A stretch of 45,534 nt of DNA from Candidatus Bipolaricaulota bacterium (lineage in GTDB: Bacteria > Bipolaricaulota > Bipolaricaulia > RBG-16-55-9 > DRXL01): the NCBI GenBank assembly GCA_025061735.1, contig JANXAU010000048.1, positions 1 through 45,534 of the forward strand. The letters are read 5' to 3'. The position numbers and the translations under genes are program-made. Each line of letters starts with the position of its first letter. The first letter of the stretch is position 1. Under the pieces are notes generated by a model. The model made no database searches. It had not been told where the DNA came from and was given only the letters and a program-made list of their open reading frames with translations. Positions 1 to 45,534 of the stretch are shown here, piece by piece.

Positions 1-285
1 TAAGAACAGATAGGGAGTGTAGGAACCAACGTCAGCGCTGATGCTGGGCAGCGCGGGACAGCTCACGCAGCACAGATCTCCATGAGAGCTGGGCGTGCTC
101 TCTTGCTCGCAGCAGTGATGATGCGGCTGAGCAGGTGCAGAGTGATTTGGGGCGTGCGTGGCATGTGCGGTGTGTGCTGAATCAGCCGCAGGGCGCGCCG
201 TCGCAACGCTATGGCTCGGAGCGAGCCATTGGCTGCCCAGCAGCATGATCAGCACCAGACTCAGCGCGACTTTTGCTCTCGTCAT
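1..285 (-). CDS. His/Cys-rich exported protein, 3' end cut by window
   Basis: Translating the minus strand from the ATG at 285 gives 95 residues with no stop before the window edge, so the C-terminus is missing. The N-terminus looks like a signal peptide: a short basic start (MTRAK), a hydrophobic core of about 12 residues, then an Ala/Pro/His-rich stretch. Further on is a metal-ligand-like section containing HHHCCEQE and then LCCVSC. I do not recognise the family; small exported proteins with this His/Cys pattern often bind metals, but that is inference. Upstream is a well-placed FNR-type box with a TAGAAT -10, which ties the gene to the respiratory island next door. The ribosome binding site is weak (GGTGG). 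Confidence 0.6.
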   Translation of the reverse strand, partial: MTRAKVALSLVLIMLLGSQWLAPSHSVATARPAADSAHTAHATHAPNHSAPAQPHHHCCEQESTPSSHGDLCCVSCPALPSISADVGSYTPYLFL

Positions 286-299
286 GGTTTCCACCGGCT

Positions 300-341
300 A
301 TTCTATCGGCGATTATAGGGAATGTCTATGATCTTCGTCAA
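300..341 (-). promoter_or_regulatory. FNR-type box plus -10 for the His/Cys-rich protein
   Basis: On the minus strand the site reads TTGAC-GAAG-ATCAT (328-341), close to the FNR consensus TTGAT-N4-ATCAA. A TAGAAT hexamer at 300-305 lies with its centre 32 bp downstream of the box centre. That is the spacing expected when an activator of this family is centred near -41.5. The predicted start of transcription is about 293, giving a leader of under 10 nt. Confidence 0.5.
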
Positions 342-369
342 GAAGAGATCTGAGATGGCTCCAGCATTG

Positions 370-449
370 GTCAACGGATAAATGAAATGAACGGATTAAC
401 GGATTGCACGTGCCATTGCTATCCGTTAATCCGTTCTGTATCCGTTGAC
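370..449. repeat. large imperfect inverted repeat built from AACGGAT units
   Basis: The left arm (370-404) and right arm (421-449) share GTCAACGGATA and AACGGATTAACGGAT in inverted orientation, around a 16-nt loop. The left arm carries a few extra bases. It starts four bases beyond the stop codon of the small gene at 453-737, so it could end that transcript or be a dispersed palindrome. No T-run follows it on either strand. Confidence 0.7.
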
Positions 450-452
450 CGA

Positions 453-737
453 TCACAGATCGGGATCGGCGTGAGAGACCAATCCCCACTCTTCGGACTT
501 GCGCGACCACGGCTTGGCGCGCCCTTCTTCCGACGGGCTGCACAGCGACGACGTGCCGCACGCCGGGGAAGCATACATATCGTGCTGGAGCACGCGCTTG
601 AGCGCGCGCTCAATTCTCTTGCGCAGCTCCGGCGAAGCGGCGCTGTTCTCGCGCGTCACCTCGGCCCACGCCGCGTCCGTCAGATGAGCCAAGAGCCTCT
701 CGATGCTGACCGTCTCCCACAGACGAAAGCCCGCCAT
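453..737 (-). CDS. small hypothetical protein downstream of the Mo enzyme
   Basis: A 94-residue reading frame with plausible protein composition. The first half looks helical and charged (WETVSIERLLAHL, then a basic segment ending ALKRVLQHDMY); the second half has a Cys pair (SPACGTSSLC) and an acidic/polar tail. The start ATG at 737 has a GGGAG upstream. I do not recognise the family. It is the last gene of the minus-strand run after the molybdopterin oxidoreductase and may be co-transcribed, although a hairpin lies between them. It is too short to be a TorD-type maturation chaperone. An alternative overlapping frame on the same strand is Arg-rich and looks like a shadow, so this frame is preferred. 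Confidence 0.5.
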   Translation of the reverse strand: MAGFRLWETVSIERLLAHLTDAAWAEVTRENSAASPELRKRIERALKRVLQHDMYASPACGTSSLCSPSEEGRAKPWSRKSEEWGLVSHADPDL

Positions 738-759
738 CTTTGGTCATCTCCCTTCTCTC

Positions 760-786
760 GTAGGGGCGAGGTCCTCTCGCCCCTAC
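760..786. repeat. intergenic palindrome GTAGGGGCGAG / CTCGCCCCTAC
   Basis: Perfect 11-bp arms (760-770 and 776-786) around a 5-nt loop, between the Mo enzyme and the next small gene. No T-run follows, so a terminator role is uncertain. The TAGGGGC core recurs in the hairpin at 13671-13704, suggesting a dispersed palindromic repeat family. Confidence 0.7.
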
Positions 787-812
787 AATTATATACGTTG
801 GGGCTGATTTTG

Positions 813-3800
813 CTACAGTTTGATGACCTTCACCCTTGTATCGTAGAAGACGGCGCTGCCGCCGACGGCATCTATCAAACAGGTGTTCTTCAAGAACGGG
901 TCGACGCGCATGGCCGCGTTGCCGTGAAAGCCTCGGCCACGACGCTCGTCTTTCTTGATCAGATTCCCATCAATCACCACGTCCATAGCGCCATAGGCCC
1001 AGTGCCCCCAGCCCAGCGCAAAGCTGATCACTCCAGGGCGTATCCCTTCGGTGATCTGCACCGCGCCGGCCATCGGCACTTTGACGCCGTTCCCAAGATC
1101 CCAGACGCCTTCGGGATTGGTCGCCGAGACGATCTTGACCCGGTCCCCCGACTTCAGTCCCAAGCGCTGGGCATCTTGGCTATTCATAAGCACCAGATTC
1201 TCGGGCATGAACTCCGTCAGCCAATAGTTCCCCGAGGTGCGCGACTTCGTCTGGAGGATCTCGCGATGGGTGATGAGCTGGAGATCGAAGCCGTTCTTCT
1301 CGTCTTCAATGAGCCGGCCGCGATAGTCCGTAGGAGTGGGCAGATAGACCGCGTATCCGGGCAGCGTCTCGGCCGTCCCGCTGTGCTTGATCTCGGCGGT
1401 CTTCTCCAGATACAGATTGATCTGTCTGCCATAGCGCACCCGCAGTTGCGTGTCGGTGGGCGCGTAAGCTTCGGCGTAGCTTTGGAACCGCCCGCCCCGG
1501 TTCAGCACGGTTACGACCTTGCGCCAGAGCTTCTCCCCGACGATCGCCTGCCAGCGCTCGGGATCGAAGACGCTCTTGGGCAGATGCTTTCTCGCTTCTA
1601 AGAAGAGCTTGATCTCCTCGTCGCTGGCGTCGGGCACGGCGTCGGAGCCGTCGGCCCGCTCGCCAAAGGCCACGTTGGCGACCATTCTCAGATAGAAGTG
1701 ATCGGGGTGGGTGAAGGGCTGGCCGGGGCCCAAGCCGTTGGGGCCGAAGTTGGGCAGGCCGAGCTTCTCGGCCAAGGCCAAGAGCAGGGCCTCCCACTGC
1801 AACGCCATCTCTTCGCCATAGACCTTGACGGTCCCCGTGAGCGGCGCCACGACGGGCTGGCGCACCCCTTGCACCTTGAAGGTGACCGACGGGTGCGTCC
1901 CGCTGAACTCCCAGCGTTCTAAGTACGTCACGTCGGGGAAGATATAGTCGGCGTACATCGAAGTCTCGCCGACGACGATGTCGCTGGCGATCAGCAGCGG
2001 GATCTTATTGACATCTTGCAAGATGGGGATCCACGTATGCCCAGCGGGCAGCGCATAGACGGGCGAGGCCATATACATAAAAGCGATCTTGATGGGATAG
2101 GGATAGGCATCGCCGGCCGACGGAATGATCTCTTGGTAGATATCCGACGCCAAGGGATACCAATTGCGCCTGGCGGGGTACTTGCCCTCAAAGAGCGTAG
2201 TCTCTTCGAACTTGACCTCGTGGCGGATGAGGCTGACCCCAAAGGGCGAGAGCGCGCCGGGGTTGAGCTTGCCGAAGTTGAACGGGCCATCGGCGCGGCT
2301 GCCGAGAATGTCGTAGGTGCTAGGCCAAGACTGCCCGCCGCGCCAGTCGTAGTTGCCAATGAGCAGCGCCAAGCTGAACCACGCGAGCACGTTATAGTAG
2401 CCGTTGGTGTGCTGGCTGACGCCGCGATGCAGGTCCACCGCAGCGCGCTTGCCATGAGAGGTGAACTCGCGCGCCAGCTCTTCTAAGTCTCTCGGCGATA
2501 GCCCGCTGATCCTTGCCCATTCGGCGAGGGTCTTGGAAGACGCCGACTCCCAGAGGATCTGCAGAGCACTTTTGACGCGAATGCCCCGGATCGTCGTGTC
2601 TATGAAGAGATCACCCTCGGCGGCGTTCTTGTCGTCGTTGGGGTCGAACGCCACGGGCTGGCCGTCTTTGAGCGTCACAAAGAGTTCTTTCTCAGAGAGG
2701 CCGATCTCGCTGGCGCGCAAGAATCTCGTGGGCTTGTTGTTCTCGATCTTGACGAGCCAGCACGCGTTCGTCCACGTCGGTTCTTTGTCGGCCAAAGCTG
2801 CAGCTCGGTTGGCGTTGCTCAAATACTTCACATCGAAGCGACGATTCTCGATGACCCAGCGGATGAGCCCGAGCGCGATAGCCCCCTCGGTGCCTGGCCT
2901 GTTGGGCAGCCACTTCCACGCTTTAGAAGCTGTCTTGCTGTAGCGTGGGTCAATCACGGCGATCTTGAGGCGCCCCTTTTGCAGCCCTTCCGTGATCCGC
3001 GGCGTGCGATTCGTCGGCGTATAGTTGCCCTCAAAGGGCGATGCCCCGACGAAGATGACGAACTCCGCGCTGGCCGTGTCGGCCATCCAGTACATCTTGG
3101 AGCCGCCCGACCAGCCCTTGCCGTCCCATTGGTCGGTCATGGATTTGCCCGCAAAATAGAGGCTCCCTTGGCAGACCGTCGTGTGGCCATGACGATTGAC
3201 CGTGCCTAGGCCACCTCCAAAGAAGCGATGGGCAAAATCGCCGCGCCCGGCCTTCTGACGCCCCCAGAAATAGAGAATCTGATTGTTCTTCGGCCCCAGA
3301 TCGGGATGATCGGGGTCGATCATCTTATCTAAGTGCTCTTTGAACTTCTCTTTAAACTGCGCGACCAGCGCCCTCTTCTTGGCGACGTCCTTCTCGGCGA
3401 GGATCGTCCGGACCAAGTCGCCCATCTCTCTCATCAGTTTGGGGTCGCGCACGGCGTAGACGTCTTTGAGGCCCTCGACGACGCGGTTCTCTTCTCCGGG
3501 GACATGGGCGAAGAGCTTGCCGCCGTTGACGATCTCGTCCACGGCTTGCTCAAACGGGATCGTGATCCATTTGTTTTCGCCGCGCTTGCCCGCCCGCTTG
3601 AGCACTTTCGTAATGCGATAGGGATCGTAGAGGGTCTGCACGCCGGATTGCCCTCTGGGGCAGAGCGGGGCATCGAGCGTGGCGACGCTGGCCAGCGGCG
3701 TCTTATAGTCGAGATGGGGCACGAGATTCCAAGGCGAGTATGGGTTGCCGTCGATCTTGACGGCCATACCGTCTAAAAGCTTTACACGGATCCCGCACTG

Positions 3801-4004
3801 GCCGTTGCATTGCTGACAGACGCTATAGAGAATATTCTGGGGTTGCGAGAGCTGATATTGCTCGGCGTGGGTGAGCGCGCCCCTCTGAGCCCGGGAGGCT
3901 ACTTCGCGCGCCCAATCGAGCCGGCTCATCAGCAGCGCCGAGCCGCCCAACAGGGCCGTCGTCTTCAAGAAGCTGCGTCGGGTGATGCGTTCTGTCTCGG
4001 TCAT
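813..4004 (-). CDS. TAT-exported molybdopterin oxidoreductase catalytic subunit
   Basis: A 1063-residue member of the complex iron-sulfur molybdoenzyme family, nearest in layout to TtrA/SrdA/ArrA-type reductases. The chosen start (ATG at 4004) follows an AGGAGG and opens with the twin-arginine signal TRRSFLKTT; a longer frame upstream is Arg-rich and non-protein-like. C63, C66, C70 and C115 match the N-terminal 4Fe-4S motif (CQQCNGQC, then CPRG). NRHGHTTVCQG around residue 278 offers a Cys as the likely Mo ligand. The C-terminal part has the usual pterin-binding beta-barrel features. The substrate cannot be read from sequence; tetrathionate, polysulfide, arsenate or selenate are all possible. 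The iron-sulfur subunit lies directly upstream, 14 bp away, so the two are probably translated from one message. Confidence 0.85.
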   Translation of the reverse strand: MTETERITRRSFLKTTALLGGSALLMSRLDWAREVASRAQRGALTHAEQYQLSQPQNILYSVCQQCNGQCGIRVKLLDGMAVKIDGNPYSPWNLVPHLDYKTPLASVATLDAPLCPRGQSGVQTLYDPYRITKVLKRAGKRGENKWITIPFEQAVDEIVNGGKLFAHVPGEENRVVEGLKDVYAVRDPKLMREMGDLVRTILAEKDVAKKRALVAQFKEKFKEHLDKMIDPDHPDLGPKNNQILYFWGRQKAGRGDFAHRFFGGGLGTVNRHGHTTVCQGSLYFAGKSMTDQWDGKGWSGGSKMYWMADTASAEFVIFVGASPFEGNYTPTNRTPRITEGLQKGRLKIAVIDPRYSKTASKAWKWLPNRPGTEGAIALGLIRWVIENRRFDVKYLSNANRAAALADKEPTWTNACWLVKIENNKPTRFLRASEIGLSEKELFVTLKDGQPVAFDPNDDKNAAEGDLFIDTTIRGIRVKSALQILWESASSKTLAEWARISGLSPRDLEELAREFTSHGKRAAVDLHRGVSQHTNGYYNVLAWFSLALLIGNYDWRGGQSWPSTYDILGSRADGPFNFGKLNPGALSPFGVSLIRHEVKFEETTLFEGKYPARRNWYPLASDIYQEIIPSAGDAYPYPIKIAFMYMASPVYALPAGHTWIPILQDVNKIPLLIASDIVVGETSMYADYIFPDVTYLERWEFSGTHPSVTFKVQGVRQPVVAPLTGTVKVYGEEMALQWEALLLALAEKLGLPNFGPNGLGPGQPFTHPDHFYLRMVANVAFGERADGSDAVPDASDEEIKLFLEARKHLPKSVFDPERWQAIVGEKLWRKVVTVLNRGGRFQSYAEAYAPTDTQLRVRYGRQINLYLEKTAEIKHSGTAETLPGYAVYLPTPTDYRGRLIEDEKNGFDLQLITHREILQTKSRTSGNYWLTEFMPENLVLMNSQDAQRLGLKSGDRVKIVSATNPEGVWDLGNGVKVPMAGAVQITEGIRPGVISFALGWGHWAYGAMDVVIDGNLIKKDERRGRGFHGNAAMRVDPFLKNTCLIDAVGGSAVFYDTRVKVIKL

Positions 4005-4018
4005 ATCTTCTCTCCCTC

Positions 4019-4792
4019 CTACGGATGATGCGATTTGCAGAGCACGGGCGTGTCCGTCAGATAATAGACCCTCGGCTTGGTGCCCCTGCTCTCGTTGACG
4101 CGCATCACTTTGTCCCGTTGCTCTTTGAGCATCTGCGAGACCAGACTGTTCGGGTCGTTGAGATCGCCAAAGTACATCGCTCCGCCGATGCAGGTGGTCA
4201 CGCACGCGGGCAGCATCTTCGCTTCGAGACGGTGCAGACAGAAATGGCACTTGCGCACGGTGTTGACCGGAGGCTGGTCCTGAGTGCGCGACCAGTTTCG
4301 GCCATATTCGAGCGCCGGGCGCTGCTCATAGGCTTGCCGGGCGGGGGTGCCGTCGGTGTGAAAGCGCCCGTCGTCGAAGAAGACCGCGAGCCGATAGGGG
4401 CAAGCCCGGCGCACCGCCTCGAAGACCTCCCGACCGCGGGCGCGCTCGTAGTTAATCACGACGATGCCGTCGGGGCGCCTCTCCATGCTTCCGGGGGCGA
4501 CTTCGTTGGCCGCCGGCACGCATGGGGGATTCTCGCACTGCTGGCAGTTCATGGGCTTGAGAATTCTCTGCACGCCGGGGTAGCGACCGATTTCGATGTC
4601 CAAGACCGTGCGATAGGTCACGCCGGGTGGTGAGACGTTCTCGGCCACGCAAGCGACCGAACAAGCGAAGCACCCGATGCACTTGCGCGTGTCAATGACC
4701 ATCGCCCAGCTACGGCGCTCTAGCGGCTTCTGCATGGCGCGTTGCAGGTCCTCTTGCATCCGCACCAACGGGTTTACGGCCGTCTGGGTCAT
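4019..4792 (-). CDS. ferredoxin-like electron-transfer subunit of the Mo enzyme
   Basis: A 257-residue DmsB/TtrB-type subunit that should carry electrons between the Mo subunit and cytochromes on the outer face of the membrane. Motif I is complete (C38, C41, C44, C48), as is motif IV (C181, C184, C196, C200). Motif II has C83, C86 and C91, but position 95, where the fourth Cys belongs, is Ala. Motif III keeps only its last Cys (C131); the other three positions are R121, F124 and V127. Family folding rules pair motif II Cys 1-3 with motif III Cys 4, and the reverse, so the losses remove all four ligands of one cluster and leave three. There is no TAT signal; export with the catalytic subunit is inferred. 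An FNR-type box lies about 130 bp upstream. Confidence 0.88.
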   Translation of the reverse strand: MTQTAVNPLVRMQEDLQRAMQKPLERRSWAMVIDTRKCIGCFACSVACVAENVSPPGVTYRTVLDIEIGRYPGVQRILKPMNCQQCENPPCVPAANEVAPGSMERRPDGIVVINYERARGREVFEAVRRACPYRLAVFFDDGRFHTDGTPARQAYEQRPALEYGRNWSRTQDQPPVNTVRKCHFCLHRLEAKMLPACVTTCIGGAMYFGDLNDPNSLVSQMLKEQRDKVMRVNESRGTKPRVYYLTDTPVLCKSHHP

Positions 4793-4917
4793 AGCGTCCT
4801 CCTCTCTGGATGAGACCGGCTCTCTGTGCGAGCTAAACCGTATCTTTATCCTGTCTTCATCTATGTATTATGCTGTTATCGCTCTGGAGAGGGCCATGAT
4901 GTAGGCCAGAGAATAGG

Positions 4918-4931
4918 CTGATTTTGGTCAA
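4918..4931 (-). promoter_or_regulatory. FNR-type box upstream of the Mo enzyme operon
   Basis: Reads TTGAC-CAAA-ATCAG on the minus strand, nearly the same as the site at 6209-6222. It lies just past the end of the hexaheme gene at 4941 and 126 bp before the iron-sulfur subunit start. No strong -10 sits at the ideal distance (a CATCAT is about 26 bp away centre to centre), so this is the least certain promoter of the set. Confidence 0.4.
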
Positions 4932-4940
4932 GAACGAAGG

Positions 4941-5498
4941 TCACTCGCCCCATTTGTGGCACATGAAGCAGAAGCGCGCTTCGATGGCTTCGGGGATTTG
5001 GGGGTGCTGCGCCGTCAGCCCCATGTTGTGACAGGGCATGCAGAAGTCCCCGGAGCGCTCTTCGCCCGAATAGACAGCGTCGGTAGAGTCTTTGGGCATA
5101 GGAGTAGCATGACATGGGAGACAGAACGAGCTTTTCGGCTGTTCAGCGACGACGGGGTGGTTGGCGGCTCGCGCTTTGTGAGGGGCGTGACATGTGAAGC
5201 AATACGACGTGGGCCAGTCTGGGGGAACGGGATGGCGCGGGCGCGGGCTGGTGCGCGCGCTTTCTATATCGGGGATGGACTCATAATGCGCGTTAATATG
5301 GCACGCTTCGCAGAAGCCCGACGCTTCTGCGCTGGGCAGCTCGGCGCTCTGGTGGCAGCTAAAACAGAGCGTGCTGTCGGCAGCGGGATTAATCTTGGGG
5401 TGCTTAGGCGGGAGCAACGACTGGGCCAGAGCAACGACGACCACAACAGAGAGAATCGCTAAGCTTGTGACGACTGTGACCGTCTTTCGCGTGAGCAT
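4941..5498 (-). CDS. hexaheme cytochrome c, membrane-anchored (copy 2)
   Basis: A 185-residue protein with an N-terminal hydrophobic segment (about residues 9-25) that could be a signal peptide or an uncleaved anchor, followed by six CXXCH sites: CFSCH, CEACH, CFTCH, CLPCH, CMPCH and CFMCH. Spare His residues (for example NAHYES, RPRHPVP, ANHPVV) could give bis-His ligation. Length and heme spacing match the neighbour at 5578-6135, so the two are tandem paralogs. The product should act on the outer face of the membrane as an electron carrier between the quinone-linked cytochromes and the Mo enzyme; this is inferred from context. The start ATG has GAGG upstream. Confidence 0.85.
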   Translation of the reverse strand: MLTRKTVTVVTSLAILSVVVVVALAQSLLPPKHPKINPAADSTLCFSCHQSAELPSAEASGFCEACHINAHYESIPDIESARTSPRPRHPVPPDWPTSYCFTCHAPHKARAANHPVVAEQPKSSFCLPCHATPMPKDSTDAVYSGEERSGDFCMPCHNMGLTAQHPQIPEAIEARFCFMCHKWGE

Positions 5499-5515
5499 TG
5501 GTTCCTCGCTTTTGG

Positions 5516-5562
5516 CCCTCCCCCCTCTCCCTTGCTCCTCTTCAAGGGAGAGGGAAGGAGGG
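5516..5562. repeat. palindromic repeat between the hexaheme genes
   Basis: Arms of about 19 bp (CTCTCCCTTG against CAAGGGAGAG at the core) with an 8-nt loop and one gap. The same CCCTCTCCC/GGGAGAGGG theme recurs at 10601-10650 and 30826-30890. It sits in the leader of the downstream hexaheme gene, so it could shape relative expression of the two copies. Confidence 0.7.
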
Positions 5563-5577
5563 TCGCCTCTTGGGCAC

Positions 5578-6135
5578 TTATTGCCCCACCTTGTGACAGT
5601 TATAGCAGAACTCGGCTTTGGCTCCGTCCGGCGCTTTGATGTGCGTCGGGCTCATGCCGATGCTGTGACACGCTTCGCAGGTCTGGCCGGATTTCTCGGT
5701 GCCCTTGTAGCCGCTGTCGGGCTGCGCGGGCGTCTGATGGCACGGCAGGCAGAGGCTGCTGTTCGGCTGCGCCTGGTTGACCGGGTGCTTGGCTACTTTG
5801 CCCTTGTGAGGCGTCGTGTGGCACGTGGCGCAGTCTTTGGTCGGCCAGTCCGCCGGGATAGGGTGCTTGGCCTTCGGCCCCAGTCGCGAGATCACTTGCC
5901 CCTTCAAGTGCTCAAAGTGCGTGTTGATGTGACACGTCCCGCAGAAAGACATCACCGTAGGCGGCACCTCGGGCGTCACTTGATGGCACTGGAAGCAGAT
6001 CGTAGCGCTGGAGGTCGGCGCGACCTTGACATGCCCTTTGGGCACCGGAGGCTGAGTCGCCACCGCGGCGATCCCCACGGTGACGATCACGCCCAACAAG
6101 ACAACCGCCGTCAATCGAACGATTCTTCTGTTCAT
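5578..6135 (-). CDS. hexaheme cytochrome c, membrane-anchored (copy 1)
   Basis: A 185-residue multiheme cytochrome with a hydrophobic N-terminus (about residues 7-26) and six CXXCH sites: CFQCH, CGTCH, CATCH, CLPCH, CEACH and CYNCH. It has the same length and heme order as the protein at 4941-5498 (shared features include CHIN.H after the second site and the SS.CLPCH block), so one arose by duplication. The ribosome binding site is strong (GAGGAGGTGA). An FNR-type box sits upstream at 6209-6222, which suggests induction without oxygen. The likely role is electron transfer on the outer face of the membrane to or from the Mo enzyme. Confidence 0.87.
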   Translation of the reverse strand: MNRRIVRLTAVVLLGVIVTVGIAAVATQPPVPKGHVKVAPTSSATICFQCHQVTPEVPPTVMSFCGTCHINTHFEHLKGQVISRLGPKAKHPIPADWPTKDCATCHTTPHKGKVAKHPVNQAQPNSSLCLPCHQTPAQPDSGYKGTEKSGQTCEACHSIGMSPTHIKAPDGAKAEFCYNCHKVGQ

Positions 6136-6208
6136 ACGTCACCTCCTCTTTGGTTTTCATTTAAACGCGACTGATCAATCAAAACAATGATGTGGGGCGC
6201 TTATAAAC

Positions 6209-6222
6209 CTGATTTTTGTCAA
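6209..6222 (-). promoter_or_regulatory. FNR-type box upstream of the hexaheme genes
   Basis: Reads TTGAC-AAAA-ATCAG on the minus strand. A CATTGT hexamer at 6184-6189 is centred 29 bp downstream, and the start codon at 6135 is about 75 bp downstream. The site resembles the other boxes of the island and has the same orientation relative to its gene. Confidence 0.5.
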
Positions 6223-6262
6223 GGTCTGCCGACGGGTGGATCAAGAAGACGAGGCGTATATG

Positions 6263-6625
6263 CTAAGCGGCATGTGGCGCGGGCGTCGAATGCACGTCAA
6301 TCCAATAGCGCTGGCCGTCGATTTGGATCAACTCGTGCCCTGGTCTGTCAAACTTGATCTTCAGTTGCACTCTCTCTTCGCTCTCCGGCGGCAGGGTCAC
6401 CTCTTGCTTGGTGACAATCTCTGCGGACGGCCCCCGGCTGAGCACTATATATTGATGGCAGCGAAAGAGATGTCGCGGATTGGCCAGCGTCACGCGCAGC
6501 GGCACCTCTTCGCCGACCGTCGCTTCGCGCGGCAGCTCTACGTGGGTGATCTTGATCTTGCGCAAACAATCCGACAAGAGACAGACCACTAGTCCAGCGA
6601 TGAGGATGACCCACAAGATAGACAT
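6263..6625 (-). CDS. membrane-anchored beta-domain protein, unknown function
   Basis: A 120-residue protein: one N-terminal membrane segment (about residues 3-20, ending LLSDC) and a compact, beta-rich exported domain containing EEVPLRVTLANPRH and ERVQLKIKF. The strand pattern is like an immunoglobulin or CARDB-type fold. The Cys after the hydrophobic stretch is not a clean lipobox. I do not recognise the family. It lies between the hexaheme genes and the FNR-like regulator, so a structural or accessory role in the respiratory chain is possible. The start ATG has GGGGTGA upstream. A second small anchored beta-domain protein at 31747-32346 has a similar layout but no clear sequence match. Confidence 0.6.
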   Translation of the reverse strand: MSILWVILIAGLVVCLLSDCLRKIKITHVELPREATVGEEVPLRVTLANPRHLFRCHQYIVLSRGPSAEIVTKQEVTLPPESEERVQLKIKFDRPGHELIQIDGQRYWIDVHSTPAPHAA

Positions 6626-6824
6626 CGTCTTTCACCCCTTTCTGGAGCCGTAACTCCAATCAAAAGATAACTTGCCCCCCCTTACCGGTGCAATGATCCG
6701 ATATATGAGAAATCACGGGCTTTTAGAAAGAAATTCTTACATATTGGTAACCTCTTTTTTGCCGTATATCGGGTTATTTTTGCTCATCAGACATAAAAAT
6801 TTTTTTCCAATGCAAGGGTTTTTC

Positions 6825-6867
6825 TTAACAGAGATCATGGCGGCAGTGCTCTCGATTAAGCTACAAT
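6825..6867 (+). promoter_or_regulatory. FNR-type box and -10 of the fnr-like gene
   Basis: TTAAC-AGAG-ATCAT (6825-6838) followed by TACAAT (6862-6867), with centres 33 bp apart, matching an activator site near -41.5. Predicted transcription start is about 6874, 18 nt before the ATG. This suggests autoregulation. The whole spacer 6626-6891 is A+T-rich and also holds a widely spaced inverted repeat, CCGATATA (6698) against TATATCGG (6772). Confidence 0.45.
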
Positions 6868-6891
6868 ATAAGCAGAAAGGGGTGGGAAGCT

Positions 6892-7623
6892 ATGACCTGG
6901 GCTTGCCGGGAATGCAGACAAGAGAACTGTGCCCCCCTCTTTCGGAATTTGAGTCAGGAGGACTTTGCTGCCCTGCGCGCTCAGATGCTCACCGTGCATT
7001 ACAGCAAAGGCGATCTCATCTTTCAAGAAGGGTCGTTGGCTTCGGGCATCTATATTGTCTGTCAAGGGTTGGTGAAGTACGGCAAGTACTCCGAGGACCG
7101 CACCAAGCGTCGCATCTTCAAGATCGTGAGTCCCCCCCAGACGCTCGGCGAAGAGGCGCTCTTGGAAGAGCGCCCGTGTGTTGGGTTCGCTGCGGCGCTC
7201 ACGGACTGCACGGTAGCGTTCGTTGAGCGCCGCGCGCTCTTGCAATTCATCACCGCGCGTCCCGCTGTCTTATTGAGTCTCTGTAAGAAGTTCTCCCAAG
7301 AGCTGATGGTCTTTCAGTGCAAGCTCGTCGAGGCTTCGTATGAGCCGTTGGAGAGAAGCATTGCCCGGCTCTTGCTGTATCTGGTCTCGCGCTACGGGCA
7401 CACGGAACGGTCGGGAGCGCGCGTGCTGGAGCTGGAGCTGTCGCGCTCGGATTTAGCAGAGATGGCCGGCGTCTCGATGGAGACGGCCATTCGCGTCCTC
7501 ACCCGCCTGAAGGAGCACGGGATCCTTGACTTTGACCATCGGATTATCCGGGTGCTAGATACCGAGGCGTTAGAAGAGCGGGCCAGCCCGCTCCCCCCGT
7601 GCGTCACCGCAGACGCTACTTAG
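6892..7623 (+). CDS. FNR-like CRP-family transcriptional regulator
   Basis: A 243-residue CRP/FNR-family protein with an N-terminal cyclic-nucleotide-fold beta-roll (about 15-120), a long dimer helix and a C-terminal winged helix-turn-helix (about 180-225). C5, C8 and C13 in the first residues resemble the C-x2-C-x5-C cluster of E. coli FNR; C96 or C106 could provide the fourth ligand, with C106 close to where FNR Cys122 aligns. The recognition helix has METAIR where FNR has VETISR, keeping the Glu and Arg that read the TTGA half-site. It is the only plus-strand gene in the island. Its 3' end overlaps the convergent cytochrome b gene by 8 bp. Target-like boxes lie upstream of itself and four other transcription units. 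Confidence 0.85.
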   Translation: MTWACRECRQENCAPLFRNLSQEDFAALRAQMLTVHYSKGDLIFQEGSLASGIYIVCQGLVKYGKYSEDRTKRRIFKIVSPPQTLGEEALLEERPCVGFAAALTDCTVAFVERRALLQFITARPAVLLSLCKKFSQELMVFQCKLVEASYEPLERSIARLLLYLVSRYGHTERSGARVLELELSRSDLAEMAGVSMETAIRVLTRLKEHGILDFDHRIIRVLDTEALEERASPLPPCVTADAT

Positions 7624-8566
7624 AGGGCCAATGACAACTGAGACAGCTCTCGTTGCCCCGTCCCGTGTGATCTATCGGGAAGGGCCACTGCGCTTGGAGG
7701 TTGTGACAAGCCAAGCAATCGCTGCGCAGTTCGAGCGAGTGCGGGATCATCGGCGCTTTGCCCGGCAGCGCTACGGTCTCGATCGCCGTCTGCTCGACGG
7801 TGATCATATAGAAAGTCCCAGCGAGCAAGAGAAGCGCAACAAACGCCGCGACGGGCACGAAGACGCGGCGACGCCGGGCGACGCTCTCTGCAGACGGCGG
7901 GGACGGTTCCCCGCGCTGCAGTCGCTCTAGCTCCAAGGGATGCTCGTGGGCTAGTTCTTCTTCGGAGAGCTTGCCCGTGAAGATACTCTTGTTAAAGTGT
8001 CGAAAGTGCACGAAGTACATGTGCCATGTGAGGATGGCTAGCACAGCGAGAACGGCTTCGTAGCCATGGGCCGCTTTAGCGGCGGGCACGATCTCTCCGG
8101 GAAGAAAGCTCGTAAACCAGATGGGGTTCCACAAGATAAACCCCGTCAACACCATCAGCACCGTTCCCCAGATGAGCGCCCAGTATTCGAGCTTTTCAAT
8201 GAAGCTGTAGCGATCAAACTTGGGGTAGTTGGGCACGAGCTTGAGATAATAACCAATCGCTTGGATCAGGTCGCGCAGGTCTCGCCAGCGCAGCCACATA
8301 TAGAGCGGCGTCTGTAAAACAAAGACGCGATACCCCACGCCCACCAGGTGTGCAATCGCCGTCAAGATCAGCACAATCGCTGCGATGTGATGGATCTCGC
8401 GGAGCATCTGCACGCCCCCGAAGAACTCGGCAATCGCGTGTGCCCACGCCGTGTCGGAGAACTTCTGGGGCAGCCCCGTCGTCGCCAGCGCGATAAACGC
8501 CAGCGCCATCGCCCAGTGCTCTACAAGCTGCGTCCAGTGAAAGCGCTGATAGTATCTCTTGCTCAT
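7616..8566 (-). CDS. cytochrome b membrane subunit with two C-terminal heme c sites
   Basis: A 316-residue membrane protein. The N-terminal half has four membrane helices with His residues typical of the FdnI/cytochrome b561 group (RFHWTQLVEHW, REIHHIAAI, AAHGYE, TWHMYFVHFRHF), suited to two b hemes and quinone contact. A Pro/Arg-rich linker and a fifth helix (about 236-256) lead to an outer domain with CLACH and CLSCH near the C-terminus. It should pass electrons between the quinone pool and exported multiheme cytochromes. It overlaps the nonaheme gene by 4 bp (ATGA), which implies translational coupling. No NrfD-type subunit is present in the island, so this is the best candidate for the quinone link. 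Confidence 0.85.
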   Translation of the reverse strand: MSKRYYQRFHWTQLVEHWAMALAFIALATTGLPQKFSDTAWAHAIAEFFGGVQMLREIHHIAAIVLILTAIAHLVGVGYRVFVLQTPLYMWLRWRDLRDLIQAIGYYLKLVPNYPKFDRYSFIEKLEYWALIWGTVLMVLTGFILWNPIWFTSFLPGEIVPAAKAAHGYEAVLAVLAILTWHMYFVHFRHFNKSIFTGKLSEEELAHEHPLELERLQRGEPSPPSAESVARRRRVFVPVAAFVALLLLAGTFYMITVEQTAIETVALPGKAPMIPHSLELRSDCLACHNLQAQWPFPIDHTGRGNESCLSCHWPSK

Positions 8567-9654
8567 GCGGGCTTCCCTCCAAAGGCGCGGTGCGCCGCGT
8601 CCAGTAGGATGAAGACCACAAAGAACCCGATCACCGCGGGGATGAGAATCTTATAGAAAAGCTCGACGTAATAGACCAGGGGGAACTCCGTGGGGCTGGG
8701 GTTGTAGTGCTTGACCCACGCCGTGGGGAAGTTGGCCGTCGCCGTGGGATGACACTGCTGACACGTCTTTAAGAGATTCTCTTTGATCACTCGTGACTCT
8801 GGGTCTTTGGCGCTCTTGATGTCATGGACCCCGTGGCAGTCGTAGCAGACGGCTTCGTTCAGACGCGCTCCGGGGCGCTTCTGAAAGAGCTGCACGGTCG
8901 TCCCGTGAAAGTCGGCGACGTACGAGCGCAGCACGGCCGTTGAGAGGCCGTACTTGCTCATCTTGACGGGGTCGGCGTGGCAATTGGCGCAGATTTGGGG
9001 GGAACGCAGACGAAACTCGAGCGTGCGCGGATCTTCGATCTGATGGACGCCGTGGCAATCGGTGCACGTGGGCACATCGGGATGGTCTTGGTCTCTTATG
9101 AGATCAGCCCCGTGCACGCTCTCTTTGTAAATATCAAAGATCTGCTCGTGGCAGCGTCCACACGTCAGATCTATCTTGAGCCGGGGTTGCGCCGGCGGCG
9201 TGATGTTGTGAGCGCCGTGACAATCGGTACAGACCGGGGCTTCGCGGTGCCCTGCAGCTAGGACGCGCAGGTGGATGCTATCGAGCGTCGCTCGGTATTG
9301 CTCTTGGTGGCAAGTGCGACAGTTGGTGTAGTAGCGCAGAGAGAGTTCGCGGCGATCCCGCACGGCCAAGGGCGGGTGAGGGAACCCGGTAATATCGCGA
9401 TGACAGCTCACGCACGTCAGCCCAGCCTTGGCGTGGACAGACTCAGAGAAGACTTTCATGTCAACCCACAGGGGCAGTTCTTCGCCGCTGGGCAGCGTCG
9501 TGCTTAGCCCTTCGTTCCCATGACACGTGATGCATTCGCTGATGGGAATTGCTGACTCTTGAGCGGGCGCCGGCCACGAGAGCAGCAGAAGAACGATAAG
9601 AGTCAGTAGAGATGAACGTCTGTGCGTCCGTATGGATCTGCTGTGCTTACCCAT
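8563..9654 (-). CDS. nonaheme cytochrome c with C-terminal membrane anchor
   Basis: A 363-residue cytochrome with a signal peptide (hydrophobic core LLTLIVLLLLSW), nine CXXCH sites (CITCH, CVSCH, CRTCH, CTDCH, CGRCH, CTDCH, CANCH, CYDCH, CQQCH) and a C-terminal membrane helix (about residues 333-352). The three CHG[AV]H sites look like repeated two-heme units, which suggests growth by internal duplication. It lies between ccsA (8-bp overlap) and the cytochrome b gene (4-bp overlap), so the three are surely one operon. Its likely job is to receive electrons from the cytochrome b on the outer membrane face and hand them to soluble or anchored partners such as the two hexaheme proteins. Confidence 0.88.
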   Translation of the reverse strand: MGKHSRSIRTHRRSSLLTLIVLLLLSWPAPAQESAIPISECITCHGNEGLSTTLPSGEELPLWVDMKVFSESVHAKAGLTCVSCHRDITGFPHPPLAVRDRRELSLRYYTNCRTCHQEQYRATLDSIHLRVLAAGHREAPVCTDCHGAHNITPPAQPRLKIDLTCGRCHEQIFDIYKESVHGADLIRDQDHPDVPTCTDCHGVHQIEDPRTLEFRLRSPQICANCHADPVKMSKYGLSTAVLRSYVADFHGTTVQLFQKRPGARLNEAVCYDCHGVHDIKSAKDPESRVIKENLLKTCQQCHPTATANFPTAWVKHYNPSPTEFPLVYYVELFYKILIPAVIGFFVVFILLDAAHRAFGGKPA

Positions 9655-10534
9655 AGCTGTGCAGCCCAGAGAGCAGATAGTTCACACCCCACCATGTAAA
9701 CATACAGACAGCGAACCCCAGCACAGCGAGCCACGCGGTCTTGGCGTCGCGCCAGCCCCACTTCACCCGCACGTGCAGATAGAGCGCGTAGATAAACCAA
9801 CTGATCAGCATCCACGTCTCTTTGGGGTCCCAGCCCCAGTAGCGCCCCCAGGCGTGCTGCGCCCAGACGGCTCCAAAGACAATCCCGCCGAGCGTGAAGA
9901 GCGGAAATCCAATCGCAATCGACTTATAGCTGACGTTGTCTAGCAATTTCAGCGTCTCTACAGAGGCCCGTCGCTGGAGCACCAGGAAGAGCAATGCTGC
10001 ACCGAAAGCGATGGCAAAGAACGCCTCCCCGCCGAGCGTGAAGAGCACGTGCAGCTTGAGCCAATAGCTCTGCAACGCGGGCACGAGCGGACGCACCTCC
10101 GACGAGATCAACGGCGACGAAGCGAGCGCCACCGCGATGAACGACAGCCCCGTCACCATCGCGCCGATCACTTTGATCTTATAGCGCCTCTCGAAGAAGA
10201 GATAGACCAACGGGATCGCCCACGAGAAGAAAGCGAGAGTCTCGTACGTGTTCGTCACCGGGAGCGTCCAATACTCCGAGACGCGCGCGATCTCGATCGT
10301 GCGCAGAACCATCGCCACGGTGCTGAAGATCACGGTGATCGCCGTGCTCCACGTGGCGAGCGTCCCCCACGTCGTCTGCTTGATCAACCACGGGGTTGTC
10401 GTCGCGGAGATCCCTAAACCCGTGCCTACCGTCTTCGCGGTCCCTTTAGGCTCGCCGATCAGGTGCAACAGATAGAAGACAAAGCTGATAAAATACCCGA
10501 TGGCCGTCAGATAGAAGAAGAACGTGCTGTCCAT
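9647..10534 (-). CDS. ccsA: CcsA-type heme handling protein (System II c-type cytochrome maturation)
   Basis: A 295-residue polytopic membrane protein of the ResC/CcsA family. The tryptophan-rich WWD signature is visible (WGRYWGWDPKETW, about residues 230-242), and conserved His residues in flanking helices (for example WLKLHVLF, AQHAWG) fit the heme-binding role. With ResB just upstream it exports heme and attaches it to CXXCH sites. The island contains 23 such sites across four cytochromes, so dedicated maturation genes make sense. Eight bases overlap the nonaheme cytochrome gene. Confidence 0.92.
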   Translation of the reverse strand: MDSTFFFYLTAIGYFISFVFYLLHLIGEPKGTAKTVGTGLGISATTTPWLIKQTTWGTLATWSTAITVIFSTVAMVLRTIEIARVSEYWTLPVTNTYETLAFFSWAIPLVYLFFERRYKIKVIGAMVTGLSFIAVALASSPLISSEVRPLVPALQSYWLKLHVLFTLGGEAFFAIAFGAALLFLVLQRRASVETLKLLDNVSYKSIAIGFPLFTLGGIVFGAVWAQHAWGRYWGWDPKETWMLISWFIYALYLHVRVKWGWRDAKTAWLAVLGFAVCMFTWWGVNYLLSGLHSYG

Positions 10535-10549
10535 GATGACCCTCCTTTA

Positions 10550-12394
10550 TTATTTTGAGAGAGTAACGCTCGTCTTGGGCTTCTCTTTGGCAGAATCTTC
10601 ACCCTCTCCCTTCGCCCTCTCCCTCTCAGGGAGGGGGGTGGGGTGAGGGTTAAACTTCAACTCTTCGACGATCTCTTCTAGCTCCGGCTCGAACTCCCGC
10701 GGCTCGCGCCCCAGCCCACCCACATAGAGTTTGCTCTCTTGATAAGCCGCCCAGATGCGCCTCGGCGGGAGATAGAAGTTCATGAAAAGCCCCAGCATCA
10801 TCAAGACAAAGCCCGTGTAGATCAGAGGGATGCCCGGATTGGAAGCGATCTGCAAGCCCGTGAACTCCGGCGCGGTCATCCCCGTGACAAAGAATCGATA
10901 CGGGTTCTCCCGGGTGAACTCATGCTGGAACTCCGGGAACTGCGCAAACGCCCAGGTCGCGAACTCGCGCTGCTCCCCTTTGAAGACTTCCAAGAAGACA
11001 GCAGGGTTGTTCAAGCGCCCGCTGCGGTTGGCCGGACGACGGTCTTCCCCGATCATAAAGTCAGGGAAGAACGCGCTGATCTTCACGCGGCGGCCCTCGT
11101 CGTCTAGGGTAAATTCTTCGCCGACTTTCGCGGTGAACTCCCCCAAAGGGAGCGTCGCGCCGTCGGGCTGCACGCGCTCGACGCGCAGCGTCAAGTGCGC
11201 CCCGCCCAGCCAGTCCGTCCCAAACGAAGACTGATAAAACGTGATCCCCTTGTACGTCAAGGGATCGTTGACTTCTATCGTCTTGGTCAAGACTTCTTTG
11301 CCGTTGTCAATGATCGTGAGCTTGGTGTACCAGTCTTTGATCTGCGGGGAATCGGCGTAGCTGGTGGTCCAGAGGTCGTCCACGCGCACGTCGAAGCCGC
11401 CACGGGCTACGTGAAACGTCTCGCCCTTATGCGCGACTTGGAACTCCTCAAATCCCAACAGCCCGCCGACGATCCCGCCGATGAGTACAATCAGAAGACT
11501 GACGTGCAAGAGATCTACTCCCAGCCGCCCCCACAGGTGCTTATACGCCGTGAGCTGAGCGCCCGCGCGCCGGACGCGATAGCGACGCCGCTCTAAGAGC
11601 TGAGCGAGCCGCTCCAGTCCATCTTCGGGGATCGCTATCTTCGCGTGGGTCGGCAGCTTGGCGATCTCGTCGACCGAGCGCGGCTCGACGGGCTTGCGCA
11701 CCATCTCCCACGAGACCCTGAAGCGCTTGATCGCGCAGCAGACGGTGTTGATCACCAGTAGAATTAATAATCCCAAAAAGTACCACGAGCTGTAGAGCCG
11801 ATCGAACTGAAAGAACCGAATGAGCTGAGCGCCAGATAGACCGTAGCGCTCGACATAGACCATCGGGTTTTGATTCTGCGGGATGAGCGTCCCGATCACC
11901 GAGATCAGCGCCAGCGCGATGAGCAACCCGATGGCCAATTTAATAGACGTGAGCTGTTCCCAGATCAAGCTGCCCCAAGGAGTGCGCTTGGTCTCGCCCA
12001 AGATTTCTCGGATCTGGCGAGCGACTTCGGCGCCGCCCTGCACGCACGAGTCCGGCGGACTCTCGCCGCGCACGATGGCCATCGCGTTCTCGGCGCACGT
12101 CCGATAGCCGCAGCGCCCGCAGTTCAGCCCACCCAAGACCGCGACCACTTGCGCGACCTTCTCGCGCGGGACAGCCACCGTCATGCCGTTGTTGGCCAGC
12201 GTGGAAGCCACCCCTGTCGCCACTGGCGCAGCGCTCGCGACTGCGCTCAACGCGACCCCGCAGAACTTGCAGAAACGACTATCGGGGGTGTTGGCCGTGC
12301 CGCACGCACTGCAAACGATTTGCAAGGGCGCTCCGCACGCCTTGCAGAACCGACTATCTGCTGTGTTCACCGTCTGGCACTTCTCGCAGGTCAT
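10550..12394 (-). CDS. resB: ResB-type maturation protein with N-terminal zinc ribbons and 4Fe-4S domain
   Basis: A 614-residue protein with an unusual domain order. Residues 3-20 (C3, C6, C17, C20) and 28-45 (C28, C31, C42, C45) form two zinc ribbons. Residues 92-117 (C92, C95, C100, C117, followed by GG) match the 4Fe-4S domain seen in RnfB and in corrinoid iron-sulfur proteins. From about 140 onward is an ordinary ResB: membrane helices (for example LAIGLLIALALISVIGTL), a large outer domain and a last helix near LIYTGFVLMMLGL. ResB works with CcsA to attach heme to cytochromes c. The extra domains sit before the first helix, so presumably in the cytoplasm. The C-terminal tail from about residue 582 is encoded by a dispersed palindromic repeat (NPHPTPLPERER). 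Confidence 0.88.
   Translation of the reverse strand: MTCEKCQTVNTADSRFCKACGAPLQIVCSACGTANTPDSRFCKFCGVALSAVASAAPVATGVASTLANNGMTVAVPREKVAQVVAVLGGLNCGRCGYRTCAENAMAIVRGESPPDSCVQGGAEVARQIREILGETKRTPWGSLIWEQLTSIKLAIGLLIALALISVIGTLIPQNQNPMVYVERYGLSGAQLIRFFQFDRLYSSWYFLGLLILLVINTVCCAIKRFRVSWEMVRKPVEPRSVDEIAKLPTHAKIAIPEDGLERLAQLLERRRYRVRRAGAQLTAYKHLWGRLGVDLLHVSLLIVLIGGIVGGLLGFEEFQVAHKGETFHVARGGFDVRVDDLWTTSYADSPQIKDWYTKLTIIDNGKEVLTKTIEVNDPLTYKGITFYQSSFGTDWLGGAHLTLRVERVQPDGATLPLGEFTAKVGEEFTLDDEGRRVKISAFFPDFMIGEDRRPANRSGRLNNPAVFLEVFKGEQREFATWAFAQFPEFQHEFTRENPYRFFVTGMTAPEFTGLQIASNPGIPLIYTGFVLMMLGLFMNFYLPPRRIWAAYQESKLYVGGLGREPREFEPELEEIVEELKFNPHPTPLPERERAKGEGEDSAKEKPKTSVTLSK
10601..10650. repeat. palindromic repeat inside the 3' end of resB
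   Basis: A CCCTCTCCC/GGGAGGGGG-type palindrome lies within the last 50 codons of the ResB frame. It is read through as NPHPTPLPERERAKGEGE without disturbing the frame. Similar sequence occurs at 5516-5562 and 30826-30890. Confidence 0.7.
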
Positions 12395-12400
12395 CGCCGA

Positions 12401-13000
12401 TCACTCGCTTTCGTGAAGAAGTCCCAGTCGCTGGAAATTCTGGGCGATCTCTTCGCCCTTGAGCGGCCCCAGCCAGACTCCCCGGATGTGCCCTTCAGGG
12501 TCTATGAAGAACGTCGTTGGGGTTCCCGTCAGCCTGTAAGTGACGAACGCCGTGCCACGCTCGTCCAAGAGATTGGTGTACGTCACGCCGTAGCGCTCCA
12601 AGAACGACTGGACGGTCTGGGCCGGCTCTCCCCAGTTGACGCCGATCAGGGCGATCTTTGTGCCAAACTGCTCGTGAAACCGTTGCAGATCGGGCAGCTC
12701 TTGGCGGCAGGGCGGGCACCACGCCGCCCAGAAGTTCAACAAGACGGGCTTGCCCCTCAGATCGCTCAGCCGCACGATCTGATTCTTCAGATCCGGCAGG
12801 CTGATCTCCGGGGCCAGATACCCCAAGCGGGGAGCGACTTCTTTTTGGAGTTCGTTGGGGTCTTCGACGAAGAAGCCGGCGCCGTGGCTGAGCGTGAATC
12901 GGCTCAGGTCGCTGCGCTCGGCGAAGAACGAATAGCTGATCACCGCGAGCGTCACCGCTCCGACGAGAATAATCATCCCCACGATCAGTCTCTTCAGCAC
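12401..13000 (-). CDS. membrane-anchored thioredoxin-like protein (ResA/TlpA)
   Basis: A 199-residue protein with an N-terminal membrane anchor (about residues 5-24) and an exported thioredoxin fold. The active site is WCPPC (about residue 95), with a cis-Pro in GTPTTFFID. ResA/TlpA proteins reduce the Cys pairs of apocytochromes c before heme attachment, which suits its place as first gene of the maturation operon. An FNR-type box lies 82-95 bp upstream. ResB starts six bases past its stop codon. Confidence 0.9.
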   Translation of the reverse strand: MLKRLIVGMIILVGAVTLAVISYSFFAERSDLSRFTLSHGAGFFVEDPNELQKEVAPRLGYLAPEISLPDLKNQIVRLSDLRGKPVLLNFWAAWCPPCRQELPDLQRFHEQFGTKIALIGVNWGEPAQTVQSFLERYGVTYTNLLDERGTAFVTYRLTGTPTTFFIDPEGHIRGVWLGPLKGEEIAQNFQRLGLLHESE

Positions 13001-13081
13001 GGCCTCCTCCTTGTCTCCTGACGTGGCCTCATTCTATCGGGGCTTGCGCCGCTCTTGGTATGACGACCATCAAAAGAGGCT

Positions 13082-13095
13082 ATGATCTTGATCAA
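13082..13095 (-). promoter_or_regulatory. FNR-type box upstream of the cytochrome maturation operon
   Basis: Reads TTGAT-CAAG-ATCAT on the minus strand, nine of ten matches to the classic FNR consensus and the best of the five sites. A CATACC hexamer at 13057-13062 is centred 29 bp downstream. The thioredoxin-like gene starts at 13000. Confidence 0.6.
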
Positions 13096-13112
13096 GTTTT
13101 GGGGATAAAAAG

Positions 13113-13664
13113 CTAGCGCACGTTGAAGCGATTCATCACGGCCTCTATGCCGTGCTGCACGAAGCACTCGATGGCTGCGGCCGCCCGAGCTAAGAACTCT
13201 GGGAGGTGCTGGGCTTCTTCTTCGCTGAACGGGGCCAAGACGTAGTCGGAGAGTTCGCGCAGGGGCTGCTCCGAACCGATCCCCAATCTCAGTCGGGGGA
13301 TCTCTTCGGTTTGCAACGCCTCTATGATCGACTCCATGCCGTGATGGCCCCCGGCGCCGCCCTTGGCTTTGGCGCGCAGCCGCCCAAAGGGCAGAGAGTA
13401 GTCGTCGTAGACGATCAACAGATCGTGGGGAGGCAAAGCGTAGCGCTGGCAGATCTCGCCGACCGCGACCCCGCTGAGGTTCATATAGACCAGCGGTTCG
13501 ACGATCAGTGTCTGGTCGGTGCGGTAGACCACGGAGAAGTCGTGTTCGTGGGGAGAGAGAGGCGGGAGACGCTCCAAGAACGCGCGCACGGCCATGCGGC
13601 CAAGGTTGTGACGGGTGCGCGCGTAGCGCTCCCCGGGGTTGCCCAGACCGATCACGGCTTTCAT
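13113..13664 (-). CDS. pth: peptidyl-tRNA hydrolase
   Basis: A 183-residue Pth, normal length for the bacterial enzyme that recycles peptidyl-tRNA. The signature is clear: GLGNPG with N9, TRHN with H19 as the catalytic His, and VYDDYSLPFG with D87. KGGAGGHHGM is the substrate-binding loop. It lies downstream of rplY, the common bacterial order. The start codon has no Shine-Dalgarno sequence; instead a 16-bp hairpin and six T residues run straight into the ATG. Confidence 0.95.
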   Translation of the reverse strand: MKAVIGLGNPGERYARTRHNLGRMAVRAFLERLPPLSPHEHDFSVVYRTDQTLIVEPLVYMNLSGVAVGEICQRYALPPHDLLIVYDDYSLPFGRLRAKAKGGAGGHHGMESIIEALQTEEIPRLRLGIGSEQPLRELSDYVLAPFSEEEAQHLPEFLARAAAAIECFVQHGIEAVMNRFNVR

Positions 13665-13704
13665 AAAAAAGTTCTAGGGGCAAACGGGCGTTCGCCCCTA
13701 GAAC
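13665..13704 (-). terminator. terminator-like hairpin abutting the pth start codon
   Basis: Arms GTTCTAGGGGCGAACG and its complement pair over 16 bp with one mismatch and a 2-nt loop (13671-13704). On the minus strand the hairpin is followed by TTTTTT and then at once by the pth ATG. It has the form of an intrinsic terminator for rplY, but it occupies the place of the pth ribosome binding site. Its core also belongs to the TAGGGGC palindrome family (see 760-786). Confidence 0.6.
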
Positions 13705-13721
13705 CCTCTGCTATCGCTGGC

Positions 13722-14387
13722 TCACTTCTTCTCTTCTTTCTTGGCCGGGGCTTGCTGAGCAGGAGGTGCCGGAGCTGTCGCGGCCGCAGGCGCTCCTGGG
13801 GCCGGAGCCGCTGCCTCCGCTCCCGGCACCGGCGCCACCGCGACCTCCTCCTTGCGCGGCGCCACCACGCTCACGATCGTCGCTTCAGCCGGTGTGAGCA
13901 CTTGTACCCCCGTCAGCGCCAGATCGCTCACGTGGATCGCCTGACCGACCCCGAGATTGCTCACGTCTAACTCGATCACTTCGGGGATCTGCTCCATCGG
14001 CCCGCGCACACGCACCAAGTCGCGCAGCACCTGAAGCACCCCGCCCTCCTTGACCCCTCTTGCTACCCCGCGCAGACGCACGGGCACGTCAATCACCACC
14101 GGGCGATCGGGCGCCGGACTGTACAGATCAATATGCTGCACGCGATCGGTGAGCAGCTCGTGCTGGATCTCTTTGATGAACGTCGTGAACTTCTGCCCGT
14201 TGAGTTCGACCACGATGCGCGAGCTGCGTGTCACCCTCTGCAGCAGCTTATCGAGATCTTTAGCGTTGAGCGCGATCCGATAGTGCACGCCGGGGCCGTA
14301 GAGCACCCCCGGCACGCGCCCCAGACGTCGCAGCTCTCGCGGGTTGGGCTTGTCTCCGCGCACCTCCGCTTGAATCGTGTACTCCAT
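13722..14387 (-). CDS. rplY: ribosomal protein L25/TL5 (CTC form)
   Basis: The long form of L25, with an N-terminal 5S-rRNA-binding domain (about 1-90; GRVPGVLYGPG near residue 24) and a C-terminal beta domain (about 95-180). It ends in an Ala/Pro-rich low-complexity tail and a run of Lys/Glu. Two ATGs lie six bases apart (14393 and 14387). The second is preferred because AGGAGG is 8 nt from it and only 2 nt from the first; this gives 221 residues. It follows prs on the same strand. Confidence 0.93.
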   Translation of the reverse strand: MEYTIQAEVRGDKPNPRELRRLGRVPGVLYGPGVHYRIALNAKDLDKLLQRVTRSSRIVVELNGQKFTTFIKEIQHELLTDRVQHIDLYSPAPDRPVVIDVPVRLRGVARGVKEGGVLQVLRDLVRVRGPMEQIPEVIELDVSNLGVGQAIHVSDLALTGVQVLTPAEATIVSVVAPRKEEVAVAPVPGAEAAAPAPGAPAAATAPAPPAQQAPAKKEEKK

Positions 14388-14403
14388 ACGCATCTCCTCC
14401 TGG

Positions 14404-14425
14404 GAGGGACGGACCGCCGTCCCTC
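14404..14425. repeat. intergenic hairpin GAGGGACGG / CCGTCCCTC
   Basis: Nine-base perfect arms with a 4-nt loop between prs and rplY. There is no T-run, so it is more likely a dispersed palindrome or an mRNA stability element than a terminator. Confidence 0.6.
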
Positions 14426-14434
14426 TAAAGTTCG

Positions 14435-15370
14435 CTAATCATGCGGGAACATCTCGCTCACGGACTCATGATAGTGAATTCTCTTGATCGTCTCTGCCAA
14501 GAGCACGCCGACCGAGATGACATCGATCTTGGGGCTATGAGGCACGGGGATCGTGTTCGTCACGGCGATCTTCTGGATGGGGGAGGCTTCGAGCTTGCGC
14601 ACGGCATCGCCGGCGAAGACCCCGTGCGTAAACGCCGCATAGACTTCGGTGGCTCCGCACTCGAGCAAGAGCTTAGCGGCTTCGATGAGCGTCCCCCCGG
14701 TGGCGACGATGTCGTCCACGAGCACGGCGCGCCTGCCCTTGACATCGCCAATGAGGCCTAGCGCACGGACTTCGTCGGGGCTGACGCGGCTCTTCTCGAC
14801 AATCGCCATGGGCATCCCCAAGCGCTCGGCGACGGCGCGCGCGCGCTTGGCCGCCCCCACATCGGGAGCGACGATCACCGCGTTCTCGAGATTCTGCTTT
14901 TGAAAATACCCCGCGATGATGGGATCGCTGCGCAGGTTGTCTACGGGAATATCAAAGAAGCCCTGGATCTGGCCGGCGGGCAGGTCGAGCGTGAGCACTC
15001 GCCCCGCCCCGGCGCGCACGATCATATTGGCGACCAACTTGGCGCTGATCGGCACGCGCCCAATATGTTTGCGATCTTGGCGCGCGTAACCGTAGTAGGG
15101 GATAACGGCCGTGATGCGTTCGGCCGAGGCGCGTTTGAGCGCGTCAATCGTCAGCAGCAGTTCCATTAAATTGTCATTGACCGGAGGGCACGTCGGCTGG
15201 ATGACAAAGACATCGGCGCCGCGCACCGTCTCGCGAATATAGATAGACGTCTCGCCGTCGGGGAAGCGCCCCACGTCCACGGCCGTGAGCTTAATCCCCA
15301 GATGCTGACTGATCTCTTGAGCCAGAGCGGGATTGGCGCTCCCCGCGACCAATTTCAATAAATCTTGCAC
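14435..15370 (-). CDS. prs: ribose-phosphate pyrophosphokinase
   Basis: A 311-residue PRPP synthetase (class I), which makes PRPP from ribose 5-phosphate and ATP. Visible motifs include the N-terminal FPDGE, YYGYARQDRK for ATP binding, the flexible-loop Lys-Ser-Arg (VEKSR) and the ribose-phosphate loop VDDIVATGGT. One oddity: the PRPP synthetase signature D-L-H is D-L-P here, so residue 131, normally the catalytic/ATP-binding His, is Pro (codon CCC rather than CAC). The start is GTG, with GGGAGG rather far upstream. A TTGCAA/TATAGT promoter lies inside the end of the HIT gene. Confidence 0.92.
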   Translation of the reverse strand: MQDLLKLVAGSANPALAQEISQHLGIKLTAVDVGRFPDGETSIYIRETVRGADVFVIQPTCPPVNDNLMELLLTIDALKRASAERITAVIPYYGYARQDRKHIGRVPISAKLVANMIVRAGAGRVLTLDLPAGQIQGFFDIPVDNLRSDPIIAGYFQKQNLENAVIVAPDVGAAKRARAVAERLGMPMAIVEKSRVSPDEVRALGLIGDVKGRRAVLVDDIVATGGTLIEAAKLLLECGATEVYAAFTHGVFAGDAVRKLEASPIQKIAVTNTIPVPHSPKIDVISVGVLLAETIKRIHYHESVSEMFPHD

Positions 15371-15417
15371 CGTAACGCTCGTCCTCCCTTGGGGAATCTC
15401 TGGGGATGAAACACGCT

Positions 15418-15446
15418 ACTATAGCACATTTAGCGCGCTTTTGCAA
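15418..15446 (-). promoter_or_regulatory. promoter for prs-rplY
   Basis: -35 TTGCAA (15441-15446), 17-bp spacer, -10 TATAGT (15418-15423) on the minus strand. It overlaps the last codons of the HIT gene, so prs can be expressed apart from the tyrS block. Confidence 0.5.
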
Positions 15447-15843
15447 TCAGATGGCAGATCTCTTCTAAGGAGCGCTGGGTCGTCGTGCGCACCACCGAGT
15501 GGATCGTCCCGCCGCCGTCGTTCTCGTACCGGGGCAGAATGTGAATGTGCAGATGGGGCACGACCTGTCCGGCGGCTTTGCCGTTGTTGATCCCGATGGT
15601 CGTTGCGGGAGCGCCGAGAGCCTTTTCGAGCTTCTCCGTGACGGCACGTACAGCGTGAGCGACTTTGGCCGTCAGATCGGGATGGAGGTCTTGCAGGCGC
15701 TCGCAGTGCGCCTTGGGGATGACGAGCGTGTGGCCCTCCACGAGCGGGAAGATGTCCAAGAAGGCCAGAGTGTCGGAATCTTCATAGACTTTATACGCTG
15801 AGCGCTCACCGCGCACGATCTGACAGAAGATACAATCGGCCAT
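15430..15843 (-). CDS. HIT-family nucleotide hydrolase/transferase
   Basis: A HinT-like protein of 137 residues with the histidine triad HLHIHILP near residue 98 and the N-terminal zinc-type pair CIFC. HIT proteins split nucleoside phosphoramidates or related adenylates. Two adjacent ATGs exist (15846 and 15843); AGGAGG is better spaced for the second. It follows tyrS by 18 bp and is probably in the same operon. Confidence 0.93.
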   Translation of the reverse strand: MADCIFCQIVRGERSAYKVYEDSDTLAFLDIFPLVEGHTLVIPKAHCERLQDLHPDLTAKVAHAVRAVTEKLEKALGAPATTIGINNGKAAGQVVPHLHIHILPRYENDGGGTIHSVVRTTTQRSLEEICHLIAKAR

Positions 15844-15861
15844 CATCTGCCTCCTTCTCTG

Positions 15862-17064
15862 CTATTGGATATACAGCTCTGCAAACGTGTGCTTGCCCAC
15901 CTTGACGAGCAACCCGTCCCGAAAGGGCACATCTTGGTCGGTTCGGACGATCTTCACGCCGTCTACTTCGACCGCTCCTTGCTCGATCAGGCGCTTCGCT
16001 TCCGAGCGGCTCTTGGCCAACGGCGCGATCAAATCAACGATCCAGACGGTGCCGTTGGGCTTGAGCGCGCTTCTGTCGAGATGGACTTTTGGCACCTCGG
16101 TTGGGCGCTCTTTGCGCGCGAAGACGCGCTCAAATTCTGCCAGCGCCGCATCGGCCGCGGCCTGGCCGTGATAACGCGTCACGATCGCGTGGGCGAGCCT
16201 TTGCTTCTGCTCCTTGGGATGGAGCTTTTTGAGCGCTTCCCAATCCAGATCGGTCATGAACGTCACGTAGCGCTCGATGAGCGTGTCGGGGATCGACATG
16301 AGCTTGCCGAACATCTCGTGAGGCGGTTCGGTAACGCCTACGTAGTTGCCAAAGCTCTTGCTCATCTTCTTGACGCCATCTATACCCTCCAAGACCGGCG
16401 CGGCGATAAAACAGACCTGAGGCTCCTGCCCGTAGCGCTCTTGGATGGCGCGCCCGATCAAGAGATTGAACCGCTGGTCTTCGCCGCCCAGCTCGACGTC
16501 GGCCTGAATCGCCACCGAATCGTACGCTTGGGCCAGGGGGTAGAGAAATTCGACGATGCTGATGGGCGTACCCGCCTGAAAGCGCTTGGCGAAGTCCTCG
16601 CGCTCCAGCATCGCCGCGACGGTGTAGCGCGAAGCCAGCTCCAGGAGCTTGTCAAAGCTCATCCCCTCCAGCCATTCGGAGTTGTAGCGAAACTCCAGAC
16701 GCTCCGGATCGAGAATCTTGAGCGCTTGCTCCTTGTAGCGCTGCATGTTCGCTTCGATCTCGGCTTTGGAGAGCATCTTGCGCTGGGCGCTGCGCCCGGA
16801 GGGGTCGCCGATGCGGGCCGTAAAGTCCCCGATGATCAAGACCGCGGTGTGGCCGCAGTCCTGAAAGTCGCGCAGCTTCTGCAAGACAACCCCAATGGCG
16901 ATGTGAATATCCGGACTGGTGGGGTCCACGCCGAGCTTGACCCTGAGAGGCTTGCCGGTGCGCGCCGCGCGCTCCAGCTTCTTGACCAGATCCGCCTCCG
17001 GGATGATCTCTACGGCTCGGCGCTTGAGCCGCCGCAGCTGCTCCTCTACCGACAGGGTCTTCAT
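15862..17064 (-). CDS. tyrS: tyrosyl-tRNA synthetase (TyrZ-like)
   Basis: A 400-residue class I synthetase that charges tRNA-Tyr. KMSKS is intact, as are IGDFTARIGDPSG and the Tyr-site region QAYDSVAIQ. The C-terminus is an S4-type RNA-binding domain (about 335-395; SRSEAKRLIEQG). The HIGH motif is unusual: the sequence is DIHIAIG, so the second His of HIGH is Ile and the Gly is Ala. Reading frame and surroundings are clean, so a frameshift is unlikely. It is 15 bp downstream of the DUF35 genes and may be read from their promoter. Confidence 0.93.
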   Translation of the reverse strand: MKTLSVEEQLRRLKRRAVEIIPEADLVKKLERAARTGKPLRVKLGVDPTSPDIHIAIGVVLQKLRDFQDCGHTAVLIIGDFTARIGDPSGRSAQRKMLSKAEIEANMQRYKEQALKILDPERLEFRYNSEWLEGMSFDKLLELASRYTVAAMLEREDFAKRFQAGTPISIVEFLYPLAQAYDSVAIQADVELGGEDQRFNLLIGRAIQERYGQEPQVCFIAAPVLEGIDGVKKMSKSFGNYVGVTEPPHEMFGKLMSIPDTLIERYVTFMTDLDWEALKKLHPKEQKQRLAHAIVTRYHGQAAADAALAEFERVFARKERPTEVPKVHLDRSALKPNGTVWIVDLIAPLAKSRSEAKRLIEQGAVEVDGVKIVRTDQDVPFRDGLLVKVGKHTFAELYIQ

Positions 17065-17079
17065 GCTGGCCCGCCCTGG

Positions 17080-17547
17080 CTACTTCACAGGCTTGAAGTA
17101 AAGAATATCGGTGATCTTGCCCTCGCGCTGGGGCTTCAAGACGGCTTCGACTTCTAAGCCCACGCAGATTTTTTCTGGCGCGATCTCGCCCAGCTTATGC
17201 AAGAGAGGCGTCGTGCGCGGGCCAAGGCTGATCAGAGCGAAGCTCTCCGGGGGATCTAAGCGCTGGCCCGCCTTGTCGTAGTGCGCTACCGTAAACGCCA
17301 CGACGCAACCGCGCTTGCCCATGTCTTTGTGTTCTGTTAGTTCAGCAAAGCAGCGCTCGCAGTAGATTCTCGGGGGCACATACGTCAGATTGCAGGTGGC
17401 GCAGTGTGCTCCGACGATCTTGCCCTCGTCGCGCAGGGCGACGAAAAATTTTTCGCCCGCGATGCCCGCGCTGTAATAATAGTGATCGGCCTCCATGTCG
17501 CCTATCCAATGGCGAATCTCTGAAGATTTCTCGATGCGTTCGAGCAT
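17080..17547 (-). CDS. DUF35 zinc-ribbon/OB-fold protein (second copy)
   Basis: A 155-residue protein with a helical N-terminus (about 1-45), a rubredoxin-like zinc ribbon (CATC, then CERC) and an OB-fold domain. Proteins of this type bind thiolases or thiolase-like enzymes and seem to help hold or present CoA thioesters, as in the archaeal thiolase/HMG-CoA synthase complex and in Ltp2-type aldolases. The ATG at 17547 is preferred over the upstream GTG at 17562 because AGGAG is 6 nt from it. It follows the first DUF35 gene by 11 bp, the last of four genes that likely form two enzyme complexes. Confidence 0.85.
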   Translation of the reverse strand: MLERIEKSSEIRHWIGDMEADHYYYSAGIAGEKFFVALRDEGKIVGAHCATCNLTYVPPRIYCERCFAELTEHKDMGKRGCVVAFTVAHYDKAGQRLDPPESFALISLGPRTTPLLHKLGEIAPEKICVGLEVEAVLKPQREGKITDILYFKPVK

Positions 17548-17558
17548 GGTCGTCTCCT

Positions 17559-18080
17559 TCACTTCTTGCGTGGCCGGAAGTATTTGATATCCAAGATCGA
17601 GCCGACGCGCTCGTTCTGGGGCTTCCAGACCGGCTCAACGGGCATCCCGATCTTCAGCTCTTCGGGCTTCATCTCGCCAAAGTAGTGCATGATCCCGCAA
17701 TCGGGCGGCGCGCCGTCGAACGCCACCGTCCCGACTAAAATCGGCTCTTTGATGCGATTGGCGTTCTGGTCGATATACGAGATCGAGAAGGTCTCGACGA
17801 CGGCCGTTCCCGGCAGATAGACCCACTCGGTCGTGGGTTTAAAACACCGCTCGCAGAACATTCTAGGGGGTACGAGCACGCGATCACACTGGGCACAGAG
17901 CCGCCCGATGATCTTCCCGTTCTTGAGTTCTTCTAAGAAACGGCTCATCGCGGTGCCTGCGGCCCAGGCGTACTTGGCCGGGGCCTTCGCGCGAATGTGT
18001 GGAATCTTCTCCATCTCGTTGGCTTCTAAGGGCTTGCCCCTCGGGTTGAAGGGCGGGCCGAATTTGTCTTTCTTTGTCAT
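17559..18080 (-). CDS. DUF35 zinc-ribbon/OB-fold protein (first copy)
   Basis: A 173-residue relative of the neighbour at 17080-17547. The zinc ribbon is CAQC...CERC and the OB-fold follows (TAVVETFSISYID onward). The start at 18080 has GAGGAGG eight bases upstream; a longer frame adds a charged segment that overlaps the preceding gene and looks non-coding. The ribosome binding site lies inside the 3' end of the thiolase-like gene, which implies coupling. The pairing with a thiolase-like protein is the typical arrangement for this family. Confidence 0.85.
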   Translation of the reverse strand: MTKKDKFGPPFNPRGKPLEANEMEKIPHIRAKAPAKYAWAAGTAMSRFLEELKNGKIIGRLCAQCDRVLVPPRMFCERCFKPTTEWVYLPGTAVVETFSISYIDQNANRIKEPILVGTVAFDGAPPDCGIMHYFGEMKPEELKIGMPVEPVWKPQNERVGSILDIKYFRPRKK

Positions 18081-18082
18081 CG

Positions 18083-19264
18083 CTATCGCCTCCTCATCAC
18101 GACGACCGAGCTGACTTGCATCAAGTCTCCCCAAGCTTGGGCGACCCCGGTTCTCACGTCTTTCTTCACTTGGCGCGGGCCGGCCTTGCCCGCCAACTGC
18201 CAGTACAGCTCGCCGATCTTGATGCCCAACGCCGCGGCAATGGGGTTGCCCACGCCCAGCAGTCCTCCGCTGGGGCAGACGGGGAACTCCCCGTCGCGTT
18301 GCGTCTTGCCCTCGCGCGTCATGATCGCCGCTTCGCCGGGTTCGGCGAGCAGCAGCCCTTCTAAGTGCTGCAACTCTTTGTAATCGAACGGGTCATACGG
18401 CTCGGCGAAGTCTATCTCTTTTCTGGGGTCTTTGATGCCAGCCATCTCGTAGGCCATCTTCGCTGCCCGCGCCACGAACTTCGGGAACGCCAAATCGCGA
18501 TTCGTCCACATCGTCGTGTCGATGCACCAGCCGACGCCGTCGATCCAGACGGGCGTGTCGGTGTGCTCGTAAGCGACGTCTTCGCTGACGAGCACGATCG
18601 CCGCCGCACCGTCTGAGGGCGGGCTGATGTCTAGTCTTCGCACGGGCAGGGCCATCGGCTCGGAGTTGAGCACGTCTTCTAGTGTGATATTGGGATCGGC
18701 AAGTTGGGCGCACGGGTGCCCCACGGCGTTGCGCTTGTTCTTCACGGCGACCAGCGCGATGTCTTCATAGCGCACGTTGTATTTGTACATATAGCGCTGC
18801 ATCTCCATGGAGAAGATCCAGACGAGATTGGGCTTTAACGGTCTATCTAAGATGGGGTCCCAGATGTGGCCGAAGGCGCTCTGGGCGTGGGGCTGCACCG
18901 AAGACATCTTCTCCTCGCAGACGACCAAGACCCTCTGGAACATCCCCGAAGCGACGTGCCACCAGCCCGCAATGGGCGCGAAGACCGCCGTTCCGCCGCC
19001 AATGAAGACGCGCATATAGGGCTTGTTCGTGCCCCCGGCGCCATCGAGGAGCCAGTCGCCCTTTTTGTGGACGCCATCGAAGGCATCGGGAGCAGACCCC
19101 ATAATCACTGCGTCAATGTCTTGCAGGGTGAGCCCGGCCTCGTCGAGGGCCATCTTGGCCGCTTCCCAGGCCATCTCTTTGCCCGTCTCTTGAAGCCTGC
19201 GCGCGAAGACGGTCATCCCCGCGCCGACGACCGCCACATCTTTGCGAATCTTCTTCAGATTCAT
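18083..19264 (-). CDS. thiolase-like protein lacking the catalytic Cys (copy B)
   Basis: A 393-residue protein of the SCP2/archaeal thiolase superfamily. In this family the nucleophilic Cys sits in an ACASGG-like motif; the matching segment here is IGGGTAVF (about 88-95), with Gly at the Cys position. The C-terminal GGHP motif is GVGNP, so the His is Asn. It is therefore unlikely to be a normal thiolase. Known Cys-less relatives such as Ltp2 are retro-aldolases acting on CoA esters with a DUF35 partner, which fits the DUF35 genes downstream. The substrate is unknown. It starts 3 bp after the neighbour's stop codon. Confidence 0.82.
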   Translation of the reverse strand: MNLKKIRKDVAVVGAGMTVFARRLQETGKEMAWEAAKMALDEAGLTLQDIDAVIMGSAPDAFDGVHKKGDWLLDGAGGTNKPYMRVFIGGGTAVFAPIAGWWHVASGMFQRVLVVCEEKMSSVQPHAQSAFGHIWDPILDRPLKPNLVWIFSMEMQRYMYKYNVRYEDIALVAVKNKRNAVGHPCAQLADPNITLEDVLNSEPMALPVRRLDISPPSDGAAAIVLVSEDVAYEHTDTPVWIDGVGWCIDTTMWTNRDLAFPKFVARAAKMAYEMAGIKDPRKEIDFAEPYDPFDYKELQHLEGLLLAEPGEAAIMTREGKTQRDGEFPVCPSGGLLGVGNPIAAALGIKIGELYWQLAGKAGPRQVKKDVRTGVAQAWGDLMQVSSVVVMRRR

Positions 19265-19267
19265 AGA

Positions 19268-20434
19268 TTAATCCCTCCGTGCAAAGACCGCAACGGCTCC
19301 GGTCCCGTGCGGCAATCCCCGCCACGACTGAGCGACTCCCACGCGTGCGTTGGGCACCTGGCGCGCCCCGGCTTCGCCGCGCAATTGCAAGACGATCTCC
19401 AGCGCGCGCTGCAACGCCGAAGCCTCCAGCAGATCGCCACACCCCAGCGAGCCGCCGCTGAGATTGACTTTCAATTCGCCATCGAGGCCCAAAGCCCCAG
19501 ACTGCGCCAGCCAGCCCGCTTCTCCTGGGCGAGCGAACCCTAACGCTTCCAAGTGCTGTAACTCTTTGAACGCAAAACGGTCTTCGACTTCGATGACGTC
19601 GATCTGTCTTCTGGGGTCTGTGATCCCTGCTTGGCGATACGCCAGCTGCGCGGCACGCCGCGCGTAGCCCGCATCGGCGCTACGGGCCGAAATCCACGGC
19701 GACTCCGACGACCAGCCGATCCCCTCTAAGTAAACCAACGGCTTCTTCGTAATCCGTCGCGCGATCTCTTCGGCCGCTAGGACAAAGACGATAGAGCCAT
19801 CGGCCCGTGAGGCGATCTCCCACTTTTTCAACGGGCTGAACGCATAGCCCGAGCGATAGATCTCCTGAAGCCCGATGCGCGCTCCATAGGGCGCTAACGG
19901 GTTGCTCAGGGCTTGGCGACGGTTCTGCACCGCGACGAACGCGCATTGCTCTTCGGTGGTCCCGGTCGCGTGCAGATAGAGATTCATTTCTAGACCCGCG
20001 ACATAATACGGGTGCACGTTGCGCTCGGCCGAGAGCGGGCGCTCGTAGATGGGATCAAACGCCATCTCGACGACATGCTCATACGTCAGCAGCTCCGAGA
20101 CTTTACTGTGGGCTTCCACAACGACGATGTTGAACATCCCCGTCTTGATCTGCATATACGCGTTGGCCAGCCCTTGCAGACCGTCTCCGGTGACGGTCAT
20201 CATGGGGCGCATCACGGCTCCCAACTGATCGGGCGTGAACTCATCGAAGATCGAGAAGCCCTCCCAGAAGTCTTCGGCGCACGTGATGAAGCTATCCACG
20301 TCGCGTCGCGGGTCGATCTGGGCATCTGCGTAGGCCTTGACCGCGGCGTCGTACATCAGCTCTTTCCAATTGACTTCGGGGGTCTGGCTGGTAAACGCCG
20401 TCGCACCCACCCCCAAGACGACTACGTCGCGCAT
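19268..20434 (-). CDS. thiolase-like protein lacking the catalytic Cys (copy A)
   Basis: A 388-residue thiolase-superfamily protein, distantly related to its neighbour at 18083-19264. The nucleophile region reads MTVTGDGLQG (about 79-88), with Thr in place of Cys, and the C-terminal GGHP region is LGCGDLLEA, with no His. Both catalytic residues of ordinary thiolases are thus absent. VEDRFAFKELQHLEALG resembles the conserved helix region of SCP2-type thiolases. It may form a heteromer with copy B or its own complex with one DUF35 protein. It has a strong ribosome binding site (AAGGAGG) and its own extended -10 promoter. Confidence 0.82.
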   Translation of the reverse strand: MRDVVVLGVGATAFTSQTPEVNWKELMYDAAVKAYADAQIDPRRDVDSFITCAEDFWEGFSIFDEFTPDQLGAVMRPMMTVTGDGLQGLANAYMQIKTGMFNIVVVEAHSKVSELLTYEHVVEMAFDPIYERPLSAERNVHPYYVAGLEMNLYLHATGTTEEQCAFVAVQNRRQALSNPLAPYGARIGLQEIYRSGYAFSPLKKWEIASRADGSIVFVLAAEEIARRITKKPLVYLEGIGWSSESPWISARSADAGYARRAAQLAYRQAGITDPRRQIDVIEVEDRFAFKELQHLEALGFARPGEAGWLAQSGALGLDGELKVNLSGGSLGCGDLLEASALQRALEIVLQLRGEAGARQVPNARVGVAQSWRGLPHGTGAVAVFARRD

Positions 20435-20467
20435 TCGTTGCCTCCTTAGCTTGGAAATCTTTGCGCT

Positions 20468-20476
20468 ATTATACCA
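20468..20476 (-). promoter_or_regulatory. extended -10 promoter for the thiolase-like/DUF35 genes
   Basis: TGGTATAAT on the minus strand, a perfect -10 with the TGN extension, 34 bp before the start of copy A. No good -35 is seen, as is usual for extended -10 promoters. It would let this block be expressed apart from fadA-fadN. Confidence 0.5.
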
Positions 20477-20485
20477 AACGCTTGT

Positions 20486-22894
20486 TCAGTTCCGCAGCGG
20501 CCTGCCCGTGGCGAGCATATGCTGGATGCGCTCTTGCGTCTTCTGCGTCCCGCACAGCGACAAGAACGCTTCGCGCTCTAAATCTAGCAAGTGTTGCTCG
20601 CTCACCTCTGTTCCCATCTCTACGTCGCCGCCGGTGAGCACGCGCGCTAGCTTTTGCGCCATCAACGCTTCGTGATCGGTGATGCGCTTGCCCCACTGAA
20701 AGTTCTTGATGGCAACTTGAAGTGCTGCATAGCCGGTGCGGCCCGTCACCTTGAGCTTGCGCGGTCGCGGTGGCTCATAGCCCATCATCGCCATCGCTAA
20801 GACGTCTCTCTTCGCGTCGGCGATCAAACGATCTCGGTTCATGGTGATTCTGTCGTCGCGGCGCAAAAAGCCGAGCTTTCTTGCTTCTTTCGCGCTGGTC
20901 GCAACTTTGGCCAGGCCGATCAGCTCGAAGACGCGCTGCAAGAACGGAAAGAGATCGATATTGGCGTCTTCTGGGAGATTCTCTAACTGGCGTGCCCAGA
21001 GTTCTTTGCATCCCCCCGCCGCGGGGATCACCCCCACGCCGAACTCCACTTGACCGATATACAGCTCGCCATGCGCTCGCACGCGCGGACAGTGCAGGAC
21101 GATCTCCGCGCCGCCGCCCAGCGTCATATTGAACGGCGCGGCGACAACGGGCTTCTCAAAATACTTGATCGCCATGTTCGCGTCTTGGAAGGCTTTGACC
21201 ATCTGGTCTAGCTGTTCCCAAGCCCCGCTCTGAATCGCCGCCAAGACCAACCCGATATTGGCCCCAACACAGAAGTTCTGGCCTTCGTTGCCGATCACCA
21301 AGCCGACAAGATCGCGCCGGCGCACCTCCTCCAGCGCCGTGCTGAGCATCGTGATGACGTCGGCATCTACGGTATTCATATACGTGTGAAACTCCAAACA
21401 CGCCACGCCATCCCCCAAATCTACCAACGACGCTCCAGCGTTCTCGGCGATCACGCGCTTTCTGTCTTCTTTGAGGTCGGAGAGCGCCAACACGCCCATC
21501 GGTTGAGGCAGCTCGCGATAGTCTCGCGCAAACAGATCAAAATAGAACTTCTTGCCCTCTCTCTTCTGGTAGAAGCTCTCACCGCGCGCTAAGAGATCTT
21601 CGACAAGCTTGGGGATTCTCTTGCCCTCGCGCCTCATGCGCTCGACCGACTCTCTGACCCCGATGGCATCCCACGTCTCAAACGGTCCCAGCTCCCAGTT
21701 GAATCCCCACTTCATGGCGTTGTCAATCGAGTAGATATCATCGGAGATCTCCGGGATGAGATGGGCCGTGTAGAGCAACGTCTCCGAGAGCACCTTCCAG
21801 GCGATCTGCCCCGCGCGGTCGTCCGAGTAGACGACGGTCTTGATCTTCTCACCGACGGAAGACTGCTGTCCGGCTTTGATCAGCGAGGGATACTCGAACT
21901 TCTCTTGGCGACGATAGTCTAACGTCTTGTAGTCGAAGACCCAGAACTCGCGCTTGCCGTTCACGGTCTTCTCTTGGTAGAAGCCCTTGCCGGTCTTGCG
22001 CCCCAGCAGTCCCGACGAGAGCATCTTCTCGATGAAGCCGGGCAGACGATAGATCTCGCGCATGGGATCGCTGGGCAGGCTCGTGTAGATATTTTTAATG
22101 ACGTCGGCCATGACGTCCAAGCCGACCAAATCTACGGTGCGAAAGACGGCACTCTTGGGACGCCCCAGCGCAGGCCCGAAGATCGCGTCGATCTCTTCGA
22201 CTTTGTAGTCCCCCTCTTGCATCGCTTTTAACAGATAACTGATCCCGAAGATCCCGATGCGATTGCAGATGAAATTGGGGGTATCTTTGGCCAAGACGAC
22301 GCCCTTGCCCAGGCGTCTCTCGGCGAAGTCCATCATAAATCTTAAGATGTCTGGATCGGTCTCCTCGCCGGGGACGATCTCCAAGAGCTTCATATAGCGC
22401 ACGGGGTTGAAGAAGTGCGTGATGAGCGCGTGCTTTTTTAGCTCAGGCGATGCCTTGGCCAGAATCGCCTTGAGCGCGATCCCAGAGGTGTTGGAGCTGA
22501 CGATAGAGTCTTTCTTTCGGAACTTTTCGATCTTGGCGAACGTCTCTTGTTTGACGTCGAGGCGCTCAAAGACGGCTTCGACGATCCAGTCGGCTTCGCC
22601 CAAGCGATCTAAGTTATCTTCGACGTTGCCAACGGTGATGAGCTGAGCGTCGTTGGGGTCGTAGAAGAGCGCGGGACTCGCTTTGAGCGCTCTTTGTAAT
22701 CCCGCGTTGACGATTCTGTTTCTCACGACAGGGTCTTGGAGTGTTAGACCCTTGGCTTTCTCTTCAGGGGTCAACTCTTTGGGGACGATGTCCAACAGAT
22801 GGGTCTTGATTCCCGCGCCCGCCAAGAGTGCGGCGATCCCCGCGCCCATCGTGCCCGCGCCTAAGACGGCTGCCGTCTTGATCTCACGCATCAT
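20486..22894 (-). CDS. fadN: 3-hydroxyacyl-CoA dehydrogenase/enoyl-CoA hydratase fusion (FadN-like)
   Basis: An 802-residue bifunctional beta-oxidation enzyme, close in length and domain order to B. subtilis FadN. The NAD-binding domain is first (GAGTMGAGIAAL near residue 12), followed by SSNTSGI and HFFNPVRYMK, then the C-terminal dehydrogenase helical domain. The crotonase domain is last (GQNFCVGANI, GGGAEIVL and EFGVGVIPAAGG, which keep the two acidic residues of hydratases). It hydrates enoyl-CoA and oxidises 3-hydroxyacyl-CoA. It lies 12 bp after fadA, so the pair supplies the second half of a beta-oxidation cycle. Two tandem ATGs open the gene. Confidence 0.92.
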   Translation of the reverse strand: MMREIKTAAVLGAGTMGAGIAALLAGAGIKTHLLDIVPKELTPEEKAKGLTLQDPVVRNRIVNAGLQRALKASPALFYDPNDAQLITVGNVEDNLDRLGEADWIVEAVFERLDVKQETFAKIEKFRKKDSIVSSNTSGIALKAILAKASPELKKHALITHFFNPVRYMKLLEIVPGEETDPDILRFMMDFAERRLGKGVVLAKDTPNFICNRIGIFGISYLLKAMQEGDYKVEEIDAIFGPALGRPKSAVFRTVDLVGLDVMADVIKNIYTSLPSDPMREIYRLPGFIEKMLSSGLLGRKTGKGFYQEKTVNGKREFWVFDYKTLDYRRQEKFEYPSLIKAGQQSSVGEKIKTVVYSDDRAGQIAWKVLSETLLYTAHLIPEISDDIYSIDNAMKWGFNWELGPFETWDAIGVRESVERMRREGKRIPKLVEDLLARGESFYQKREGKKFYFDLFARDYRELPQPMGVLALSDLKEDRKRVIAENAGASLVDLGDGVACLEFHTYMNTVDADVITMLSTALEEVRRRDLVGLVIGNEGQNFCVGANIGLVLAAIQSGAWEQLDQMVKAFQDANMAIKYFEKPVVAAPFNMTLGGGAEIVLHCPRVRAHGELYIGQVEFGVGVIPAAGGCKELWARQLENLPEDANIDLFPFLQRVFELIGLAKVATSAKEARKLGFLRRDDRITMNRDRLIADAKRDVLAMAMMGYEPPRPRKLKVTGRTGYAALQVAIKNFQWGKRITDHEALMAQKLARVLTGGDVEMGTEVSEQHLLDLEREAFLSLCGTQKTQERIQHMLATGRPLRN

Positions 22895-22906
22895 CGCTTG
22901 CCCCCT

Positions 22907-24055
22907 TTATATTCTCTCAAAGACCGCCGCCATCCCCTGGCCGCCGCCCACGCACATCGTCACCACGCCAAACTGCGCGTCTCTTCTAGGCATCTCGTGC
23001 ACCAGCGTCACCAGCAGCCGACAGCCCGACGACCCCAGCGCGTGCCCCAGCGCAATCGCCCCGCCGTTCACGTTGATCTTCTCCATCGGGAGATCGAGCT
23101 GTTGAATAACGGCGAGCGCTTGCGCGGCAAACGCTTCGTTGAACTCAAAGAGATCTATATCTTTGAGCGAGAGCTTGGCTTTCTGAAGGGCCTTGGGGAT
23201 CGCATAGACCGGGCCGATGCCCATGATCTCCGGGCGGACGCCCGCCGTCGCCGCCGCCACAAAGCGCGCCATCGGCTTCAAGCCCAGCGAGCGTGCCTTC
23301 TGCTTCGACGCGATGAGAACCGCCGAAGCGCCGTCGGTCAACGGGGACGAATTCCCCGGGGTCACCGTGCCACCCTCTTTGAACGCGGGCTTGAGCTGGG
23401 CTAACGCCTCCAGCGTCGTGTCTTCCCGGATCGTCTCGTCTATCTCGTGCGTGATCGTCTTGCCGTCTATTTGAACGGTGAGCGGGACGATCTCGTCTTT
23501 AAACCGCCCGGCCTTGGTGGCTCTTGCGGCCTTCATGTGAGACTCGTAAGCAAATCGGTCTTGGGCCTCGCGGGAGATCTTGTACTGCTCGGCCAAGTTC
23601 TCCGCGGTGATGCCCATGGGCGTATAGACTTCGGGATACTCTTCGGTGAGCTTGGGGTTGGGGCGCGGGGTGTGGCCGACCATCGGCACCATGCTCATCG
23701 ACTCGACGCCGCCAGCGATGATCAGATCGGCATCGCCATAGGCGATCTGATAGCAACCGTTGACCACCGATTCCAGTCCCGAGGCGCAGAAGCGATTGAT
23801 CGTCGCGGCGGTAGCCGTCTCGGGGATCTTCGCTAAAAACTGCGCGATGCGCGCGACGTTCATCCCCTGCTCGGCTTCGGGGATAGCACAGCCCAAGCGA
23901 ATATCTTCGATCTCCTTGGGATCTACGCCCGTGCGCTCAATCAGCGCGCTTAAGACGGCGGCGGCCATCTCATCGGGCCGGGTGTTCTTCAACACCCCCT
24001 TGACGGCTCGTCCTACGGCGCAGCGCGCTGCGCCGACGATGACCACTTCTCTCAT
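22907..24055 (-). CDS. fadA: acetyl-CoA acyltransferase (3-ketoacyl-CoA thiolase)
   Basis: A 382-residue classical thiolase with all three catalytic motifs: NRFCASGLES (nucleophilic Cys near residue 90), NGGAIALGHALG (His) and MCVGGGQG (second Cys). It splits 3-ketoacyl-CoA to acetyl-CoA and a shortened acyl-CoA. It is the first gene of the operon, with a strong ribosome binding site (AAGGAGGT) and an extended -10 promoter. Its intact active site contrasts with the two thiolase-like proteins downstream. Confidence 0.95.
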   Translation of the reverse strand: MREVVIVGAARCAVGRAVKGVLKNTRPDEMAAAVLSALIERTGVDPKEIEDIRLGCAIPEAEQGMNVARIAQFLAKIPETATAATINRFCASGLESVVNGCYQIAYGDADLIIAGGVESMSMVPMVGHTPRPNPKLTEEYPEVYTPMGITAENLAEQYKISREAQDRFAYESHMKAARATKAGRFKDEIVPLTVQIDGKTITHEIDETIREDTTLEALAQLKPAFKEGGTVTPGNSSPLTDGASAVLIASKQKARSLGLKPMARFVAAATAGVRPEIMGIGPVYAIPKALQKAKLSLKDIDLFEFNEAFAAQALAVIQQLDLPMEKINVNGGAIALGHALGSSGCRLLVTLVHEMPRRDAQFGVVTMCVGGGQGMAAVFERI

Positions 24056-24077
24056 AAGAAGACCTCCTTATAGTTTT

Positions 24078-24086
24078 AGTATACCA
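24078..24086 (-). promoter_or_regulatory. extended -10 promoter for fadA-fadN
   Basis: TGGTATACT on the minus strand, about 23 bp before the fadA start. It has the same TGG extension as the promoter at 20468-20476. Confidence 0.5.
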
Positions 24087-24129
24087 TAGGGAGGGGGAAT
24101 GAAAGCAAGACCGATCGGGGGAGAGACTT

Positions 24130-24158
24130 TTGACGCTCCGCTCCCGGTGTTATAAAAT
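24130..24158 (+). promoter_or_regulatory. promoter for the kbl-purB pair
   Basis: -35 TTGACG (24130-24135), 17-bp spacer, -10 TAAAAT (24153-24158). The ATG at 24187 follows AAGGAGGAG. It is divergent from the fadA promoter about 45 bp away. Confidence 0.6.
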
Positions 24159-24186
24159 GCCCGTGTGCATAAAGAAGGAGGAGATT

Positions 24187-25385
<1,199 letters not shown>

Positions 25386-25389
<4 letters not shown>

Positions 25390-26666
25390 TCGAGCGATAC
25401 TCCCTCTCCCCGATGAAGGAGCTGTGGACGGAAGAGGCCAAGTATCGGCGTTGGCTTCAGGTCGAGCTGGCGGTCGCTGAAGCGCAAGCCGAGCTGGGCT
25501 ATATCCCCCAAGAGGCCGCCCGTGCCATTCGGCAAAAAGTCCGTCTTCATATTGCCAGAGCCAAAGAGATCGAATCCCAGATCGGGCACGATCTTCTGGC
25601 GTTTGTGCGCTCTCTAGAGGAGAGCGTGGGCCCCGAAGGGCGTTATATTCACCGAGGGCTGACGTCGTACGACGTTGAAGACACGGCGCTGGGGTTGGCT
25701 TTCAAAGAAGCGCTCGCGATTCTCATCGAAGATGCCAACAAGCTCGCCGCGGTGCTCTGGCGTCGCGCGCTGGAGCACAAGCGAACGCTGATGGTCGGGC
25801 GCACCCACGGGATGCACGCCGAGCCGATCACCTTTGGGCTGAAATTGTTAGTCTGGTACGACGAGATGCAGCGTCATCTCCAGCGTCTGAAAGACGCCCA
25901 GAAGCTCATGTCGGTGGGGAAGATCTCCGGTTCGGTGGGCACGTACGCGAACGTGGACCCCGAGGTCGAGCGGCGCGTCTGCGCCAAGCTCGGCCTGGCT
26001 CCCGTGCCCATTTCGAATCAGATCGTGCAGCGCGACCGGCATGCCCAAGTGCTGACGACGCTGGCGATCTGTGCCGGGACGGTAGAGAAGATCGCCACCG
26101 AGATTCGCAACCTGCATCGCACCGAGATCGCCGAAGTCCGCGAGGGCCGCCCGCACGGCTCCTCGTCTATGCCCCACAAACAGAACCCCTCTACGTGTGA
26201 GACGCTCACGGGGCTAGCGCGTCTCGTGCGCGTCAATGCCTTGGCTGCCTTGGAGAACCAGACGATCTGGCACGAGCAGGATCTGACGCGCTCTTCGGTC
26301 GAACGGGTGATCATCCCCGATAGCTTCTTGGCGACGCACTATCTGTTGGTCAAGTTAACCGATGTGATCGAGCATCTGGTCGTCAACGCTGAGCGCATGA
26401 GGCAGAATCTGGAGCTGAGCTTGGGGACGGTCTTCTCTCAAGCGCTCTTATTGAAGCTGGTAGACAAGGGGATGGCGCGGGCGCAGGCGCACGAGCTGGT
26501 GAGCGACTTGGCCCATCGAGCCATGACGGAACAGAAGAGCTTTCAAGCGCTTGTGGGCGCGCATCCCGAGATACAGAAGCTGCTCAGCCCCGACGAGATA
26601 GACCAGCTCTTCGATGACGAATACCATCTGAAGCACGTGGAGACGATCTTTGCGCGTTTTGTGTGA
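25386..26666 (+). CDS. purB: adenylosuccinate lyase
   Basis: A 426-residue fumarase-superfamily lyase used twice in purine synthesis (SAICAR to AICAR, and adenylosuccinate to AMP). Motifs include MVGRTHGMHAEP with the catalytic His, HRGLTSYDVEDTAL, and the signature loop GSSSMPHKQNPSTCE. It starts with GTG, which overlaps the kbl stop codon (GTGA), so translation is coupled. The convergent mutase gene ends 11 bp away. Confidence 0.95.
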
Positions 26667-26677
26667 AGAAGACGAAG

Positions 26678-27091
26678 CTAGACGCCGACGGCGCGGAGCT
26701 TTTGTACTTCTCTTCGGATGAACTCGACGATCTCTTGGGTGGAAGTCCCCGGACCAAACAGCCCTTTCACGCCCATCGCTTCTAAGATCGGCTTGTCCTC
26801 GTCGGGGATGATCCCGCCTCCCAAGAGCAAGACGTCGTCCATGCCGTACTGCTTCATCAGCTCGGTCAGTTTCCTGAAGATCGTCAGGTGCGCCCCGGAG
26901 AGAATGCTCAGCCCGATGACATCGACGTCTTCCTGGAGCGCGGCCTTGATGACCTGTTCGGGGGTGTTGTGCAGACCGGTGTAGATGACCTCCATGCCGG
27001 CATCGCGCAGGGCGCGCGCCACGACCTTCACCCCGCGGTCATGGCCGTCGAGTCCTGCCTTGGCCATCAGCACGCGAATTGGGCGATTCAT
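26678..27091 (-). CDS. methylmalonyl-CoA mutase, B12-binding subunit
   Basis: A 137-residue stand-alone cobalamin-binding domain. The base-off/His-on motif is present ([11 protein letters not shown], His near residue 17, followed by SILSGAH and [12 protein letters not shown]). In many archaea and some bacteria this domain is a separate protein that pairs with the catalytic chain, which lies 6 bp upstream. The two convert methylmalonyl-CoA to succinyl-CoA. Confidence 0.94.
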
Positions 27092-27097
27092 GACTCT

Positions 27098-28780
27098 TTA
27101 CACCATCGCTGGCTCACGATAAGCCCCGTGAACTTTCTTGAGCACCTCCATGATCTCGCCGACGCTCGCGTAGGCTTTGACGGCTTCTAAGATATAGGGC
27201 ATCGTATTCTGTCGTTGGCGCGCGGCTTCTTCTAACCGCGCGAGCGCGCGCTCGACAGCGCGGGCGTCGCGCTCCTGCCGCACGCGCTTGAGACGCTCGA
27301 TCTGCCGACGTTGCACTTCGGGATCGATCTTGAGCGTGGGGACTTTCTGGTCTTGCTCTTTCGGGATCGTGTACTTATTAACTCCAACGATGATCTGCTC
27401 TCCCGACTCGACTTGCTTTTGGTACTCATAGGCCGCTTGGGCGATCTCCCGTTGGAAGAAGCCCTGCTCAATTCCCCGAAAGACTCCCTCTAAGATGCTG
27501 CCGTTGCCCAGGCGCTCGATTTTGCGAATATACTCCAGCGCTTTGCGCTCGATTTCGTTGGTGAGCGCCTCGACGAAGTAGCTGCCGGCCAGGGGGTCGA
27601 TCGTATCGGCGACGCCCGACTCGTAGGCGATGATCTGCTGGGTGCGCAGCGCGATTCGCACGGCCTCTTCGGTGGGCAGGGCCAGCGCCTCGTCGTAGGA
27701 GTTTGTGTGGAGGCTCTGCGTGCCGCCCAAGACGGCGGCGAGGGCTTGGATCGTGACGCGAATGATGTTGTTGAGCGGCTGCTGTTCGGTGAGGGTACAT
27801 CCAGCGGTCTGGGTATGGAAGCGCAACTTCCAGCTTTCGGGGTTTTTGGCCCCATAGCGCTCGCGCAGCGCGCGCGCCCAGATCCGGCGCGCCGCCCTGA
27901 ATTTGGCGATCTCCTCAAAGAACGAATTGTGCGAGTTGAAGAAGAAGCTCAGTTGGGGGGCCAATGCGTCAAGGTCCAGCCCCCGTTGGAGGGCGGCTTC
28001 GACGTAGGCCATCCCGTCGGCGAGCGTGAAGGCCAACTCCTGCACGGCGGTCGAGCCGGCCTCGCGAATGTGATAGCCCGAGATGCTAATCAGATTAAAC
28101 TTAGGCGTCTCTCGAATGCCAAACTCAAACACATCTACGATCAGATCCACCGAGGGCCTTGGGGGAACGACCCACTCTTTCTGAGCGATGAACTCTTTGA
28201 GCATGTCGTTCTGGATGGTGCCGCGCAGCTTCTCTCGCGGCACGCCCTGCTGGTCTCCAATGGCGATGTACATCGCGTAGATGACCGGCGCGCTGGGATT
28301 GATGGTAAAGCTTGTCGAGACCTGATCCAACGGAATCCCGTCGAAGAGAATCTCAAAATCTCTCAGGGTATCTACGGCGACGCCCTCGACGCCCACCTCG
28401 CCGTCGGCCAACGGATGATCGCTGTCCAACCCCATGAGCGTGGGCATGTCAAACGCCGTCGAGAGGCCGGTCTGGCCCTCTTTTAGGAGATATTTGAATC
28501 GCTGGTTGGTCTCTTCGGGGCCACCGAAGCCCGCGAACTGGCGCATCGTCCAGAGCCGACCCCGGTACATCGTGGGATAGACGCCACGGGTGTAGGGGTA
28601 TTCTCCGGGGTAGCCCAGATCGCGCTCGTAATCTAAGTCTTTGATATCTTCAGGGGTGTAGAGCCGGCCGATCTCTTCGTTGGAGACGGTGATAAAGCGT
28701 TCGCGTCGTTCTGGGGATCTTTTCAAGAAAGGCTCGAGGGTCTCCCTCTCCCAGCGCTCCTTCTCGCTCTGAGTCTTCAT
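27098..28780 (-). CDS. methylmalonyl-CoA mutase, catalytic subunit
   Basis: A 560-residue TIM-barrel mutase chain without a fused B12 domain. [20 protein letters not shown] and [16 protein letters not shown] are hallmark segments of the active site. The former carries the Tyr that favours methylmalonyl- over isobutyryl-CoA mutase, though related ethylmalonyl mutases cannot be excluded. It should channel propionyl-CoA from odd or branched acyl chains, made by the neighbouring beta-oxidation genes, to succinyl-CoA. No epimerase or MeaB chaperone gene is in the window. The ribosome binding site is GGGGAGG. Confidence 0.93.
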
Positions 28781-28807
28781 GAGTCCTCCCCTGTGCCCTT
28801 TAGCTCT

Positions 28808-28836
28808 ATTATAATCAAAAATCTCTCAAGAGCCAA
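28808..28836 (-). promoter_or_regulatory. promoter for the methylmalonyl-CoA mutase operon
   Basis: -35 TTGGCT (28831-28836), 17-bp spacer, perfect -10 TATAAT (28808-28813) on the minus strand, predicting a leader of about 20 nt. Confidence 0.6.
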
Positions 28837-28863
28837 TAGCATGCCCCTCGCTGGCTTATGCTT

Positions 28864-28869
28864 TATAAT
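28864..28869 (+). promoter_or_regulatory. -10 element of the DUF502 gene (leaderless)
   Basis: TATAAT ends nine bases before the ATG at 28879, so transcription should start at or next to the start codon. There is no Shine-Dalgarno sequence and no clear -35. Confidence 0.5.
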
Positions 28870-28878
28870 AAGCGCGCT

Positions 28879-29532
28879 ATGAACACTCCATCGCTGGGTC
28901 GTCGCCTCTGGCATCATATCTACTCCCGGATGTTGACCGGGGTGGTCTTTGTGGTGCCCGTCATCCTGACGATTTGGGTCTTGCAGATTCTCTATGGTCT
29001 CTTGGACGGCCCGCTGCGCTCGTTGCTCAATCTCTTCTGGCGGCCCGTCTTTGGGTGGGAGCTGCCTCCTGGCGTCGGTCTGGTCTTGACGCTCCTGCTG
29101 CTCTACGGCAGCGGCGTGCTGGCGACCAACGTCTTTGGGCGCCGGTTGCTAGAGTTTGGTGAGGCGCTGCTAGAGAAGATGCCATTGGTGAACAGCATTT
29201 ACAACTCGGCGCGTCAGGTCGTGCGGACGCTCTCGCGCACCGAGCAGCCCACCTTCCAGCGCGTCGTTTTGGTTGAATTTCCCTCCAAGGGCTTGTGGAC
29301 GGTCGCCTTCCAAGTGGGCACGATCCAGACGAGCGATGGGCGCGAGTGGGTGCGGGTCTATGTGCCGACGACGCCCAACCCCACGTCGGGGTTCTTGCAA
29401 TTTCTCCCCAGAGAGAACGTGCAGCCAACGTCGATCCCCGTTGAAGAGGCGCTCAAGATGGTCGTCTCTGGGGGGATTTTGGCGCCGGAGCGACTGGATA
29501 TGGGGCTGACGAAGATCAATCAGAGTTCATAG
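28879..29532 (+). CDS. DUF502 family membrane protein
   Basis: A 217-residue protein with two N-terminal membrane helices (about 18-42 and 62-85), a characteristic MPLVNSIYNSARQVV segment and a C-terminal soluble domain (VYVPTTPNPTSGFLQF). DUF502 proteins are widespread in bacteria and have no settled function; in plants relatives are called COV. The ATG at 28879 is preferred over one seven codons upstream because the upstream ATG lies before the -10. The 3' end overlaps the convergent HD gene by 13 bp. Confidence 0.85.
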   Translation: MNTPSLGRRLWHHIYSRMLTGVVFVVPVILTIWVLQILYGLLDGPLRSLLNLFWRPVFGWELPPGVGLVLTLLLLYGSGVLATNVFGRRLLEFGEALLEKMPLVNSIYNSARQVVRTLSRTEQPTFQRVVLVEFPSKGLWTVAFQVGTIQTSDGREWVRVYVPTTPNPTSGFLQFLPRENVQPTSIPVEEALKMVVSGGILAPERLDMGLTKINQSS

Positions 29533-30290
29533 CGTTCGACGAGCTTCTTCTCTTCTCCCGCGATCTCGGCGCGAATCTCAAAGTACTCCGAAAGCCCGGA
29601 GTGTTTGAGCTTCTCTTTTAAGAGATTGTCTATCTGAAAGATCCCCGCGGAGTTGGCCATCTTGATCTCGATGCAGATGGGGCGCTTCTCGCCCTTGCGG
29701 AGTTGCACGTCTTCAATGGCAGAAGCCGAGACGGCGTGAATCGTGAGCGACCCCGCCTTGAAGGGGATTCGCGCCCGCCCCTCTTCCATGTCGAGAGCGT
29801 CAGCGATCTTCAAGACCCCAGCTTCAACTGTCAATGGCTCGATATGCGTCTCGTGCGCGTAGATCGCGTGCAGGACTTCTGACGTGATAATGGCGCGCTC
29901 GCGCTCGGCATAGATATCTTTGAGCAGATCGGGCAAGAGAGTGGCAGCGAGCGCGACTGAGAACGGCTCGTGGTTCACCCGGTGCACGATGTGCCCGATG
30001 TCGTGCAACGCCGCTGCTAAGACGACAATCACTTCGGCGTCGTCTTTGGTGAGCTTGTGATCTTTTTCGACGCTGGGCTGCACGCCCACTTCGATCAGCA
30101 TTCGCAAGAGTTTGAGCGCGAGATTGGCGACGATTCTAATGTGCACCGGGCCGTGATCGTTGATCCCCATGCGGTCAATCGCCGTGATGTTGGAACAGTA
30201 CCAATACGTATTGAGCGTGACGTGCTCGTCGATGCGCTGGACGACGGCTTCGAGCTTTTTATTCTGTTTGACGGGGATATTTAAGGGCAT
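29520..30290 (-). CDS. HD-domain metal-dependent phosphohydrolase
   Basis: A 256-residue HD-superfamily protein. The HD pair is in AAALHDIGHIVHR (about residues 93-105), preceded by HGPVHIRIV and followed by HETHIEP and IADALDMEEG, which supply the remaining metal ligands. The C-terminal part is a beta-rich domain of unknown role. Such enzymes cut phosphoesters, often of nucleotides; the substrate cannot be told here. Its start overlaps the end of nadM by 10 bp. Confidence 0.85.
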   Translation of the reverse strand: MPLNIPVKQNKKLEAVVQRIDEHVTLNTYWYCSNITAIDRMGINDHGPVHIRIVANLALKLLRMLIEVGVQPSVEKDHKLTKDDAEVIVVLAAALHDIGHIVHRVNHEPFSVALAATLLPDLLKDIYAERERAIITSEVLHAIYAHETHIEPLTVEAGVLKIADALDMEEGRARIPFKAGSLTIHAVSASAIEDVQLRKGEKRPICIEIKMANSAGIFQIDNLLKEKLKHSGLSEYFEIRAEIAGEEKKLVERYEL

Positions 30291-30823
30291 AAGGATTTAT
30301 CGCTCTGGGCGATGCGACGCAGACGCGCGATGCCGTGAATCTCGTCAATGACTTTGGCGACGGCTTCTGGAACGAAGCGGCGCCAGTTCTGATCGTCTTG
30401 GATCATCAGTTCGCGGATCTTGGTGCCATCGAACTGGGCGCGTTCGACGTAGGGGAGGGAGCGCACGGGGATCCCGCGTTCAGCGAAGAGCTGCTGCACC
30501 AGCGAATTATTCGAATAGACGATCTCGAACGGCGGAGTCAAACTCCGAATGTGCGCGACGTAGAGCGAGTTGCGCTCGATGTCTTCGATGGGCAAGACAT
30601 ACCTTGTAATCGAGGGTTTTAAGTCTTCTAACGCCTTGGTGATCATCATGATTCTCTCGCCAGCGGTGAAGGGGTCTTTGAGCGTGTGGCTCTCTTGGGC
30701 GGAGCCGATAGCAATAATCAATTCGTCAATCTCGCGGCTGTCTACGATCTGTTTAATGACAGCGTGATGCCCGTTGTGATAGGGCTGGAAGCGTCCCAAG
30801 AATAAGCCGCGTTTGATCTTCAT
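30281..30823 (-). CDS. nadM: nicotinamide-nucleotide adenylyltransferase, archaeal (NadM) type
   Basis: A 180-residue nucleotidyltransferase with the class motif GRFQPYHNGHH at the start and the downstream DGTKIRELM that stands in for the ISxxxxR motif. NMN adenylyltransferase makes NAD from NMN and ATP. This short form is typical of archaea and scattered bacteria and differs from bacterial NadD. ATG 30823 is chosen over GTG 30832; the stretch GGGTGAGGG before it serves as ribosome binding site, holds the stop codon of the upstream gene and is part of a dispersed repeat. nadC lies 14 kb away at the window end. Confidence 0.88.
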   Translation of the reverse strand: MKIKRGLFLGRFQPYHNGHHAVIKQIVDSREIDELIIAIGSAQESHTLKDPFTAGERIMMITKALEDLKPSITRYVLPIEDIERNSLYVAHIRSLTPPFEIVYSNNSLVQQLFAERGIPVRSLPYVERAQFDGTKIRELMIQDDQNWRRFVPEAVAKVIDEIHGIARLRRIAQSDKSLCP

Positions 30824-30825
30824 GG

Positions 30826-30890
30826 CCCTCACCCCCGACCCCTCTCCCGTCCGTCAAGACGGGAGAGGGGAGCCGCAGGCGGGGTGAGGG
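30826..30890. repeat. palindromic repeat at the junction of the Rdx-like gene and nadM
   Basis: CCTCTCCCGTC (30841-30851) pairs with GACGGGAGAGG (30858-30868), and the flanks CCCTCACCCC/GGGGTGAGGG extend the palindrome. It encodes the last 20 residues of the Rdx-like protein and supplies the ribosome binding site of nadM. Confidence 0.75.
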
Positions 30891-31134
30891 CCTTGGCGAA
30901 AAACTCTCCCACAGCTTGAGCGACTTTTTCGGCGTTAGGCAGGCCCTCATCGCCCATCTCGATCACAAGAGACCCATTGGCTGTGACGCGAAAGACCCCG
31001 TCATGGCCGGGCTTGAGCGCTACGGCTTCGATATGGTCGGCGTAGTTCTCTAAAATTTTGTGCGCGGCTTCCAGCGCCGGCTTCAAGTACATACATTCGT
31101 CGCAGTATTCGATCACAATCGTTGGCTTAGGCAT
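30829..31134 (-). CDS. Rdx/SelW-family thioredoxin-fold protein
   Basis: A 101-residue protein. EYCDECMYLKPA gives the CxxC redox pair (C11, C14) of the Rdx family; it has Cys where some relatives have selenocysteine. VALKPGHDGVFRVTANG and the last-strand region fit the short SelW-like fold. The final 20 residues (LTPPAAPLSRLDGRERG) are the translation of a palindromic repeat and are not part of the family. The -10 TACAAT is so near the ATG that the transcript should be leaderless. The stop codon overlaps an alternative GTG start of nadM. Confidence 0.8.
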   Translation of the reverse strand: MPKPTIVIEYCDECMYLKPALEAAHKILENYADHIEAVALKPGHDGVFRVTANGSLVIEMGDEGLPNAEKVAQAVGEFFAKALTPPAAPLSRLDGRERGRG

Positions 31135-31145
31135 AGCAAAATAAT

Positions 31146-31175
31146 ATTGTACAGAGCAGGCGCTGGCTCGTCCAA
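31146..31175 (-). promoter_or_regulatory. promoter for the Rdx-like gene (leaderless)
   Basis: -35 TTGGAC (31170-31175), 18-bp spacer, -10 TACAAT (31146-31151) on the minus strand. The predicted start lies about five bases before the ATG at 31134. Confidence 0.5.
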
Positions 31176-31186
31176 CACAGAGTGGC

Positions 31187-31192
31187 TATAAT
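31187..31192 (+). promoter_or_regulatory. -10 element of the thioredoxin-fold gene
   Basis: Perfect TATAAT on the plus strand, 22 bp before the ATG at 31215, with GAGGTGA as ribosome binding site. The -35 is weak (CTGGCT at 31163-31168). It overlaps the divergent promoter of the Rdx-like gene. Confidence 0.5.
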
Positions 31193-31214
31193 TACCCCAC
31201 CGAGGTGATCTCTC

Positions 31215-31742
31215 ATGCTCAAGTACGGCGACCCAGCCCCCGACTTTCAGCTTAAAGGCGTGGACGGCAAGCTCTACAAGCTCTCCGATTATAAGAGCAA
31301 AAAAGCCGTCGCGGTGATCTTTAGCTGCAATCATTGCCCGTATGTCAAAGCCTACGAAGACCGCATGATCGCGCTGGCCAAAGAGTACGAACCCAAGGGC
31401 GTGCAGTTTCTCGTCATTAACTCCAACGACCCGACAAAATACCCCGAAGACAGCTTCGACAATATGATAAAACGGGCGAAAGAGAAGGGCTATCCCTTCC
31501 CCTATCTGTACGACGAGACCCAGCAGATCGCCAAAGCGTATAGCGCCCAGCGCACGCCCGAAGTCTTCTTGTTCGATAGCTCCATGAAGCTACGCTATCA
31601 CGGAGCGATTGACGATAACGCCGAAGACCCCAGCAAGGTCACCAAGCGCTATCTCAAAGACGCGCTCGATGCGGTGTTGGCGGGGAAGGAGCCGGCGCTC
31701 AAAGATACGCCACCGGTGGGATGCACGATCAAATGGAAGTAG
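31215..31742 (+). CDS. thioredoxin-fold protein of the AhpC/TSA-redoxin group
   Basis: A 175-residue cytoplasmic protein with no signal peptide. The active-site-like [14 protein letters not shown] puts two Cys (C38, C41) at the usual place, and TPEVFLFD contains the cis-Pro. These small redoxins are common next to other redox proteins, and their substrates are mostly unknown. It stands alone between a divergent Rdx-like gene and a convergent gene. Confidence 0.87.
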
Positions 31743-31746
31743 TCAG

Positions 31747-32346
31747 CTAGCGCGATGGCTCTATCGTAAACGTGACGCGAGCGCGATCAATCTCTTGGCC
31801 GGAGAGATCTCGTAGAATCGCGATAAATTCTGTTGTTCCAGCGGGGAAGCGCTTGGCGGCAAATCCCGCAGGTAGGCGCAGTGTCTGAAGCTTGCCCAGC
31901 GTCACAGCACGCGGCTTGAGCAGAATCTCTTCGGTGCCGTCGCCCTTGAGGACGCGCAGCTCCCCCACGACGCGCCAGTTTGTATGATGCGGGTTCTTCA
32001 CAACCGCGAGAAACTCCAAGCGCTCTGTCGGAGAGACCGTCAACGGCGAGGTCGGCTCCAGACGCACAAACTCCCCAGGGACACTATTAAGAGGGCGACT
32101 CTTCTCTTGGGGAGTTTCAGGGCGCTGATGGGAGAGCGCTTGAGGATTGATAAAATCTTCTTCGGTCTCTTGAGCGGGCGATGACGTCGGAGCCGGTTCT
32201 GTTCTAGGCGTCGCGCCCTCGGAGGCAACCGATGCGGCCACCGCTACGTTATAGTAAGGGCGGTGTGCCGACCAGCCCAAGCTCAAGAGCATCAACGCCG
32301 TAAGCCCCAAGATGCCCCACTCTGTTATTCTTCTCGCTGCTCTCAT
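31747..32346 (-). CDS. membrane-anchored beta-domain protein with Pro-rich linker
   Basis: A 199-residue protein: one N-terminal membrane helix (about residues 10-27), a low-complexity Pro/Glu/Ser linker to about residue 95, and a compact beta domain (SPTERLEFLAVVKNPHH to TFTIEP). I do not recognise the family. The layout (anchor, linker, beta sandwich) suggests an envelope protein. It ends 4 bp after the convergent redoxin gene. Confidence 0.6.
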   Translation of the reverse strand: MRAARRITEWGILGLTALMLLSLGWSAHRPYYNVAVAASVASEGATPRTEPAPTSSPAQETEEDFINPQALSHQRPETPQEKSRPLNSVPGEFVRLEPTSPLTVSPTERLEFLAVVKNPHHTNWRVVGELRVLKGDGTEEILLKPRAVTLGKLQTLRLPAGFAAKRFPAGTTEFIAILRDLSGQEIDRARVTFTIEPSR

Positions 32347-32642
32347 AGCAGCATCACTTTACAGAAGGCGTGCGCCGGAGGGAAGCGCACGAGGCGCCCT
32401 AGGTGACGAAGTCGAAGACAATGTGAAGGGACAGATGTACCTACCAAAAACGCTATCAAAATCAAAAAAAGCGACCCCCGATCTGCGCTCTCCAGATCGG
32501 GGATCACTGCTTCGGAGGTTTCCGCCAATGTTTAGAAGATGGCTCGAGTATAGAAGTTTCGCAAGCCCAAAGATAGGAGCCATGTCTATTGGGAGCGCGT
32601 GACCTGAAGACATTTTCTGGGGACACGGGCGTGTGATGGAGA
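32347..32642. other. intergenic spacer without a convincing gene
   Basis: A spacer of 296 bp. It holds the intrinsic terminator at 32464-32502. Short frames exist but their composition is not protein-like and none has a good ribosome binding site. Confidence 0.5.
32464..32502 (-). terminator. intrinsic terminator downstream of coaE
   Basis: On the minus strand CCCCGATCTG pairs with CAGATCGGGG across a 7-nt loop (32476-32502) and is followed by a run of seven T (32464-32470). It would end the aminotransferase-tlyA-coaE transcript, about 140 nt past the coaE stop. Confidence 0.85.
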
Positions 32643-33254
32643 TCACTCAGTGCGAGCAAGCAGTTCTTGGAAGAGCATTCTTGCGCGTTCGCGCGTCTCT
32701 TCGACGGTTCCCGATGCGTCGAGCACGAAGTCGGCTTTAGGGGCGAGCAGCTCTGGAGGAGTTTGGGCCTCGACGCGGGTACGAGCCTCTTCGTGAGAGA
32801 GTCCGTTGCGCTTCATCAAGCGCTCGATCTGGGCCTCGCGCGACGCGCGCACCAGAATCACATAATCAAAGAACTGCCTATTCGCATAGGGTGACTCTAA
32901 CAGTAACGCCGCTTCAATCAAGAGAAGCTTGGTTCCGCGAGCACGATGCTCTTGTACGATCTCTACGAGCTTCTGATGCACCGCGGGATGGACGACCGAA
33001 TTCAGATAGTCACGCGCTTGGGGGTCGTTGAAGATGAGCGCTCCGAGCTTCTTGCGATCTATGGCTCCTTCGGGGGTGAGAATGCCCTGTCCAAAGCGCG
33101 CGACGAGCTGGTGATAGACGTCGGTGCCCTTGGTATATGTTTCCCACGCGATCTTATCGGCGTCAATGACGGCGACGCCGGAGAGCTTCGCGGCTTCTTG
33201 GGCGACGAGGCTCTTGCCCGTGGCGATGCCTCCAGCCAGGCCGACGATCAGCAT
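32643..33254 (-). CDS. coaE: dephospho-CoA kinase
   Basis: A 203-residue kinase that adds the 3' phosphate in the last step of CoA synthesis. GLAGGIATGKS is the P-loop, VIDADKIAWE holds the catalytic Asp, and LLIEAALLLESPYA is the family core. The ATG at 33254 has CAGGAG upstream; a longer frame runs into tlyA. It is the last gene before a terminator. Confidence 0.94.
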   Translation of the reverse strand: MLIVGLAGGIATGKSLVAQEAAKLSGVAVIDADKIAWETYTKGTDVYHQLVARFGQGILTPEGAIDRKKLGALIFNDPQARDYLNSVVHPAVHQKLVEIVQEHRARGTKLLLIEAALLLESPYANRQFFDYVILVRASREAQIERLMKRNGLSHEEARTRVEAQTPPELLAPKADFVLDASGTVEETRERARMLFQELLARTE

Positions 33255-33274
33255 TGAATACTCCTGAGCAGAGA

Positions 33275-34072
33275 TTATAAGCTTCGATGGGCCTCGGCGA
33301 CCAGTGCTGCCCAAGCGATAGAACAACTCCGGTGCGGTTCGTTCTTGATATGGAAGAAAAATTCGATATTTCCCGCTGGCCCTCGGATCGGTGAAAACGT
33401 CGCGTTGACGATCGAGATCTGCAACTGGTCTTCAATGAAGCGTGCGAGGTCTTCCAAAACGCGCTGATGCGTAAGAGAATCTTTGACGACGCCGCCGCGA
33501 GCAATCTGCTTGCGGCCCGCTTCAAATTGGGGCTTGACGAGACAGATCAGATCCCCCTTGGGCGTGACGATCTCTTTCAGCGGAGGCAAGATGAGTTTGA
33601 GCGAGATGAACGAGACATCGACGGTGGCTAGATCTACGAGTTCGCCGATCTGTTCTGGCTTTAAGTATCGAGCGTTGATCTCTTCTAGCACCGTGACTCT
33701 GGGGTCGGTGCGCAGCTTCCAATCGAGTTGTCCCTTGCCGACGTCTATGGCATAGACTCTTTTGGCTCCGTGCTGAAGCAGACAGTCGGTGAACCCCCCG
33801 GTCGAAGCGCCTATATCCAGACAAGTCTTGTCGGTGGCGTCTATCTGAAAGACGTCCAGCGCTTTCTCTAATTTCAGTCCACCTTGGCTGACGTAGCGCG
33901 GGGTCTCTTTGACTTCGATCTGCGCATCAATAGAGACTTGAGCACCGGGCTTATCTATCAGCTCTCCGTTGACGAGCACCAGGCCGGCGGAGATCGCGCG
34001 CTGGGCTTGAGCACGCGAGCTGTACAGCCCGCGCTCTACAAGCAAGAGATCAAGACGTCGCTTGTGAGACAT
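33275..34072 (-). CDS. tlyA: TlyA-family rRNA 2'-O-methyltransferase/hemolysin-like protein
   Basis: A 265-residue protein with an N-terminal S4 RNA-binding domain (about 3-65; RLDLLLVERGLYSSRAQAQR) and an FtsJ-like methyltransferase domain (CLDIGASTGGFTDCLLQ, VYAIDVGKGQLDWKL). TlyA methylates rRNA in mycobacteria; older names call it a hemolysin. It starts 4 bp after the aminotransferase stop codon, without a clear ribosome binding site, so it probably depends on coupling. Confidence 0.92.
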   Translation of the reverse strand: MSHKRRLDLLLVERGLYSSRAQAQRAISAGLVLVNGELIDKPGAQVSIDAQIEVKETPRYVSQGGLKLEKALDVFQIDATDKTCLDIGASTGGFTDCLLQHGAKRVYAIDVGKGQLDWKLRTDPRVTVLEEINARYLKPEQIGELVDLATVDVSFISLKLILPPLKEIVTPKGDLICLVKPQFEAGRKQIARGGVVKDSLTHQRVLEDLARFIEDQLQISIVNATFSPIRGPAGNIEFFFHIKNEPHRSCSIAWAALVAEAHRSL

Positions 34073-34076
34073 GAAG

Positions 34077-35279
34077 CTATCGCGTCTTTGTATACGCTTG
34101 CAATCCCTCGCGCAAGATTCGCATGGCTCTCCGGAGCGCATCGGTGTTGAGCACGTAAGCGATGCGCACTTCGTCGCGGCCCTTGCCCGGAGTCGCATAA
34201 AACTCGGCCGCCGGTGCGAGCATCACGGTCTCGTTTTGGAGCGCAAAATCCGTGAGCAGCCAACGCACAAAATGCTCGGCGTCTTCCACAGGGAGCTTCG
34301 CGATCACATAGAACGCCCCCTGCGGCTTGGCACAGATCACCCCCGGCATCCGCTGCAGCTCTGAATAGACAAGATCGCGCCGCCGCGCAAACTCCGAGAT
34401 CATCTCGCGCACGTAATTCTGATACTGTGAAGATTTTAAGAGATGGATCAGCCCGTACTGCTCAAGCGTCGGCGGCGAGAGCCGCGCCTGCGCAAATTTT
34501 AACGCCGACTCCATCACCGAGGCGTTCTTGCTCGCGATGACTCCTAAGCGCGCCCCGCACGCCGAAAATCTCTTAGAAATGCTATCAACCAAGATCGCAC
34601 GATCTTCTACCCCAGAAAGCTGCAACGCGCTGATCGCCTGTGCACCATCGTAGGTGAACTCGCGATAGACTTCGTCAGAGATCAGATAGAGATGGTGCGT
34701 GCGCGCGATCTCCGCGAGCATCTCTAGCTCGGCTTTGGTGTAGACGACCCCCGTCGGGTTGCCGGGATTGCAGAAGAGAATCGCCCTTGTCTTGGGCGTG
34801 ATCTTGCTCTCTATCAATTTTCGCTCTGGGAGACGAAAGCCCTCTTCGGCCCTGGTCTCGATGGGCACGATTTGAACTCCCGTGATCTGCGCGTAGGAGT
34901 TATAGTTGGTGTAGAACGGCTCCGGGACTAGAATCTCGTCGCCGACATCGGTGACCGCTAGGAGCGCGAACGTGATCGCTTCGCTGCCCCCCGTCGTGAC
35001 GATCAGCTCGTCGCGCGTGAGCGCGATCCCAAACGTCCGATAGTACTCTGCCAGCGCGTCGAGCGCCTCGTCCAGCCCTTGGGAGGGGCTGTAGGCCAAG
35101 ACACCTTGAGCAGCTTGACGAATGCCGTCGAAATACTCTTTGGGCGTGGGAATGTCGGGCTGCCCGATGTTTAGGTGATAGACTCGCTTTCCGGCGCGCT
35201 TGGCCTGATCGGCGAGGGGCTTGAGTTTGCGGATCGGCGAGGCCTGAACGGTTCTGGCTCGCTGGCTGATGGGCAGCAT
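34077..35279 (-). CDS. class I aminotransferase (aspartate aminotransferase family)
   Basis: A 400-residue PLP aminotransferase. HLNIGQPDIPTPKEY, FCNPGNPTGVVYTKAEL and SDEVYREFTYDG are family motifs, and the PLP Lys is in SISKRFSACGARLG. Amino-acid specificity is uncertain. ATG 35279 has AAGGAGGAACC upstream. It begins an operon with tlyA and coaE. Confidence 0.9.
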   Translation of the reverse strand: MLPISQRARTVQASPIRKLKPLADQAKRAGKRVYHLNIGQPDIPTPKEYFDGIRQAAQGVLAYSPSQGLDEALDALAEYYRTFGIALTRDELIVTTGGSEAITFALLAVTDVGDEILVPEPFYTNYNSYAQITGVQIVPIETRAEEGFRLPERKLIESKITPKTRAILFCNPGNPTGVVYTKAELEMLAEIARTHHLYLISDEVYREFTYDGAQAISALQLSGVEDRAILVDSISKRFSACGARLGVIASKNASVMESALKFAQARLSPPTLEQYGLIHLLKSSQYQNYVREMISEFARRRDLVYSELQRMPGVICAKPQGAFYVIAKLPVEDAEHFVRWLLTDFALQNETVMLAPAAEFYATPGKGRDEVRIAYVLNTDALRRAMRILREGLQAYTKTR

Positions 35280-35352
35280 GGTTCCTCCTTGTGAGGCCCC
35301 TCCCCCCAACCCTTCACAGATATGGGAAGTGGGCAAGGGGATTAGGCTCTCA

Positions 35353-35470
35353 GCTCGGGTCGGCCCGCTCCAGATGCAGCGCCCGCAGGGGGCGTCTTAC
35401 CGTTGCTCCCTTCCGGGCCTGGCGGGGTTCGACGGCCTGCGCCGCCGCTCCGCAGCGAGCCGACCCCAGC
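35353..35470 (-). ncRNA. ffs: signal recognition particle RNA, small bacterial type
   Basis: About 118 nt on the minus strand. The conserved tip is plain: CAGGCCCGGAAGGGAGCAAC followed by GGTAAGACG. The 5' arm GCTGGGGTCGGCTCGCT pairs with the 3' arm AGCGGGCCGACCCGAGC along the long hairpin. Its 5' end abuts the 80-bp element 35471-35550, and tRNA-Ser lies just beyond, so the two RNAs probably share a precursor. Confidence 0.92.
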
Positions 35471-35550
35471 CCAGACTTCGTCTGGACTGTACGCCTTTGC
35501 CGGCCGCGGGCCGGCAAAGATGAAAGTCAAGCGAAGCTTGCGAAGTCTGG
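35471..35550 (-). repeat. 80-bp element with terminal inverted repeats between tRNA-Ser and SRP RNA
   Basis: Exactly 80 bp, bounded by CCAGACTTCG and CGAAGTCTGG. In the sense of transcription it starts right after the tRNA-Ser CCA end and stops at the SRP RNA 5' end. Inside are an 8-bp hairpin (TTTGCCGG/CCGGCAAA) and a CCAGAC/GTCTGG hairpin. A relative lies in the other orientation at 40213-40282. Confidence 0.85.
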
Positions 35551-35640
35551 TGGCGGAGAGGGTGGGATTTGAACCCACGACCGGCTTTCGCCGGTACGTG
35601 CTCTCCAGGCACGCCCCTTAGTCCACTCGGACACCTCTCC
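35551..35640 (-). tRNA. tRNA-Ser (anticodon GGA)
   Basis: 90 nt with CCA encoded. The acceptor GGAGAGG opens it, the anticodon loop is CTGGAGA, there is a long variable arm (CCGGCGAAAGCCGG) and the T-loop is GTTCAAAT. Its 3' end abuts the element at 35471-35550. Confidence 0.95.
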
Positions 35641-35663
35641 ACAACGAATGATTATCACGCCAA

Positions 35664-35692
35664 AGTTTAGCTCAAACGCGCCGAGCTGTCAA
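35664..35692 (-). promoter_or_regulatory. promoter for tRNA-Ser and SRP RNA
   Basis: Perfect -35 TTGACA (35687-35692), 17-bp spacer, -10 TAAACT (35664-35669) on the minus strand, about 24 bp before the tRNA. Confidence 0.75.
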
Positions 35693-35710
35693 TCTCAACG
35701 CTCGCGCAAC

Positions 35711-35739
35711 TTGCACTTTTCCCCCAAACAACGCATACT
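35711..35739 (+). promoter_or_regulatory. promoter for the Rad52-like gene
   Basis: -35 TTGCAC (35711-35716), 17-bp spacer, -10 CATACT (35734-35739). The ribosome binding site GGGTGA and ATG at 35770 follow. Confidence 0.55.
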
Positions 35740-35769
35740 TAAAGCCGACGAAAGTGGGTGACTCTCAGT

Positions 35770-36453
35770 ATGCCGGACTTGTTCAAAGAGGGCAAGGACC
35801 ACCGCCGGACGATCTTCACCCCAGAGCAGATCGCGGAGCTTCAGAAGCCCATAGACGAATCGCGCGTCCAGCGCCGCCCCGACGGACTGACCTATCTGCC
35901 GACGTATGATGTCATCGAGACGGCAAATAGAATCTTCGGCTACGGCGGCTGGCAGCGCGAGATCAAGCGCTTGGAGAAGATCTACGAAGACGAATCTGAA
36001 GGGACTTACAGCGTCGCTTATCTCTGTGAGTATCGGATTCGCATCGGCGATATCGTTCACGAGGACGTGGGCTTTGGCTCTGGGGTGAGCCAGACCGATC
36101 CCGCGCGCGCTCACGAAACCGCCCTCAAGGGAGCCGTCTCCGACGCGCTCAAGCGCTGCTTCCGCGCCCTGGGCGATCAGTTCGGCCTGGGTCTGTACAA
36201 GAAACACGAAGCCGAAGTCGAAGAGTATTCCGCGATGCCGTTGGCCACCGACGCCCAAGTGGGCCGGCTGCGCAAGGAGCTGCGCGCCGCCAATCTCAAA
36301 GAGAAAGAGCTGATAGATTACATCAACGCCCACATGGGCACGCGCTACGCGCGTCTAGAAGAGCTGCCCCTCAAAGTCGCAAGCCGCGCGATTGATCGCT
36401 TCATCAAAGACCGCGAGAGCTTCGTCAAAGAGATCAAGGGCACCAAGGGGTAA
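35770..36453 (+). CDS. Rad52/Rad22-family single-strand annealing protein
   Basis: A 227-residue protein. The N-terminal half matches the Rad52 annealing core: YLPTYDVIETANRIFGYGGW, followed by the strand pair around VAYLCEYRIRIG and the helix ETALKGAVSDALKRCFRALG. Such proteins bind single strands and pair complementary DNA in recombination and repair. Rad52-type proteins in bacteria are scattered and often linked to phages, but no phage genes are near. The C-terminus (about 150-227) is helical and lysine-rich and may bind partners. ATG 35770 is preferred over an upstream GTG at 35758. ychF follows 2 bp later. Confidence 0.85.
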   Translation: MPDLFKEGKDHRRTIFTPEQIAELQKPIDESRVQRRPDGLTYLPTYDVIETANRIFGYGGWQREIKRLEKIYEDESEGTYSVAYLCEYRIRIGDIVHEDVGFGSGVSQTDPARAHETALKGAVSDALKRCFRALGDQFGLGLYKKHEAEVEEYSAMPLATDAQVGRLRKELRAANLKEKELIDYINAHMGTRYARLEELPLKVASRAIDRFIKDRESFVKEIKGTKG

Positions 36454-36455
36454 TC

Positions 36456-37544
36456 ATGGGCTTCAGTTGCGGGTTGGTGGGGCTACCCAACGTCGGCAAG
36501 AGCACGATCTTTAACGCGCTCACCAACGCCGGTGCCAAGGTCGAGAACTACCCGTTCACGACGATTGAGGCCAACGTCGGCGTCGTCGCCGTGCCCGATC
36601 CCCGATTGGATCAGCTTCACAAGCTCTTCCCCGAAAAGAAGAAAGTCCCGACGACGCTGCACTTTGTAGATATTGCAGGCTTGGTAAAGGGGGCCAGCGA
36701 GGGCCAAGGGCTGGGGAATCAGTTCTTGTCCGAGATCCGCAACGTAGACGCGATTGTTCACGTCGTGCGCTGCTTTGAGGACCCCAACGTCGTGCACGTG
36801 GACGGCGCGCTCGACCCAAAACGCGATATCGAAGTCATCGAGACAGAGCTGATGCTCAAAGATTTAGAGATTATCGAGAAGCGCGCGAAGTCGTTGGCGT
36901 CGCGGGTGAAGGTCGGCGACAAGAGTGCCAAGGCCGAGTACGAGTTTTATCTGCGCTTGCGGGAGGCGCTCGCGCAGGGCCGGCCCATTCGCTCTGTCAG
37001 TTTACACGAGCATGAGCGCCCGTTTCTCAAAGAGCTGAACCCGCTGACGCTCAAGCCCGTCTTGTTCGCCGCCAACGTCGGGGATGGGGGCGAGAACGAG
37101 TTCTCCAAGGTTGTCGAGCGCCTGGCGGCCGAGCGGGGCACGAAGGCTATTGTCTTGCGCGGGCGCTTGGAGGCCGAGGTGGTCGAAGCGGCCGAGACCG
37201 AAGAGGAGCGCCAAGTCTTTCGGCGCGAGTGGGGGATCGAAGAGTCTGGGTTAGAGCGATTGATCCGTGCGGGGTATGAGCTGTTGCACTTGGTGACGTT
37301 CTACACGATTGACGGGCCGGAGGTGCGGGCGTGGACGGTCGTAGAGGGGACGCACGCGCCGCAGGCGGGCGCGAAGATTCACACCGATTTCGCCGAGCGC
37401 TTCGTGCAATGCGAAGTCGCGCGCTGGGACGAACTCGTCAAGGAAGGCTCGCTGGCGAGGCTGCGCGAGAAGGGGCACTTATATCGTCATGGCGAGAAGT
37501 ATATCGTCCAAGATGGGGATGTCATTCACTTTGTGGTGGCTTAA
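36456..37544 (+). CDS. ychF: YchF/Ola1-family ATPase
   Basis: A 362-residue P-loop protein of the Obg group that binds ATP and associates with ribosomes. GLPNVGKST is the P-loop, DIAGLVKGAS the switch region, FAANVGDGG the altered base-specificity motif, and the C-terminal TGS-like domain includes TFYTIDGPEVRAW. Length and motifs are normal. Confidence 0.95.
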   Translation: MGFSCGLVGLPNVGKSTIFNALTNAGAKVENYPFTTIEANVGVVAVPDPRLDQLHKLFPEKKKVPTTLHFVDIAGLVKGASEGQGLGNQFLSEIRNVDAIVHVVRCFEDPNVVHVDGALDPKRDIEVIETELMLKDLEIIEKRAKSLASRVKVGDKSAKAEYEFYLRLREALAQGRPIRSVSLHEHERPFLKELNPLTLKPVLFAANVGDGGENEFSKVVERLAAERGTKAIVLRGRLEAEVVEAAETEEERQVFRREWGIEESGLERLIRAGYELLHLVTFYTIDGPEVRAWTVVEGTHAPQAGAKIHTDFAERFVQCEVARWDELVKEGSLARLREKGHLYRHGEKYIVQDGDVIHFVVA

Positions 37545-37550
37545 TAAGCT

Positions 37551-38474
37551 ATGAGCTATCTTGCGACTTACTCGATCGTTGCGCTGGACGCCGAGATGGG
37601 GGAGTTTGGGGTGGCGGTGCAGTCGCGGGCCTTTCGCGCGGGCGCCATCGTGCCCCATGCCAAGGCGGGGGTTGGCGCCATCGCCAGCCAGGCGTTGGCC
37701 AATCTCTCCTACGGCCCCAAGGGCTTGGCGCTCTTAGAGGCGGGCCTCAGCGCCGCGGAGACCCTAGAGAAGCTCATCTCCGAAGACGAGCACCGCGAGC
37801 ATCGTCAGCTGGCCGTGATAGACTCCCAGGGCCGCATCGCGCAGCACACGGGGAGGGAGTGTCTGGCCTGGGCGGGGCATCGAGCGGGCGCGAGCTGGGC
37901 GGCTCAGGGGAATATCTTGGCCAGCTCCGAGGTCATCGCGGCGATGGGCGAGGCGTTTGAGAAGACCGACGGAATCTTGGCCGAGAGGCTGATGGCCGCT
38001 CTGGAGGCGGCTCAAGCGGCCGGAGGCGACCGGCGGGGCCAACAAGCCGGCGCGATCTTGGTAGTGCGCGCCAATGCGTATTTTGATGGACCCTTCGATA
38101 GGCTGGTCGACATCCGGGTAGACGATCACCCCGAGCCGATTCGAGAGCTGCGCCGGCTCTTGGAGATCGCCTTGCCGTCGGTCTATCTGCTCAACACGCG
38201 CTTCTTTCTGGAGCGTCGCGCTCCCGAGAGGGCGCGTGCCCTGCTCGACCGCGCGTCCCGCAAAAACCCCCAGCAGCCCCTGGTGCGTCTGGCTCTCGTT
38301 GGATACTACGCCCAGACGCAGCAGCCATCTCAAGCGCTGCGTGAGATAGAGCTTCTATTGGCCCATGCCCCGTCCGAAGATCGGGAGAGCATGAAGCGCT
38401 ATTTGAGAACCAACGCGTTCTTTGCGCCGTTGCACCACGAGCGGGAGTTTCAGCGCCTGACGAGCGGCTATTGA
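37551..38474 (+). CDS. DUF1028 Ntn-hydrolase-like protein with C-terminal helical repeat
   Basis: A 307-residue protein. The first 200 residues match DUF1028 (TYSIVALDAEMGEFGVAVQS, GVGAIASQALAN, GDRRGQQAGAILVV), a family with an Ntn-hydrolase-like fold and no proven reaction. The rest (about 205-307) looks like a TPR-type helical repeat, including ALVGYYAQTQQPSQALREI, which may bind a partner. It starts 7 bp after ychF and its end overlaps the convergent rpsR by 7 bp. Confidence 0.85.
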   Translation: MSYLATYSIVALDAEMGEFGVAVQSRAFRAGAIVPHAKAGVGAIASQALANLSYGPKGLALLEAGLSAAETLEKLISEDEHREHRQLAVIDSQGRIAQHTGRECLAWAGHRAGASWAAQGNILASSEVIAAMGEAFEKTDGILAERLMAALEAAQAAGGDRRGQQAGAILVVRANAYFDGPFDRLVDIRVDDHPEPIRELRRLLEIALPSVYLLNTRFFLERRAPERARALLDRASRKNPQQPLVRLALVGYYAQTQQPSQALREIELLLAHAPSEDRESMKRYLRTNAFFAPLHHEREFQRLTSGY

Positions 38475-38722
38475 TGGTCCGTGCCGTAGGGGAGGAGCGC
38501 CAGTTGGCGCGCGCGCTTGATCTCGCGGGCCACACGGCGTTGGTGCTTGGCGCAGAGCCGCGAGGCCCGGCGCGGCAGGATCTTGCCCAGCTTGTTCATG
38601 TAGCGCTTCAGCTCTTCGGGCTGCTTGTAAGAGACCGGGGTCTTGCTCTCGCAGAGCTTGCAGTCCTCGCGGCTCTTGGTCTTGAGCTTGGAGCTGGCTT
38701 TCACTTTCTGCGGGCGTTCCAT
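38468..38722 (-). CDS. rpsR: ribosomal protein S18, zinc-binding form
   Basis: An 84-residue S18. The Cys pairs CKLC and the later LCAKHQR suggest the zinc-bearing version, common in thermophiles. YKQPEELKRYMNKLGKILPR is the conserved core. It is the last gene of rpsF-ssb-rpsR; rplI, which often follows, is absent here. Confidence 0.95.
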   Translation of the reverse strand: MERPQKVKASSKLKTKSREDCKLCESKTPVSYKQPEELKRYMNKLGKILPRRASRLCAKHQRRVAREIKRARQLALLPYGTDHQ

Positions 38723-38725
38723 AGA

Positions 38726-39130
38726 TTAAAACGGGACTTCTTCGTCACCTCCGACGATGGGGTCAGGGGGAGAGAGGGCTTCGCTCTCCCCCTCTTCTTT
38801 GCGGCTTCCCAAAAAGACGACGTTCTCGGCGACGACCTCGGTGACCTTACGCGGCTCGCCCTCGTCGGGCTGGAAGGTGTAGATGCGTAGGCGCCCCTCC
38901 ACGGCGACTTGGCGGCCCTTGGCCAAGAAGTTGGCGCAATTTTCCGCCTGGGGGCCCCAGACGACGATCGGGACAAACGTGGCCTCCTCTTGGAGGTTGC
39001 CGTCGCGGTCGCGCCAGCGGCGGTTGACGGCGATCTGGAAGCGCGTGCGCGCCGTCCCGTTCTGGGTGTAGCGCAGCTCGGGATCGCTCGTCAGGTTCCC
39101 CACCAAAATCACGCGATTGAGGCTGGCCAT
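38726..39130 (-). CDS. ssb: single-stranded DNA-binding protein
   Basis: A 134-residue SSB with an OB fold (NRVILVGNLTSDPELRYTQ) and the acidic C-terminal tip DEEVPF that recruits repair proteins. The linker is short. It lies 7 bp after rpsF and 3 bp before rpsR. Confidence 0.95.
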   Translation of the reverse strand: MASLNRVILVGNLTSDPELRYTQNGTARTRFQIAVNRRWRDRDGNLQEEATFVPIVVWGPQAENCANFLAKGRQVAVEGRLRIYTFQPDEGEPRKVTEVVAENVVFLGSRKEEGESEALSPPDPIVGGDEEVPF

Positions 39131-39137
39131 AGGGCGC

Positions 39138-39428
39138 TTAGCACTGCTGTGCTATCTGGTAACGCAGCACGTTCTCATCCAATTTGAAGCGCTCGTCGAG
39201 GCGTCGGATCTGCTCGGGGGTCGCTTGGAACTCCATTAGAACGTAATAGCCTTTGTCGAAGTGCTGGATCTCGTAGGCCAGCACGCGCAGGCCCCAGGGA
39301 TCGGTCTTGAGGAGCTTTCCTCCCGATTCTTCAACGGTTCTTTCAAACTTCTTGACGAGGCTCCCTATCTGCTCTTCGTTCAGATCTGGTCGCAAGATAT
39401 ACAAAGCCTCATAAGAGCGAATAGGCAT
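39138..39428 (-). CDS. rpsF: ribosomal protein S6
   Basis: A 96-residue S6 with the family N-terminus RSYEALYILRPDL and the central LLKTDPWGLRVLAYEI. The Lys/Glu-rich tail of some S6 proteins is missing. The ribosome binding site is AAGGAAGA. It is the first gene of the operon with ssb and rpsR. Confidence 0.95.
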   Translation of the reverse strand: MPIRSYEALYILRPDLNEEQIGSLVKKFERTVEESGGKLLKTDPWGLRVLAYEIQHFDKGYYVLMEFQATPEQIRRLDERFKLDENVLRYQIAQQC

Positions 39429-39463
39429 AGAGAATCTTCCTTAGTGGCGATGCGGTGCCTGAA

Positions 39464-39492
39464 AGTATAGCAGAAGAAGGGGAGGCTGTCAA
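39464..39492 (-). promoter_or_regulatory. consensus promoter for rpsF-ssb-rpsR
   Basis: Perfect -35 TTGACA (39487-39492), 17-bp spacer, -10 TATACT (39464-39469) on the minus strand, with a leader of about 29 nt. Confidence 0.8.
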
Positions 39493-39525
39493 AGGGTGGG
39501 AGTCTATAGCTAGCGAGGGCTTGGA

Positions 39526-39822
39526 TTGCCAGGTAGAGTAACTTTTGGAGATCAACTGGCGCAATGGCGGACGGCGGGAGTAGATTGTGAATGGATTATA
39601 TATTGTCCGCACAATGTCCACACATTAAGAAGGACGGATTTAATAAAGCAAGCCATTCAGGAATTTCTAAAAAAGCGAGAAAAGACCGGGCATTAAAACT
39701 TGGCGGGCAAGCTTTCAATAAAGAAGCTTGAACTGTTGATAGGGAAGGAGGATGCCCTCGCCGTGAAGGCTTCAAAAGAGTTGATAGAGCAAGGTGAGAG
39801 GCTTGCCCGAAAGCTTGCGTAA
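39526..39822 (+). pseudogene. decayed antitoxin-like reading frames
   Basis: One frame split by a TAA at 39694. The first piece ends in RRTDLIKQAIQEFLKKREKT, which resembles the helical end of ribbon-helix-helix antitoxins. The second ends in SKELIEQGERLARKLA at 39822, overlapping the start of the PIN-like fragment, as expected in a VapBC-type pair. No convincing start codon or ribosome binding site is visible. The A+T content is higher than in the neighbours. Confidence 0.35.
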
Positions 39823-40034
39823 GATCGTGATTGATACTTCTGCGCTCATCTCTCTGGTTCAAAGCCATGCACGAGCTTCGTGCATATTCGTTGCAGTATG
39901 GATTTGATTTGGGGGTAGGCGCAGTGCTTATTCAAGCGTTGGTGTTGAGGGGGAAGTTAGAAGAAGCGTTGAATAAACTTGAACTTATTGCATCAAAACG
40001 GAATTGGATGGGAAGACCCATCTATGAAGCTTAA
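39815..40034 (+). pseudogene. degraded PIN-domain toxin (VapC/DUF3368-like)
   Basis: The 5' piece, from TTG 39815, reads KIVIDTSALISLVQS, the typical start of a PIN nuclease with its first acidic residue. The 3' piece, in another frame and ending at 40034, reads GVGAVLIQALVLRGKLEEAL and ends GRPIYEA, like the C-terminus of DUF3368 proteins. The middle of the domain is missing and the frames do not match. The gene is therefore a remnant with an internal deletion and frameshift. Confidence 0.5.
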
Positions 40035-40054
40035 AGATGCTGGCCCAAAGAGGG

Positions 40055-40131
40055 TGGGAGGGACGACGGGATTTGAACCCGCGACGGTCGGCTCCACAGG
40101 CCGATGCTCTGCCAGGCTGAGCTACGTCCCT
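40055..40131 (-). tRNA. tRNA-His (anticodon GTG)
   Basis: 77 nt with CCA encoded, C as discriminator base, and anticodon loop CTGTGGA. The genome base at 40132 gives the extra G at position -1 typical of tRNA-His. Confidence 0.95.
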
Positions 40132-40139
40132 CGCGAGGG

Positions 40140-40212
40140 CGCGCCCGGCAGGGCTCGAACCTGCAACCTGAGCCTTAGAAGGGCCCTGCTCTTCCGATTG
40201 AGCTACGGGCGC
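40140..40212 (-). tRNA. tRNA-Arg (anticodon TCT)
   Basis: 73 nt including the discriminator base, acceptor GCGCCCG/CGGGCGC, anticodon loop CTTCTAA, T-loop GTTCGAG. CCA is not encoded. It lies 8 bp upstream of tRNA-His, and the element 40213-40282 abuts its 5' end. Confidence 0.95.
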
Positions 40213-40282
40213 ACGAGCTTCGCTTGACCTTTATCTTCCCCACCACAGGTGGGCGAAGGTGTACAGTCCAGACGAAGTCTGG
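40213..40282 (+). repeat. 70-bp relative of the 35471-35550 element, between tRNA-Gly and tRNA-Arg
   Basis: Shares AGCTTCGCTTGAC and the end block GTACAGTCCAGACGAAGTCT plus GG with the other copy, but here the element lies opposite to tRNA transcription. The outer TIR on the tRNA-Arg side is missing. The last three bases double as the CCA of tRNA-Gly. The central hairpin differs in sequence (CCCACC/GGTGGG) yet still pairs. Confidence 0.85.
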
Positions 40283-40354
40283 AGCGGGCGACGGGAGTCG
40301 AACCCGCGACACCTAGCTTGGAAGGCTAGTGCTCTGCCACTGAGCTACGCCCGC
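40280..40354 (-). tRNA. tRNA-Gly (anticodon TCC)
   Basis: 75 nt with CCA encoded, acceptor GCGGGCG/CGCCCGC, anticodon loop CTTCCAA. It is the first RNA of the Gly-Arg-His cluster. Confidence 0.95.
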
Positions 40355-40366
40355 GGTCTGGTCTTA

Positions 40367-40395
40367 ATTGTAGCGCCTCACGGCCTCGCCGTCAA
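40367..40395 (-). promoter_or_regulatory. promoter for the tRNA-Gly/Arg/His cluster
   Basis: -35 TTGACG (40390-40395), 17-bp spacer, -10 TACAAT (40367-40372) on the minus strand, about 13 bp before tRNA-Gly. Confidence 0.75.
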
Positions 40396-40443
40396 CGCGC
40401 TCTCCCCTCCGCCCCTCGTCCAATCCTAGAGTGATCGTCGTCC

Positions 40444-40473
40444 TTGCGCCCTCACGAAGACCCCTCTTAAAAT
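40444..40473 (+). promoter_or_regulatory. promoter for ftsL-ftsI (leaderless)
   Basis: -35 TTGCGC (40444-40449), 18-bp spacer, -10 TAAAAT (40468-40473). The ATG comes nine bases later and has no Shine-Dalgarno sequence. Confidence 0.5.
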
Positions 40474-40482
40474 AAAGACCTA

Positions 40483-40746
40483 ATGAACCGAGGTCTCGTG
40501 GCGTTGCTGATCGTCGCGACGGCGCTTGCTCTCTATTACGTCTGGCAGGGCTGGCAGATCGTCGATCTGTCGACGCGCGTGACCGCCGCGCGCGCGGAGT
40601 GGGAACGGCTGACCCTGCAGAGAGATCGGTTGCGGGTAGAGATCGCCAAGATCTGGTCGCTGGAAGAGATCGAGCGGCAGGCGCGCGAGCGCCTGGGCAT
40701 GAAGAAGCCCTCCCCCAAGCGCCTGGTGCTCCCTGCGCGGCGCTAG
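40483..40746 (+). CDS. ftsL: FtsL/DivIC-like cell division protein
   Basis: An 87-residue protein with one membrane helix (about 5-20), a coiled-coil segment (about 28-65, including RAEWERLTLQRDRLRVEIA) and a Lys/Pro/Arg-rich tail. Size, topology and position just before ftsI support FtsL, which helps assemble the septal peptidoglycan machine. Sequence alone cannot separate FtsL from DivIC. Confidence 0.75.
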   Translation: MNRGLVALLIVATALALYYVWQGWQIVDLSTRVTAARAEWERLTLQRDRLRVEIAKIWSLEEIERQARERLGMKKPSPKRLVLPARR

Positions 40747-40748
40747 CC

Positions 40749-42419
40749 ATGCTCCCCCAACGCGCTACGGCGATCTTTGTGGGCTTGCTGATCTTCTTTG
40801 CCCTGGTAGTCGGGCGTTTGGTGCAGCTTCAGATCGTTCAGGCCGACCAATGGAAGAGACTCGCTCAAAGCTTCCAAGAGGGCCAGGTCGTCAGCCCTCA
40901 GCCCCGCGGCTATATCTACGATCGCTCGGGCAAGATCTTGGCCCACGACCTGCGGGCGATCTCGATCGCTTTGGATAATTATCACATGACGCGGCCCGAT
41001 CTGTTGGAGAGGCTGCTCAGCGCGCACTTGCAGATCCCGCGCGAGGCGGTGCGCGAGAGGCTCTATCGTCCGGGGTATTTTACGTGGCTGGCCCGCGGGG
41101 TGCCCCCAGAGACGGCAGAGCATCTGAAGAACGCCCTGAGGGAAGCGGGGATCCGCGGCGTGCTCTTTCTGGAAGATTGGAAGCGCGCGTATCCCCAGAA
41201 GAGTCTGGCCTCGAATCTGATCGGGTTTGCGGGGGTGGACGGCCAGGGCTTGGAGGGGATCGAGCTGGGCTTTGACGAGCTGCTACGCGGAGAGGAGACG
41301 ATCTGGTCGGTTGTGCGACGGGCCGATGGCACCGAGATCCGGCGGCAGGTGGTGCGCCAGGGGCGTCGAGGGGGCGATCTCTACCTCACGATCGATGCGC
41401 GCATCCAGCAGGTGGCCGAGAGCGCCCTGGAGCGCGGCGTACGGACTTACAAAGCCCAAGCGGGCTTCGCGGTGGTGCTCAACCCCCAGACAGGGGAGGT
41501 CTTGGCGATGGCCCAGAGCGAGACGTACGATCTTAATCGTTTTCAACAGTCGCACCCGCAAGCGCGCAAGAATCTGTCGGTGGCGTATGCGTTTGAACCC
41601 GGCTCTTCGTTTAAGGTCTTCACGATGCTCGCGGCGCTGGAGGCGGGTGTGATCGGCCCTACGGAGCGTGTCTCCGGCAGCGCGACGCTCCAGATCGCTC
41701 ATCACACGTTTAGAAACTCCGAGCAGAGAGACTACGGCATGGTCACGCCCGCGGGGGTCATCAAAGATTCGATCAATACGGCCATGATTCGCATCGCGCA
41801 GCGGTTGGGGGAGGAGGCGCTCTATGGGTATCTGCGGCGCTTTGGATTTGGGCAGAAGACGGGGATAGAGCTGCCAGGGGAGATCGCTGGGTATCTGGCC
41901 CCGGTGAAGGACTGGTCGGCGCTGGAGATCGGGGCGATTGCGATTGGGCAATCGGTCTCGGTCACGGCGATTCAGATGGCAACCAGGGTCGCCGCGATTG
42001 CCAACGGCGGGCAGCTGCTCAAACCCCGGGTGGTCAAGGCCGTGCGCGGGAGAGACGGAAAGCTAGAACCAACCAAGCCGGAGGTGCTGGGGCGGATCGC
42101 GTCTGAAGAGAGCTGTCGGCACCTGACCGAGATGATGATCGAGACGGTGCGCGACGGCACGGGCATCTTGGCGCAGATCGAGGGCGTGGCGATCGCGGCC
42201 AAGACGGGGACGGCCCAGAAGGCCGTGCCGGGGAAGGGCTACGTGAAGGGGAAGTTTGTCGCGTCGTTGGTGGGCTTCTTCCCGGCCGAGGCGCCCCGCT
42301 ATGTCGTAGTCGTGGTCTTAGATGAACCTGGAGGGCGCGAGTATTACGGCGGGCTGACGGCCGCGCCGATCTTCAAGGAGATCGCCCTGGGGCTGCTCTC
42401 TCTGGATCGTTCGCGCTAG
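40749..42419 (+). CDS. ftsI: penicillin-binding protein, FtsI type
   Basis: A 556-residue class B PBP that cross-links peptidoglycan at the septum. One N-terminal membrane helix (about 8-25), the dimerisation domain start PRGYIYDRSGKILA, and a transpeptidase domain with SSFK (S286 as nucleophile), SIN and KTGTAQ. It has no PASTA domains. ATG 40749 is two bases past the ftsL stop; a longer frame upstream overlaps ftsL and is not protein-like. Confidence 0.92.
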   Translation: MLPQRATAIFVGLLIFFALVVGRLVQLQIVQADQWKRLAQSFQEGQVVSPQPRGYIYDRSGKILAHDLRAISIALDNYHMTRPDLLERLLSAHLQIPREAVRERLYRPGYFTWLARGVPPETAEHLKNALREAGIRGVLFLEDWKRAYPQKSLASNLIGFAGVDGQGLEGIELGFDELLRGEETIWSVVRRADGTEIRRQVVRQGRRGGDLYLTIDARIQQVAESALERGVRTYKAQAGFAVVLNPQTGEVLAMAQSETYDLNRFQQSHPQARKNLSVAYAFEPGSSFKVFTMLAALEAGVIGPTERVSGSATLQIAHHTFRNSEQRDYGMVTPAGVIKDSINTAMIRIAQRLGEEALYGYLRRFGFGQKTGIELPGEIAGYLAPVKDWSALEIGAIAIGQSVSVTAIQMATRVAAIANGGQLLKPRVVKAVRGRDGKLEPTKPEVLGRIASEESCRHLTEMMIETVRDGTGILAQIEGVAIAAKTGTAQKAVPGKGYVKGKFVASLVGFFPAEAPRYVVVVVLDEPGGREYYGGLTAAPIFKEIALGLLSLDRSR

Positions 42420-42487
42420 CCGCTTGACGAACGCCCTTCTCTCCTCTACGATAGCGTTCAGGATTCAGCGCTGGAGGGTGATCGCGC

Positions 42488-44842
42488 TTGACAAGAATCG
42501 TCGGCCTTGCTCTGCTGAGCATCGTGCTCCCTCTGTTGACGACCCCCACGCAGGCGACGGATCTGTTGGCCAAGCTCGACTCGCGTCTGGAGCAGTTAGC
42601 AACGCTCTACGAGACCGAGGGCCTTCAAAGAACCATCAACTGGGCGTACCGAATGGCGCTCGACGATGAAGTAGAGGGCGAGCGGGTGCGTGTGGAGATC
42701 GAGTTGCAGCTCTTCGCCGACCGCGAGCGCTTTCTGAACAGACTGCGCGCCCAAGGCGCTCTCGTAGAAGTCTATTTCGAGCGCTTCATCCAAGCCCTCG
42801 TGCCCTTACGCACACTGAAACAGATCGCCCAACAGACCGACGTGCGCTTCGTCCAAGCGCCGATCACCGTAGATCGCGATCAGGGGAGCGTGATCAGCGA
42901 GGGGGTATTCCGGAGTGGGGCGCATCGCTGGCACGAGGCAGGCTTCAAGGGCGCGGGCGCTAAGATCGTCATCATTGACACAGGTTTTGAGGGGTATCGC
43001 AAGCTCTTGGGGAGCGAGCTGCCCCAAGAGGTGATCGCGCGCTCGTTTCGTTCTGATGGCGACATCGAAGCTGGGGAGCGCCACGGGACGGCCGTCGCCG
43101 AGTTAGTGCACGACATGGCTCCGCACGCGCAGCTTCTCTTGACCAACATTCGCACGCGCACCGAATGGGGGCGGGCCGTCGAGTGGGCCATCGAGCAAGG
43201 CGCGACGGGCATCACGTCATCGCTCTCCAGCCCCCCAGAGTGTCACGGGGATAGCCGCACGCTGGGAAGCGTCGCCCGTCGCGCCCGCGAACGAGGCATC
43301 CTCTGGACGACCTCGGCGGGCAACTTGGGCGCTAATCACTGGGGCGGCCCGTGGCGCGATGACGACCAGAACGATATTCTCAACTTCACCGAAACCGACG
43401 AGACGATCAACATCCGTGTCACCCGAGATCAATCGTTCTTCGTCGTCTTGACGTGGGACGACCCCTGTGGACAGTCGGCCAACGATTACGATCTCTTCTT
43501 ATTGGACGCTCAGGGCCAGGTCGTCGCCAGAAGCACCAATATCCAGAACGGTTCTGGGATTCCCACTGAGCGGATTGACTATCGTCCTGCGCAGAGTGGC
43601 CTGATGCAGATTCAAGTGCGTCGCAAGCCCGGAGCCAAGCCCGTCACGCTCGACATCTACAATCGCTACGTGACACAGATGGAGTACGTCATCCCCGCGG
43701 GGAGCATTCAAGACCCTGGGCTTTCGCCGTATATTATGGCGATCGGAGCGATCAACGTGCACACGGGAACGTTAGAGAGCTTCAGCTCGCGCGGCCCCAC
43801 CCGCGATGGCCGCCCCAAGCCCGATATCTCGGGGCATAATCGCGTCTCGACCCAGACCTACGGATCAAGTGGGTTTGCGGGGACGTCGGCCTCTACGCCC
43901 CAGGTCGCTGGGGCAGCAGCGTTGATCAAATCGGCGTTTCCGGCGTGGACGCCGGAGCAGATTCAACAGTTCTTAGAAGTTCGCGCCGAAGACCGCGGCG
44001 CGCCGGGAAAGGACAGCGAGTTCGGGGCCGGCGAACTCTTCCTAGGCGAAGCATCGCTCGCCGTAGGCGTTCTCGACCTGAGCACAACTGTGCTCGCGTT
44101 CCAAGCGACAGAGAATCAACCCGATCCTGAACCCCAAACGCTCACGATTCGCAACGCGGGTCTGGGGACAATCGATTGGCAGATCGAGTGGGACGCCCCG
44201 TGGCTGCAAGTCAGCCCGGCCTCCGGCTCGACCCCACCGCCAGCGACGGTCACCGTCGAAGTCAAGACGAACGGGCTGGCCCCCGGACGCTACGAGACGC
44301 GCCTTCTAGTGACAGCTCCCGCCGCTGCGAACAGCCCCCAAGTGATTCGGTTGACGCTCGACGTGCGGGCTGCGGCTCGACAGTTGGTCGCGCTGCAGTT
44401 TACTCAGTTGGTGCTTCTCGACGAAGACAAAGAGATTGTGCGGCGCTTGGAGAACGGCTGTGTGCGCTACATGCGCGCGGCGGGCACGCTGCGCTTGCAG
44501 ACGCTCAACAGCTTCGGCAGCGAAGAGCACGTGATCTCGGCGACGGTCGGCGCGCTGGTCTGCCGAGAGTCGGTGCTCTTTCAGAGCCTAGAGCCGTCTA
44601 AGGCTATCGCAAAGTTGGCCGACGGCCCGCGCTGGGCGGTAAGAGTTCTCAAAGTGACTCTAGGCGATCCTCAAGGGTGGCAGAGCAGCTATCGGGAGGG
44701 CTGCTTTGTCTTCGCGTACACGCTCTCCGAGCCGCGTGCCATACAAGCGATCTTGCTCGACAACAGCCCGCGAGAGTTCACGGTCTCGCAAGGGAGCGAG
44801 CTGCTGCTCTGCGGCGATGTCTTGCATATTCAGAGATTCTGA
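42488..44842 (+). CDS. exported S8 subtilisin-like serine protease with BACON-type domain
   Basis: A 784-residue protein starting with TTG after GGAGGGTGA. It has a signal peptide (about 1-23), an N-terminal region that may act as a propeptide, and the subtilase domain with D164 (VIIDTGFEGY), H199 (ERHGTAVAE), N279 (TSAGNLG) and S467 (GFAGTSASTP). A beta-rich insert lies between N279 and S467. The part after about 530 holds an Ig-like BACON-type domain (WLQVSPASGSTPPPATV) and a last domain of unknown fold. It probably degrades proteins outside the cytoplasm. nadC follows 2 bp later. Confidence 0.9.
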   Translation: MTRIVGLALLSIVLPLLTTPTQATDLLAKLDSRLEQLATLYETEGLQRTINWAYRMALDDEVEGERVRVEIELQLFADRERFLNRLRAQGALVEVYFERFIQALVPLRTLKQIAQQTDVRFVQAPITVDRDQGSVISEGVFRSGAHRWHEAGFKGAGAKIVIIDTGFEGYRKLLGSELPQEVIARSFRSDGDIEAGERHGTAVAELVHDMAPHAQLLLTNIRTRTEWGRAVEWAIEQGATGITSSLSSPPECHGDSRTLGSVARRARERGILWTTSAGNLGANHWGGPWRDDDQNDILNFTETDETINIRVTRDQSFFVVLTWDDPCGQSANDYDLFLLDAQGQVVARSTNIQNGSGIPTERIDYRPAQSGLMQIQVRRKPGAKPVTLDIYNRYVTQMEYVIPAGSIQDPGLSPYIMAIGAINVHTGTLESFSSRGPTRDGRPKPDISGHNRVSTQTYGSSGFAGTSASTPQVAGAAALIKSAFPAWTPEQIQQFLEVRAEDRGAPGKDSEFGAGELFLGEASLAVGVLDLSTTVLAFQATENQPDPEPQTLTIRNAGLGTIDWQIEWDAPWLQVSPASGSTPPPATVTVEVKTNGLAPGRYETRLLVTAPAAANSPQVIRLTLDVRAAARQLVALQFTQLVLLDEDKEIVRRLENGCVRYMRAAGTLRLQTLNSFGSEEHVISATVGALVCRESVLFQSLEPSKAIAKLADGPRWAVRVLKVTLGDPQGWQSSYREGCFVFAYTLSEPRAIQAILLDNSPREFTVSQGSELLLCGDVLHIQRF

Positions 44843-44844
44843 AG

Positions 44845-45534
44845 ATGCTGAGTGACGTGGTGCTGCGCTCGCTGGTAGAGCGAGCGCTCCAAGAGGACAT
44901 CGGTTCTGGGGACGTGACGACCGAGGCGCTCGTGGGCCCTACGGAACGCGGGCGCGCGGTGATCCGAACCAAAGAATCGTGCGTCGTTGCGGGCCTGCCC
45001 GTCGCGAGGCTCGTCTTCAGCGTCTTAGACTCTGAGCTGCGCTTTGTGGCCAAGGTGCGCGAGGGAGAGCGGGTAAGCGCTCAGACGGAGATCGCCGAGC
45101 TGGACGGCTCCCTGCGCGCGATCTTGACCGGCGAGCGCACGGCGCTCAATTTCTTGCAGCGCCTGAGCGGGATCGCGACGCAGACGGCGCGCTTCGTCGA
45201 GGCCGTGAAGGATTTTTCGGTGCAGATCCTAGACACGCGCAAGACCGCGCCGGGGTTGAGAATCTTAGATAAGTACGCGGTGCGCGTTGGGGGCGGGTGC
45301 AATCACCGTGTGGGGCTTTACGACGGCGTAATGATTAAGAGCAATCACATTCGCGCCTGTGGAAGCCTGACGGAAGCGATAGCGAGAGTCCGAAGACACG
45401 CGCCCGCGACGGTGAAGCTCGAAGTCGAGGTCAAGACGCTCGCTGAGTTGGAAGATGCGCTGCGCGCCGGAGTTGATATAATTATGCTAGACAATATGTC
45501 TTTGGAGGAGATGCGCAAGGCCGTGAAGAGGGTT
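44845..45534 (+). CDS. nadC: quinolinate phosphoribosyltransferase, 3' end cut by window
   Basis: The first 230 residues of NadC, which makes nicotinate mononucleotide from quinolinate and PRPP in NAD synthesis. EDIGSGDVTTEALV, the central DTRKTAPGLRILDKYAV and GGGCNHRVGLYDGVMIKSNH are diagnostic; IIMLDNMSLEEMR lies near the break. A full-length protein is about 280 residues, so around 50 are missing. PRPP from prs is a substrate. Confidence 0.94.
   Translation, partial: MLSDVVLRSLVERALQEDIGSGDVTTEALVGPTERGRAVIRTKESCVVAGLPVARLVFSVLDSELRFVAKVREGERVSAQTEIAELDGSLRAILTGERTALNFLQRLSGIATQTARFVEAVKDFSVQILDTRKTAPGLRILDKYAVRVGGGCNHRVGLYDGVMIKSNHIRACGSLTEAIARVRRHAPATVKLEVEVKTLAELEDALRAGVDIIMLDNMSLEEMRKAVKRV

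Follow-up and report, generated by a model that had tools for sequence, protein, structure and literature searches.

System II must export ferrous haem and attach it, and the literature that we found names no electron donor for this step. Attachment needs Fe2+, haem enters from the cytoplasm, and its route through CcsBA leads from a TM-His site in the inner leaflet to the periplasm; of the two ligands of this TM-haem, CcsB contributes TM-His2 (PMC10663686). Maturation factors that reduce haem ahead of its attachment are known from other systems, namely CcmF with its b-haem (System I) and Cyc2p (System III) (PMC10663686, PMC3884852). CcmF uses a comparable TM-haem, whose reductant is stated to be unknown (PMC10663686), and Cyc2p uses a flavin, but neither is a ResB and neither has been described with an iron-sulfur (FeS) domain. 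An FeS module of the type considered here is the FdI domain of RnfB, a mobile carrier tethered to a helix, very probably with a [4Fe-4S] cluster, which shuttles electrons between the cytoplasmic clusters and the membrane core of Rnf (PMC9588780).

In a contig of 45,534 nucleotides (the window; all coordinates without a prefix refer to it) from the fragmented draft genome (80 contigs) of a Bipolaricaulota (Acetothermia) bacterium, G000, a ResB gene was found to carry zinc ribbons and such an FeS domain. It is a real, conserved and lineage-restricted new architecture of a known machine. This natural fusion of a predicted membrane-proximal [4Fe-4S] carrier domain to a haem-handling subunit makes a donor testable within one complex.

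Domain make-up of the fused protein

The fusion gene and its parts are as follows.

10550..12394, minus strand: DZR-FeS-ResB fusion gene, 614 aa (ORF and Pfam; an 81%-identical relative shares the architecture)
12257..12388, minus strand: double zinc ribbon, residues 3-46 (Pfam DZR PF12773, 8.8e-11)
12041..12130, minus strand: FeS domain PF04060, residues 89-118, C92-X2-C-X4-C-X16-C117 (Pfam 1.5e-10)
11870..11959, minus strand: first ResB transmembrane helix, about residues 146-175 (hydropathy)
10703..11941, minus strand: ResB domain, residues 152-564 (Pfam PF05140, 9.4e-85)
11735..11737, minus strand: C220, cytoplasmic end of TM2, invariant in all aligned ResB
11504..11506, minus strand: H297 in TM3, sole invariant His

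The Pfam scores stood well clear of the curated cut-offs for the double ribbon (42.2 versus 27.3 bits), the FeS domain (41.1 versus 23 bits) and ResB (285.7 versus 24.6 bits), the last being complete. The ribbons, two CX2C-X10-CX2C units (C3/6/17/20 and C28/31/42/45), are predicted from the DZR profile match to bind zinc, and the FeS cysteines are C92/95/100/117. The ORF, its coordinates and strand and every cysteine named in the original prediction were exact, and its placing of the three cysteine sets ahead of the first ResB membrane helix agrees with a TM1 that begins near residue 146. Apart from the three N-terminal motifs, cysteine occurs only twice, as C219 and C220, where TM2 ends on the cytoplasmic side; the periplasmic side of the ResB part has none. 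Positive-inside charges place the N-terminus of the fused ResB on the cytoplasmic side, with the FeS domain on that face about 30 residues ahead of TM1.

Seven genomes from two genera (G000, G055 and G050-G054) show no change in any of the 12 N-terminal cysteines. The fusion of the eighth genome, G057, retains one ribbon and all four FeS cysteines, the latter being invariant in 8/8 fusions. When the contig gene was compared with its 81%-identical relative (L003), dN/dS was 0.13 for the ribbons, 0.12 for the FeS domain, 0.33 for the linker and 0.09 for ResB, so that constraint on the FeS domain comes close to that on ResB. Given purifying selection on the N-terminus and the invariance of its cysteines, we take the start at 12394 to be real; a start at M71 was rejected on the ribbon and FeS values, and a start after residue 130, set out beforehand as what would undo the original prediction, is ruled out by the same selection. 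A start much further upstream would not fit, because the TlpA gene there ends six bases before the fusion gene, whose first ribbon cysteine is residue 3.

The third motif had been assigned to the RnfB/corrinoid-protein type of 4Fe-4S domain, and the PF04060 match, the RnfB models and the RnfB chains in the PDB bear this out. Among NCBIfam models of the FeS region those of RnfB ranked first (TIGR01944, 2.6e-12), at a score of 46.7 bits, below that model's cut-off of 68.7; with no Rnf genes within the locus, the fused protein does not qualify as the Rnf subunit RnfB. In a single-sequence search the sole PDB relatives, matched over residues 62-134, were the RnfB chains 7zc6 (1e-6), 9eri and 8ahx, whose FdI is the same cytoplasmic CX2CX4CX16C domain of PF04060 and likewise adjoins a transmembrane helix. 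The order, however, is reversed, since the fusion has its FeS domain ahead of TM1 whereas in RnfB an N-terminal transmembrane helix precedes FdI; furthermore, the fusion has no additional ferredoxin domains and its FeS domain is joined to ResB rather than to the Rnf core. The N-terminal [4Fe-4S] domain of the corrinoid iron-sulfur protein belongs to the same family (the ACS gamma subunit model matched weakly, 0.002), but the corrinoid domain of that protein is absent here. An 88-residue FeS fragment was modelled with a moderate pLDDT of 75, and a PDB fold search with it gave no significant match; the assignment of an FdI-type fold therefore rests on sequence profiles. The full-length AlphaFold model (pLDDT 43) was unusable, the alignment being too shallow.

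The only other PF04060 domain of the host genome lies in an Rnf/Nqr-like operon (G000:C38, L050:6678-14361), which holds two Rnf-Nqr membrane subunits, an FMN_bind subunit, an RnfC/NqrA-like protein of 478 aa and, as the RnfB equivalent, a 212-aa TM-[2Fe-2S]-FeS protein. This operon directly adjoins a Rieske protein and a cytochrome b.

With ordinary System II ResB-ResC/CcsB-CcsA pairs (B. subtilis; H. hepaticus, 7s9y) the fusion shares the ResB domain, the TM3 His and a C220-type Cys, as well as a ResC with a WWD motif, an adjacent TlpA and a CcdA in the genome. The zinc ribbons and the FeS domain, in contrast, are absent from ordinary ResB, including the host's own paralogue. Across the phylum's ResB proteins H297 is the only invariant His, and it was still invariant once two further sequences from other phyla were added; in the alignment with the H. 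hepaticus CcsBA structure 7s9y its counterpart is the His at chain position 83, and H297 is a probable TM-haem ligand. On these sequence grounds the product is predicted to be the ResB (CcsB) of a System II synthase with a role in cytochrome c maturation.

Distribution and origin of the fusion

The fusion occurs in 8 of 100 genomes examined from the phylum: seven (G000, G055 and G050-G054) belong to the host's family, f1, and the eighth, G057, to a different family within the order. A search of 389 genomes, about 289 from other phyla, with a profile of the stretch from FeS to TM2 gave a match spanning both FeS and ResB for the same eight genomes only; two partial matches from other phyla, G206 and G270, proved on reading to have no FeS domain. 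The fusion was not found among about 320 genomes sampled from other phyla in all, including five small added phylum samples (about 30 genomes), most of which lacked a positive control of their own, nor in the plasmid and viral collections. In a GTDB-wide contig scan the closest relative was an Acetothermia genome bin, and only close relatives matched, which is as far as a scan with exact peptide patterns from one sequence reaches. Our literature search found no paper describing such a fusion. The expectation that a ResB with zinc ribbons and an FeS domain would be unusual was thus upheld: the architecture is rare in the genomes sampled, and we make no claim of uniqueness.

When ResB domains are placed in a maximum-likelihood tree, all eight fused proteins fall into a single clade (support 99/92), which sits beside the ordinary ResB of the same order (support 100/99). 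A horizontal origin is unsupported, the fused ResB being sister to the order's own ResB, and the simplest reading of the tree would be one fusion on an old paralogue followed by vertical descent. The fragmented state of the draft raises the question of whether ribbons and FeS domain are foreign to the protein, joined to it by annotation or assembly; this is contradicted by the presence of the same fusion in eight genomes and by the purifying selection over its N-terminus, and we regard it as extremely improbable.

Elsewhere in the order, three ordinary ResB proteins from further families (L044/G047, L045/G061 and L047/G060) have, in place of an FeS domain, an extra N-terminal stretch that resembles added membrane helices.

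Cytochromes and thiol reduction at the fused loci

The fusion gene stands in a run of genes on one strand.

12401..13000, minus strand: TlpA/ResA-type thiol-disulfide oxidoreductase, CPPC, directly upstream of the fusion
9647..10534, minus strand: ResC/CcsA-type partner, WWD motif WGRYWGWD, directly downstream of the fusion (NCBIfam TIGR03144, 4.3e-70)
8563..9654, minus strand: multihaem cytochrome c, 9 CXXCH
7616..8566, minus strand: cytochrome b561-type membrane protein, 2 CXXCH
5578..6135, minus strand: hexahaem cytochrome c, 185 aa
4941..5498, minus strand: hexahaem cytochrome c, 185 aa
4019..4792, minus strand: 4Fe-4S dicluster subunit, TtrB-like
813..4250, minus strand: molybdopterin oxidoreductase, TtrA-like (far below the equivalog cut-off; start uncertain)

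The order TlpA-ResB-ResC is kept in 8/8 fused loci, and relatives of the contig's 185-aa hexahaem cytochromes were found in seven of them, G057 having a five-haem protein nearby. Paired-CXXCH matches were obtained in 7/8 fused versus 3/11 unfused genomes of the order (Fisher p 0.02, kinship ignored), counts that are inflated by kinship and taken from draft genomes. A strict link between fusion and multihaem cytochromes was rejected on these counts; what exists is an association and no rule. G062 and G063 have paired-CXXCH cytochromes without a detected fusion.

Since the fused locus lies beside cytochromes, whereas the ordinary ResB-ResC paralogue of the host (G000:C66) is accompanied by a TlpA and by no cytochrome, the pair resembles the split between general and dedicated haem lyases seen, for example, in Wolinella, where NrfI and CcsA1 likewise provide a second System II synthase beside the general one and NrfI is encoded in the operon of its substrate (PMC12285233). 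The likeness does not extend to the substrates: NrfI and CcsA1 serve unusual motifs, but the four contig cytochromes carry only CXXCH, and special haem motifs were therefore dropped as the reason for a second synthase.

Two further features of the locus may be recorded. The TtrA/TtrB-like pair at 813-4792, accompanied by the two hexahaem cytochromes, scored far below the tetrathionate reductase equivalog cut-offs. A Crp/Fnr-type regulator gene (6892-7623, opposite strand), far below every Fnr equivalog cut-off, lies between the two cytochrome groups, and its relatives stand near several fused loci.

The neighbouring TlpA bears on one proposed function, in which the FeS domain feeds electrons to apocytochrome disulfides in place of CcdA. 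The Pfam CcdA model (PF02683) fell short of its cut-off in most family-f1 fusion genomes, which first suggested such a replacement; direct search, however, recovered CcdA in 7/7 of these genomes, G057 has DsbD_TM matches, and a divergent CcdA that carries PCGF and GC motifs occurs in all ten genomes of the host's family (the host's copy, G000:C72:56369-57241, scores below the Pfam DsbD_TM cut-off). The replacement was dropped once this family-wide CcdA had been found. With a CcdA in the genome and no cysteine on the periplasmic side of ResB, a role in thiol reduction is very improbable.

Roles considered for the cytoplasmic domains

The original prediction had offered redox sensing or electron supply, for haem or for thiols, as the task of the cytoplasmic domains; of the two electron-supply roles, haem reduction is favoured and thiol reduction disfavoured by the CcdA and TlpA genes and by the cysteine-free periplasmic face. 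An FdI-type domain some 30 residues before TM1 would bring an electron carrier close to where haem enters. Our best explanation, held tentatively and at slightly less than an even chance, is a specialised System II synthase in which the FeS domain passes cytoplasmic electrons to haem in the inner leaflet. The fused ResB would form half of a second synthase, TlpA-ResB-ResC, for the cytochromes encoded alongside. Its FeS domain, we infer, binds one [4Fe-4S] cluster and acts like FdI of RnfB. Its electrons would come from ferredoxin or a comparable donor in the cytoplasm and would pass to haem at the TM-His site of the inner leaflet, which ResB (with H297) and ResC hold between them, so that haem would reach the site of attachment in the periplasm in its ferrous form. 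As for the zinc ribbons, they probably serve as a docking surface for the donor or for a partner from haem synthesis.

We counted in favour of haem reduction the likeness of the FeS domain to RnfB FdI, its cytoplasmic position and invariant cysteines, the retention of H297, C220 and the ResC WWD motif, the single clade of fused ResB, the TlpA-ResB-ResC order with its neighbouring hexahaem cytochromes and the separate supply of the thiol arm, and against it the presumed ability of ordinary ResB, including the paralogue in the same genome, to work without such a domain, together with the paired-CXXCH cytochromes of G062 and G063 and the unusable full-length model. The FeS domain is thus not needed for haem attachment in general, since ordinary ResB presumably does without one. 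This mechanism of electron delivery to haem is plausible, and if true it would mean that the FdI module of RnfB has found a second use beyond Rnf, as a plug-in shuttle for electrons.

The same modules, attached to a complete ResB, might instead constitute a redox or oxygen sensor, cluster and ribbons gating haem export or synthase assembly without passing an electron to haem. A Crp/Fnr-type regulator gene is close by in several loci, but no known output device is fused, and the domain is most like RnfB FdI, an electron carrier, and lies beside a haem path that requires redox chemistry; we consider the sensor fairly unlikely. Zinc ribbons are commonly binding modules, and ribbons and FeS domain together might bind ferrochelatase, a haem carrier or ResC, the cluster merely holding the fold. 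The cytoplasmic domain of unfused CcsB-CcsA complexes, which stands at the haem entry site, has been proposed to aid haem delivery (PMC10663686). The absence of a whole ribbon in G057, where all FeS cysteines are present as in every other fusion, nevertheless points to the cluster, albeit weakly because a structural cluster keeps its ligands too, and a purely docking or structural role seems rather unlikely.

The neighbouring multihaem cytochromes and molybdopterin reductase, and a separate ordinary ResB-ResC that could do the assembly, are also what would be expected if FeS-ResB-ResC carried ferredoxin electrons via TM-haem and P-haem to the periplasmic multihaem cytochromes and took no part in assembly. 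The same-strand adjacency of TlpA and the retained WWD and TM-His indicate assembly, however, and we know of no ResBC homologue that acts as an electron conduit; a purely respiratory function is quite improbable. A ferredoxin-driven path that carries low-potential electrons from FeS through TM-haem to P-haem, either reducing haem for attachment or directly charging the periplasmic multihaem cytochromes, is unlikely, and if true would make a cytochrome synthase double as a ferredoxin:cytochrome oxidoreductase.

In most pairs, conservation is poor along the C-terminal tail of the fused ResB. This tail contains one further feature.

10617..10637, no strand: dispersed palindromic DNA repeat (CTCTCCCT..AGGGAGGGGG) within the C-terminal gene tail

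This repeat, a palindrome of sequence CTCTCCCTnnnAGGGAGAGGG, is found again and again in these genomes, with further copies at L034:4675, 7759, 13809, 15878 and 18966, and in the fused ResB it has become part of the C-terminal coding sequence.
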